A DNA stretch of 37,551 nt from a virus: positions 1-37,551 of the IMG/VR virus record IMGVR_UViG_3300001679_000003; one strand, 5' to 3'. Every line of letters starts with the position of its first letter. Within the stretch, counting starts at the first letter, position 1. Positions 1-37,551 of the stretch are shown one piece after another. Both the position numbers and the translations under genes were made by a program. The notes below the pieces were generated by a model. It saw only the letters and a list, made by a program, of their open reading frames with translations, had not been told where the DNA came from and did no database searches.

Positions 1-91
1 CAAGAACAACAATTTACATTCAGAGAAACTACAGACGAATTTACTCACTGTTTATGGGTAAAGCCAAACGGATTTTGGTCTGAAGCGGTAA
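1..91. repeat. Terminal overlap, left copy
   Basis: Bases 1-91 are identical to bases 37461-37551. Read as the overlap of a circular assembly, this gives a 37,460 bp unit genome. The overlap lies inside a gene (37452 onward) that reads straight through the junction in frame, which supports circular closure over a true terminal repeat. A short packaged direct terminal repeat cannot be excluded from sequence alone. Confidence 0.9.
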
Positions 92-273
92 GAGTAAATA
101 TAGAAAAGACTACAGGCGGAGATTGGAAGGTTTATATGACAACATCATCAGGCGGATATGAAGCAGGTTTTGATGTTTTTGAGCGCACTAGAAATCAAGC
201 ATCAGCATTACTATTTGCCACTGAGTGGGCAGAAACTGTTTCATCAGAACTTAACAAAAAGGTGGCATCATGA
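1..273 (+). CDS. Small early protein, 5' end at 37452 across the junction
   Basis: Bases 1-273 are the 3' part of an ORF whose ATG is at 37452. Joined, it gives about 93 residues beginning MTSQEQQFTF. I do not recognise the family. The product is soluble-looking with no membrane segment, and has many aromatic and threonine residues. It is the second gene after the early promoter at 37115-37142. The next gene starts at 270, overlapping its end by 4 bases. A role in early host takeover is possible from position only. Confidence 0.7.
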   Translation, partial: QEQQFTFRETTDEFTHCLWVKPNGFWSEAVRVNIEKTTGGDWKVYMTTSSGGYEAGFDVFERTRNQASALLFATEWAETVSSELNKKVAS

Positions 274-422
274 ACAACCAAGAACGTGAAATCAGAATGT
301 TAAAGAAAATCTGCAAATTACAAGATGAGATTATTTCTAACTATCAGAAAACCATTATTCCTTTGGCAAAAGAAAATATCAAACTTCTTGAAGAAGAATT
401 ATTTAAGTGTGGTGGAAAATGA
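270..422 (+). CDS. Small predicted coiled-coil protein (50 aa)
   Basis: The ATG at 270 overlaps the previous stop (ATGA) and the frame stays open to the TGA at 420-422. The product begins MNNQEREIRML. It is rich in Lys, Glu, Leu and Ile with heptad-like spacing, so it is probably one helix or a short coiled coil. The family is not recognised. Support is the ATGA coupling at both ends and the uninterrupted chain of small genes around it. Confidence 0.55.
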   Translation: MNNQEREIRMLKKICKLQDEIISNYQKTIIPLAKENIKLLEEELFKCGGK

Positions 423-592
423 CTACTAAGAAAACGTGTGATATGACTGATGCCTCATGGTTGCCTAAAGAAGAGTACGACGCTTATATGAACGACCCTA
501 AGAACTTTGCTGAAGAGGAAGATGATATTGATTCAGATGATGATATGACACCCGAACAGACAAATGCTTGGTTATTGAGTGGAGGTTGGTAA
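419..592 (+). CDS. Small acidic protein (57 aa)
   Basis: I chose the ATG at 419 over the in-frame one at 407 because it makes the usual ATGA overlap with the upstream gene. The product begins MTTKKTCDMT and carries a strongly acidic run (EEEDDIDSDDD) near residues 34-44. Very acidic small phage proteins often mimic DNA or bind host enzymes, but no such family is recognised here. The next ATG (592) overlaps the last base of its stop codon. Confidence 0.6.
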   Translation: MTTKKTCDMTDASWLPKEEYDAYMNDPKNFAEEEDDIDSDDDMTPEQTNAWLLSGGW

Positions 593-687
593 TGATAGAT
601 AAGATTATTGAATGGGTTGCTGTATTTCTAACAGCAGGAATATTCTTGGCGTGTATTGGATATATTTTAGTGGGGACAAATCAATGA
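592..687 (+). CDS. Very small membrane protein (31 aa)
   Basis: The ATG at 592 shares its A with the upstream TAA, and the frame ends at the TGA at 685-687. The product begins MIDKIIEWVA and is almost entirely one hydrophobic helix (about residues 8-27), so it is a single-pass membrane peptide. The family is not recognised. It is too short for standard ORF thresholds. Evidence is the overlaps at both ends and the helix pattern. Confidence 0.45.
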   Translation: MIDKIIEWVAVFLTAGIFLACIGYILVGTNQ

Positions 688-851
688 GCAGAACAACTGA
701 TTGGGTTTTAGACCAAGAAGAAGCAGGAGAGTTAATCTATGTAGAGGGTAGGGGGTACATTAAGCCGGAAGAGTATGCTAGTGAGTATATGAAAACACAA
801 CAATTTGAGAAGGAATTTGATAAGGCGTTCCCACCTAGGAGAGACACATGA
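684..851 (+). CDS. Small hypothetical protein (55 aa)
   Basis: The start at 684 (MSRTTDWVLD) is preferred to 612 because it makes an ATGA overlap with the membrane peptide upstream and avoids a long overlap. The product is charged and soluble-looking and ends in a basic-proline segment (FPPRRDT). It overlaps the next gene by 4 bases. No family is recognised. Confidence 0.55.
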   Translation: MSRTTDWVLDQEEAGELIYVEGRGYIKPEEYASEYMKTQQFEKEFDKAFPPRRDT

Positions 852-1069
852 CTAAAGAACAATACGAGGATTTCGCTAAACGCGCAAACGCAGGTGAGAA
901 CATTTGGTCTGAGGATGAAGTATCAGACTGTTGTACTGCCCCAATAATTAGGGGTGATTTGTGTTCATCTTGCTTAGAACATTGCGAGGCAAGTGAAGAG
1001 GATTGTGTAGATGGTGACGCAGGATATGACCAATACAAAGAAGAAAGAGCGGGGCTATTAGATGTTTGA
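848..1069 (+). CDS. Small cysteine-rich, zinc-ribbon-like protein (73 aa)
   Basis: The product begins MTKEQYEDFA. Between about residues 27 and 51 it has cysteines and a histidine in the pattern DCC...C-x2-C-x2-HC...C, resembling the single zinc ribbons of many short phage proteins. The rest is acidic. Zinc binding is inferred from spacing only. It is coupled by 4-base overlap to the gene before and by 8 bases to the membrane peptide after. Confidence 0.6.
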   Translation: MTKEQYEDFAKRANAGENIWSEDEVSDCCTAPIIRGDLCSSCLEHCEASEEDCVDGDAGYDQYKEERAGLLDV

Positions 1070-1145
1070 TATATTACTAGGAATGTTTTTAGTCTGGTGG
1101 GCGATATTAGTAATTTACGCAATTTGGTACATGGGAGATGACTGA
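1062..1145 (+). CDS. Very small membrane protein (27 aa)
   Basis: The ORF starts at the ATG at 1062 and ends at TGA 1143-1145. The product begins MFDILLGMFL and is one tryptophan-rich hydrophobic segment followed by an acidic end (MGDD). It is a predicted single-pass membrane peptide, the second in this small-gene chain. It overlaps both neighbours. No family is recognised. Confidence 0.42.
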   Translation: MFDILLGMFLVWWAILVIYAIWYMGDD

Positions 1146-1267
1146 TGAATGCAAGAATTTGGGTTTTAACTGTGGCAGGAATGACGTTCTACTTTGACAC
1201 TATCGATGAAATGGAAGAACACATGAAAGGTTATTCAAGACATGATTATGATTGGGGTTGGGAATGA
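1145..1267 (+). CDS. Small hypothetical protein (40 aa)
   Basis: The ATG at 1145 shares a base with the previous TGA, and the stop TGA is at 1265-1267. The product begins MNARIWVLTV and is acidic and aromatic at its C terminus. The function is unknown. The one-base overlap upstream and 4-base overlap downstream fit translational coupling. Confidence 0.42.
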   Translation: MNARIWVLTVAGMTFYFDTIDEMEEHMKGYSRHDYDWGWE

Positions 1268-1476
1268 ACGCATTAACAGAGCCTTGGCAAATAGCATTGT
1301 TTAGACTGAAAGCATTAGCCAAAGGACTAGAACTAGAAATTAAGGGTATGAAAATGTCACGCGGAAGGTCGGCATATTCAATCGCTAAAGAGGAATATGG
1401 TTTAAAGGGAAACCGGACAACTGTATTAGAAAAACTAAACGCCTTGTATGAGGCAGAGAAGGAGATATGGAAATGA
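1264..1476 (+). CDS. Small basic helical protein (70 aa)
   Basis: The ATG at 1264 (MNALTEPWQI) gives the ATGA overlap and is preferred to 1252. The sequence is helical and Lys/Arg-rich. Residues 32-55 (SRGRSAYSIAKEEYGLKGN) resemble a short helix-turn-helix segment, though this is not diagnostic. It is followed by an overlapping HTH gene, so both may act in early gene control. Confidence 0.55.
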   Translation: MNALTEPWQIALFRLKALAKGLELEIKGMKMSRGRSAYSIAKEEYGLKGNRTTVLEKLNALYEAEKEIWK

Positions 1477-1805
1477 TATGGCAAAGAATGAATTTTGATT
1501 TACCAGTACATAGAGTGGTTAGAAAAGATGCACCTATAACGAGTCACATAGGGGCAAATTCAGTAGATATGGCAAAGACCACAGAAGAGGTTTATAGGGC
1601 TATTGAGTCATTTGGTAAAAAGGGATGTATATCAGATGAGGTTAGAGGAATGTTAGAACATCGGGCTTATGGAACAGTAACTTCAAAATATAGTTGGCTT
1701 AAAGAACAAGGCTATATTAAAGTTGATATGAGGGTACGCAAAGGGGCAACCGGCAGACCACAACATATCATGTGGACTTACGATAATTACAAGGGGGAAG
1801 TATGA
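1473..1805 (+). CDS. Winged-helix DNA-binding protein (110 aa)
   Basis: I chose ATG 1473 over 1467 because it gives an ATGA overlap and sits about 8 bases after the AAGGAG at 1459-1464, while 1467 would be too close. Residues about 35-95 (TTEEVYRAIESFGKKG, then a recognition-like helix, then SWLKEQGYIKVD and a basic wing) look like the winged helix of many small phage proteins. It probably binds DNA and may regulate early or recombination genes. It overlaps erf by 4 bases. Confidence 0.62.
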   Translation: MIWQRMNFDLPVHRVVRKDAPITSHIGANSVDMAKTTEEVYRAIESFGKKGCISDEVRGMLEHRAYGTVTSKYSWLKEQGYIKVDMRVRKGATGRPQHIMWTYDNYKGEV

Positions 1806-2401
1806 GCATACAGAAGAAACTATTTGAGTTTAGACAACAAGCCGTAGCGGTTAAGAAGAACGCCAAAAACCCTTTCTTTAAGAGTAACTATGCGGATATA
1901 AATAGCGTGATAGAATCGGTTAATCCAATACTTGATGAGTTAGGTTTGGTATTTACTCAATGCCCTAACATCTTAGATGGTATGGATGTATTAACTACTA
2001 GAATTAGTATTGCTGAAGACCCCAAAGAATATATAGAGTCGAATGTTAGATTGTTACTACCTAGTGCTGATATGCAAAAATTAGGTAGTGCTATAACCTA
2101 CGCTAGACGTTATGCTTTAATATCTATGTTTGCCCTAGAGACAGCAGATGATGATGGAAATGATGCCATTACACCGAAGAAAGTTTCTAAAAAAGTCGGG
2201 AAAAACGAAAAAAAAGGGTATAATAAAACTCCAACACAAGCATTTAATGAAAGAGTTGTTAATGCCTTTGAGATTTTAGAAGAAGCCAAACATATTGGGG
2301 ATATAGAAATGGCGGGTAAAGTTTACCATCAAGCCAAGAGTGAAAAAATTACACAAATTCAAGATAGGTGTATAAAACTATTTGGCGATATTTTTGATTA
2401 A
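1802..2401 (+). CDS. erf: ERF-family single-strand annealing recombinase
   Basis: This 199-residue protein matches the ERF superfamily. Near the N terminus it has the NPFFKSNYADINSVIES block, then NPILDELGLVF, and in the middle the typical LGSAITYARRYALISMFAL stretch and an acidic ADDDGND turn. ERF proteins coat single-stranded DNA and anneal complementary strands during phage recombination and genome circularisation. After about residue 125 there is a lysine-rich linker and a helical tail. It ends the small-gene chain, with the SSB-like gene after a structured gap. The family call is confident. Confidence 0.9.
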   Translation: MSIQKKLFEFRQQAVAVKKNAKNPFFKSNYADINSVIESVNPILDELGLVFTQCPNILDGMDVLTTRISIAEDPKEYIESNVRLLLPSADMQKLGSAITYARRYALISMFALETADDDGNDAITPKKVSKKVGKNEKKGYNKTPTQAFNERVVNAFEILEEAKHIGDIEMAGKVYHQAKSEKITQIQDRCIKLFGDIFD

Positions 2402-2403
2402 GA

Positions 2404-2526
2404 ATTAGTAGGGCTTGGTATCCGTTTACTAATCGGTGGCGTTTCCGACATTTAGCCATTGCGCTAAGTATCTCCCCGTCGTCGTTAGGTTAAAAAGAAG
2501 TTATCCGACTGGTTGCCGTAAGCAAC
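2404..2526 (+). promoter_or_regulatory. Structured intergenic RNA region before the SSB gene
   Basis: The 158-base gap holds no ORF but four consecutive inverted repeats: ATTAGTA 2404-2410 with TACTAAT 2427-2433; TCGG 2433-2436 with CCGA 2445-2448; TTAGC 2452-2456 with GCTAA 2463-2467; and GTTGC 2512-2516 with GCAAC 2522-2526. The stretch looks richer in G and C than the flanking genes. It could be a leader element, a processing site or a small RNA. No known riboswitch class is recognised and there is no U-run typical of a terminator. Confidence 0.45.
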
Positions 2527-2559
2527 TACTTAATTCAACTAAACAACTAGGAGAGAAAA

Positions 2560-2886
2560 ATGGAATACAATACCCCATACGAAGCCAAACCAAACACAGC
2601 AAGAATATTTGTTGAAGATGGGCTTTTTTCTAAAGCAGGTGTAGTGCCTTTAATACAACAAGGTAAACCAATAATTAAAGTGTTAGTCAACATAGATGGT
2701 ATAGATAAAGAGATAGCACTATGGTTCGATATGATTTGGGAAAACGGAGAAAAAACAAACCAGTTTAAAACAACTAAAACTGGAAGCAAGATTTTATCTG
2801 GTAAAGTAAAAGACCCACATCAACCTAACACTCAAGCACCACCTACAACACAATCACCAGAGTTTGATGATGATATACCTTTTTAG
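2560..2886 (+). CDS. ssb: SSB-like single-stranded DNA-binding protein
   Basis: This 108-residue protein has a compact N-terminal domain (about 1-78, beta-rich), a Pro/Thr/Gln-rich linker (about 84-99) and ends SPEFDDDIPF. That acidic tail ending in DDIPF is the conserved SSB C-terminal tip by which SSB recruits repair and replication partners. The N-terminal domain does not obviously match the bacterial OB-fold SSB, so the call rests on architecture and on the neighbour erf. The ATG at 2560 has a good site (AGGAGAG). SSB and ERF would work together on recombination intermediates. Confidence 0.7.
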   Translation: MEYNTPYEAKPNTARIFVEDGLFSKAGVVPLIQQGKPIIKVLVNIDGIDKEIALWFDMIWENGEKTNQFKTTKTGSKILSGKVKDPHQPNTQAPPTTQSPEFDDDIPF

Positions 2887-2895
2887 GGTGTCATT

Positions 2896-3651
2896 ATGAG
2901 TGAAAACATTTTAGGATTGGATATAGTAATATCCCACAGTAAGAATTCAAAAGAATTAAGAAAAAAAGGTTACGCAGTATTGAGCGCAGACGGTGGCGCA
3001 TATACAGAATCTATAACCGTACCAACAATAAATATCTATAGTCTTAGATATGATTTAAAAGCGAAAGATTACCAAGCATCAACATTAGGGTTTAAATTTC
3101 AATTGTCTAAAAACAAGGTAAAGATACTAAACTTCTTTAAAGAGTTGGTTGAAGATTTTGGCGCACCGAAGATTGCCTTTGTAGGAAAGGGGGATAAATA
3201 CTGTTTTAGATTTTTGTTAGCAACGTATTTCCTAAACAGCATTGTTAAAGATGTTCATGGTGCGCATATAAAGTCAGTTAAATATATTGATGGTAGTTCA
3301 GATGATTTTGAATCAGTAGCATACACAAACCAATACTACGTACAGGCTATGGAAATGGAGGATAGTTACAACTATGCTGAGATTGTAGAGAAACTCCAAA
3401 CAGCATATTGGACTTTTGCCAAGACAATGCCGAATAATCCACACGAATACACTTTAAGAAAAAATTGGTACGGTGATTTCCCTAATTACGATTTTCTAAG
3501 GGTGGCAACATATTTGCGTATGTTCGGAGAGTTTGAAGAGTTTGGTGGCTCTATGTGGCGGATATTGAAAATAGGTAATTATAAATATTGGTGTTGTGCT
3601 TTTGACTATACAAACGATAAAGTAGATTTAATTAACAGAGCAAAATTATAG
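2896..3651 (+). CDS. Unknown phage protein with C-terminal 'TLR.NW...YKYW' domain
   Basis: This 251-residue protein is of unknown function. The last third (TMPNNPHEYTLRKNWYGDF, then FLRVATYLRMFGEFEEFGG, then LKIGNYKYW, ending LINRA) resembles a conserved domain I recall from many phages, often near methyltransferases. The N-terminal part starts with a strand (ILGLDIVIS) that could be an RNase H-like fold, but no catalytic set is clear. It has a 9-base gap to the SSB gene and an 8-base gap to the decarboxylase gene. It is likely part of the cassette 2896-7578. Confidence 0.6.
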   Translation: MSENILGLDIVISHSKNSKELRKKGYAVLSADGGAYTESITVPTINIYSLRYDLKAKDYQASTLGFKFQLSKNKVKILNFFKELVEDFGAPKIAFVGKGDKYCFRFLLATYFLNSIVKDVHGAHIKSVKYIDGSSDDFESVAYTNQYYVQAMEMEDSYNYAEIVEKLQTAYWTFAKTMPNNPHEYTLRKNWYGDFPNYDFLRVATYLRMFGEFEEFGGSMWRILKIGNYKYWCCAFDYTNDKVDLINRAKL

Positions 3652-3659
3652 GAGAATAA

Positions 3660-4037
3660 ATGAAACTAGGAAAGCATTTAATTATGGATTGTATTATTTC
3701 TGAAGAAGGAATCGAAGATTTGTACAATAAAGAAAAACTTAAAAATATAATTGAAGATGTAACAAAGTCAGTAGGTTTAAGACCGCTTTCAGACGTTATG
3801 CTTTATGAAGTAAACGATACACACACAGGAATAAAAGAAGATGTTGGCGTTACAGGAATGGTAATCTTCATGGAAAGCCACTTCAGTATTCACACGTTTC
3901 CAGAAAAGAAATACGCATCACTTGATATTTATTCTTGTAAAGACTTTGACCATTTACAAGTATGTGAATATATAAAAAAAGCATTAAGTGTATCAAAGTT
4001 AAATTCATCCGTTTTAGTTCGCGGAAACGATTTGTAA
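3660..4037 (+). CDS. speH: S-adenosylmethionine decarboxylase proenzyme (SpeD/SpeH, class 1B)
   Basis: This 125-residue protein has the signature MESHFSIHTFPE. Aligned by eye to the small bacterial/archaeal AdoMetDC, the self-cleavage site is Glu72-Ser73 (Ser becomes the pyruvoyl group), with His78 and Cys93 matching the catalytic His and Cys. All processing residues are present, so it should mature to alpha and beta chains. The family makes decarboxylated AdoMet, normally the aminopropyl donor for spermidine. No spermidine synthase gene is in this genome. The gene lies 9 bases before a methyltransferase gene, which makes a use of AdoMet other than host polyamine synthesis worth considering. 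Confidence 0.92.
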   Translation: MKLGKHLIMDCIISEEGIEDLYNKEKLKNIIEDVTKSVGLRPLSDVMLYEVNDTHTGIKEDVGVTGMVIFMESHFSIHTFPEKKYASLDIYSCKDFDHLQVCEYIKKALSVSKLNSSVLVRGNDL

Positions 4038-4046
4038 GGGCGTAGC

Positions 4047-4682
4047 ATGGAAAGTATAAAAAAGTTCGCTAAAGGCATAGTAAGGAATGGAGATTTCTAC
4101 AATCAGACAGAAATAGATGGATTGGTAGGAAATGTAAAGGCATCTATTTATTATTCAGACCCACCTTGGGGTGATGGCAATATCAAGTATTGGAATACAA
4201 TGAATAAGAAAATGAACGCAGGAAAGGATGTGGAAGATGTTGAGTGTTTTAGTTATACAGATTTCTTAGATAGGGTTTTAACGTATGCGACTAAATATAC
4301 AGATGGTTGGGTGGTTATTGAATATGGGAAAAGATGGAACGACAATCTAATTGAAATGGCTAAGAAAAAAGGGTTACATTATTGTGGAACAGTGGAAACA
4401 CTGTATAGCGGTAAACTTCCATTAGATGTTAATTTCTTTAGAACAGATAGGGTTATGACTGTGCCAAACACCGAAGATATTTACCATACTAAGGATAATA
4501 GAACAGTTCAAGTTATATTTGATACATTGTTTGAAGGGCAGGATATGACAGGTAAATGGGGAATGGACTTATGTTGTGGTCTAGGACTAACCGCAAAGGC
4601 TTGTTTATCGCATAATATGAGTTTTGTTGGTAATGAATTAAACGAAACAAGAATACAGAAAACGTACAACAGGTTTAAATAA
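4047..4682 (+). CDS. DPPW-type methyltransferase, probably DNA adenine/cytosine N-methylase
   Basis: In this 211-residue Rossmann-type enzyme the catalytic motif DPPW (residues 38-41) precedes the AdoMet-binding motif I (MDLCCGLGLTA, about 173-183). That circularly permuted order is typical of beta-class amino-methylases, and DPPW marks enzymes acting on exocyclic amino groups. There is no large target-recognition domain, so specificity may be short or supplied by a partner. The start is 9 bases after speH, and the TAA overlaps the next ATG by one base. The actual donor could be AdoMet or, speculatively, decarboxylated AdoMet. Methylation of another substrate is possible. Confidence 0.78.
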   Translation: MESIKKFAKGIVRNGDFYNQTEIDGLVGNVKASIYYSDPPWGDGNIKYWNTMNKKMNAGKDVEDVECFSYTDFLDRVLTYATKYTDGWVVIEYGKRWNDNLIEMAKKKGLHYCGTVETLYSGKLPLDVNFFRTDRVMTVPNTEDIYHTKDNRTVQVIFDTLFEGQDMTGKWGMDLCCGLGLTAKACLSHNMSFVGNELNETRIQKTYNRFK

Positions 4683-5875
4683 TGAGCGATAAGAAGAATA
4701 TTAACAATGTACGGATATATAAGAAAGAGTCTGTATTAGAAGAGGCGTTAGACCGATTTGAGTTTTTGTTTGAAGAGTTTGACAGGGTTATCGTTAATAT
4801 ATCTGGTGGCAAAGACTCAACGATTGTTTTGGAGTTGGCTTTATCTGTGGCTCGTAAATTAAACCGCCTACCACTTGAGGTTATGTTTTTCGACCAAGAG
4901 GCTGAGATTATGTCAGTTATCGAATACATCAGAAATATACAAGCAAGAGAAGAGGTTAAGTTTCATTGGTATCAAATACCTATAACCATTAATACAAGTG
5001 CCAGTATTTCAGAACAAAGTGTCGTTTGTTGGGATAAAGATAAAGAGGACATTTGGGTTAGGGAAAAGGAAAAGGAAAGCATTAAAGAGAATGTTTATTA
5101 TCCTATGGATACATACTTTAACAAGTGCTTTAATTTCATTGCTGAGAAAGACTTTGTCGGCAATGATGGTAAGAGTTGTATGGTGGGCGGTGTTAGAGCA
5201 GAAGAAAGTGTAATTAGAATGGCTTATCTGTCTAAGGGAAATGTTTACAAAGGGGTTACTTGGGGCAAAAATACTAGCAAGAATACAGGCAAAGGCAGGT
5301 ATGTTTTTTATCCTATTTATGATTGGAGTTATACCGATGTTTGGAAATATATTTATGAAAATCAGATAGAGTATGCTGATTACTATAATTTAATGTTTAT
5401 GAAGAAAGTTGCAATTCCAGATATGAGGGTGTCTTGTGTATTCCACGAGAATAGCGTTAAAGCATTAGAGTATTTGTCAGAATATGAGCCGGATAATTGG
5501 AACAAAATATCAGCACGAATTGTAGGTGCGAACACTTATAAAACCCTCAAGGGCGAAAGTTATACAAGACCAAAAAAGTTGCCTTATATGTTCAATACAT
5601 GGAGAGATTATTTTTTACATCTTTTAGTTACAGTTATTGAAGGGGAAGAACTTAAAGAAAAGTATGTTGGGATGGGTATGACATTAGAAAACTATATAAG
5701 ACGAAAGGCTTTAATGTTTACAACAGAACAAAACCGTATTGAAGAAGATGTAGAATATGGTTGGCAGATAGGGGTAAGCACCTTACTAAAGAATGATTAT
5801 TGTGGAACGCTTATGTCTAATTTCAAGGTTAAGATTTTGCCTTGGTTGGCTAATAAATACGAGGATAGTAAATGA
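4682..5875 (+). CDS. PP-loop ATPase, PAPS reductase/IbrA-like
   Basis: This 397-residue protein has the PP-loop SGGKDS at residues 41-46, followed by the helix TIVLELAL. It also has a GGVRAEES box near the middle and an RVSC motif, as in PAPS reductase-like proteins of the IbrA/DUF3440 group. PP-loop enzymes adenylate a substrate before sulfur or nitrogen transfer; related DndC does this in DNA phosphorothioation. It is far longer than a metabolic PAPS reductase and its next gene is an IbrB-like ParB protein, the classic pairing. Its substrate is unknown. It starts on the last base of the methyltransferase stop and overlaps the ParB gene by 4 bases. Confidence 0.85.
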   Translation: MSDKKNINNVRIYKKESVLEEALDRFEFLFEEFDRVIVNISGGKDSTIVLELALSVARKLNRLPLEVMFFDQEAEIMSVIEYIRNIQAREEVKFHWYQIPITINTSASISEQSVVCWDKDKEDIWVREKEKESIKENVYYPMDTYFNKCFNFIAEKDFVGNDGKSCMVGGVRAEESVIRMAYLSKGNVYKGVTWGKNTSKNTGKGRYVFYPIYDWSYTDVWKYIYENQIEYADYYNLMFMKKVAIPDMRVSCVFHENSVKALEYLSEYEPDNWNKISARIVGANTYKTLKGESYTRPKKLPYMFNTWRDYFLHLLVTVIEGEELKEKYVGMGMTLENYIRRKALMFTTEQNRIEEDVEYGWQIGVSTLLKNDYCGTLMSNFKVKILPWLANKYEDSK

Positions 5876-6519
5876 AAAATGAAATAAAGAAAATTATTAA
5901 AGACTCGGAATTAGATGATGCGGAAGTAAGAGTTTTACTTACTGAATTAATAAGAGAGTTATCGCCTTATGGAAGTCAGCCTGTTGATTGTATTGAATGG
6001 GTTGATATTAACGATGTTGAGGCTAACGATTATAATCCGAATAGTGTTGCCAAGAAAGAAATGGAATTGTTATACAGGTCTATCAAGAAAGACGGTTACA
6101 CACAGCCAGTAGTTACATTCTACGATAAAGAAAGAAAAAAATATATTATTGTTGATGGATTCCATAGAAGTTCAGTCTTGCGCTCAAGAACGGATATTCG
6201 TGAAAGGACTAATGGTATGTTGCCTGTAGTAGTTATTGAAAAATCAGTAGAAGAAAGATACGCATCAACAATAAGACACAATAGGGCTAGAGGTACACAC
6301 TCTGTTACATCTATGACTTCTGTTGTATTTGGTATGAAAGAAAAAGGATTGAGTGATACCGAAGTAGCAAATGAATTAGGAATGGAAGATGAAGAGATTG
6401 TAAGGTTGACGCATATTGGTGGTTTCTCTGCTTTGTTTAAAGATGCCGAGTATTCTAGTAGTTGGGCTACTTACGGTCAGTTAATGGAAAAGAAGAGGTA
6501 TTTAGAAGATGGAGATTAA
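5872..6519 (+). CDS. ParB/Srx-fold protein, IbrB-like (first of three)
   Basis: In this 215-residue protein the ParB N-terminal domain spans about residues 40-140: VDINDVEANDYNPN, then IKKDGYTQPVV, then the GxxR loop DGFHR (95-99), followed by the IbrB-type box HNRARGTHS (136-144). A helical HTH-like part follows (about 150-190). The ParB fold binds nucleotide and DNA, and some members are nucleases or ATPases. Pairing with a PP-loop protein is the known ibrAB arrangement, where the E. coli genes affect expression of immunoglobulin-binding proteins. No ParA is present, so partition is unlikely. Confidence 0.85.
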   Translation: MKNEIKKIIKDSELDDAEVRVLLTELIRELSPYGSQPVDCIEWVDINDVEANDYNPNSVAKKEMELLYRSIKKDGYTQPVVTFYDKERKKYIIVDGFHRSSVLRSRTDIRERTNGMLPVVVIEKSVEERYASTIRHNRARGTHSVTSMTSVVFGMKEKGLSDTEVANELGMEDEEIVRLTHIGGFSALFKDAEYSSSWATYGQLMEKKRYLEDGD

Positions 6520-7090
6520 ACAATTATCAACAGATAGCATTACAGGCTATGAAAAGAACTATAGAACGACTACAGAAAAAGGTGTTGAGGCATTAAAGCG
6601 TTCTATTGACTCAGTTGGGTTTGTTGTACCTATTGTCATAGATAAAGATAATGTCATAATATCAGGACACCTAAGACTTGCGGTTGCTAAAGAAATAGGC
6701 ATGGAAGAAGTGCCTTGCGTATTAGCGGATAATCTCACAGACAAACAAGTTAAGAAGTTACGGTATCTTGATAATGAGGTTCATAGGTTATCTAAATGGG
6801 ATGACGCGCTTTTAGCCGATGAAAAAAGATGGTTAGAGTTAATGTCAAAAGATGACGGATGGGAATTCATTAGTAATTTGTTTGGTGAGTCCGTATTAAA
6901 TAACTATAAGATTGATGACATTATTGTTACATCAGACAGTATTTTAAAAAAACAATCTGATATGCAAAAACAATTTACTGAGAGAGCAACCGCAAAAACA
7001 ATAACAACAGAAAGAAATGTTGGTGGTAAGTTAGTTGCTCAACATATATGTCCTAATTGCAATAAAGAAGTATTTACAGGAATAAAATGA
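6509..7090 (+). CDS. ParB/Srx-fold protein (second of three)
   Basis: In this 193-residue protein the ParB N-terminal domain covers about residues 1-110, with KNYRT, the helix EALKRSIDSVGFVVPIVI and the GxxR loop SGHLR (52-56), followed by VPCVLADNLTDKQ. This resembles the ParB domains found ahead of phage DNA methylases. The tail carries one CxxC pair (Cys181, Cys184), half a zinc ribbon. It overlaps the first ParB gene by 11 bases and the third by 4. Distinct sequence suggests an old divergence, not a recent duplication. Confidence 0.83.
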   Translation: MEIKQLSTDSITGYEKNYRTTTEKGVEALKRSIDSVGFVVPIVIDKDNVIISGHLRLAVAKEIGMEEVPCVLADNLTDKQVKKLRYLDNEVHRLSKWDDALLADEKRWLELMSKDDGWEFISNLFGESVLNNYKIDDIIVTSDSILKKQSDMQKQFTERATAKTITTERNVGGKLVAQHICPNCNKEVFTGIK

Positions 7091-7578
7091 TAACAAACAT
7101 AAATGCTTTAGATATAGTTCCGTATGGGAAAAACCCTAGATTAAACGGAAAGACAGTAATAGCACTAAAGGCGATTATAGAAGAGTATGGTTTTTTAGTA
7201 CCATTGACTGTAACTAAAGATTACACGATAATAACAGGACACTCAAGATATGAGGCAGGTCTTGGTTTAGGAATGACAGAGTTCCCTTGTATTGTTTTAG
7301 ATATATCAGAAGATAAGTCTAGGGAGTATAGACTTGTAGATAACAAGATACAAGAATATAGCATTACAGATTATATTAAATCGGAACAAGAGTTAATATC
7401 TATAAGTGGTGGCGATGAATTCTTTAAAGCGATGTTTAATATAGGAGAATTAACAAAGGATGATGTTATATTAAATAAAGGCATAATAGAGCCTATTGTT
7501 GAAGATAAGGAAGAAGATTCAAAGGTTGAACTTTTGTGTCCTTATTGTTACCATCAATGGACGGAAATAGACACTTAA
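7087..7578 (+). CDS. ParB/Srx-fold protein (third of three)
   Basis: In this 163-residue protein the ParB-like domain has GKNPRLN near residues 14-20, EEYGFLVPLTV, the GxxR loop GHSR (51-54) and FPCIVLDISEDK. Like its neighbour it ends with a CxxC pair (Cys151, Cys154) in a short tail (CPYCYHQW). It is coupled by ATGA to the second ParB gene. It is the last cassette gene before the terminase pair, so these ParB proteins may contact packaged DNA or help the terminase. That is inference from position. Confidence 0.8.
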   Translation: MITNINALDIVPYGKNPRLNGKTVIALKAIIEEYGFLVPLTVTKDYTIITGHSRYEAGLGLGMTEFPCIVLDISEDKSREYRLVDNKIQEYSITDYIKSEQELISISGGDEFFKAMFNIGELTKDDVILNKGIIEPIVEDKEEDSKVELLCPYCYHQWTEIDT

Positions 7579-7597
7579 AAAAAGACACTTAAAAAAA
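7570..7597 (+). repeat. Perfect 2 x 14 bp tandem repeat
   Basis: GACACTTAAAAAAA occurs twice back to back (7570-7583, 7584-7597). The first copy contains the TAA stop of the third ParB gene. The second lies just before the ribosome site (CGGAG) of the small terminase gene. It looks like a slippage duplication. A role as an AT-rich bendable site near the terminase genes is possible. Confidence 0.85.
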
Positions 7598-7610
7598 TAC
7601 GGAGTATTGG

Positions 7611-7958
7611 ATGAGTAAACAGTTAAATAAGACCAAGATAGCAAAAGAGGCTATGATAAGCGCATTAGAGGCTAATTTAGGCGTTGTTACTATATCGGCT
7701 AACGCTTGTGGCGTGTCGAGAAAAACGCATTATATGTGGCTAAATAAAGACTCTCAGTACAAAGAAGAAGTTGAAAGTATTAGAGGTATCGCAATAGATT
7801 TTGTAGAAACTAAACTTTTTAATAGAATTAAAAATGATGATACAACTTCAATAATCTTTTATTTAAAGACTCAAGGAAGGAACAGGGGTTACGTTGAACG
7901 ACAAGAGATGGATATTGATGGTAGTATGAATCTATCTGTTGAGTTCGTAGAGCCTTGA
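7611..7958 (+). CDS. terS: Terminase small subunit
   Basis: In this 115-residue protein residues about 10-40 form an HTH (KEAMISALEANLG, then ISANACGVSRKTHYMW), followed by a long oligomerisation helix and DDTTSIIFYLKTQGRNRGY, a segment seen in many small terminases of PBSX/Terminase_3 systems. The protein recognises the packaging site and regulates the large subunit. The ATG at 7611 follows CGGAG. It overlaps terL in a TTGA junction. Any pac site is likely in or near this gene but I cannot pinpoint it. Confidence 0.88.
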   Translation: MSKQLNKTKIAKEAMISALEANLGVVTISANACGVSRKTHYMWLNKDSQYKEEVESIRGIAIDFVETKLFNRIKNDDTTSIIFYLKTQGRNRGYVERQEMDIDGSMNLSVEFVEP

Positions 7959-9160
7959 AGAAAAAGCCTAGTGTACAGATACCAAATAAATTCAAGCCCT
8001 TGTGGAAACCAAAAAGATACAAGGTTTATTATGGTGGTAGGGGTGCAGGTAAATCATGGAGTTTTGCACTAACACTTTTACTTATGGGGGTGAAGAAGCC
8101 CAAACGAGTATTATGTACTCGTGAAGTACAAGGCTCAATGAAGCAATCAGTACACAAGTTGTTATCCATGTGTATTGATAATCTAAAATTAGGTAATTTC
8201 TATAGAATCACTAGAGAGGGAATATACGGCAGGAATGGAACAGAGTTTATATTCTATGGATTAAAGCACGACCCAATGCAAATCAAGTCTCTTGAAGGTG
8301 TGGATATATGTTGGGTGGAAGAGGCGCAGAAGATTAGTAATGAGTCTTGGGATATTCTAATACCAACTATCCGTAAAGACGGTTCTGAGATATGGGTATC
8401 ATTTAACCCGAACTTAGAGTCAGACCCAACTTATGTAAAGTATGTAGTGAATGAGCAAAGGGATAACTCATTGATTGTTAAAGTAAATTACTGGGATAAT
8501 CCTTTTTTCAGTAATGAACTACAAGAAGAATTAGAATATCAGAAGGAATTAGATTACGATGATTACTTGCATATTTGGGAAGGGCATTGTAAAACAGCAT
8601 CAGACTCACAGATATTTAGAAATAAGTTTGTGGTTGAGGACTTTATTTCACCGGAAAATGTTGTATTCTTTTTTGGTTTAGACTGGGGTTTCTCACAAGA
8701 CCCTACAGCAGTAATGAGGTGTTTTATCATAGATAATGACTTATATATTGATTACGAATGTGGCGGTACACAGGTAGAGTTGGATAGCACTTATAAACTA
8801 ATTGATGCCATACCAGAATCAAAAAGATATACAATACGAGCAGACTCAGCGAGACCTGAGTCGATTAGTTTTGTTAAAAGGCAAGGTTATAGAATAGAAG
8901 CAGTACACAAATGGGCAGGTAGTGTAGAGGATGGAATAGAACATATTAGAAGTTTCAAAAAGGTTCATATTCATACCCGATGTATGGAAACAGCAAGTGA
9001 GTTTGTGAAATACAGTTATAAGGTTGATAGAGTCACCGGAGATATATTGCCTCAAATAGTAGACGCCCACAATCATTATATAGATGCGCTAAGATATGCA
9101 TTACAACCAATGATTAAGCAGTTGGGTAAACCTAAATTAGCACGAGTAATAGGAGTATAG
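7955..9160 (+). CDS. terL: Terminase large subunit (Terminase_3/PBSX type)
   Basis: In this 401-residue packaging motor and nuclease the ATPase domain has Walker A GGRGAGKS (27-34), a Walker B-like VDICWVEEA (116-124) and a coupling SFNP (149-152). The C-terminal RNase H-fold nuclease has acidic residues in GLDWGFSQD (Asp243), RADSARPE (Asp297) and YIDALRYA (Asp377). The start is a TTG at 7955 overlapping the terS stop; no ATG or GTG fits upstream of Walker A. This implies translation coupled to terS. It cuts concatemers and pumps DNA through the portal. Confidence 0.95.
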   Translation: MKKKPSVQIPNKFKPLWKPKRYKVYYGGRGAGKSWSFALTLLLMGVKKPKRVLCTREVQGSMKQSVHKLLSMCIDNLKLGNFYRITREGIYGRNGTEFIFYGLKHDPMQIKSLEGVDICWVEEAQKISNESWDILIPTIRKDGSEIWVSFNPNLESDPTYVKYVVNEQRDNSLIVKVNYWDNPFFSNELQEELEYQKELDYDDYLHIWEGHCKTASDSQIFRNKFVVEDFISPENVVFFFGLDWGFSQDPTAVMRCFIIDNDLYIDYECGGTQVELDSTYKLIDAIPESKRYTIRADSARPESISFVKRQGYRIEAVHKWAGSVEDGIEHIRSFKKVHIHTRCMETASEFVKYSYKVDRVTGDILPQIVDAHNHYIDALRYALQPMIKQLGKPKLARVIGV

Positions 9161-9162
9161 CA

Positions 9163-10482
9163 ATGGGAATTGAAAGTAAGCATCCGTACTATGTAGAAGC
9201 GGTTGAACAATGGGAAAGAATCAGATGTTCGTATAAAGGTAGTGATGCAGTTAAAGAAAAGGGTGAGGCATATCTACCCAAACTAGGCGGTTCAACAGAT
9301 GATGAATATACAGCCTACAAACTAAGAGGCGTTTATTACAATGGCATAGAACGCACAGTCAAAGGATTAATTGGTGCGGTGATGAGGATTGACCCTATTG
9401 TTGAAGTGCCTAAGAAGTTAGAGCCATTACTTGAAGATATTACTGGAACAGGTGTTCCATTTAAAGATTTTGTATCTTATATGCTGTCTGAACAATTACT
9501 TATGGGTAGGCAAGGAATACTTGTAGATAGGGATGAAGTGCGACCTTATTTAACAGGTTACTCAACAGAGCAAATAGTTAATTGGCTTGACGATAGAATT
9601 ATTATCGAAGAGACTTACCGTAAGATTAATGCTAATGACCCTTACCAGTCAGAATACGATACTCAGTATAGGGAGTTAATAAAAGAGGGCGAAGGCTATA
9701 TTGTTCGTATATGGCGTAAGGTTAAAAAGGATTGGGCTATTGTAGAAGAGTTGTTCCCCTCAAAACTTGGTAAGTCATTAGATGAGATACCGTTTATTAG
9801 TTTGAGTGGTGATGGTTTTAATTTAGAGCCTTCTTCACCCCCTATGTTAGCGTTAGCAGATACAGGATTATCTATGTACCGTACAAGTGCTGACTTAGAA
9901 CACGGAAGGCATTTCACAGCATTGCCTACGCCTTATGTAACTGGAATTGATGATACTACTGAATTGAAGATTGGTTCAGGTTCAGCATGGATATTACCGG
10001 ATTCATCAAGCAGAGCAGGTTACTTAGAATTTAGTGGTCAAGGGCTACAGGCATTAGAAACGGCTATGGAAGAGAAACGCTCTATGATGGCTAGTCTTGG
10101 CGCACAGTTATTACAATCTCAAAAGGCAGGTGTTGAGTCTGCTGATTCTGTTCGTTTACGCCAGAACGCAGAGGCTTCAACATTAATCAGTGTGGTTAAG
10201 ACAGTAGAACGAGCAATACAATCTTCATTGCAAACTATGGCAGAATGGGAAGGTCTTACAGAGGAGGTTAAAGTTATATTAAATACAGACTTTGTAGATA
10301 CAAAGATTAACGCTCAAGATATGACTTCATTGATGGGTGCTTGGCAGTCAGGGGCTATTAGTCATGATACTTTCTTGTTCAATATGAAGAAGGGTGAGAT
10401 ACTACCACCTGAGACAACTATTGAAGATGAGAAGAGTTTAATTGATGTGCAGGTTGGCGATGTGGATTTCTCTGGTCACTAA
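9163..10482 (+). CDS. Portal protein (DUF4055 family)
   Basis: This 439-residue protein starts MGIESKHPYYVEAVEQWE and has the LRGVYYNGIERTVKGLIGAVMR block and LLMGRQGILVD typical of DUF4055 portal proteins. A helical C-terminal part (about 300-400) includes ESADSVRLRQNAEASTLI. The portal ring forms the DNA entry vertex, docks the terminase and later the neck proteins. It begins 2 bases after terL and ends directly against the next ATG. Confidence 0.9.
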   Translation: MGIESKHPYYVEAVEQWERIRCSYKGSDAVKEKGEAYLPKLGGSTDDEYTAYKLRGVYYNGIERTVKGLIGAVMRIDPIVEVPKKLEPLLEDITGTGVPFKDFVSYMLSEQLLMGRQGILVDRDEVRPYLTGYSTEQIVNWLDDRIIIEETYRKINANDPYQSEYDTQYRELIKEGEGYIVRIWRKVKKDWAIVEELFPSKLGKSLDEIPFISLSGDGFNLEPSSPPMLALADTGLSMYRTSADLEHGRHFTALPTPYVTGIDDTTELKIGSGSAWILPDSSSRAGYLEFSGQGLQALETAMEEKRSMMASLGAQLLQSQKAGVESADSVRLRQNAEASTLISVVKTVERAIQSSLQTMAEWEGLTEEVKVILNTDFVDTKINAQDMTSLMGAWQSGAISHDTFLFNMKKGEILPPETTIEDEKSLIDVQVGDVDFSGH

Positions 10483-11565
10483 ATGTCAGTCAATGATAAG
10501 ATACTGGATGAGATAACAGGACACTCAGTCGATTTACAAAGACTTGAAACTACTGTTAAGAAACGTGTACTCAAGCAACTTAAATCACTTGAATCGGAAC
10601 TGGTAGATGAAATTAAGAAATCTACCGTATGGGGTGCGAAGATGCCCCAAACTAAAAAGAAGAGGCTCAAGGTTTTGCTTACACAGATTCGTGAGACCAT
10701 TAAAACAGCGTATGTACAAGTTGCGAAGGATAGTCTTACAGAACTTTCTCAAGTGGCTTCATTGGCTGAGGCTCAAGCGGTAGCATCTCTAAACACAGCA
10801 ATTAGTGTTGAAATAACTTCTACAGTTATGAGCAAGTCTATGTTGAAATCTATAGCGAGTGATACTCTTATAGAAGGCGCACAATCTAAAGAATGGTGGG
10901 CTAGAAGAGGTGAGGCATTTAGACTTAGGTTTAGTGATACAGTAAGAAAGGGAATGATGAAGGGTGAAACTACTGATGAGATTATCTCTAATCTGACAGG
11001 AACTAAAGTAAACAGATATAAAGACGGTGCGTTATATGCTAATTATAGAAGTGCTGATGCTTTAGTTAGAACAAGTATTCAAGCGGTAGCAAATGAGGCG
11101 AGATTACAGACCTACGCAGAGAATGATGATTTAATCAAAGGCATAGAGTGGGTAGCAACTTTAGACAATAGAACATCACCTTTATGTCAAGGCTTAGATG
11201 GATTAACGTGGGATAACAACCGTAAGCCTATTGGTCATAATATTTTGTGGCCGGGAACAACGGCTCATTGGGGATGTCGCTCAACTCAAGTACCGATTAT
11301 TAAAAGTTGGAAAGAACTGGGGGCTAAAGGTAAGTTTAAAGAAATACCTGAAAGCACTAGGGCTAGTATGGATGGTCAAGTATCCAAAAAGCAAGGCTAT
11401 GAAAAGTGGTTAGGAAGTAAATCAAAGAAATTCCAAGAGGATGCCCTAGGGGTAGGGAAAAGGAAGTTATGGAAAGAAGGAAAACTAGGGTTTAGTGATT
11501 TAGTTGACCAGAGTGCCAACCCATTAACACTTGAACAAGTAACAAATAAACTTAAAAGAAAATGA
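10483..11565 (+). CDS. Minor head protein, Mu F-like / SPP1 gp7-like
   Basis: This 360-residue protein has an N-terminal half that is helical. About residues 185-275 form the phage Mu F domain: ALVRTSIQAVANEARLQ, then VATLDNRTSPLCQGLDG and AHWGCRSTQVPI, with the conserved Asp-Arg-Thr-Ser-x-x-Cys and His-x-x-Cys-Arg pattern. These proteins bind the portal and enter the head in few copies, aiding morphogenesis. The start abuts the portal stop. The long basic C-terminal tail is lysine-rich. Confidence 0.88.
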   Translation: MSVNDKILDEITGHSVDLQRLETTVKKRVLKQLKSLESELVDEIKKSTVWGAKMPQTKKKRLKVLLTQIRETIKTAYVQVAKDSLTELSQVASLAEAQAVASLNTAISVEITSTVMSKSMLKSIASDTLIEGAQSKEWWARRGEAFRLRFSDTVRKGMMKGETTDEIISNLTGTKVNRYKDGALYANYRSADALVRTSIQAVANEARLQTYAENDDLIKGIEWVATLDNRTSPLCQGLDGLTWDNNRKPIGHNILWPGTTAHWGCRSTQVPIIKSWKELGAKGKFKEIPESTRASMDGQVSKKQGYEKWLGSKSKKFQEDALGVGKRKLWKEGKLGFSDLVDQSANPLTLEQVTNKLKRK

Positions 11566-11633
11566 CTTTCAATTATCTTTGGTTTATGTAAAATAACAGT
11601 TGTCAGAGACAATACAATTATTCGGAGAATAAC

Positions 11634-12335
11634 ATGAGTGAAGTACAAGAAGAAGTAATAGAAACTAAAACATATTCAGAGGAAGAGTATGGAAACCTTA
11701 AAACAAAGTTAGATGAATTTCGTTCTAACAATGTAACCCTTCTAAAGAAACAAGAAGATTTAGAAACAAAGTTTAATGGCATTGATTTAGATTCCTACAA
11801 CGAGATGATTCAACAGGCTCGTGATTTAAAAGATAAAAAACTAATAGACGAGGGGAAGATTGACGAATTATTAGAGGAGCGTACAAAGAATATGCGCGAA
11901 GAGCATAATAAAGCACTTGAAAAAATGGGTGGTGAACAATCACAATTAACTAAGAAGTTAGAGCATTTATTAATTGATAGTGCGGTCAGAGATTCTGCAA
12001 TTAAGGCAGGAGTTATTGACACTGCGATTGATGATGTTGTATTACGCTCTCAATCTATATTTGCAATTAAGGAAGGAAAGGCTATTCCTAATGATTCAGA
12101 TGGTAATATTATTTTCGGTAGTGGCAATAGTGACCCAATGAGTGTTGAAGAATGGGTTAAAGGTTTAACAGAGACAGCACCTCATTTATTTGGTGCTTCT
12201 ACTGGTAGTGGTTCAAAACATGGTTCTAACTTTAATGGTTCAAGTGATACTGTATCGAGAGATATGTTCAATAAGATGAGCCAACAACAAAGAAGTAAAT
12301 TCTCTATCGATGGTGGTAAAGTAGTCGACAGATAG
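11634..12335 (+). CDS. Capsid scaffolding protein (GP20-like)
   Basis: This 233-residue protein is highly charged and helical (about residues 15-125, predicted coiled coil), with a low-complexity Gly/Ser segment (about 185-210) and a basic end. Position between the minor head and capsid genes plus the LKDKKLIDEGKIDELLEER pattern fit the GP20-type scaffold family. It templates shell assembly and is then released or cleaved. It follows a 68-base gap with a small hairpin (TTGTC/GACAA) and has RBS GGAG. A terminator follows it, so its transcript can end before the capsid gene. Confidence 0.75.
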   Translation: MSEVQEEVIETKTYSEEEYGNLKTKLDEFRSNNVTLLKKQEDLETKFNGIDLDSYNEMIQQARDLKDKKLIDEGKIDELLEERTKNMREEHNKALEKMGGEQSQLTKKLEHLLIDSAVRDSAIKAGVIDTAIDDVVLRSQSIFAIKEGKAIPNDSDGNIIFGSGNSDPMSVEEWVKGLTETAPHLFGASTGSGSKHGSNFNGSSDTVSRDMFNKMSQQQRSKFSIDGGKVVDR

Positions 12336-12366
12336 TAATCCCTATAAAAACTCTCCTCGTTTTTAG

Positions 12367-12391
12367 CACCTCTTTATTGAGGTGTTTTTTT
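12367..12391 (+). terminator. Intrinsic terminator after scaffold gene
   Basis: Stem CACCTC 12367-12372 with GAGGTG 12379-12384, loop TTTATT, followed by seven T (12385-12391). This is a classic rho-independent terminator. It separates the terminase-scaffold unit from the inserted gene and capsid unit. Confidence 0.9.
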
Positions 12392-12404
12392 GTCTGAATA
12401 ATGG

Positions 12405-12432
12405 TTGACTTATGTACAAAAGGGCGTATAAT
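12405..12432 (+). promoter_or_regulatory. Early-type promoter P1 (shared 15-base core)
   Basis: -35 TTGACT 12405-12410, 16-base spacer, -10 TATAAT 12427-12432. Bases 12418-12432 are AAAAGGGCGTATAAT, identical in the promoters at 31468, 32304 and 37115. It drives the single gene at 12492. Finding an early-type promoter inside the head module suggests a self-contained insert. Confidence 0.9.
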
Positions 12433-12438
12433 AAAAGG

Positions 12439-12464
12439 TGTAGATAGCGTGAATTCTATTTACA
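12439..12464 (+). promoter_or_regulatory. 5'-terminal stem-loop of the P1 transcript
   Basis: TGTAGATAG 12439-12447 pairs with CTATTTACA 12456-12464 (9 bp, one G-U), loop of 8. It begins about 7 bases after the -10, so it sits at the RNA 5' end. The other three promoters with the same core have stem-loops in the same position. A likely role is protecting the message from 5'-end-dependent decay. Confidence 0.6.
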
Positions 12465-12491
12465 TTTTTGACTAAATAAAAGGGGTAAGAA

Positions 12492-12770
12492 ATGGTAATA
12501 ATTGTAGAGTTTAAGAATAAAAAACTAAAAGAATCGTTCATAGGGCAATTCAAAATTCATGAGAGAAATATGATTTTCAACTCTGGTTCAATCTTAGGAT
12601 TTAATCAGATTGAGAGAGAGCATTATCTTCACATATACGGAAATAAAGATGTAGTTAAAGTGTATCAGTCTAATTCTAGTTATTCAGTAGATTGGTTGCC
12701 GGAATCTAGGGGTAAAGATTGGTTAGAGGATAGATGGTCGTTTTATGAGAAAAATGGTCGTTTCGCTTAG
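12492..12770 (+). CDS. Unknown protein of a one-gene insert (moron-like)
   Basis: This 92-residue protein begins MVIIVEFKNKK, has mixed alpha/beta character, no membrane segment, and an acidic-aromatic end. The family is not recognised. It has its own promoter, 5' stem-loop, ribosome site (AGGGGTAAGAA) and terminator, and interrupts the usual scaffold-capsid order. That layout is the definition of a moron. The shared early-type promoter suggests expression early in infection, unlike its head-gene neighbours. Confidence 0.75.
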   Translation: MVIIVEFKNKKLKESFIGQFKIHERNMIFNSGSILGFNQIEREHYLHIYGNKDVVKVYQSNSSYSVDWLPESRGKDWLEDRWSFYEKNGRFA

Positions 12771-12793
12771 GATAGGAAAACTACCAAAATAAG

Positions 12794-12819
12794 AGAGGGC
12801 TTAATTGCCCTTTTTTTTT
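12794..12819 (+). terminator. Intrinsic terminator of the inserted gene
   Basis: AGGGC 12796-12800 pairs with GCCCT 12807-12811 around TTAATT, extended by weaker pairs, followed by a run of T to 12819. The 18 bases 12794-12811 are identical to 32169-32186 in the other terminator of this type. Confidence 0.88.
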
Positions 12820-12831
12820 GGAAAAAAATGT

Positions 12832-12859
12832 TTGACACGCCTTAATTTTATGATAATAT
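12832..12859 (+). promoter_or_regulatory. Capsid/late structural promoter
   Basis: -35 TTGACA 12832-12837, 16-base spacer, -10 TAATAT 12854-12859. It lacks the AAAAGGGCG element of the early promoters. It sits between a terminator and the capsid gene and gives a leader of about 100 bases. Confidence 0.75.
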
Positions 12860-12868
12860 TGGCACTAA

Positions 12869-12960
12869 GCAACAGTGTTGCCTAATTTTCTTACTGTGTA
12901 GGAATTACAATTAGGGGGCATTTGACTCTCTAATAATTTTAAAATTAAAATAGGAGTCAA
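12869..12960 (+). promoter_or_regulatory. Capsid mRNA leader structures
   Basis: Near the 5' end GCAAC 12869-12873 pairs with GTTGC 12877-12881 (3-base loop). Further on, TTGACTC 12922-12928 pairs with GAGTCAA 12954-12960. The 3' arm contains most of the Shine-Dalgarno GGAG (12953-12956), 8 bases from the ATG at 12965, so pairing would hide it. The inner palindrome ATTTTAAAAT could extend the fold. Confidence 0.5.
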
Positions 12961-12964
12961 TAAA

Positions 12965-14107
12965 ATGGCAAATACATTAACAAATCTTGCGGGTGATATT
13001 TATAAAGCCGCAGACACAGTTGGTCGTGAACTTGTAGGTTTTATCCCTTCAGTTACTATCAACGCAGGTTCAGAGAGAGCCGCGAAGGGTGATACTATTC
13101 GTTCACACTTTACACGTTCAGCAACCGCGGCTAATATCTCAGAGGCAATGACTATTCCGGAAGGCACAGACCAGACGGTAGATAATAAGACGATGACATT
13201 ATCTAAAGCGAAGTCTGTACAGATTCCAATGACAGGTGAAGATATGATGCACTTGAATAATGGCACAGGCTATGAAACTATCTATGGCGACCAAGTGGCA
13301 CAGGCTATGCGTGTTCTAGCAAATGAAATCGAAACTGATTTGGCTACTGCCGCTTATCAAGGTGCTTCACGTGCTATTGGTACTGCAGGTACTACTCCAT
13401 TCGGTTCAAACTTTAATACTATCGCAGAAGCAAGACAAATTATTGCTGACAATGGTGGTGTGACTGGTGATGGTCGTTTGTCTTTAGTAATGAACACATT
13501 GGCAGGTACTAATCTTCGTAACCTCGCTCAATTACAGAAAGCAAATGAATCAGGTTCATCTGCCATGCTACGTCAAGGTACTTTACTAGACTTACAAGGC
13601 GTTATGATGAAAGAGTCTGCTCAAGTGGTTGCTCATACTAAAGGTGGCGGTACATCATACTTACTAAATGATGCTTCAAGTGCTGTAGGTGATACTACTA
13701 TTGCGACTGATACTGGTTCAGGCACTATTCTTGCAGGTGATATTATTACTTTTGCAGGTACGACTGATAAGTATGTTGTAAACACAGCATTAAGTGGCGG
13801 TTCGTTTGTTATCGGGTCTCCGGGTCTACAAGCCGTGGAAGCAGATAATGATGCTATTACTGTTGGTGCTTCACATACTGCTAATGTTCTATTCCATCAG
13901 TCAGCAGTAGAATTAGGCATGAGAGCGCCAGCCGTTCCGGGTGGTGGTGACTTAGCAGAAGATTCTATGCTAGTACAAGACCCACATTCAGGATTAGTAT
14001 TTGAAATCCGTGTGTATAAAGGCTACCGTAAGCAGATGATTGAAGTCGCTGCTTGTTGGGGTACTAAGGCTTGGAAGCCAGACAACATTGCTATCTTACT
14101 AGGTTAA
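12965..14107 (+). CDS. Major capsid protein (P22 coat-like, HK97 fold)
   Basis: This 380-residue protein begins MANTLTNLAGDIYKAADTVGRELVGFIPS, then a block SVQIPMTGEDMMHLNNG and ANEIETDLATAAYQGASRAI, similar to P22 gp5-type coat proteins with the HK97 fold. Residues about 240-300 (thread of Asp, Thr, Gly, Ala with beta character) look like the insertion domain that decorates this coat family. It has its own promoter, strong SD and a structured leader, as expected for the most abundant virion protein. Confidence 0.88.
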   Translation: MANTLTNLAGDIYKAADTVGRELVGFIPSVTINAGSERAAKGDTIRSHFTRSATAANISEAMTIPEGTDQTVDNKTMTLSKAKSVQIPMTGEDMMHLNNGTGYETIYGDQVAQAMRVLANEIETDLATAAYQGASRAIGTAGTTPFGSNFNTIAEARQIIADNGGVTGDGRLSLVMNTLAGTNLRNLAQLQKANESGSSAMLRQGTLLDLQGVMMKESAQVVAHTKGGGTSYLLNDASSAVGDTTIATDTGSGTILAGDIITFAGTTDKYVVNTALSGGSFVIGSPGLQAVEADNDAITVGASHTANVLFHQSAVELGMRAPAVPGGGDLAEDSMLVQDPHSGLVFEIRVYKGYRKQMIEVAACWGTKAWKPDNIAILLG

Positions 14108-14121
14108 GATTAAATCAAATT

Positions 14122-14142
14122 GGAGGGGGTTATGTCCTCTCC
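14122..14142 (+). promoter_or_regulatory. Stem-loop after the capsid gene
   Basis: GGAGGGG 14122-14128 pairs with CCTCTCC 14136-14142 (7 bp, one G-U), 7-base loop, with no U-run. It is not a convincing terminator. It could stabilise the 3' end of capsid mRNA or lower transcription into the connector genes. Confidence 0.45.
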
Positions 14143-14162
14143 ACCTAATTAGGAGAATTATT

Positions 14163-14297
14163 ATGACTGAGAATAAACCAGTTAAGAAAAAAGCAACTCC
14201 AAAGAAAGTAAAATTAGTTAAGATGGAACGAGATGGTCAAACGGCTAACGTACATCCAGACGAAGTAGAAAACTATTCAAAAGCAGGATATAGATAA
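14163..14297 (+). CDS. Small basic protein (44 aa) of the neck region
   Basis: ATG at 14163 after AGGAG, stop TAA 14295-14297 overlapping the next ATG. The product begins MTENKPVKKKATPKKVKLVK, then MERDGQTANVHPDEVENYSKAGYR. Short proteins with a lysine-rich start and a 'V.PDEVENYKKAGYR'-like end are common between capsid and connector genes in phages. They may bind DNA or the capsid. It is similar in style to the protein at 15961. Confidence 0.7.
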   Translation: MTENKPVKKKATPKKVKLVKMERDGQTANVHPDEVENYSKAGYR

Positions 14298-14803
14298 TGG
14301 CACTAGATGCGACAGTAAATGGCGCAAGTGCGGATAGTTATGTATCTGTTGCCGATGCGGATACATACCATACAAACCACTTATATGCTACCGATTGGAC
14401 AGGTGCTACAACTGCCAATAAAGAAATAGCGTTGAAGATGTCGACTCGTATATTAGACGAGAAGGTGGATTGGGTTGGATTAAAGACAACAGAAGAACAA
14501 GCCTTGAGATGGGGAAGAAGTGCTGTACTTGATTTAGATGGATTTCAAGTATTAACAACTGTGATACCTGATGCTATTAAAAATGCCACAGCAGAGTTTG
14601 CTAGACATTTGATAGGTAGCAATCTGACATCTAATTCGGATAGTAAAGGTATTGAGAGTTTAAGTGTTGGCTCTATTTCATTGACTTTTGATAAGACTGA
14701 TACAGAGAGCGTGTTGCCTGATATTGTTCAAGAGATGTTACGAGGTTATGGAACAATTCATGCGAGGGCGAAGTTTGGAACAGTTGCAGTAGTGAGAACT
14801 TAA
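14297..14803 (+). CDS. Head-tail connector protein (DnaT_2-like family)
   Basis: This 168-residue protein begins MALDATVNGASADSYVSVADADTYHTNHLYATDW and contains KMSTRILDEKVDWVGLKTTEEQALRWGR. It belongs to the phage family annotated as putative DnaT-like ssDNA-binding protein, which in practice lies in the neck gene cluster. Helical, it probably forms the first ring beneath the portal. One-base overlaps join it to both neighbours. Confidence 0.75.
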   Translation: MALDATVNGASADSYVSVADADTYHTNHLYATDWTGATTANKEIALKMSTRILDEKVDWVGLKTTEEQALRWGRSAVLDLDGFQVLTTVIPDAIKNATAEFARHLIGSNLTSNSDSKGIESLSVGSISLTFDKTDTESVLPDIVQEMLRGYGTIHARAKFGTVAVVRT

Positions 14804-15174
14804 TGGGATTAAGAAATGCGTTACTTAATGCGGTAAGTTCTGCTATAACCTCAACGGGTGATATAGCGGAATCAATTACATATAGGGTTAAAAGCAATCC
14901 TGTGTATGATGTTTATACAGGGCAAATGGCTAATGACGAAACGGATTATACGATTACGGCTATTGTTAGTGTGGCAAGTGAAGATGTTAAGTCTGGGTTA
15001 AAGTCTGTGGGGAATACAGGTGAATTAACTGTTATATTCTCAAGTAAAGGATTAGCGTTTACACCTAAGACTGATGATACGATAGTTAGAAGTGCTGAAA
15101 TTCATACAATTAGTAAAGTGGATAAAGACCCTGCCGGTGCTTCATATACTTTAACAATAAGGAAACTAGGATGA
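14803..15174 (+). CDS. Head closure / head-tail joining protein
   Basis: This 123-residue protein begins MGLRNALLNAVSSAITSTGD, then a beta-rich body (TYRVKSNPVYDVYTGQ, TITAIVSVASEDV, VGNTGELTVIFSS). Order and size fit the stopper-type neck ring between connector and HK97 gp10-like protein. The family match is by position and fold impression only. Confidence 0.6.
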   Translation: MGLRNALLNAVSSAITSTGDIAESITYRVKSNPVYDVYTGQMANDETDYTITAIVSVASEDVKSGLKSVGNTGELTVIFSSKGLAFTPKTDDTIVRSAEIHTISKVDKDPAGASYTLTIRKLG

Positions 15175-15584
15175 GTATATCTTCATTTGACAATGACATC
15201 AAAAGGTTTGCTAAGAAGGCAGGTTTAGAGGTGGATGTTGCCGTTAGAAAAGTTGCTCTTCATGCGTATAAAAGCGTAACTAGTAAAACGCCTGTTGATA
15301 CAGGTCGTGCTAGAGCGAATTGGAATCTAAGCGTAGGAAATGCTGACAAATCTGTTCGTGGTACAGGATTTCGTAAATCTACAGGTTCACACGTAGATTC
15401 ATCAACACCCCCTTCATCACCTAAAGCATCAACACCAACATTACAAAAGAGCGATGGATTTAAAACTATTTGGATTACTAATTCCCTTCCATACATCGGA
15501 TTATTAGAAAACGGTAATAGTAAACAAGCACCTAAAGGCATGGTTAAAATTACTATGAATGAGATTAGGAGTAGTTTTAAATAA
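15171..15584 (+). CDS. HK97 gp10-like tail completion protein
   Basis: In this 137-residue protein residues 35-52 (KSVTSKTPVDTGRARANW) are the hallmark of HK97 gp10-like proteins. The end (SLPYIGLLENGNSKQAPKGMV) matches the family's 'YA..lE.G.S.QAP.GMv' segment. These proteins act at the tail's head-proximal end. ATGA overlap upstream, one-base overlap downstream. Confidence 0.88.
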   Translation: MSISSFDNDIKRFAKKAGLEVDVAVRKVALHAYKSVTSKTPVDTGRARANWNLSVGNADKSVRGTGFRKSTGSHVDSSTPPSSPKASTPTLQKSDGFKTIWITNSLPYIGLLENGNSKQAPKGMVKITMNEIRSSFK

Positions 15585-15964
15585 TGTCATTTGAAAATGA
15601 ACGATTAGCAATAGAGGATAGATTCGAGGATAATTGGACTTATACCACTATCGCTTGGGAGAATGTAGAATTTGATACACCTAATAATGAGTATTGGGTT
15701 AGATTTAATATACTGAATGGTGATGGTGATTATAGAGGTATTGATAATTTAAAACGCCATACAGGCATTATTGTGGTTCAATTATTTGCCCCACGCAATG
15801 TAGGAACTAGTACAATAAGGCTGTATGCGGATTATGCTTCATCTTTGTTTGATGGTAGACAGTTTAGTGATGTAGTTTGTGGAGTCGCAAGTATTGAAAC
15901 AATAGGTACTGATGATATTTGGCATCAGATTAATGTTAATATTCCATACTGGAGAGACGAATGA
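15584..15964 (+). CDS. Tail terminator protein (DUF4128-like)
   Basis: This 126-residue protein begins MSFENERLAIEDRFEDNW and contains WVRFNILNGDG and HTGIIVVQLFAPRNVGTS, typical of DUF4128 tail terminators. The hexameric ring caps the tail tube and allows head joining. Its position right before the tail tube gene is the usual order. Confidence 0.8.
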   Translation: MSFENERLAIEDRFEDNWTYTTIAWENVEFDTPNNEYWVRFNILNGDGDYRGIDNLKRHTGIIVVQLFAPRNVGTSTIRLYADYASSLFDGRQFSDVVCGVASIETIGTDDIWHQINVNIPYWRDE

Positions 15965-16104
15965 AAAAAGATATTATTTTATATCCGCCTAACGGTGGTA
16001 AAGAAGGTGTAACGCCACACCCTTCAAAGGTTGAAGAAATGAAGGCGGATGGCTGGACTGAGAAGTCTGATAATAAAAAAGTAAAGGAGAATAAAGATGG
16101 CTAA
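15961..16104 (+). CDS. Small protein (47 aa) before the tail tube gene
   Basis: ATGA overlap with the terminator gene, stop TAA at 16102-16104. The product begins MKKDIILYPPNGGKEGVTPHPSKVEEMKADGW. Charged, no membrane segment. Its 3' end overlaps the start of the tail tube gene by 8 bases. It resembles the small protein at 14163 in ending with a 'P.kVeemKadGW' pattern. Function unknown. Confidence 0.65.
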   Translation: MKKDIILYPPNGGKEGVTPHPSKVEEMKADGWTEKSDNKKVKENKDG

Positions 16105-16486
16105 TCATAAAGGTAGCGAGGGTGTAGCAAAAGTAGGTACATCAACAATCGCAGAAGTAAAAGATTGGAGTATTTCAGAATCAGCAGAGACTATTGATGA
16201 TACAACATTAGGTGATACAGCACGTACTAAGGCAGTAGGTTTAACATCAGCAAGTGGTTCATTGACTGCTTTTTGGGATGAGACAGATACAGCAGGTCAA
16301 GGTGCTATGACTGTAGGTGCAAGTATTACACTAAATCTATATCCAGAAGGTGCTACATCTGGCGATAAATATGCAACTTGTACGGCTTTAATTACTGAAA
16401 AAGGTGTGTCAACTTCTTTGGATGGTATGGTCGAAACTTCAGTTAGTTTTGAGGCAAATGGTGCTGTTACTTGGGCTACGGTCTAG
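16097..16486 (+). CDS. Major tail tube protein
   Basis: This 129-residue protein is beta-rich, with VKDWSISESAETIDDTTLGDTART and TSASGSLTAFWDETD, features of siphovirus tail tube proteins of the TP901/lambda type. Its place between the terminator and the frameshifted chaperone is diagnostic. It stacks as rings around the tape measure protein. The ATG at 16097 lies after AAGGAG. Confidence 0.85.
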   Translation: MANHKGSEGVAKVGTSTIAEVKDWSISESAETIDDTTLGDTARTKAVGLTSASGSLTAFWDETDTAGQGAMTVGASITLNLYPEGATSGDKYATCTALITEKGVSTSLDGMVETSVSFEANGAVTWATV

Positions 16487-16806
16487 TGGGAATTTTAGAT
16501 AACGCAATTAGTCATTTCGATAAACTAGAGACTAGATTAATCGAAGTTGAAGAATGGGATACTGTTATCTATTGTACTCCGTTTACTATGGCTGAGAAAA
16601 AGTCACTTTGGAAATTTGCCAAAGGCGATGATTTTGAATTCATGGTAAGAACTTTAATCTTAAAGTCATTGGATAAAGACGGCAATAAAATGTTTGATAT
16701 ATCTGACAAAATTAAGTTAATGAGTAATGTTTCACCAGATGTAATTACAAGAGTTGTAGGCGAAATATCAGCCTCTCAATCCATTGAGGAACAAGAGGGA
16801 AACTAA
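16486..16806 (+). CDS. Tail assembly chaperone, short form (G-like)
   Basis: This 106-residue protein starts at GTG 16486, which overlaps the tail tube stop by one base; the alternative TTG at 16471 overlaps more. It contains EVEEWDTVIYCTPFTMAEKKSLWKFAKGDD. It ends at TAA 16804-16806 directly after a slippery heptamer. The short form of such chaperones binds tape measure protein. Lambda gpG is the model. Confidence 0.82.
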   Translation: MGILDNAISHFDKLETRLIEVEEWDTVIYCTPFTMAEKKSLWKFAKGDDFEFMVRTLILKSLDKDGNKMFDISDKIKLMSNVSPDVITRVVGEISASQSIEEQEGN

Positions 16807-16946
16807 AAAGCGATTCCGAGTTACACGCAAAGTACGCACTTGCGAATCGCTTACACAAGACTGTTTATGAAATAGAGAGAATGACAGTAGATGAGTTTCA
16901 TGGTTGGATAGCCTACTTTAAATTAGAGGGTAAAGATGGCAACTAA
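16486..16946 (+). CDS. Tail assembly chaperone, frameshifted long form (GT-like)
   Basis: Read 16486-16803 in frame 0, then slip back one base and read from 16803 to the TAA at 16944-16946: 106 plus 47 residues. The extension (KLKSDSELHAKYALANRLH, then MTVDEFHGWIAYFKLEG) has no start of its own and resembles the T domain of other siphovirus chaperones. It fills what would otherwise be a 129-base gap and overlaps the tape measure start. The T part recruits tail tube protein. Confidence 0.85.
16797..16852 (+). promoter_or_regulatory. -1 programmed frameshift signal
   Basis: Heptamer G GGA AAC at 16797-16803 is in the correct phase (X XXY YYZ) with the frame-0 TAA next to it. Lambda uses GGGAAAG at the same place. 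Downstream AAGCGATTC 16808-16816 pairs perfectly with GAATCGCTT 16844-16852 (9 bp), and GCAA 16827-16830 with TTGC 16840-16843 can stack inside. The spacer of 4-6 bases fits a stimulatory stem or pseudoknot. Confidence 0.85.
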
Positions 16947-19002
16947 TCAAGTAGCACATTTAGGAATTAAGGTTAGCGCAAAGGGTGTTGAGAAAGCCAA
17001 AGCCGGTATTAAGGGAATTGGGAATGTCGCCAAGCGTGTAAAAGACCAGATATTCTCACTTAATGGCGCAATGGGTGCGTTAGGCGCAGGGGCGGTGATG
17101 AAATCCGTCATTAAAAGTGCGTCAGGTTTAGAGAGCCTTAAAGTACGTCTTAAATTCTTGACAGGCAGTGTACAGGATGCCGGTAAGGCGTTTGATACTA
17201 TGACAGGGTTCGCTTCTAAAGTGCCATTCGCACTAGAGGATATTCAGAAAGCATCCCCACTTCTATTAACAGTTACAGATGATATTGATGAGTTAAACGG
17301 TCTATTAGAGATGACCGGTGATATTGCCGCAGTATCAGGTCTTGATTTCGTTAAAACAGCAGAACAATTACAAAGAGCAATGGCAGGTGGTATTGCTAGT
17401 GCTGACTTATTCCGTGAACGAGGTGTAGCCGCCTTTTTAGGATTTGAGCAAGGTGTTCAGATGTCTGGAGAAGAAACAAGCAAAGCATTAAAAGAAATGT
17501 GGGAGAACAATACAACCACAGCAGTAGGTGCTACTAAGGAATTAGCCAAGACATTCCAAGGTCAAGTATCAATGATGGAAGATGCTTGGTTCAAGTTAAA
17601 GATTCAATTTGCCGATACAGGTATTTTTCAAATGGCTAAGGATGTTGTTCTTGATATAACAGAGTCATTAGGTAAGCCGGAAAATATCAATGCTGTTAAA
17701 GAGTTTGGTAAAGGTGTAGTTAGTGTTGGTAAGGCGATGGGCGTTGCTCTAAATGCTTTAATGGGTTTACCGCCTTGGATTTTAGAGGTTGGTGTTGTAA
17801 TGGCGTTCTTAGGTGGCAAGAAAGCCAAGTTGGTTGTGGCAGGTATTGCAGCCCTTTCATGGGGCATTGGTGAACTTGGAAAAGCAATTAGTGAGGTTTC
17901 GGGCGGTGCTAAAAAACCAACAACTGAGTTAGTTGATATTTTTGGCGAAGGAAATGAGAAGGTTAGAGCGTGGCGTTATGAGATTAAAAAACTTGGAGAC
18001 CAAGCAAAGATACTAAGAGAAACAGGAATGTTTGACGGTCAGGCAGTGGAGGCTAAAGACCAACAACAAATATTAAATGCTTTATCTTTTTCTATGGCTC
18101 AGATGGCTCAACAGGCTGAAGAGTTAAAAACTAGATTACAGGCATTAAGAACTCCACTTGATGATGTAACAGTTTCAACTAAAACAGAAGTGTTCAATGT
18201 TTATGACTTTGCTAAAGGTGGGGAAGCAGATAGTAGGCTTAAAAAGTTTACCAAAACAATGGATTCGTATAAAAACTCAATACTGAAAATAACCAACGTA
18301 ATGACCCCATTACAAAAGTTAGAAAAAGAACGCGATGATATTATTGAGAGATTCAATGAGGCATATCGAAACGGGATTATCTTAGATGTGGAGAAAGCCT
18401 CTGGAATTAAAGAAGTAAATTCCGAATATCAAAAAGCCGTTAAGTTTATGGAAGATGCTAAGATAGAGGAAGTGGTACAAAAGTTAGCACAAGGTATGGA
18501 AGATTCTATTACCGATGCCATTATGGGAATGACAAATGGTCTCAATTCGTTTAAAGATATTGCTCGTAGTGTATTTAATGAAATATTATCTCACTTTATA
18601 AGGATGCAAGTTGTTAAACCTTTGCTCGGTATGTTTGGTATGGGTGGTGGTTTTACTGGTAATTTAAGTAGTGTTGTTAATGGGGTTAGTAACAATATGG
18701 CGGTAGCAGGGTTTGCTAGTGGTGGTCGCCCACCCGTAGGTAGAGCATCGTTAGTTGGAGAAAAAGGTGCTGAATTATTTATTCCGGATAGAGCAGGAAC
18801 TGTAGTACCTAATCATCAGTTAAACACATCAACAGGTGAGGTTAGGAATGTAACTGCTGAAATAAACTTTAATGTTCAGGCTATTGACGCCTCAAGTTTC
18901 AATAATTATCTTGTGAATAATAGAGGCACGATAGAAGGAATTATCAATGCAAGTTTAGTTAACAATGGTTCGGTTAGAAGGACAGTTAAGCAGGTTATAT
19001 GA
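16936..19002 (+). CDS. Tail tape measure protein
   Basis: This 688-residue protein has an N terminus (VAHLGIKVSAKGVEKAKAGIKGIG) of lambda-H type, a long helical body, hydrophobic segments near 260-315, and a C terminus with FASGGRPPVGRASLVGEKGAELFIPD, a signature of these proteins. It sets tail length and is ejected into the host envelope. By the usual rule of about 1.5 angstrom per residue the tail would be around 100 nm. ATG at 16936 lies inside the chaperone extension. Confidence 0.93.
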   Translation: MATNQVAHLGIKVSAKGVEKAKAGIKGIGNVAKRVKDQIFSLNGAMGALGAGAVMKSVIKSASGLESLKVRLKFLTGSVQDAGKAFDTMTGFASKVPFALEDIQKASPLLLTVTDDIDELNGLLEMTGDIAAVSGLDFVKTAEQLQRAMAGGIASADLFRERGVAAFLGFEQGVQMSGEETSKALKEMWENNTTTAVGATKELAKTFQGQVSMMEDAWFKLKIQFADTGIFQMAKDVVLDITESLGKPENINAVKEFGKGVVSVGKAMGVALNALMGLPPWILEVGVVMAFLGGKKAKLVVAGIAALSWGIGELGKAISEVSGGAKKPTTELVDIFGEGNEKVRAWRYEIKKLGDQAKILRETGMFDGQAVEAKDQQQILNALSFSMAQMAQQAEELKTRLQALRTPLDDVTVSTKTEVFNVYDFAKGGEADSRLKKFTKTMDSYKNSILKITNVMTPLQKLEKERDDIIERFNEAYRNGIILDVEKASGIKEVNSEYQKAVKFMEDAKIEEVVQKLAQGMEDSITDAIMGMTNGLNSFKDIARSVFNEILSHFIRMQVVKPLLGMFGMGGGFTGNLSSVVNGVSNNMAVAGFASGGRPPVGRASLVGEKGAELFIPDRAGTVVPNHQLNTSTGEVRNVTAEINFNVQAIDASSFNNYLVNNRGTIEGIINASLVNNGSVRRTVKQVI

Positions 19003-19793
19003 ATAATCTTACAACTACCGTTATGGCTAATCATAGCCATATAAAGGTGCAGGAATGGCATAAGCAGGGCAACGCTTTAGAATTCAATTCTGGAAAGAAT
19101 CAAAGGATTATTAGTACATCAATTCCGGCTATTGAAATGACAGTAACTTATAAAGGTTTGAATAAAACGAAGTTTGATGCTTTAGTTAGTGCTTATGAGT
19201 CTAATCATTCTAATACGGTTATTATAGATACTGATGATATTCACGATTTAAGAGATACTACTATAGGGTTAAATGCTTCTGTTTGGGTGTTTAAAGAATT
19301 TAGATTCACAGTAATTGCACCTCAAATTTATAGTGGAACAATCAAATTAGTAACATCGGTTTTCTTTGATTATACTGAGTATCAAAGTGCCTTTAGTCAG
19401 TCATCTAGTTATACGCCAGTTACTTCTACAGATACATCATTTACAACGGTGTTAAGTAGCGCACAGCCACACAAGGTAGAGTATGGGTATATAACAAATT
19501 CAATTTTCTCTAGCATAGGTTCGTCTGCTAGGCATATTAAAGATAAAGACGCATTGAGAAAAAAGTGGAAACTGTCTTGGCTTTTGAGTGAAACTGACTT
19601 CTTAGTCTTATTAACCTTTTATCGTAAAAAGGCAGGAATTATGGGTTCGTTTGGTATGCCAGTAGAGGGTGCTAATAGTCTAGGAAGTGGTGGAAAGCAT
19701 AAGGCTTACTTCTTTCAAGATTCGTTTAAGTATGATAAGAGACTGGATGGAATTTATATTTGTAATGCCGATATTGTGGAATTAATGTCATGA
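18999..19793 (+). CDS. Minor tail protein after the tape measure
   Basis: This 264-residue protein seems to have two related halves: IPAIEMTVTYKGLNKTKFDALVSAYES in the first, and KWKLSWLLSETDFLVLLTFYRKKAG in the second, each a beta stretch followed by a helix. Such 'F..L..FYR...G..GSF.mp' ends occur in distal tail proteins like lambda gpM/DUF2460-type. By position it is likely a tail-tip hub component. Family not certain. Confidence 0.6.
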   Translation: MNNLTTTVMANHSHIKVQEWHKQGNALEFNSGKNQRIISTSIPAIEMTVTYKGLNKTKFDALVSAYESNHSNTVIIDTDDIHDLRDTTIGLNASVWVFKEFRFTVIAPQIYSGTIKLVTSVFFDYTEYQSAFSQSSSYTPVTSTDTSFTTVLSSAQPHKVEYGYITNSIFSSIGSSARHIKDKDALRKKWKLSWLLSETDFLVLLTFYRKKAGIMGSFGMPVEGANSLGSGGKHKAYFFQDSFKYDKRLDGIYICNADIVELMS

Positions 19794-20398
19794 GTAAAAC
19801 GATAACTACAAATGTTAGAAATGATGATGCCTTTGGCTTGTTACATTTGTTTGAATTTGATATGTACACTTTAGCCGGTGTGTTTGATTCTACTCTGTAT
19901 TTTACAGACCATGATATATTTGTGTATGACGGAACTAATGAATACACGCCAATACCTATAACCTTTGATAAATTGAATGAGGATTTTTCTATGCAATCCG
20001 ATAGTATTAATGTTGTGATTGATAATATTAACGGTGCATTAACAACAACTGCGTTGGCTAAAGAATGGAGAAACAATAGATGTCAGATTGTTAGAGTAAT
20101 GTTCACACCACCTGCACAAACTGTAGGCTCAGATACATACGAATTTGGTGTAGCGGATAATGGAACAACTACTTATCCTCGTTTAGAACTTAGTGGTTTG
20201 ACTAAAGACACCTACACTTTATTTGAAGGAGTTATTGATACATTCTCAGCATCATCACAAACATTAAATGGGGTACTGACTACACAATTTACGCATTGGT
20301 CTAAGCCATATCCTGCTAGAACATACAATCAGAACGAATTTACTACGATTGTAGATGCCATTAATGACGTGGTTTATTGGGGTAGGCAGAATGACTAA
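19790..20398 (+). CDS. Minor tail protein (DUF2163/gpL-like)
   Basis: This 202-residue protein contains HLFEFDMYTLAGVFDSTLYFTDHDI, then YTPIPITFDKLNEDFSMQSDSINVVIDN and LFEGVIDTFSA, resembling the hub proteins annotated DUF2163 or lambda L-like that join the tape measure end to the J-like tip. Lambda L has cysteines for an iron-sulfur cluster; only one Cys is visible here, so no cluster is implied. Confidence 0.62.
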   Translation: MSKTITTNVRNDDAFGLLHLFEFDMYTLAGVFDSTLYFTDHDIFVYDGTNEYTPIPITFDKLNEDFSMQSDSINVVIDNINGALTTTALAKEWRNNRCQIVRVMFTPPAQTVGSDTYEFGVADNGTTTYPRLELSGLTKDTYTLFEGVIDTFSASSQTLNGVLTTQFTHWSKPYPARTYNQNEFTTIVDAINDVVYWGRQND

Positions 20399-20732
20399 TT
20401 GCTTTACTGTTGTCATTAAGTATTTGAATATTAGGTTTGTTCTGCCAAATGGGTGGAATCAATATACACTTGATATAGGTGACATGGATTTGTATGTTAA
20501 AAATGAAAAACGGTTTTTAGCCAAGAAAGAACACATTGGTTTTTTTAAGAGTTTTTGTACTCACATTAAAGACAAAAATGATATTGTAAAGGATGATATA
20601 GTTCTTACTAGGAGGTCAGTTGGGGTCTGTATAAATCAATTCACTTATTGGGTTTACAATGAAGATTTAGGTCGTGTAGTGCATAAACAGTTAGACAAGG
20701 GATGTTTGATAATGAGGGTTAATAATGGGTGA
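20391..20732 (+). CDS. Tail tip protein, possible NlpC/P60- or DUF6950-like
   Basis: This 113-residue protein starts at ATG 20391, overlapping the previous stop by 8 bases, preferred to the in-frame 20355. It begins MTNCFTVVIKYL. This 'NCFTVV' could be the Cys helix of an NlpC/P60-type fold, and DIVLTRRSVGVCINQFTYWVY resembles the following strand block of DUF6950 proteins at this position in other phages. Catalytic His cannot be assigned with confidence. It may be a degenerate tail peptidase or a structural relative. Confidence 0.45.
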   Translation: MTNCFTVVIKYLNIRFVLPNGWNQYTLDIGDMDLYVKNEKRFLAKKEHIGFFKSFCTHIKDKNDIVKDDIVLTRRSVGVCINQFTYWVYNEDLGRVVHKQLDKGCLIMRVNNG

Positions 20733-22212
20733 TTCAGTAAAAGCCGCAATTGGTTTAGCAATAGTAATATTTGCACCTCAATTAGCCGCTATGGCGTTAG
20801 GAGCAGGTGCTACGACTACGGCTATATATTTAGCAACAGCCGCCATTACATTAGTGGGTTCATCTATTGCCGGTTCAGCATTAGCCCCTGAGGTTGGTGA
20901 TATTAGTGGAGTTGATGCCTACGCAGGAATGAAACTTCAGACACAGAAATCAAACGTAGCACCTGTTGCTGAAGTGTATGGATATAATCGTTTAGCAGGT
21001 AATATTATTTATCAGAAAACTAATGGGTCTGTAAATTCTGATACTACTACTAAAGGATACAATAGAGATTATTGGGGTATTATTGCTATAGCAGGACACC
21101 CCATTGAAGATATAACTGGTATTTTTGCCGGAGATATTACTTTAACTGCCGGAACTGGTAATATATTCACATCTACTTATGTTCATGTTAATTGGTATGA
21201 TGCTTCATCAAGTGCTACAAATGTACAAGCGGTTGATTTTGTTACTAATAGTGCCGGTAGTACATCAACAGGTGCTACTTTAAGTTTAGATAGTGTAAAT
21301 ATACCTGCCGATACTGCTTTTTTAGCAGTACATCAAGTGTATGACGGTGAAAACAACTTAAATACATCTATGCACAATCTGACTGTTTTAATTAAAGGTA
21401 AGAAGATTAGATTGATTACAAGTGCTACCGCTATAGGTACGACATTAACATATACAACTAATCCGGCTGAAGTTGTATTAGATTTATTATCTGATGGATT
21501 AAGTATTCCTGATGCTGATATTGATATATCTAGTTTTTACCAATCCAAGACAGATTGTTCTAATAATGGATGGACTGTAAATACTGCTACAGTTCAACAA
21601 GCAAATATTCAATCTATTATTGAAGATGTATTATCAACTTGTAGAGGACAGATTGTTCATTCTGAAAATAAATGGAAGTTAAAGATTGATACAAAATCAC
21701 AGACTTTAGTAGACACTTTAACGGATGATGATTTTATAGGAAATTCATTAAGTATTTCTATGAAAGGAAACAGAGATATTGCTAACAAGATAATATTTAA
21801 GTATATTAATCCAACAGACGAGTGGTTATCTGCTCAGAAGGTGAGAGAAGATACAACTTTACAGACATTAGATGGTCAAACTTTAGAGAAGATACTAGAT
21901 TCTAAAGGTGTAACGAGTGATACACAGGCTGATGAGTTAGCAGAAATTGCTTTAAACGCAACGAGATATACTGAAGATTCTCTTGGAAATAGGGTAAAAC
22001 AGACACCATTAGCGGTAAGTTTTGCTACGACAGTTAAAAACTCACATTTAGAAGTTGGAGATGTTATAGCAATTACACATGATATTCTTGATAGGACTAG
22101 AAAGTTTGTTATACTTTCATTAGAAACAGACCAAAGCGGTTTAATTCAAGTATCTGGTCGTGAGTATGCGGAGACACACTATAAGAATACTTCTGGTGTT
22201 TATTTAATATGA
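20725..22212 (+). CDS. Tail tip / host-specificity protein (gpJ-like)
   Basis: In this 495-residue protein an N-terminal hydrophobic stretch (about 8-50, GLAIVIFAPQLAAMALGAGATTT) is followed by VAEVYGYNRLAGNIIYQ, common to J-like tip proteins, and later by baseplate-hub-type beta domains. It is shorter than lambda J, so receptor binding is probably left to the fibres and adhesin downstream. It overlaps the previous gene by 8 bases. Confidence 0.75.
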   Translation: MGDSVKAAIGLAIVIFAPQLAAMALGAGATTTAIYLATAAITLVGSSIAGSALAPEVGDISGVDAYAGMKLQTQKSNVAPVAEVYGYNRLAGNIIYQKTNGSVNSDTTTKGYNRDYWGIIAIAGHPIEDITGIFAGDITLTAGTGNIFTSTYVHVNWYDASSSATNVQAVDFVTNSAGSTSTGATLSLDSVNIPADTAFLAVHQVYDGENNLNTSMHNLTVLIKGKKIRLITSATAIGTTLTYTTNPAEVVLDLLSDGLSIPDADIDISSFYQSKTDCSNNGWTVNTATVQQANIQSIIEDVLSTCRGQIVHSENKWKLKIDTKSQTLVDTLTDDDFIGNSLSISMKGNRDIANKIIFKYINPTDEWLSAQKVREDTTLQTLDGQTLEKILDSKGVTSDTQADELAEIALNATRYTEDSLGNRVKQTPLAVSFATTVKNSHLEVGDVIAITHDILDRTRKFVILSLETDQSGLIQVSGREYAETHYKNTSGVYLI

Positions 22213-22219
22213 GGTAATT

Positions 22220-22597
22220 ATGGCTTATTATAAACCGATTAAATTAGTAAAAGGGGATGACCTGCCAGAGTTGGAGATTATCCTTAGGGATAGTAATGTT
22301 GCCGGTACTGGTAAAACATTAGACATTACAGACCCTACGACATGGAATCCAATTGATTTAACTAATGTTACAGCCGTGAAATTAAAGTTTAGAGAGATAG
22401 ACACACTAACCCCTCTAACTACTATTTTGTTTACTAGAATTGCACCTTATATAGATGGTCGAATAGCGTTACAATGGGGTTTGACAGACTTAGATGTTAC
22501 TGGTGATTATGAGGCTGAAATTGAATTAACATATGATAGTGGCAGGGTTATGTCAGTACCAGACTTGCTCAAATTTGATATTAGGAGTGATTTTTAA
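22220..22597 (+). CDS. Fibre-attachment beta-sandwich protein (BppU N-domain-like)
   Basis: This 125-residue protein begins MAYYKPIKLVKGDDLPELEIILRD. It has PIDLTNVTAVKLKFRE, then GRIALQWGLTDLDVTGDYEAEIELTYDSGRVMSVPD. This pattern is shared by small phage proteins that resemble the N-terminal domain of BppU/DUF2479 and attach fibres to the tip. A one-base overlap joins it to the repeat protein that follows. Confidence 0.68.
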   Translation: MAYYKPIKLVKGDDLPELEIILRDSNVAGTGKTLDITDPTTWNPIDLTNVTAVKLKFREIDTLTPLTTILFTRIAPYIDGRIALQWGLTDLDVTGDYEAEIELTYDSGRVMSVPDLLKFDIRSDF

Positions 22598-23343
22598 TGG
22601 CTATTAGAGCAACCATAACGTATGTAAAGGTTGAGGCTATTGATTTCCGTTTAGTGGCTGAAAGTCCGCATAGATGGTTTACTGATACTGTGACTTTAAG
22701 TGAGATAACATTGTTATCAACAGGTAAGGGTATTCCAGATTCGTTTACATTTACTGACACTACGGCTTTACATCCATCAAAGGTATTAACTGGTGATTCG
22801 GTTACTATGTCAGACACAGTGGTAAAACTGGTTTCTTATAACTTACCAATAACAGATGCCTTTACATTAGATGATTCTGCTCAGATTGATAAGGATACTT
22901 ATAAGAATAAGACTAATTATGCGTTCATGACAGATGAAGCGTTGTTCGCTCTAAGTAAGTCTTTACCTGACGGAATTACTATTGGCGACTCACTAGGGAT
23001 ATTATTTGAAAGACCGGTAACTGGCGATTCAATTTCATTTACAGATTCAGAAGTAAAAAGTTTAGGAAAAAATATTACTACAGATTCAGTAACATTTACT
23101 GATACAGACAATTATAATCTAAGCAAGGTAGAGGGTGATTCGTTTACAATGGGTGAATCACATGGAAAAACTATAGCAACGGTGTTGGCTTCTGCTTTTA
23201 CTTTGGATGATTCCGCTTTAATCGATAAAGATTATTATGGGGTCAAAGGAAATGTGTTCAGTTTTTCTGATAATGTGGTAGTGAGCAGGACATTTGGAAG
23301 GGCATTAGGAAATCCTATGCTTAATACTTATACTTTAAATTAG
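22597..23343 (+). CDS. Repeat-containing tail protein ('DSxTFTD' repeats)
   Basis: In this 248-residue protein from about residue 30 the unit 'G-D-S-x-T/F-x-x-D-S/T' recurs at roughly 20-residue spacing (IPDSFTFTDTTA, LTGDSVTMSDTV, ITDAFTLDDSAQ, VTGDSISFTDSE, ITTDSVTFTDTD, VEGDSFTMGESH), giving a beta-solenoid or stacked-fibre look. A pair DDSAQIDKDTYKN / DDSALIDKDYYGV is a longer internal repeat. It probably extends from the tail tip. No family recognised. Confidence 0.6.
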   Translation: MAIRATITYVKVEAIDFRLVAESPHRWFTDTVTLSEITLLSTGKGIPDSFTFTDTTALHPSKVLTGDSVTMSDTVVKLVSYNLPITDAFTLDDSAQIDKDTYKNKTNYAFMTDEALFALSKSLPDGITIGDSLGILFERPVTGDSISFTDSEVKSLGKNITTDSVTFTDTDNYNLSKVEGDSFTMGESHGKTIATVLASAFTLDDSALIDKDYYGVKGNVFSFSDNVVVSRTFGRALGNPMLNTYTLN

Positions 23344-23353
23344 GAGTACGAAA

Positions 23354-23776
23354 ATGATAAACGATGGTTTAAAATTAACAGGCGCATTAGAAATCGCCAT
23401 TAACGATGAAGTGGTACAAAAAACAGAGAATCTTGTAGTAACAGCAGGTAAGAATTGGGTGGCTTCAAGAATGAATGATGCCAATACTGTTATGACTCAC
23501 ATGGCGATTGGAACAAATGATACGACAGAAGCCCCAGGTCAGACTACTTTGGTAGCCCATCTTGATAGAAATTCTCTAACAAGCACAACTGTATCAACTA
23601 ATACTATTCAGTATGTCGGCACTTGGGCTGCAGGTGATGGCACAGGTGCTATTAAAGAGGCGGGTATTTTCAATCATGCCACAACAGGCGATATGTTGGC
23701 TAGAACTAAATTTAGTGTTGTCAATAAAGGTGTTTCAGATTCAATGACAATTACTTGGACTATCACAGTATCTTAA
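23354..23776 (+). CDS. Tail structural protein (140 aa)
   Basis: The protein begins MINDGLKLTGALEIAINDEVVQKTENLVVTAG and ends DSMTITWTITVS. Proteins with 'N.vv..G...ia.rm......m..maiG......' followed by 'EaGIFn....g.mlart.F' are common in tail-fibre clusters of phages. Beta-rich, probably a fibre or collar element. RBS AGGAG precedes the ATG. Exact role unknown. Confidence 0.6.
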   Translation: MINDGLKLTGALEIAINDEVVQKTENLVVTAGKNWVASRMNDANTVMTHMAIGTNDTTEAPGQTTLVAHLDRNSLTSTTVSTNTIQYVGTWAAGDGTGAIKEAGIFNHATTGDMLARTKFSVVNKGVSDSMTITWTITVS

Positions 23777-23801
23777 TTTGAGAAGATTATAGGAGGTCAG
23801 T

Positions 23802-24626
23802 ATGGCTGTAAAATTCAGTAACAATGCCGGTACTACCCTATCGGCAGGTATATCGGCAGGTGCTACATCTTTTTCGGTTGTTTCGGCAACGGGATTTCCT
23901 ACACTTGGCGGTAGTGATTGGACTTATATATCCTTAACTAATGAAGTAGTTAAAGTTACGGCTATATCAGGCACTACATTTACCTGTGTCGCTACTTCAG
24001 GCGCACATTTGGCTAGTGCTACAGTCGAGTTAAGAATGACAACAGAGTTGTTAAATGATTTCGCTGAAGATTTAGAGGCATTACCAATAACAGGTGGTGC
24101 TTTAACTGGTGCGGTAACAACTTCATCTACATTTGATGGCAGAGATGTTGGTACAGACGGAACAAAACTTGACACCATAGAAAGTAGTGCTAAAGATGAC
24201 CAAACTGGTGCTGAAATTAAGACCTTGTATGAAGCCGAGTCAAACGCTTACACAGATACTAAAAATACCAAGTTAAGCGGTATTGCCACATCAGCAAATA
24301 ACTACAGCCATCCGAATCACTCAGGGGATGTAGTTTCCGCATCAGATGGAGCAATGACTATTCAAGCAGGTGCAGTAGATATTGCAATGTTATCTGCTAC
24401 TGGTACAGCAGGTGCTACTAAATTCCTTCGAGGGGATAATGTTTGGGAGGCACTATCAGGTGCTTCATTATCAGCAGGTGACACGTTTGATAATCCAAAC
24501 AATATAAGTACAAATCAAACCAACACTTTAGTTTCCACGAAAAACTATATGTTGATAGGTGATATAACGGTATCAGATGGTGTTACTTGGACAGTAGATG
24601 GTACAGGTGAAATAGATATTATATAA
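23802..24626 (+). CDS. Tail fibre protein 1
   Basis: In this 274-residue protein an N-terminal beta domain (AGTTLSAGISAGATSFSVVSATGFP) is followed by RDVGTDGTKLDTIESSAK and KLSGIATSANNYSHPNHSGDVVS, repeats widespread in marine phage fibres. The C-terminal part has a beta-helix-like end. Strong RBS (AGGAGG). It shares the ATSANNYSHP block with the next fibre, so the two are related by duplication of fibre modules. Confidence 0.75.
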   Translation: MAVKFSNNAGTTLSAGISAGATSFSVVSATGFPTLGGSDWTYISLTNEVVKVTAISGTTFTCVATSGAHLASATVELRMTTELLNDFAEDLEALPITGGALTGAVTTSSTFDGRDVGTDGTKLDTIESSAKDDQTGAEIKTLYEAESNAYTDTKNTKLSGIATSANNYSHPNHSGDVVSASDGAMTIQAGAVDIAMLSATGTAGATKFLRGDNVWEALSGASLSAGDTFDNPNNISTNQTNTLVSTKNYMLIGDITVSDGVTWTVDGTGEIDII

Positions 24627-24641
24627 TAAGGAGAAAACGAT

Positions 24642-25802
24642 ATGGCTAGTACAATTACAGTCGATAAAATTAAAGGTGGTACAAGCGGTGTCGCCTTCAC
24701 CTTGCCTACAGCAGATGGCTCGGCAGGACAGTTATTAAAAACAAATGGTAGTGCGGTATTAGGTTGGGCAACCGATGTAGATACCGGAATCACAAGTGTT
24801 GCGGCAGACACAACCCCACAGTTAGGTGGTGATTTAGATGTTAATGGTCAAGATATTGTATCTACGGCTAATGCAGATATTGATATAACCCCTAATGGCA
24901 CTGGTAGTGTGGTGCTAGATGGACTTAAATATCCTCAAGCAGACGGTACTGCTAATTATGTATTAAAGACTAACGGCTCGGCTCAGTTATCTTGGGTGGC
25001 TCAGACTGACACAACCTATACCGTGGGCGATGGTGGTTTAACCACAAATGACTTTACTAACGCTGACCATACTAAATTAAATGCTATTGAGGCTAGTGCT
25101 GACGTAACAGATACACTTAATGTAACATCAGCAGGTGCGTTAATGGATAGTGAATTAGCCGGAATTGCAGCGGTAAAAGCAACCACGGGTACATTTTTAA
25201 CAGCAGACCAAACTAAATTAGATGGTATTGCTACCAGTGCTAATAACTACTCTCACCCTTCGTCAGCCGGTGATAAACATATCCCGTCAGGTGGTTCAAC
25301 AGGTGATTTCTTAAAATACAGTGCTTCGGGTACTGCTGTTTGGTCTGTAGATAACAATACGGTTTATACTCATCCTAACCACTCAGGAGAAGTAACTTCA
25401 ACTGCTGATGGAGCAACAGTTATTGCTGGTAATGTAGTTGATGAAGCCAACCTTAAAGTATCAAACGCACCTACTAATGGTCAGTTTCTTTCTGCTCAAA
25501 GTGCTAATTCAGGTGGAATGACTTGGGCTACTGTAGATACAGACGCAACAATGGGTGGCGATATAAGCGGTACTGCTAGTAATGCTCAACTAGTTGCTAA
25601 TTGTGTGACAGCAACAGAGATTGCGGCTGATGCGGTGGGTTCTTCTGAGATTGCGGCAAACGCAGTTGATACATCAGAGTTGGCAACTGGTTCTGTCACA
25701 TCTGCCAAATGTTCCACAGGTATAAACGGATTTGGTACTAGAACAGTATCAACAAGTTCCGCTTCAGGTGGTTCAGATGGTGACGTTTGGTATAAATATT
25801 AA
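24642..25802 (+). CDS. Tail fibre protein 2
   Basis: In this 386-residue protein repeats such as GGDLDVNGQDIVS, TKLNAIEASADVTD, TKLDGIATSANNYSHPSSAGD and TYTHPNHSGEVTS-like units give a long trimeric-fibre profile. The N terminus (MASTITVDKIKGGTSGVAFTLP) is the standard anchoring start of such fibres. The end (GTRTVSTSSASGGSDGDVWYKY) is the usual C-terminal 'GDVWYKY' motif seen in fibre proteins. It likely contacts receptors or carries the adhesin. Confidence 0.8.
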   Translation: MASTITVDKIKGGTSGVAFTLPTADGSAGQLLKTNGSAVLGWATDVDTGITSVAADTTPQLGGDLDVNGQDIVSTANADIDITPNGTGSVVLDGLKYPQADGTANYVLKTNGSAQLSWVAQTDTTYTVGDGGLTTNDFTNADHTKLNAIEASADVTDTLNVTSAGALMDSELAGIAAVKATTGTFLTADQTKLDGIATSANNYSHPSSAGDKHIPSGGSTGDFLKYSASGTAVWSVDNNTVYTHPNHSGEVTSTADGATVIAGNVVDEANLKVSNAPTNGQFLSAQSANSGGMTWATVDTDATMGGDISGTASNAQLVANCVTATEIAADAVGSSEIAANAVDTSELATGSVTSAKCSTGINGFGTRTVSTSSASGGSDGDVWYKY

Positions 25803-25813
25803 GGAGATATAGA

Positions 25814-26410
25814 ATGAAAGCAATAACAGTATCACAAAACGGAGAGATAATCATTAATGGTACTCCCGTAAACTCAATCGAGGGATTAGAATTCCCCTAC
25901 TTATACTTAAATTATGAGCCGGATAACGGTAATATGTTTAAGTTTACTAAAAACAAAGAAGGTGATGTTGTTAGAGTTGATTTAACGTCAGAAGAACAAT
26001 CCGCTTGTAAAGTTTTATCTAATGCGTTTATTCCTATCATTGAGCCAGAGCCAGTAGTCGAGGCGACTGTAGAGCCTGTATTTGGGCATAAGGTATCTGA
26101 AGATGGACGCTACGAAGGGCATACGGAATTATCGGCAGGTGATACTCAAGCAGATAGTGAGCCACCAAAAAGTGATTTCCTTAGTGAGTTCGGGGTTGTA
26201 CAAAGATGGGATGGAACTGCGTGGAAAATTGAGGGCGGATATACTGCGGAGCGTTTGAATCGATACTTATCAGAGGTGGGTATTACTGACCAAGTAGCAT
26301 CTTTAATGAACGCTGTAACTGCCTTGAGCAATGGAGACGCAGTTTCGGCTGAGTTTACAGACCTAGTAGCGAAAGTTAATAAAATTAAATCAGATATACC
26401 AAAGGGGTAA
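25814..26410 (+). CDS. Tail-fibre-associated protein (198 aa)
   Basis: The N-terminal domain (MKAITVSQNGEIIINGTPV) is small and beta-rich, then comes an acidic Pro/Glu/Val linker (about 72-90), a Trp-containing segment (VQRWDGTAWKIEGGYTAERLNRYLSEVG) and a helical end. It lies between fibre and adhesin genes. It may be a fibre joint or a chaperone. Not recognised with confidence. Confidence 0.55.
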   Translation: MKAITVSQNGEIIINGTPVNSIEGLEFPYLYLNYEPDNGNMFKFTKNKEGDVVRVDLTSEEQSACKVLSNAFIPIIEPEPVVEATVEPVFGHKVSEDGRYEGHTELSAGDTQADSEPPKSDFLSEFGVVQRWDGTAWKIEGGYTAERLNRYLSEVGITDQVASLMNAVTALSNGDAVSAEFTDLVAKVNKIKSDIPKG

Positions 26411-26413
26411 TCT

Positions 26414-27148
26414 ATGAGTTTACACGCGAAAACAAGTGGCGTATGGAGAACAATAACCACTGCCTATGTAAAAGCATCTTCAGCATGGAGGTCGTCTAGT
26501 GTTTATATTAAACACGCAGGTGCATGGCGTGAAGTTCATGTGGGCTACCCCGGACCCGGAAGTTCGACATACAATGGTGGCGGAAACTTTACAGTTCCGC
26601 TAGGTGTTACAAGTGTCTCTGTGACATTACAAGGTGGTGGCGGAGGTGGCGGTGGCGGTGCGCGTGGAGTACAATACGATAACAACACTGGAGGGTCAGG
26701 TGGCGGAGGCGGAGGCGGTGTTGGAACAGTTAACGCAAATGTGGCAGTAAATGGTGGTTCGACATTTGGTGTAGCAATATCGGGCGCAGGTGGCTTTGGT
26801 AATGGAGGCAATTCAGGCGGTTCAGGCGGTTCAGGTAATGGTGGTAACGGTGCAGGTTCTACGTATGTAGGTAATATTGCAACATCTTCGGGAGCAGGAG
26901 CAGGTGCTAAAGGAAACATTGGTAGAGGTACTTTAGCCGGTGGTGCAGGTGGTAACGGTGTCAGTGGCGGTCAGAATGGCTCTCAAGGTGGCACGGCTTA
27001 TGCGAATGGTAATAGTAGTAATGGCGCAAGTGGAGGTTCAGGCGGTTCAGGTGGTTACGGTGGCGGTGGAGGTGGCGGTTCAGGTAATCCTAGTAATGGT
27101 AATTCAGGTAGTAATGGTGGTAACGGCAGAGTGACGATAAGTTGGTAA
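26414..27148 (+). CDS. Glycine-rich tail-tip adhesin (polyglycine type)
   Basis: In this 244-residue protein residues 1-45 (SGVWRTITTAYVKASSAWR, then KHAGAWREVHVG) form the attachment domain found in many phage adhesins. The rest is dominated by Gly, Ser, Asn and Ala in runs and short 'GGxGGxG' repeats. This resembles the polyglycine-II sandwich of T4-like S16 gp38 receptor-binding proteins, where variable loops between glycine helices bind the receptor. The C terminus (GNGRVTISW) is a typical ending. The opposite strand shows a false proline-rich ORF. Confidence 0.8.
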   Translation: MSLHAKTSGVWRTITTAYVKASSAWRSSSVYIKHAGAWREVHVGYPGPGSSTYNGGGNFTVPLGVTSVSVTLQGGGGGGGGGARGVQYDNNTGGSGGGGGGGVGTVNANVAVNGGSTFGVAISGAGGFGNGGNSGGSGGSGNGGNGAGSTYVGNIATSSGAGAGAKGNIGRGTLAGGAGGNGVSGGQNGSQGGTAYANGNSSNGASGGSGGSGGYGGGGGGGSGNPSNGNSGSNGGNGRVTISW

Positions 27149-27618
27149 AGACTTTTGTAGAAGTAAATCATGGTTTTGTTCGTTGTGTTTTAGAGGGTGT
27201 AGATAATCCACCCTACGGAATGGTTGGTGTTGAATTTGTAGATATTACAGATTTACCCGACCCGCCTAAAGTTGGTTGGTTGTATGATGCAGGGTCTCAA
27301 GAGTTTTCCCCAAATCCTTATGGAGCAGACCCGTACCATCCTGAAATGATAGAAGAGGCTTGGAGATTAGTAAGAAATTCAAGAGGGGTCATGTTAAATA
27401 TGAGTGATTACACTCAGATGCCAGACTTCCCCAACTGGATTTTGAAAAGAAAGTATAAGATATACAGACAGTCCTTACGCGACCTGCCTATTTTTTTTGA
27501 TGACCCTTATACAGTGGAATACCCTGCTGAACCCAAAATATCTAATTTGACAACAATAGAGAGGTTATGGCTTGTTTGGAATGAATTTAGAGAATCGCGT
27601 ATTAGAAGTAGAGGATAG
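27142..27618 (+). CDS. Tail assembly chaperone for fibre/adhesin (Phage_tail_APC-like)
   Basis: In this 158-residue protein the middle part, LNMSDYTQMPDFPN then YKIYRQSLRDLPIFFDDPYTV and EYPAEP, matches the phage tail fibre assembly chaperone family. The start is TTG at 27142, overlapping the adhesin stop; no ATG occurs until about residue 26, so TTG is the best choice. Coupling to the adhesin gene suggests it helps fold that protein. Confidence 0.8.
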   Translation: MVKTFVEVNHGFVRCVLEGVDNPPYGMVGVEFVDITDLPDPPKVGWLYDAGSQEFSPNPYGADPYHPEMIEEAWRLVRNSRGVMLNMSDYTQMPDFPNWILKRKYKIYRQSLRDLPIFFDDPYTVEYPAEPKISNLTTIERLWLVWNEFRESRIRSRG

Positions 27619-28117
27619 TAAGGTCAACTTCTGTCAACAGGAGTTTATATTCGATTTTTGTAAAAACAGTAAGTACACTTTTGGTCATTCTTCTAGTACG
27701 AACTCTTCTGATATGAGTAGGTTTGTTTGTAATTTAACTAATGAAGAATTTAAACAACTTGAATTAAGTGATATACTAGACGATATTGCCGATAAGCATG
27801 GATTAGGTAATATCGAAATATTAAGGTCATACATTAATGTATATAACATGACAACACATCTTAGCGCACACTCTGACGACCAACAGGATGATACGTTCAC
27901 ATTCTTATATTACGCTAATCCTACTTGGCATCCTGATTGGGGAGGGGAAACAGTTTTTTATGACGCAAAACAAGAAGAAATTATAAAATCCGTTATACCA
28001 AAAGCAGGTCGTATATCTGTGTTTACCTCTACTATTCCACACGCATCAAGACCGCCCACAATATCCGCACAACAACAAAAATTTACTGTCGCTATTAAAG
28101 CAAGGAAACTTAAATGA
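27581..28117 (+). CDS. 2OG-Fe(II) oxygenase 1 (prolyl 4-hydroxylase-like)
   Basis: In this 178-residue protein a double-stranded beta-helix domain has the iron triad His97-x-Asp99 (SAHSDD) and His154 (IPHASRPP), and Lys167 as likely 2-oxoglutarate anchor; GGETVFYD lies between. This matches phage P4H-like oxygenases. I prefer ATG 27581 to 27572 on alignment length. It overlaps the chaperone gene by 38 bases and the next oxygenase by 4. Substrate unknown; hydroxylation of a virion or host protein, or of DNA, is possible. Confidence 0.85.
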   Translation: MNLENRVLEVEDSKVNFCQQEFIFDFCKNSKYTFGHSSSTNSSDMSRFVCNLTNEEFKQLELSDILDDIADKHGLGNIEILRSYINVYNMTTHLSAHSDDQQDDTFTFLYYANPTWHPDWGGETVFYDAKQEEIIKSVIPKAGRISVFTSTIPHASRPPTISAQQQKFTVAIKARKLK

Positions 28118-28701
28118 CTGAAAGTTATAATGAGTTCATAGGAATTTACGCTGATTGTGTACCTAAAAAACTGTGTAAAGAGATTATCGATGCTCATACT
28201 AAAATGGCATTAAAAGGTAATGCGTGGGCAGGTTCTACAGGTTCGGGAGTAGATAAGACTATAAAGAACTCCACTGATGTAGATATAAGTAGATTTACAA
28301 AGTTTGATAGTCTAGTACAGAATGTCAACTCACACTTACAAGAGGCTTATGACTTATATAGAGATAAGTATTTTTATGTTGATAGTTTACAACCGCATAA
28401 AATAAGCACTTATCAAGTACAAAAGTATTCTAAGGATGAGAAGTCTGGGTACTTTAACTTTCATTGTGAAGCGAATAATATGCAAACCGCCCACCGTGCT
28501 ATGGTTTATATGGTTTACTTAAATGACATAGCGGAGGGAGGCGAGACAGAATTTATTTACCAAAATGCCCGAATACAACCCAAACAAGGTACAGTAGTTT
28601 ATTTTCCTCCATCTTGGACACATACTCATAGGGGCAATCCTGTATTCTCTAATCAAGATAAGTATATTATGACAGGATGGTTAGAGTACGGCTGTGGGTA
28701 A
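28114..28701 (+). CDS. 2OG-Fe(II) oxygenase 2 with HxE iron motif
   Basis: This 195-residue protein has a P4H-like fold with YFNFHCEANN giving His117-x-Glu119 where Asp is usual, then GGETEFIY, then THTHRGNPV with the distal His172, and Lys183 in DKYIMTGW as cosubstrate anchor. Such a Glu variant is known in some members, so the enzyme may still bind iron. ATGA overlap with oxygenase 1. The two differ clearly in sequence, so they are not a recent duplicate. Confidence 0.83.
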   Translation: MTESYNEFIGIYADCVPKKLCKEIIDAHTKMALKGNAWAGSTGSGVDKTIKNSTDVDISRFTKFDSLVQNVNSHLQEAYDLYRDKYFYVDSLQPHKISTYQVQKYSKDEKSGYFNFHCEANNMQTAHRAMVYMVYLNDIAEGGETEFIYQNARIQPKQGTVVYFPPSWTHTHRGNPVFSNQDKYIMTGWLEYGCG

Positions 28702-29422
28702 TAAGGCTAAAGTAGTAGGTTGGTGTCCTTGGTTCGATTCCAGTACAGGCTTAGAGATGTTGGTAGAGCCTATGGAGTCTTTATACGATAAATACATGAA
28801 AGGGCATAAGTATAATTACAATAAGTGTCCTTCGGCTAATGAAGTATTTAAAAATACTTACGTGCTTACATCCCCGTTTGATGCTCACTTTGAGTTAGAT
28901 TTAGAAAATAATAAAATTCATTTATTTAGAAAATCAAAAAACCTACCTGCTGATTTTTTTCATTTAAGAGAGGATGAATATGGCGAAAATGACGACCCTA
29001 TTATGTCTATTAATTACCCCATGCTATTCGCTACAGAAGATAAAGGTATTGATTTAAGGATTACTTCGCCTCATTTTGAACCTATTGGTTCAGCGCCTTT
29101 AAGGATAATACCCGGAAGAATTCATATATCAGATTGGTGGCGACCTGTAGATATTGCTTTCCAAGTTCCTTCTAAAAAAGAGATTATCAAAATTAAAAGA
29201 GGCGACCCCTTATTATATGCAACATTCTCTACGGCTGTGCCGGAGGATGTCATTGAACTAAAAGAAATTGAACTCACTACAGACCTGAAGGATTATATTC
29301 ACTCTTCAGTTAGGTTCAAGTGGTATCATCCGCGGTGTCCTTTATCAAAACTATACAAATTCAGTCGGATATTTACTAAAAAAGGAAAGAGACCGAAACT
29401 AAAATTTATAGACGAAAGATAA
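28694..29422 (+). CDS. Partner protein of the oxygenases (DUF6065-like, uncertain)
   Basis: This 242-residue protein starts at GTG 28694, overlapping the oxygenase stop by 8 bases. It contains CPSANEVFKNTYVLTSPFD, then INYPMLFATEDKGIDLRITSPHF and IPGRIHISDWWRPVDIAFQVP. The spacing recalls a viral protein group often found beside 2OG oxygenases (annotated DUF6065 in memory, not checked). No catalytic motif is clear. The strict coupling implies joint work with the oxygenases. Confidence 0.6.
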   Translation: MGNKAKVVGWCPWFDSSTGLEMLVEPMESLYDKYMKGHKYNYNKCPSANEVFKNTYVLTSPFDAHFELDLENNKIHLFRKSKNLPADFFHLREDEYGENDDPIMSINYPMLFATEDKGIDLRITSPHFEPIGSAPLRIIPGRIHISDWWRPVDIAFQVPSKKEIIKIKRGDPLLYATFSTAVPEDVIELKEIELTTDLKDYIHSSVRFKWYHPRCPLSKLYKFSRIFTKKGKRPKLKFIDER

Positions 29423-29467
29423 CATTATGATAGAATGGTCGAAAAATAACTATACTAGGAGTAGTGT

Positions 29468-29680
29468 ATCGAACTATCTGAGATAATTTTAACGCTAGTC
29501 GGAATACTATCAGCAGTAACAGGTGGGGTAGTTAAGTCATTAGTGGCTGACTTAAAAGATGTTGAGAAACAGATAAATGCTTTACCAAAGGAGTATGTAA
29601 TGAAGTCAGAGTACCACGATGATATTAAGGAAATAAAGCACATGATTGGAAAGTTGTTTGATAAGGTTAATGAGAAATAA
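29468..29680 (+). CDS. Small membrane protein with non-standard ATC start (70 aa)
   Basis: The frame is open from a TAG just upstream to TAA 29678-29680 and contains no ATG, GTG or TTG before about residue 27. An ATC at 29468 lies 6 bases after AGGAG (29457-29461). Reading from it gives (M)ELSEIILTLVGILSAVTGGVV, a membrane helix at 5-24, then a charged helical tail. This matches the form of small phage membrane proteins of lysis regions (helix plus long amphipathic tail). The start is the uncertain part. Confidence 0.6.
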   Translation: MELSEIILTLVGILSAVTGGVVKSLVADLKDVEKQINALPKEYVMKSEYHDDIKEIKHMIGKLFDKVNEK

Positions 29681-29726
29681 TGCCATTATGTATAGGCGAT
29701 TGTTGGATTCTTTTCCCGTATTTACA

Positions 29727-30092
29727 ATGCGCTTAATTTATGCACTTTTATTATCAACCCTATTAATGGGTTGTGAATCCTTAAAGTTTAAGAATGTCGC
29801 TAAGACAGGTTCGACTACTGCCGTTACTTATTTAGTTGCAGGACCAATACCTGCCATAGCAAATCTAGCCACAAGTATTACAGTAGATGAGATATTACCT
29901 GAAGATAAAAGTGTTGATGATATTAAGACGAACCAACAGGCAGTAGCCTTCGTGGCTGACTCTTTCTTTATGAACGCCTTATATGGTTTTATAGCGTTCT
30001 TATTAATCACTAACTTATTGACACCTTTCTTTACTAAGAAGTGGGGTTATAATGAGGCTAAGAATAAATACAGGAGAAGAAAAGATGACTGA
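29727..30092 (+). CDS. Lipoprotein with C-terminal membrane segment, lysis region
   Basis: From ATG 29727 the protein begins MRLIYALLLSTLLMGCE, a full lipoprotein signal with lipobox LLMGC (Cys16). The mature part has a second hydrophobic stretch (NALYGFIAFLLITNLLTPFF) and a basic tail (KYRRRKDD). In-frame upstream starts exist (29670, 29688, TTG 29646) but spoil the signal; none has a good SD. It may be a spanin-like or envelope-disrupting protein. Confidence 0.65.
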   Translation: MRLIYALLLSTLLMGCESLKFKNVAKTGSTTAVTYLVAGPIPAIANLATSITVDEILPEDKSVDDIKTNQQAVAFVADSFFMNALYGFIAFLLITNLLTPFFTKKWGYNEAKNKYRRRKDD

Positions 30093-30192
30093 TTTAATTG
30101 AAAAGATTAAAGGATTAAAAACAGCCACCAAGTTAATTATTGCTTTCTTCGTTGTTGCGATGATTGCTAATATGCTTGGATATGGTGCTTAA
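30085..30192 (+). CDS. Very small membrane protein (35 aa)
   Basis: ATG at 30085 follows AGGAGA. The product begins MTDLIEKIKGLKTATKLIIAFF and has one hydrophobic helix (about 17-33) after an amphipathic start. It overlaps the lipoprotein gene by 8 bases and the next gene by 1. The size and form fit a pinholin-like or antiholin-like peptide, but no homology is recognised. Confidence 0.5.
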   Translation: MTDLIEKIKGLKTATKLIIAFFVVAMIANMLGYGA

Positions 30193-30350
30193 TGAAACTC
30201 AAGTGCGTGTTGATATTTTTTAGTGGTATGGCTATCTCGATGGTGGCTATGTCGTTCTTTAATATGCCACAACAGATGATGAATAATGCTAGTCAAATGG
30301 TGATGCCTCAACAGCCACAAGAGTGTGTTTGTGTTTGTCAGACTAAATAA
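30192..30350 (+). CDS. Small membrane/secreted Met-rich protein (52 aa)
   Basis: ATG at 30192 shares its A with the previous TAA; stop 30348-30350. The product begins MKLKCVLIFFSGMAISMVAM, a signal-like helix, then a Met/Gln/Asn-rich stretch and ends CVCVCQTK, a Cys-x-Cys-x-Cys end that could bind metal or form disulfides. Last gene of the rightward late unit. No family recognised. Confidence 0.48.
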   Translation: MKLKCVLIFFSGMAISMVAMSFFNMPQQMMNNASQMVMPQQPQECVCVCQTK

Positions 30351-30444
30351 AGACAAGCCAAGACAATAAATACTGTTACAAGTGGAAGTTTAATAAAACA
30401 GGTGTGACATTCATTAAATGAGTCAATAACCTTTCTTACTAGCC
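30351..30444. other. Convergent gap between late genes and repressor operon
   Basis: These 94 bases lie between the end of the rightward late genes and the end of the leftward repressor operon. I see no ORF and no strong terminator on either strand; only weak AT-rich inverted repeats around 30410-30425. No attachment-site signature is visible. Confidence 0.5.
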
Positions 30445-30714
30445 TCATTTCTTCGTATAGGTGGCTTTCTTACCTTTGACTACCGTTTCTATGTCTTGAC
30501 TGTATTTATGCCTTAGACGGCTTATAACGGAACGTAGATGCTTAATTCCGTATAACTTCTTGGCTTGTTCTGCGGTAAGTGTTCTACCCTTCTTTAAATG
30601 TTCAATAACAGTATTACATTCACCTGTTACAGAGCAGTCCTCTTTTTGTTTACATTTATAGACCCAATATGCACCACCTAGTACGATACCTGTTACGAGT
30701 ATTTCACCTATCAT
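30445..30714 (-). CDS. Membrane-anchored HTH protein (HTH_39-like)
   Basis: I chose the ATG at 30714 over 30759 because it makes the operon's usual ATGA overlap and follows GAGAGGGG. The 89 residues begin MIGEILVTGIVLGGAYWVY, a single membrane helix, then a cysteine-containing stretch and, from about residue 33, TVIEHLKKGRTLTAEQAKKL then LRSVISRLRHKY, the pattern of HTH_39 domains. A DNA-binding domain on a membrane anchor is unusual. It could regulate, or tether DNA to the membrane. Confidence 0.6.
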   Translation of the reverse strand: MIGEILVTGIVLGGAYWVYKCKQKEDCSVTGECNTVIEHLKKGRTLTAEQAKKLYGIKHLRSVISRLRHKYSQDIETVVKGKKATYTKK

Positions 30715-31055
30715 TTTATTCCCCTCTCTATTAAAAATTCTATTACATCCGCGACACAATATACAACGCCCACCTCACCACCACATTTCTTTATAGTGTT
30801 AATCATTAATTTCTGATTAGGACTTAACCTTCCCTTTGGGGTTGTAGTATGTGGCTTTTTAACTTCAAGGCCGTAGTACATCCCATCGTGAATAATGGTT
30901 ATGTCTGGCACACCGGATTTAACGCCTTCGGCTTTAAGTTTCTTTGCTGTGATTATATTTCTATTTCCACCATTAGGAACAGCCCACCAACACAAACCCC
31001 GCAAGTCTAAATATTGGGCTATAGATTTTTGTATCTCATGTTCGTGTTCGTTCAT
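30711..31055 (-). CDS. VRR-NUC domain nuclease
   Basis: In this 114-residue protein the PD-(D/E)XK core has GVPDITI (Asp51), LEVKKP (Glu64 and Lys66) and the following GRLSPNQKLMINTIKKCGGEVGVVYCV helix-strand. Standalone VRR-NUC proteins are structure-specific or Holliday-type nucleases in phages. Unusually it lies in the repressor transcript, not with the recombination genes. ATGA overlaps on both sides. Confidence 0.9.
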   Translation of the reverse strand: MNEHEHEIQKSIAQYLDLRGLCWWAVPNGGNRNIITAKKLKAEGVKSGVPDITIIHDGMYYGLEVKKPHTTTPKGRLSPNQKLMINTIKKCGGEVGVVYCVADVIEFLIERGIK

Positions 31056-31225
31056 AACTCCGGCTCTCGTAATAATTTATTACAAATGTCTAGGGCTGAT
31101 TCGCATACGTGTATTGAGTTTGAATCTTTATTTGTTGAACGCTTAATCTGTTCAAGAAGGCTTTTAATTGCACTTACTGCGGTTTGACATTCTGTGTGTG
31201 TGTGCTTATGTTTTTCTGTAGTCAT
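31052..31225 (-). CDS. Small protein (57 aa) of the repressor operon
   Basis: On the minus strand, ATG at 31225 overlaps the repressor stop (ATGA) and the TGA at 31054-31052 overlaps the nuclease start. The product begins MTTEKHKHTHTECQ, a His-rich head, then a helical body (AVSAIKSLLEQIKRS) and SALDICNKLLREPEL. Unknown function. The paired overlaps make it likely real. Confidence 0.6.
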   Translation of the reverse strand: MTTEKHKHTHTECQTAVSAIKSLLEQIKRSTNKDSNSIHVCESALDICNKLLREPEL

Positions 31226-31416
31226 GGTCTAATAGTTTCTAGTCGTTCAACTTTAATATGTGAAACTTCTGGCAGACCTTTGACTGCATAGTACATAGTG
31301 TTAGGGTGCTTCTTAATGAACTTATCAAGAGTTGGAATCGTAAAGTTGAATAATTCAGCAACCTTACGGTAAGTGTATCCTCTTTGTTTTATATAGGTTT
31401 TAATGTTATTTTCCAT
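31222..31416 (-). CDS. Repressor-like HTH protein (64 aa)
   Basis: In this 64-residue protein residues about 10-35 (QRGYTYRKVAELFNFTIPTLDKFIKK) form a helix-turn-helix; the rest is short and basic with no protease or dimerisation domain as in lambda CI. It is transcribed divergently from the early promoter at 31468, the position of the immunity repressor. Its ATG lies at the predicted transcription start, so the mRNA seems leaderless, as for lambda cI. It could instead be a Cro-type or MarR-like small regulator. Confidence 0.7.
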   Translation of the reverse strand: MENNIKTYIKQRGYTYRKVAELFNFTIPTLDKFIKKHPNTMYYAVKGLPEVSHIKVERLETIRP

Positions 31417-31422
31417 CAGTAT

Positions 31423-31450
31423 AGTATAATAATTTTTTAAAAAAAGTCAA
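31423..31450 (-). promoter_or_regulatory. Leftward repressor promoter, leaderless
   Basis: On the minus strand, -35 TTGACT (31450-31445), 16-base spacer, -10 TATACT (31428-31423). Six bases follow before the ATG at 31416, so the start of transcription falls on or beside the A of the ATG. No ribosome-binding site fits between. Confidence 0.75.
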
Positions 31451-31472
31451 GTTAATTTAAAATAAAGTTGAC
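31446..31472. promoter_or_regulatory. Candidate operator, imperfect 27-bp palindrome between divergent promoters
   Basis: GTCAA 31446-31450 and TTGAC 31468-31472 are the -35 boxes of the two divergent promoters and frame an AT-rich, nearly self-complementary core. A dimeric repressor bound here would block both RNA polymerases. The inverted ends are partly explained by the promoter boxes themselves. Confidence 0.45.
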
Positions 31473-31496
31473 AAGTGGTACAAAAGGGCGTATAAT
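31468..31496 (+). promoter_or_regulatory. Early rightward promoter P2 (shared core)
   Basis: -35 TTGACA 31468-31473, 17-base spacer, -10 TATAAT 31491-31496, with AAAAGGGCGTATAAT at 31482-31496. It is divergent from the repressor promoter, the position of lambda PR. Confidence 0.92.
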
Positions 31497-31502
31497 GTAA
31501 TT

Positions 31503-31555
31503 ATAAGGTTGGGAAAGTTCAGCCTTATTTAAACCGGATATGATGTTCGGTGCTT
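31503..31555 (+). promoter_or_regulatory. P2 leader: 5'-terminal stem-loop and attenuator-like hairpin
   Basis: ATAAGGTTG 31503-31511 pairs with CAGCCTTAT 31520-31528 (9 bp) right at the predicted RNA start. ACCGGA 31533-31538 then pairs with TTCGGT 31546-31551 and is followed by GCTTTTT, like a weak terminator. The first fits the 5'-end pattern of the other early promoters; the second may reduce or regulate read-through into the gene at 31585. Confidence 0.55.
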
Positions 31556-31584
31556 TTTAAAAACCAATAAATAGGAGATACAAT

Positions 31585-31797
31585 ATGAAAAATATTGAAG
31601 GGAAGAACTTTACCATTAAAGGTAGAGAGTACATAATCACTTGTGATGCTAGAAAATCTGAGGACAGTCTAGGATTTGGAATTGTACTTTTCAAAACGGT
31701 TACGGATACAAGCGGTGAGGACTACTCTTTGAGTGGTTGTTACTTCATGGATACAAAACCTTACTTTAGTGAGAGAGTATATAACCTAGACCATTAA
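31585..31797 (+). CDS. First early protein after the repressor promoter (70 aa)
   Basis: The product begins MKNIEGKNFTIKGREYIITCDARKS; it is beta-rich with no membrane segment. RBS AGGAGATA. It is the gene in lambda's cro/N position but has no HTH. Function unknown. An antiterminator or host-takeover role is possible from position only. A GC hairpin follows. Confidence 0.65.
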   Translation: MKNIEGKNFTIKGREYIITCDARKSEDSLGFGIVLFKTVTDTSGEDYSLSGCYFMDTKPYFSERVYNLDH

Positions 31798-31803
31798 ACC
31801 AAA

Positions 31804-31819
31804 GGGGGCAATAGCCCCC
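31804..31819 (+). promoter_or_regulatory. GC hairpin between two early genes
   Basis: GGGGGC 31804-31809 pairs with GCCCCC 31814-31819 around AATA. No U-run follows; the next SD is about 7 bases away. It is possibly an RNA-stability or processing element. Its left flank (ACCAAAG) also precedes the terminator at 32167. Confidence 0.5.
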
Positions 31820-31837
31820 ACGTAAAGGAGATACAAA

Positions 31838-32143
31838 ATGGACAATGTTGATATGGAAAATATCGTTGAAAAGATAATGAAAGATAATGAGGTTCACTAC
31901 TTCGTAGCATCGTTTAGTAATTGGAGTTCACACAAGGATTTAGAAACTTGTTTAAAGAACCAAGCACAGGCGGATAGGAGTATGGCAAAAAAAAGAAAAG
32001 GTAAATTGGTGTTTCCACCGGTTACTGTCTTTTTAGTTCCTCACCCTGCGGAGACTCATTACGGAATTCGTAATTACGCACCGCATGATGTAGATGCTTT
32101 TGTTATCGCAGAAATCAAGAATGAATCTTGGTTTAATAAATAA
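31838..32143 (+). CDS. Early protein of unknown function (101 aa)
   Basis: The product begins MDNVDMENIVEKIMKDNEVHYFV. A basic patch (SMAKKRKGK) sits mid-protein, followed by VTVFLVPHPAETHYGIRNY. RBS AAGGAGATA. It is the last gene of the first early unit, ending before a strong terminator. Family not recognised. Confidence 0.65.
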   Translation: MDNVDMENIVEKIMKDNEVHYFVASFSNWSSHKDLETCLKNQAQADRSMAKKRKGKLVFPPVTVFLVPHPAETHYGIRNYAPHDVDAFVIAEIKNESWFNK

Positions 32144-32166
32144 AGATATTTAATTATAACTTAACC

Positions 32167-32192
32167 AAAGAGGGCTTAATTGCCCTCTTTTT
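32167..32192 (+). terminator. Intrinsic terminator of the first early unit
   Basis: AAAGAGGGC 32167-32175 pairs with GCCCTCTTT 32182-32190 around TTAATT, and the T-rich 3' arm runs on to 32192. Shares 18 identical bases with the terminator at 12794. Confidence 0.9.
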
Positions 32193-32303
32193 ATATCCAA
32201 AACTCTCTACGCTATTTTGGAGGGGGAAACTACACAGAAAATATTTTAGCGCAACCTAAGACGCCATTGCTTTAAGAAAAGTGATGTTTTTTTAAAATAA
32301 GTG
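32193..32303 (+). other. Intergenic stretch between first early terminator and P3
   Basis: No ORF. An inverted repeat TCCAAAA (32196-32202) with TTTTGGA (32215-32221), followed by GGGGGAAACTAC, which resembles the P3 leader hairpin. The run of A and T just before the P3 -35 could be an UP element. Nothing else recognised. Confidence 0.4.
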
Positions 32304-32331
32304 TTGACAATAGGATAAAAGGGCGTATAAT
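32304..32331 (+). promoter_or_regulatory. Early promoter P3 (shared core)
   Basis: -35 TTGACA 32304-32309, 16-base spacer, -10 TATAAT 32326-32331, with the shared 15-mer at 32317-32331. It drives the small early genes from 32389 on. Confidence 0.92.
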
Positions 32332-32341
32332 GGTATTTAAG

Positions 32342-32359
32342 AGGTAGGGGAAACTACCT
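32342..32359 (+). promoter_or_regulatory. 5'-terminal stem-loop of the P3 transcript
   Basis: AGGTAG 32342-32347 pairs with CTACCT 32354-32359 (extendable by a G-U), loop GGGAAA. It starts about 10 bases after the -10. Confidence 0.6.
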
Positions 32360-32388
32360 TGATTTTAACTAAATAAACGGAGATAGAA

Positions 32389-32679
32389 ATGAAAAACATT
32401 AATACTTATAACACAACTTTACACTTTGACAAATACGCAAATATGTTACTCGCTGAAAAGTCTTTTAGACTAATCGGAATTGAGTTGGACTTCCTAAGAA
32501 ATAGCAAACACAACGAAGAAGAGGAATACCGAAGTGCTTACATTACAACGGATGCTGTTGAACTTACGATAGAGGTTAAACAATTAACACAAGAGGATGT
32601 TCAATCTTTCAGCGACTTTAATGAGGTACTAGACATCATTGGAATGTTTGATGCTAACCTTTCAGATGAGGATAAATAA
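32389..32679 (+). CDS. Early acidic protein (96 aa)
   Basis: The product begins MKNINTYNTTLHFDKYANMLLAE. The body is acidic with a VELTIEVKQLTQEDVQSF segment. No membrane helix. RBS CGGAGATA. It is the first gene of the P3 unit, so likely made soon after infection. Unrecognised. Confidence 0.65.
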   Translation: MKNINTYNTTLHFDKYANMLLAEKSFRLIGIELDFLRNSKHNEEEEYRSAYITTDAVELTIEVKQLTQEDVQSFSDFNEVLDIIGMFDANLSDEDK

Positions 32680-32900
32680 TGTACGATTCAAAATTAGAAA
32701 CGAAGTTAGACAAACTAACAACTACAATTTCTAACCATATCAGTAGAGGTAATTACAATTCTCAAACTTCAAAGGCTTGGGAACTACAAGATAGATATGA
32801 TGAGTTGAAAGAAAAGGCACAGGATAAAGATGCTTGGTTCGCTTATTGTACAACTAGAGGACTAAGCGTTGACCATAGGGCTTGGGATTTGTGGGCATAG
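32679..32900 (+). CDS. Early protein (73 aa)
   Basis: Starts on the last A of the previous stop. The product begins MYDSKLETKLDKLTTTISNHISRGN, a helical N terminus, then charged segments and a Trp-rich end (DHRAWDLWA). Unrecognised. Confidence 0.6.
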   Translation: MYDSKLETKLDKLTTTISNHISRGNYNSQTSKAWELQDRYDELKEKAQDKDAWFAYCTTRGLSVDHRAWDLWA

Positions 32901-32908
32901 GGGGAATC

Positions 32909-33190
32909 ATGGCACTAAGAACTCAACGACAATTTGCAGAAATTATTAATAATAATCACTGTGGTAATTTATCTAAATCTTATGAACTAGCAGAGGAATA
33001 CGGATTTTATGCTAGTGACTTGAGAGAATTCTATACAGAGGAATACTACTGGTTTGACGTTACGAAATTAATCTCAATCGCAGAGGGTGCGATGATGGTT
33101 AGATTAGTACAAGAACAAGAGAATAGCAAGATGGATAGAGATGCTTATATCTATCAACTGAACGAACTAAAAAATAAAGAGGAGAAATAA
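32909..33190 (+). CDS. Early helical protein (93 aa)
   Basis: I chose ATG 32909 (MALRTQRQFAEIIN) over 32882 because AGGGGGAA precedes it at the right distance and it avoids overlapping the gene before. Mostly helical and acidic, with tyrosine-rich FYTEEYYWFDV. Unrecognised. Confidence 0.6.
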   Translation: MALRTQRQFAEIINNNHCGNLSKSYELAEEYGFYASDLREFYTEEYYWFDVTKLISIAEGAMMVRLVQEQENSKMDRDAYIYQLNELKNKEEK

Positions 33191-33191
33191 A

Positions 33192-33341
33192 ATGCTTGTA
33201 CAAGAAAGGAATGATGGTTCGGTTTTATGCGAACACAGAACTAAAGACGATGTTTTAATATCCGAGGTGTATTACGGATATTCTAAACAAGAGGCAATTC
33301 GTAAATTCACCAAAATGGTGAAGGAGATTAAAAATGGCTAG
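33192..33341 (+). CDS. Small early protein (49 aa)
   Basis: ATG 33192, stop TAG 33339-33341. The product begins MLVQERNDGSVLCEHRTKDDV and ends with a helix (KQEAIRKFTKMVKEIKNG). Overlaps the next start by 8 bases. Unrecognised; supported by coupling on both sides. Confidence 0.5.
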   Translation: MLVQERNDGSVLCEHRTKDDVLISEVYYGYSKQEAIRKFTKMVKEIKNG

Positions 33342-33492
33342 TACAGAAAGAGATGGAATCAGATATTTTAACTGTTGTTTGTGTGATGAAATTTTTGAAG
33401 GTTATGGGAATAATCCCGACCCGATAAGAGATTCTGAAGGAAAGCAATTTGATGAAGATGAAAAGTCATTCCGGCAAGATTTAAAGAACTAA
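33334..33492 (+). CDS. Small Cys-containing early protein (52 aa)
   Basis: ATG 33334 within AAGGAGATTAAAAATGG; stop TAA 33490-33492. It contains FNCCLCDEIFEGYGNNPDPI, like the 'CxxC...GYGNNPxP' segment of many small phage zinc proteins. Only one CxxC pair is present, so metal binding would need dimerisation or other ligands. Confidence 0.6.
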   Translation: MASTERDGIRYFNCCLCDEIFEGYGNNPDPIRDSEGKQFDEDEKSFRQDLKN

Positions 33493-33507
33493 AAATAGGA
33501 GAATAGT

Positions 33508-33843
33508 ATGAAACTTTTAACTAAAGCAATAGAGACGAAATTAAGAGCAAACGAAGTTATAGCAAGTAGAACGGGTGAGAGCGGTAAGCCGGTTGTTAAG
33601 TTTTTCAATCCGTGTGGCGCAGGTACTTGGCTAATATCAGACATGGATGAAGATGGTGTTTGTTTTGGTCTATGTGATTTAGGTATGGGCTGTCCTGAAC
33701 TTGGCACTGTGTCAATCCATGAACTTCAATCTACAAGGTTGATGTTTGGTTTAGGTATAGAGCGTGATATTCATTGGGAAGCAAAAAAGACACTAGGTGA
33801 TTATGCCGAAGAAGCACGTCAACTTGGTTACATAAAGGACTAG
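33508..33843 (+). CDS. DUF2958-family protein
   Basis: This 111-residue protein has LLTKAIETKLRANE at the start, VVKFFNPCGAGTWLISDMDEDG, ELGTVSIHELQS and FGLGIERDIHWEAKKTL, which is the DUF2958 pattern common on plasmids and phages. Its function is unknown. Its distribution on mobile elements suggests anti-defence or regulation, but that is inference. Confidence 0.85.
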   Translation: MKLLTKAIETKLRANEVIASRTGESGKPVVKFFNPCGAGTWLISDMDEDGVCFGLCDLGMGCPELGTVSIHELQSTRLMFGLGIERDIHWEAKKTLGDYAEEARQLGYIKD

Positions 33844-33851
33844 GTGTTGAT

Positions 33852-34127
33852 ATGAAAAAACAAGAAGGTAAGAAACTATGGGATGAAATCCAAGAAAAGA
33901 AAGAAGGACAATCTATCTATATTGGAGTCGCACAGATTGACTGTGACCAAGTTGAATCCACAAGCAGAGCAATTATTAGGGCAACAATAAACGGTTATAG
34001 AGATTTTGATAATCAAGTTTATATGGAGTCTGAAGGCTCATATTCTTTATCAATATTGACAAGAGAAGAATACGCAAACTGGAATCAGCCATCAATAGAC
34101 CATAGAGCAGAACAATATAATTATTAG
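33852..34127 (+). CDS. Early protein (91 aa), unknown
   Basis: The product begins MKKQEGKKLWDEIQEKKEG, then IYIGVAQIDCDQVESTSRAIIRATING, a beta-alpha segment. Soluble. It follows the DUF2958 gene by 8 bases. No family recognised. Confidence 0.58.
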   Translation: MKKQEGKKLWDEIQEKKEGQSIYIGVAQIDCDQVESTSRAIIRATINGYRDFDNQVYMESEGSYSLSILTREEYANWNQPSIDHRAEQYNY

Positions 34128-34135
34128 GAGTTAGT

Positions 34136-34270
34136 ATGAATGAAGATTACAAAGACTTATTCTATGAATGGTTGTCATCATGCCCAGTTCAATGGGTTCT
34201 TAATGAAGAATTTGATGGTTCAGTAACCTACACGTTTCATTTCGATGCAGAAGATAAGGAGAAAGTATGA
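34136..34270 (+). CDS. Small acidic early protein (44 aa)
   Basis: ATG 34136 after AGGAG, stop TGA 34268-34270 overlapping the HTH gene start (ATGA). The product begins MNEDYKDLFYEWLSSCPVQW and ends FDAEDKEKV. Unrecognised; acidic and aromatic. Confidence 0.55.
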   Translation: MNEDYKDLFYEWLSSCPVQWVLNEEFDGSVTYTFHFDAEDKEKV

Positions 34271-34467
34271 AAAGAACAGATTTAACTGGCGAAGAAATCC
34301 GCCAATTCAGAATGGACTTAGGTTTAAAGCAGAGAGATTGTGCTGAAATTATTGGTGTTGGATTACGTCAATGGCAAAAGTATGAAGATGGCACTCATAA
34401 ATGTAAGAAGATTTATATTGATGTTATAAAGATGGAGGCAGAAAATGACATTAGAGCAGATAATTAA
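34267..34467 (+). CDS. Cro-like HTH regulator (XRE family)
   Basis: This 66-residue protein has a full helix-turn-helix: EEIRQFRMDLGLKQRDCAEI then GVGLRQWQKYEDGTHK, as in XRE/Cro proteins. Small, single-domain, in the early rightward transcript, so it fits a Cro-type role opposing the repressor at 31222 or controlling replication genes. Overlaps the next gene by 23 bases. Confidence 0.78.
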   Translation: MKRTDLTGEEIRQFRMDLGLKQRDCAEIIGVGLRQWQKYEDGTHKCKKIYIDVIKMEAENDIRADN

Positions 34468-34657
34468 AGAAGAGTTAACAGTTGACCTTTGCGAAAACTT
34501 TGGTTACACGTTAGAAGAGGTTGAGTCAGGCAATATCCGGTTTCACGAGAAGTACGGAGACCCTAATATTGATTATTTAGCAAATAAGATATTCCATAGA
34601 ATGTGGGATGCTTACAACGAAGAATTAGATGAAATCGTTATACCATCACCGGAATAA
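34445..34657 (+). CDS. Early protein (70 aa), unknown
   Basis: The product begins MTLEQIIKEELTVDLCENFGY and is acidic throughout, with IRFHEKYGDPNIDYLANKI. Starts inside the HTH gene, ending 152 bases before the replication gene. Unrecognised. Confidence 0.52.
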   Translation: MTLEQIIKEELTVDLCENFGYTLEEVESGNIRFHEKYGDPNIDYLANKIFHRMWDAYNEELDEIVIPSPE

Positions 34658-34693
34658 TTTTCAAGAATGTCGCTTAAATACAACATAAAGGAG

Positions 34694-34763
34694 TATAATG
34701 GTAAGTACCTCAATAAAGGTAGTTTAAACAAGGGTGGGAGTAATTACCTGCCCTTTCCTTTTT
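34694..34763 (+). promoter_or_regulatory. Candidate short promoter-hairpin-terminator unit before the replication genes
   Basis: TATAAT 34694-34699 is preceded by ATAAAGGAG, a near copy of the early promoter core, but no good -35 is visible. Downstream TACCT/AGGTA (about 34705-34720) forms a small hairpin. AAGGGTGGG 34730-34738 pairs with CCTGCCCTT 34747-34755 (two wobble pairs) followed by TCCTTTTT, a terminator-like end. It could make a short RNA of about 60 bases, or act as an attenuator. Confidence 0.4.
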
Positions 34764-34809
34764 GTGGGGTACTGGACATTAGACTAACATATTTTATAGG
34801 GGGAATCGA

Positions 34810-35568
34810 ATGGGCAAATCCGCTCGTAGCAAGTCAATCAATCGTACTGGGTTTACATTTTACAAATCATATTACGAAATCTATCAACAACTTAATGATG
34901 AGCAAAAAGTACAGTTTGTTGATGCAATCTTAGAACACCAATTTACAGACGCAGACACAGACGACATATCGTTTGAAGATGTTATCCTGAATATCGCGTG
35001 GTTAGGTATTAAGCCTAATCTAAAAAACAATAAAGCCAAATTCTTAAACGGTTCTCAACCTAAAAACAAGCAAAGTGGAAGCGGAAACGGAGCGAATCCG
35101 GAGCGAAGGGCTAACAATGAAAAGGAGTATGAGAAGGAAAAGGAAAATGAAAAGGAAAATGAAAAGGAAAATGAGAATGAAAATGTAGAGGTTGCCATAT
35201 CGCTATCGCTCAATGACAATAGCAAATACGATATAACAGGTTCTTTGATTATTGAATTAACAGAATTGTATCAATCAGTAGATATTATTCAAGAATTAAG
35301 AAAAATGAAGGGGTGGCTGATGGCAAATCCCACCAAACGTAAAACTAGGAGGGGGTTACTGCGGTTTGTAAATAATTGGCTCTCCCGTGAACAGGATAGG
35401 GGGGCATCACAAAAAGACGTAAAGGCTGATTCGTATGGTGGAATGGAAAAAACCATACGGGAACAAATGAACAAACCAAATTCAACACCATTGACTACTG
35501 CTCAGATTAAATTAATCAGACAGCAAGAATATGATGAACAACAAGGGAGATTATTAGATGTACACTAA
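34810..35568 (+). CDS. Replication initiation-type protein (DUF6291, O position)
   Basis: In this 252-residue protein the N-terminal domain (FTFYKSYYEIYQQLNDEQKVQFVDAILEHQF, up to about 80) is DUF6291-like. A charged low-complexity linker (about 95-125, Glu/Lys/Asn repeats) follows, then a helical C-terminal domain with a basic patch (NPTKRKTRRGLLRFVNNWL) like the DNA-binding parts of phage replication proteins. Order before a P-like gene supports an initiator role. RBS AGGGGGAA. It overlaps the next gene by 11 bases. Confidence 0.7.
   Translation: MGKSARSKSINRTGFTFYKSYYEIYQQLNDEQKVQFVDAILEHQFTDADTDDISFEDVILNIAWLGIKPNLKNNKAKFLNGSQPKNKQSGSGNGANPERRANNEKEYEKEKENEKENEKENENENVEVAISLSLNDNSKYDITGSLIIELTELYQSVDIIQELRKMKGWLMANPTKRKTRRGLLRFVNNWLSREQDRGASQKDVKADSYGGMEKTIREQMNKPNSTPLTTAQIKLIRQQEYDEQQGRLLDVH
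35137..35184 (+). repeat. 12-bp tandem repeats in the replication gene linker
   Basis: GAAAAGGAAAAT occurs three times exactly (35137-35172) and a fourth degenerate copy (GAGAATGAAAAT) ends at 35184. In frame they encode the four-residue unit EKEN. Copy number can vary by slippage without shifting the frame. Confidence 0.85.
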
Positions 35569-36040
35569 ACCAATAGACACAATAGAGGTCGCAGTAAGTA
35601 TTTTATCTCGGTTAGAAATGGAATACAAATACGCTTCAGCCAAAGCGGTTGATAAGCCCGACATGATTAAATTTTTAGCAGAGCAACTAGACAGATTAGA
35701 ACGACATGATGTCATGTGTTGGAGTGAGGCTTTGAACAACATATCAGATTTAGGACAGAAACATCCGCCCTCAATACCTGAGATTATTCAAGCAATAAGG
35801 AAAGTTGGTATCGCCACAAGACCAAAAACAAAAAGATTAGAGGTACAACAAATACCGTTTGAATCAGTATGGGCAGGGCAAACTGATGAAGAACACTTAG
35901 AAGATGTTAGAACTTGGCTTAAATATTGCCCAGTAAAAATGCCTTCTGTTATGCTTGAGTGGGTAGTAGCACAAGAGGATAGTGTTAAGGCTCAACTACG
36001 AAGAGTTAAGCATAAAGATTTCAGAAAGGTGCTGAAATGA
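35558..36040 (+). CDS. Replication loader-like protein (P position)
   Basis: This 160-residue helical protein has LAEQLDRLERHDVMCWSEALNNI, then HPPSIPEIIQAIRKV, resembling phage replication proteins that follow the O-like gene (lambda P-type loaders). No ATPase motif. It probably brings a host helicase to the origin. The assignment is by position and impression. Overlaps neighbours by 11 and 4 bases. Confidence 0.6.
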   Translation: MYTKPIDTIEVAVSILSRLEMEYKYASAKAVDKPDMIKFLAEQLDRLERHDVMCWSEALNNISDLGQKHPPSIPEIIQAIRKVGIATRPKTKRLEVQQIPFESVWAGQTDEEHLEDVRTWLKYCPVKMPSVMLEWVVAQEDSVKAQLRRVKHKDFRKVLK

Positions 36041-36174
36041 GTTACGCAAGATACAGAACATTGATGGATACAGAGAAATGGCTAAGAAAAGAACTTATCA
36101 GAAAACCTAAGTCCAATCTGTATGTCGGTTATTTAACATTGTTAATTGCTGTGAAGAAGAAGTATGAAAATTAG
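36037..36174 (+). CDS. Small basic protein (45 aa)
   Basis: ATGA overlap upstream, stop TAG 36172-36174. The product begins MSYARYRTLMDTEKWLRKEL and ends with a helix and basic tail (LLIAVKKKYEN). Overlaps the next gene by 11 bases. Unrecognised. Confidence 0.5.
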   Translation: MSYARYRTLMDTEKWLRKELIRKPKSNLYVGYLTLLIAVKKKYEN

Positions 36175-36631
36175 TCTAAAAAAAGTCTCGGATATTATGA
36201 TTATTCCGGATGATAAAGAAAGTGCTGATTTTATTGATAAGATGAAATACAATCAAGTGATAACTGCTGATTTCAAGAAACCACGTAATTATAGTTTCCA
36301 CAAGAAGTATTTTGCTTTGATTAAATATGCTTATGAAAACTGGCAACCGGAAGAGTTTGAGTCTCCGGAATGGGAAGGGGTTGTACCCGAAAAGTCGTTT
36401 GACCGGTTTAGAAAGGATTTGATTATCTTGAGTGGCAGATACAATGCTGTATATCGTATTGATGGAAGTGTTAGAATTGAGGCTGAATCAATTTCATTTG
36501 CTAGTATGACAGAAGAGGGTTTTGCTGAATTATATGATGCTACAATAAACGTGATTTTAAAGAAAATATTAACTAATTATTCTAGGGAAGATATTGACGG
36601 GGTTATTGAAGAAGTGGAGGCTTTTTACTAA
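36164..36631 (+). CDS. DUF1367-family protein
   Basis: This 155-residue protein has ADFKKPRNYSFHKKYFALIKYAYENW early, then EKSFDRFRKDLIILSGRY and IRIEAESISFASM-type residues; this is the DUF1367 pattern seen in nin-like regions of lambdoid phages. Function unknown; commonly grouped with recombination genes. A one-base overlap joins it to the next gene. Confidence 0.85.
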   Translation: MKISLKKVSDIMIIPDDKESADFIDKMKYNQVITADFKKPRNYSFHKKYFALIKYAYENWQPEEFESPEWEGVVPEKSFDRFRKDLIILSGRYNAVYRIDGSVRIEAESISFASMTEEGFAELYDATINVILKKILTNYSREDIDGVIEEVEAFY

Positions 36632-36825
36632 TGGCAGGAATCACGATAGAGCAAAAATATAAGGTAGCAATAGAAATGGTTAGTGATTTGTCTAATGCGA
36701 CGTTAGAAGTGGCAGAGTTTTCTACGCCAGAAACAGTAGATGCCTCTATTGAATTAATGCTTAATCATGATGATAAAACTTTATTTGGACTGATGATGAG
36801 CGGACAATCAGAAGAAAGACATTGA
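36631..36825 (+). CDS. Small hypothetical protein (64 aa)
   Basis: The product begins MAGITIEQKYKVAIEMVSDL, helical and acidic. Overlaps DUF1367 by one base and the nuclease gene by 4 bases (TTGA). Unrecognised. Confidence 0.55.
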   Translation: MAGITIEQKYKVAIEMVSDLSNATLEVAEFSTPETVDASIELMLNHDDKTLFGLMMSGQSEERH

Positions 36826-37085
36826 AGCCAAAAGAACGTAAAGAGAGATTCAGGAATTTGTCTGAATATGGGTGCTGTGTTTGTCGTAGACCGGCTGAAA
36901 TACATCACTTGGTTGGTTTGAAATATAGTGGAATGGCACAAAAATCTAAAGATGAATATACCATACCTTTGTGTGTTGACCATCATAGAGGCGCACAAGG
37001 TATTCATCAGATAGGACAAAAGACTTGGGAAAAGGCTTACGGCACTCAAGAATATCACCTTGAATATATAGACCAAAAAATTTAA
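36822..37085 (+). CDS. Ref-like HNH nuclease (RecA-dependent nuclease family)
   Basis: This 87-residue protein has Cys18-x2-Cys21, then EIHHLVG (His28-His29), IPLCVDHHRG (Cys51, His54, His55) and IHQIG (His62), then WEKAYGTQ. This is the zinc-and-HNH pattern of P1 Ref-type enzymes, which need RecA filaments to cut DNA. Start is TTG 36822, overlapping the previous stop; no ATG or GTG fits upstream of the Cys pair. Confidence 0.82.
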   Translation: MKPKERKERFRNLSEYGCCVCRRPAEIHHLVGLKYSGMAQKSKDEYTIPLCVDHHRGAQGIHQIGQKTWEKAYGTQEYHLEYIDQKI

Positions 37086-37114
37086 AAAAAACCATACTTT
37101 TTTGCAAATAAGTG

Positions 37115-37142
37115 TTGACTTTTACATAAAAGGGCGTATAAT
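37115..37142 (+). promoter_or_regulatory. Early promoter P4 (shared core)
   Basis: -35 TTGACT 37115-37120, 16-base spacer, -10 TATAAT 37137-37142, with the shared 15-mer at 37128-37142. It drives the genes from 37207 across the junction into the small-gene chain. An AT-rich run upstream may be an UP element. Confidence 0.92.
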
Positions 37143-37149
37143 TGTAAAC

Positions 37150-37174
37150 ATAAGGTAGAGAGAAGTTACCTTAT
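37150..37174 (+). promoter_or_regulatory. 5'-terminal stem-loop of the P4 transcript
   Basis: ATAAGGTA 37150-37157 pairs perfectly with TACCTTAT 37167-37174 (8 bp), 9-base loop GAGAGAAGT. It begins 7 bases after the -10. Confidence 0.65.
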
Positions 37175-37206
37175 TTAACTAACCAAAAACAATTAGGAGA
37201 TAGAAA

Positions 37207-37452
37207 ATGAACACAACAGAAACAATTAAATTCAAAAGAGTTTGGACAGGTTCAATGTTAGGAACTTGTCAGAATATGCGTAAACACTATGAATATCACA
37301 GTGAAGATGGTCAATACATTATTAGCCAAGGCAAGGGATGTATGGATTGGGATAAACCATATTGGAGAGTAAAAAATACTGTAACTAGACAATTTGGTAG
37401 TAAGTGTACATATTTAGCAGATGCTAAAAAATACGCTAGTGAGGTATCGTAA
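37207..37452 (+). CDS. Early protein (81 aa), unknown
   Basis: The product begins MNTTETIKFKRVWTGSMLGTCQ and contains DGQYIISQGKGCMDWDKPYWRV, then KCTYLADAKKYASEVS. RBS AGGAGATAG. It is the first gene behind P4. Mixed alpha/beta, no membrane segment. The same general build as the next gene ('K.nG.W...A..yA.E.' endings), so the two may be distant paralogues. Confidence 0.65.
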   Translation: MNTTETIKFKRVWTGSMLGTCQNMRKHYEYHSEDGQYIISQGKGCMDWDKPYWRVKNTVTRQFGSKCTYLADAKKYASEVS

Positions 37453-37551
37453 TGACTTCTCAAGAACAACAATTTACATTCAGAGAAACTACAGACGAAT
37501 TTACTCACTGTTTATGGGTAAAGCCAAACGGATTTTGGTCTGAAGCGGTAA
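37452..37551 (+). CDS. Small early protein, 5' part (continues at base 1)
   Basis: The ATG at 37452 shares its A with the upstream TAA. The frame runs to the window end and, because 37461-37551 equals 1-91, continues to the TGA at 271-273. See the entry at 1-273. Confidence 0.7.
   Translation, partial: MTSQEQQFTFRETTDEFTHCLWVKPNGFWSEAV
37461..37551. repeat. Terminal overlap, right copy
   Basis: Identical to bases 1-91; marks the closing point of the circular genome. Confidence 0.9.

Follow-up and report, generated by a model that had tools for sequence, protein, structure and literature searches.

An IbrA/IbrB-type gene cassette with a SpeD-family decarboxylase in a marine phage: a candidate DNA base hypermodification system

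We know of no biochemistry for the IbrA/IbrB pair, whose genes, encoding a PP-loop protein and a ParB-fold protein, are adjacent and overlapping in Escherichia phage PhiR5_2 and in Flavobacterium phages. The Dnd system (DndB/DndC) likewise combines a PP-loop enzyme resembling PAPS reductases with a protein of the ParB superfamily, and DndC needs a cysteine that binds its Fe-S cluster, C280 being essential. The Mom protein of phage Mu and other base modifiers belong to the GNAT family. In Synechococcus phage S-B43 (CmoA/CmoX/CmoY), a SAM-altering enzyme sits next to an alkyltransferase acting on DNA and to an ATP-dependent ligase, often with ParB-domain proteins nearby, which provides a precedent for an altered-SAM enzyme located beside a phage DNA transferase (PMC12783734). 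Many phages carry AdoMetDC, ADC or ODC of the SpeD family and several of these enzymes are active (PMC9992855); the papers describing them assign them to polyamine metabolism (PMC9992855, PMC10407285).

Here we analyze a locus from a marine phage, contained in a window of 37,551 nucleotides (IMG/VR virus record IMGVR_UViG_3300001679_000003, positions 1 to 37,551). Seven ORFs of the same strand, referred to as genes A to G, form a single tightly packed operon between positions 2896 and 7578 (Table 1). The intergenic distances are 8 bases (A-B), 9 (B-C), -1 (C-D), -4 (D-E), -11 (E-F) and -4 (F-G), and together with the ORF calls they bear out the compact seven-gene cluster reported in the first-pass annotation. 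G is followed after 32 bases by the small terminase subunit gene, i.e., the cassette ends just before the terminase genes. The full A-G order is kept in three further contigs (L002/L005, L003/L006 and L004/L007), while the gene preceding A varies between the contigs, being SSB-like or RusA-like, and A-G are under purifying selection wherever it could be computed. Because the order is kept despite the different upstream gene, and because of the selection, the association goes beyond chance. A DNA search of the cassette against named phages gave no match, and neither did a tblastn search of proteins A and C against 50,697 phage records.

Table 1. Genes of the cassette and the terminase genes at its boundary.
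Feature	Length (aa)	Coordinates	Strand	Assignment
Gene A	251	2896..3651	+	N-terminal domain (~1-150) without assigned fold; C-terminal domain (~155-251), A-CTD
Gene B	125	3660..4037	+	Class 1b SpeD-family pyruvoyl decarboxylase, AdoMetDC-like; ESHFSIHTFPE
Gene C	211	4047..4682	+	Beta-class DNA amino-methyltransferase fold; motif IV DPPW before motif I
Gene D	397	4682..5875	+	IbrA-like PP-loop ATPase of the PAPS reductase/DUF3440 type; no near-invariant Cys; SGGKDST
Gene E	215	5872..6519	+	ParB-fold, IbrB-like; IVDGFHR motif
Gene F	193	6509..7090	+	ParB-fold; C-terminal CPNC zinc-ribbon-like motif
Gene G	163	7087..7578	+	ParB-fold; C-terminal CPYC zinc-ribbon-like motif
Terminase small subunit		7611..7958	+	Cassette boundary, outside cassette
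Terminase large subunit		7955..9160	+	Cassette boundary

The product of gene D, which matches 215 phage records, scores above the Pfam cut-off with both PF01507 and PF11922/DUF3440, and E, F and G are assigned to the ParB fold by strong PHROG matches (Pfam ParB_N is above cut-off for G only), in agreement with the PP-loop enzyme and three ParB-fold proteins initially proposed. Since D, with its two Pfam domains, adjoins and overlaps the ParB-fold protein E, as in the phages mentioned above, the assignment of these two proteins to the IbrA/IbrB type also holds. Beyond that pair, the cassette of the window contains A, the SpeD-family decarboxylase (B), the DPPW methyltransferase (C) and a further two ParB-fold proteins (F and G).

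The decarboxylase B matches PF02675 (AdoMet_dc) above the Pfam cut-off (E 2e-22), and its Ser73 (pyruvoyl-forming), His78 and Cys93 are invariant across the B alignment. In HTFPE it has the Pro that distinguishes AdoMetDC from ADC, the same as in the verified P2559S enzyme (which Pro is meant was deduced from the text of PMC10407285); the B homologue of L005 has Met in place of the Glu that follows HTFP. The score with the NCBIfam AdoMetDC equivalog TIGR03330 (72.4 bits) is slightly below the cut-off of 75.65, and in the SpeD tree the clade of B is sister to arginine/ornithine-decarboxylase-like enzymes. Thus, of the AdoMet processing originally ascribed to B, the catalytic residues and AdoMetDC motifs stand, while the substrate is uncertain. 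Decarboxylases of related cassettes occupy three branches of the tree, AdoMetDC-like (the window), ADC-like and ODC-like, and the fused enzyme of the L207 type is ~48% identical to the verified arginine decarboxylase of pelagiphage HTVC201P. The HTVC201P gene sits amid nucleotide-metabolism genes and not in a modification cassette, and most AdoMetDC loci sampled are also located outside such cassettes, whereas the enzymes considered here, though of the same family, have modification proteins as neighbors or fusion partners.

Gene C gave no match in Pfam. Its structure model (pLDDT 92) is Rossmann-like and resembles beta-class DNA amino-methyltransferases M1.HpyAVI (E 7e-9), CcrM and M.BceJIV, and the DPPW motif is followed by a motif I (DLCCGLGLT) of the ordinary G(L/M/I)G form; the amino-methylase fold inferred earlier is thus confirmed by sequence and by a confident model. 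C has no obvious additional domain and target recognition may come from the ParB proteins. The pairing of this enzyme with the decarboxylase, in contrast, turned out to be weak: C homologues mostly have no decarboxylase nearby, L099, L165, L174 and L217 have a decarboxylase and no C, and among 40 C sequences no residue difference was found between those with and without B. Dependence of C on AdoMetDC was therefore rejected as weak on sequence grounds. B adjoins C in a CmoA/CmoX-type layout, but the cofactor site of C carries no visible change. CmoX is a C5-cytosine enzyme that works on carboxy-SAM (PMC12783734), whereas the altered SAM of the window would be dcAdoMet, with candidate transferases only.

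The decarboxylase is tied instead to the C-terminal domain of A. Searches with gene A against Pfam, NCBIfam and PADLOC profiles gave no match and A-CTD has no Pfam name; the sole PHROG match of A ('holin', E 3e-4) is uninformative. The model of A (mean pLDDT 79.5) gave no confident Foldseek match in the PDB, the best VIA-align Z of 5.8 being within the range of common arrangements; in BFVD it matched A0A516LRX9 (93 aa, E 1.5e-7), which, judging by its length, resembles a free-standing A-CTD. This domain of ~95 residues has the signature W.FAKTMP..PHEYTLR...YKYW...LINR and elsewhere in phages is either free-standing or fused to SpeD-like (3 contigs), SET (2 contigs), GNAT or MT domains. For the N-terminal domain, a weak match to DUF488-N3a (E 0.068) came from a single homologue, L316, the window A having no match. 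The N-terminal domain was also considered as an obligate partner of B, and this was rejected: B also occurs beside short A-CTD proteins, and flavobacterial genomes contain full-length A without B.

Among the matches listed, A-CTD, D and E co-occur in ~100 IMG/VR loci. Each collection scan comprised the best 80 matching loci, and the fractions that follow are not population frequencies: among the matches listed, all three were present in 47 of the 55 loci found by A-CTD and in 55 of the best 80 found by E, many of which are incomplete. Modules swapped between these loci are a DPPW methyltransferase, GNAT, a glycosyltransferase, SET, a class I methyltransferase and a SpeD-family decarboxylase. 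One GNAT module weakly matches Mom (E 0.05); unlike Mu, the window has no GNAT among its cassette genes. Most core loci have no decarboxylase; it is present in 12 of the 55 complete loci among the matches listed and, except in L219, lies at most 70 nt from A-CTD or is fused to it. It is also found in L099, L140 and the window itself. Hence, the neighborhood comparison divides the original proposal, the full set being rare (the window and three contigs) and the combination of A-CTD, D and E recurrent. As judged from these comparisons, the core of the system is D, E and A-CTD with exchangeable modules. The loci are frequently next to terminase genes; many phages have ParB-fold genes, and genes next to terminase, on unrelated grounds, which counts against reading the cassette as a modification system.

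A nucleic acid modification cassette of the IbrA/IbrB type with a decarboxylase, as suggested by the first-pass annotation, is supported as the best reading, and we found no description of this combination as one system in the literature searched. On balance, the cassette somewhat more probably than not serves the hypermodification of phage DNA bases, with the IbrA/IbrB pair as its core and B most likely supplying an amine building block. The ParB-fold proteins would keep the enzymes on phage DNA and A-CTD would dock the module onto the core. B would decarboxylate its substrate to yield an amine-bearing building block, which would be dcAdoMet in the case of a true AdoMetDC. D would use ATP to activate the acceptor or the donor for attachment of the amine to a base, and C may alkylate or methylate an exocyclic amine. 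The adjacent terminase would then package modified DNA shielded from host nucleases. The tRNA enzymes TilS (a PP-loop protein) and TiaS attach lysine or agmatine to a cytosine, and the analogy is one of logic and not of homology, since the profile of D is PAPS-reductase-like rather than TilS-like. Provided that B serves modification, amine coupling centered on D has close to an even chance, aminopropyl transfer by C is a tentative option with a chance well short of even, and some other chemistry is unlikely. The IbrA/IbrB pair, widespread in phages, thereby gains a list of partners that points to amine-type base hypermodification.

If C itself were a DNA aminopropyltransferase using dcAdoMet made by B, the product would be N6-aminopropyl-adenine or N4-aminopropyl-cytosine, and D and E would act elsewhere. 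B and C are adjacent, BpsA-type aminopropyltransferases share a DPPY amino-alkylating logic, a DPPY protein of L014 is fused to a SpeD domain, and phage enzymes of this broad fold do pair with AdoMetDC (see below). Against this stand the ordinary motif I, the absence of a decarboxylase near most C homologues, the four loci with a decarboxylase and no C and the lack of any B-dependent residue, and we regard this explanation as unlikely. It is rather improbable that B has an auxiliary role in polyamine metabolism, boosting spermidine for the packaging of DNA, and that its place beside a modification cassette is fortuitous: many phages carry SpeD-family enzymes, several of them active (PMC9992855), and most AdoMetDC loci in our sample lie outside such cassettes, but no spermidine synthase family was found within the window, and the fusion to A-CTD, its adjacency in nearly all decarboxylase-bearing relatives and the recruitment from three branches argue for a link to modification.

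Modification of tRNA or mRNA during infection has a precedent in tRNA enzymes that use PP-loop ligases and decarboxylated amines (TilS, TiaS); with C best matching DNA amino-methyltransferases, three ParB-fold proteins and terminase often adjacent, we give an RNA target a small chance. The chance is slight that D and E are chiefly regulators of gene expression, as the annotation of IbrA/IbrB as co-activators of E. coli prophage genes would suggest, because the enzyme modules would be left unexplained and a regulatory effect could itself stem from DNA modification. A Dnd-like sulfur chemistry performed by D and leading to phosphorothioate or thio-bases is very improbable. It would accord with the DndB/DndC parallel and with weak partial matches of D to DndC, BrxP and SspD, but the score with the curated DndC profile TIGR03183 (41.3 bits) is far below the cut-off of 290.4, and no Cys is conserved at 95% across 87 D sequences (the best is present in 58 of 87), whereas DndC requires its cluster-binding Cys; profile searches found no DndD-like or cysteine desulfurase partner among the cassette proteins.

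Another phage family brings together AdoMetDC and DNA modification in a different way. In the Stutzerimonas phage ZRG1, the Croceibacter phage P2559S and ~50 nonredundant IMG/VR loci, AdoMetDC adjoins a ParB-containing enzyme resembling DNA amino-methyltransferases, often beside terminase. These pairs differ from the cassette in having a single ParB-methyltransferase polypeptide, with motifs FAGD(T/S)VFG and CPPY, and no PP-loop protein or A-CTD; C, with its DPPW and DLCCGLGLT motifs and no fused ParB domain, is not of this family. AdoMetDC is next door to 53 of the 57 ParB-methyltransferases with motif I FAGD(T/S)VFG and to none of the 67 with another motif I (FAGGSVRG in 62 of these), and therefore the former are predicted to be DNA aminopropyltransferases. 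The repeated addition of a decarboxylase to cassettes of the A-CTD type hints at amine-bearing DNA bases. Taken together, it is possible, with a likelihood a little under even, that phages use SpeD-family decarboxylases to make such bases, hitherto undescribed, with the cassette of the window coupling a decarboxylated amine to DNA via an IbrA/IbrB/A-CTD machine and the separate ParB-methyltransferase family having replaced SAM by its decarboxylated form, with which it aminopropylates DNA. For some SpeD-family genes of phages that are currently classed under polyamine metabolism, this would mean a new function. The FAGD(T/S)VFG enzymes are predicted to use decarboxylated SAM and the FAGGSVRG enzymes SAM and, if this holds, the DNA of phages such as ZRG1 or P2559S would carry an aminopropylated base.

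The window is a virus record of IMG/VR. The seven cassette genes lie on the same strand and overlap or are at most 9 bases apart, and the gene of the terminase small subunit (TerS) starts 32 bases past the cassette end. The three residues that the first-pass annotation had called intact in the decarboxylase are all found in B.

Genes of the cassette, all on one strand
Gene	Position	Assignment
A	2896-3651	
B	3660-4037	SpeD-family pyruvoyl decarboxylase (PF02675, E 2e-22); Ser73/His78/Cys93
C	4047-4682	Beta-class N6A/N4C DNA methyltransferase-like (AlphaFold model and profile search)
D	4682-5875	PP-loop protein, PAPS-reductase-like, with DUF3440 region
E	5872-6519	ParB-fold
F	6509-7090	ParB-fold
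G	7087-7578	ParB-fold

Gene A had no match in Pfam, NCBIfam or PADLOC and a single weak one in PHROG, to a 'holin' family (E 3e-4). Gene C had no match in a Pfam search; its AlphaFold model (pLDDT 92) matched M1.HpyAVI (E 7e-9), CcrM and M.BceJIV. In the PADLOC scan, D matched DndC/BrxP/SspD only partially, and F and G matched a 'type II MTase' model over the first ~120 positions of that model. D and E are of the IbrA/IbrB type, pairs of which occur in phages. All functional readings of the cassette presented here are computational.

It had been proposed that the seven genes form one coupled nucleic-acid modification unit. The neighbourhood search recovered A-G in the window and three contigs, but the commoner recurrent unit is A, D and E. 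The A-G order is kept together with TerS and the terminase large subunit (TerL) in IMG/VR record 3300024518_000969, and with TerS in 3300009378_000487 and 3300008952_001341, while the gene upstream of A varies among such contigs. Wherever dN/dS was computable, it indicated purifying selection on the cassette. Synonymous distances between the window and its relative L005 are low for D-G (0.06-0.27; 4682-7578), whereas those of A, B, C and TerL are about 1 or saturated, and thus D-G were probably exchanged recently as one block.

Loci were collected in two scans, with alignments of gene A and of E as queries, and all their ORFs were then searched with profiles. The locus sets are the best matches listed, with several contigs incomplete, ORFs called by a simple script and counts inflated by repeated sampling of related phages. 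Among these matches, A, D and E co-occur in 47 of the 55 loci from the A scan and in 55 of the 80 from the E scan, and the recurrent layout is [ParB F] - A-CTD - variable module(s) - D - E - [ParB G] - TerS - TerL, where A-CTD is the C-terminal domain of gene A. The variable modules include the DPPW methyltransferase C, GNAT proteins, glycosyltransferase-like proteins and a Methyltransf_24 protein. A-CTD is also fused to SET (L165; PF00856, E 2e-9), to a class I methyltransferase (L108), to GNAT (L192; judged by eye, without Pfam match) and to SpeD-like decarboxylases (L140, L203 and L207, the last matching PF02675). With such varied partners, A-CTD looks like an adaptor or shared substrate-binding domain; structure comparison with solved folds gave no confident match. 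Full-length gene A homologues were also seen in Polaribacter, Flavobacterium and Tenacibaculum (L316-L319), with D, E and a decarboxylase not found nearby; in L316 and L318 the homologue is directly 5' of a TerS-like gene.

Among the matches listed, 12 of the 55 complete loci from the E scan carry SpeD-family genes, and so do L099, L140 and the window group; these genes are always fused to A-CTD or within 70 nt of it with the sole exception of L219. In the SpeD tree, B groups with L099, L173, L178, L179, L196 and L217, and the sister clade unites ODC-like (L165, L174) and ADC-like (L207, L203, L140, L210) members, the latter ~48% identical to the pelagiphage HTVC201P enzyme, a proven arginine decarboxylase (PMC9992855). 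Judging by this placement, decarboxylases of three SpeD-family branches were recruited to the A-CTD system. B keeps the ESH and HTFPE motifs of the verified AdoMetDC of phage P2559S; its substrate is probably AdoMet, though not with certainty, since it scores slightly below the NCBIfam AdoMetDC equivalog cut-off. No spermidine synthase family member was found in the window. Elsewhere, tandem SpeD-family pairs occur in phages (L029, L034, L037, L041, L043, L049), with one AdoMetDC-like (ESH..HTWPE) and one ODC-like (IETS...) copy in those aligned (L029, L037, L041, L049), and a 555-aa ORF of a human-gut contig (L014:1606-3273) looks like a fusion of a BpsA-like DPPY aminopropyltransferase with an AdoMetDC domain.

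The product of B could be transferred by C or coupled through D. A-CTD, D and E are constant partners in decarboxylase-bearing loci, whereas C is present in only part of them and is mostly found without B, so we prefer, with modest confidence, amine coupling centred on D. DndC-like sulfur chemistry, for which C280 of DndC is essential (PMC11662687), is disfavoured for D because its 87 sequences contain no near-invariant Cys.

Transfer by a methyltransferase-like enzyme is suggested for a separate family. In phages ZRG1 and P2559S, a ParB-methyltransferase gene overlaps that of AdoMetDC. A scan with this methyltransferase family gave 56 nonredundant loci among the matches listed, 44 of which have AdoMetDC immediately downstream (45 when ZRG1 is counted, whose AdoMetDC ORF is absent from simple ORF calls). 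A control scan was seeded with relatives lacking AdoMetDC (Listeria B054, Enterococcus phiFL3A, Funu2, HCTV-2 and prophiGD43A-5). Among the matches listed, AdoMetDC lies within 1 kb in 53 of 57 loci with the acidic motif I FAGD(T/S)VFG (L008, L009, L027, L068, L232-L310) versus 0 of 67 with non-acidic forms (L357-L443; FAGGSVRG in 62), an association with Fisher p ~1e-30, uncorrected for relatedness. The acidic sequences form essentially one clade, so the association is one switch kept across deep divergence, not many independent events. In aminopropyltransferases, the acidic residue of GGG(D/E)G(G/A), matching the motif I place, is in the dcAdoMet-binding region (PMC11107197). We read the G to D change as allowing binding of the aminopropyl amine and the R to F change as loss of the carboxylate partner, and FAGD(T/S)VFG proteins are predicted to be DNA aminopropyltransferases. 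These pairs support the view that AdoMetDC is linked in general to the modification of phage DNA, but not a particular chemistry of C, as C is outside their family. For the use of an altered SAM on DNA, there is a published precedent in the CmoA/CmoX pathway of phage S-B43 (PMC12783734); our literature search, which covered few subscription papers and preprints, found neither DNA aminopropylation nor AdoMetDC in an IbrA/IbrB cassette.

The closest named large subunits to TerL (7955-9160) are those of Nitratiruptor phages NrS-1/2/3 (52%), and a Campylobacterota MAG (L315) carries a gene A homologue; the host may therefore be a marine campylobacterote. The window also contains two neighbouring 2OG-Fe(II) oxygenases (PF13640; 27572-28701) close to where the structural genes end, and a minus-strand ORF with a VRR-NUC nuclease domain (30711-31055).
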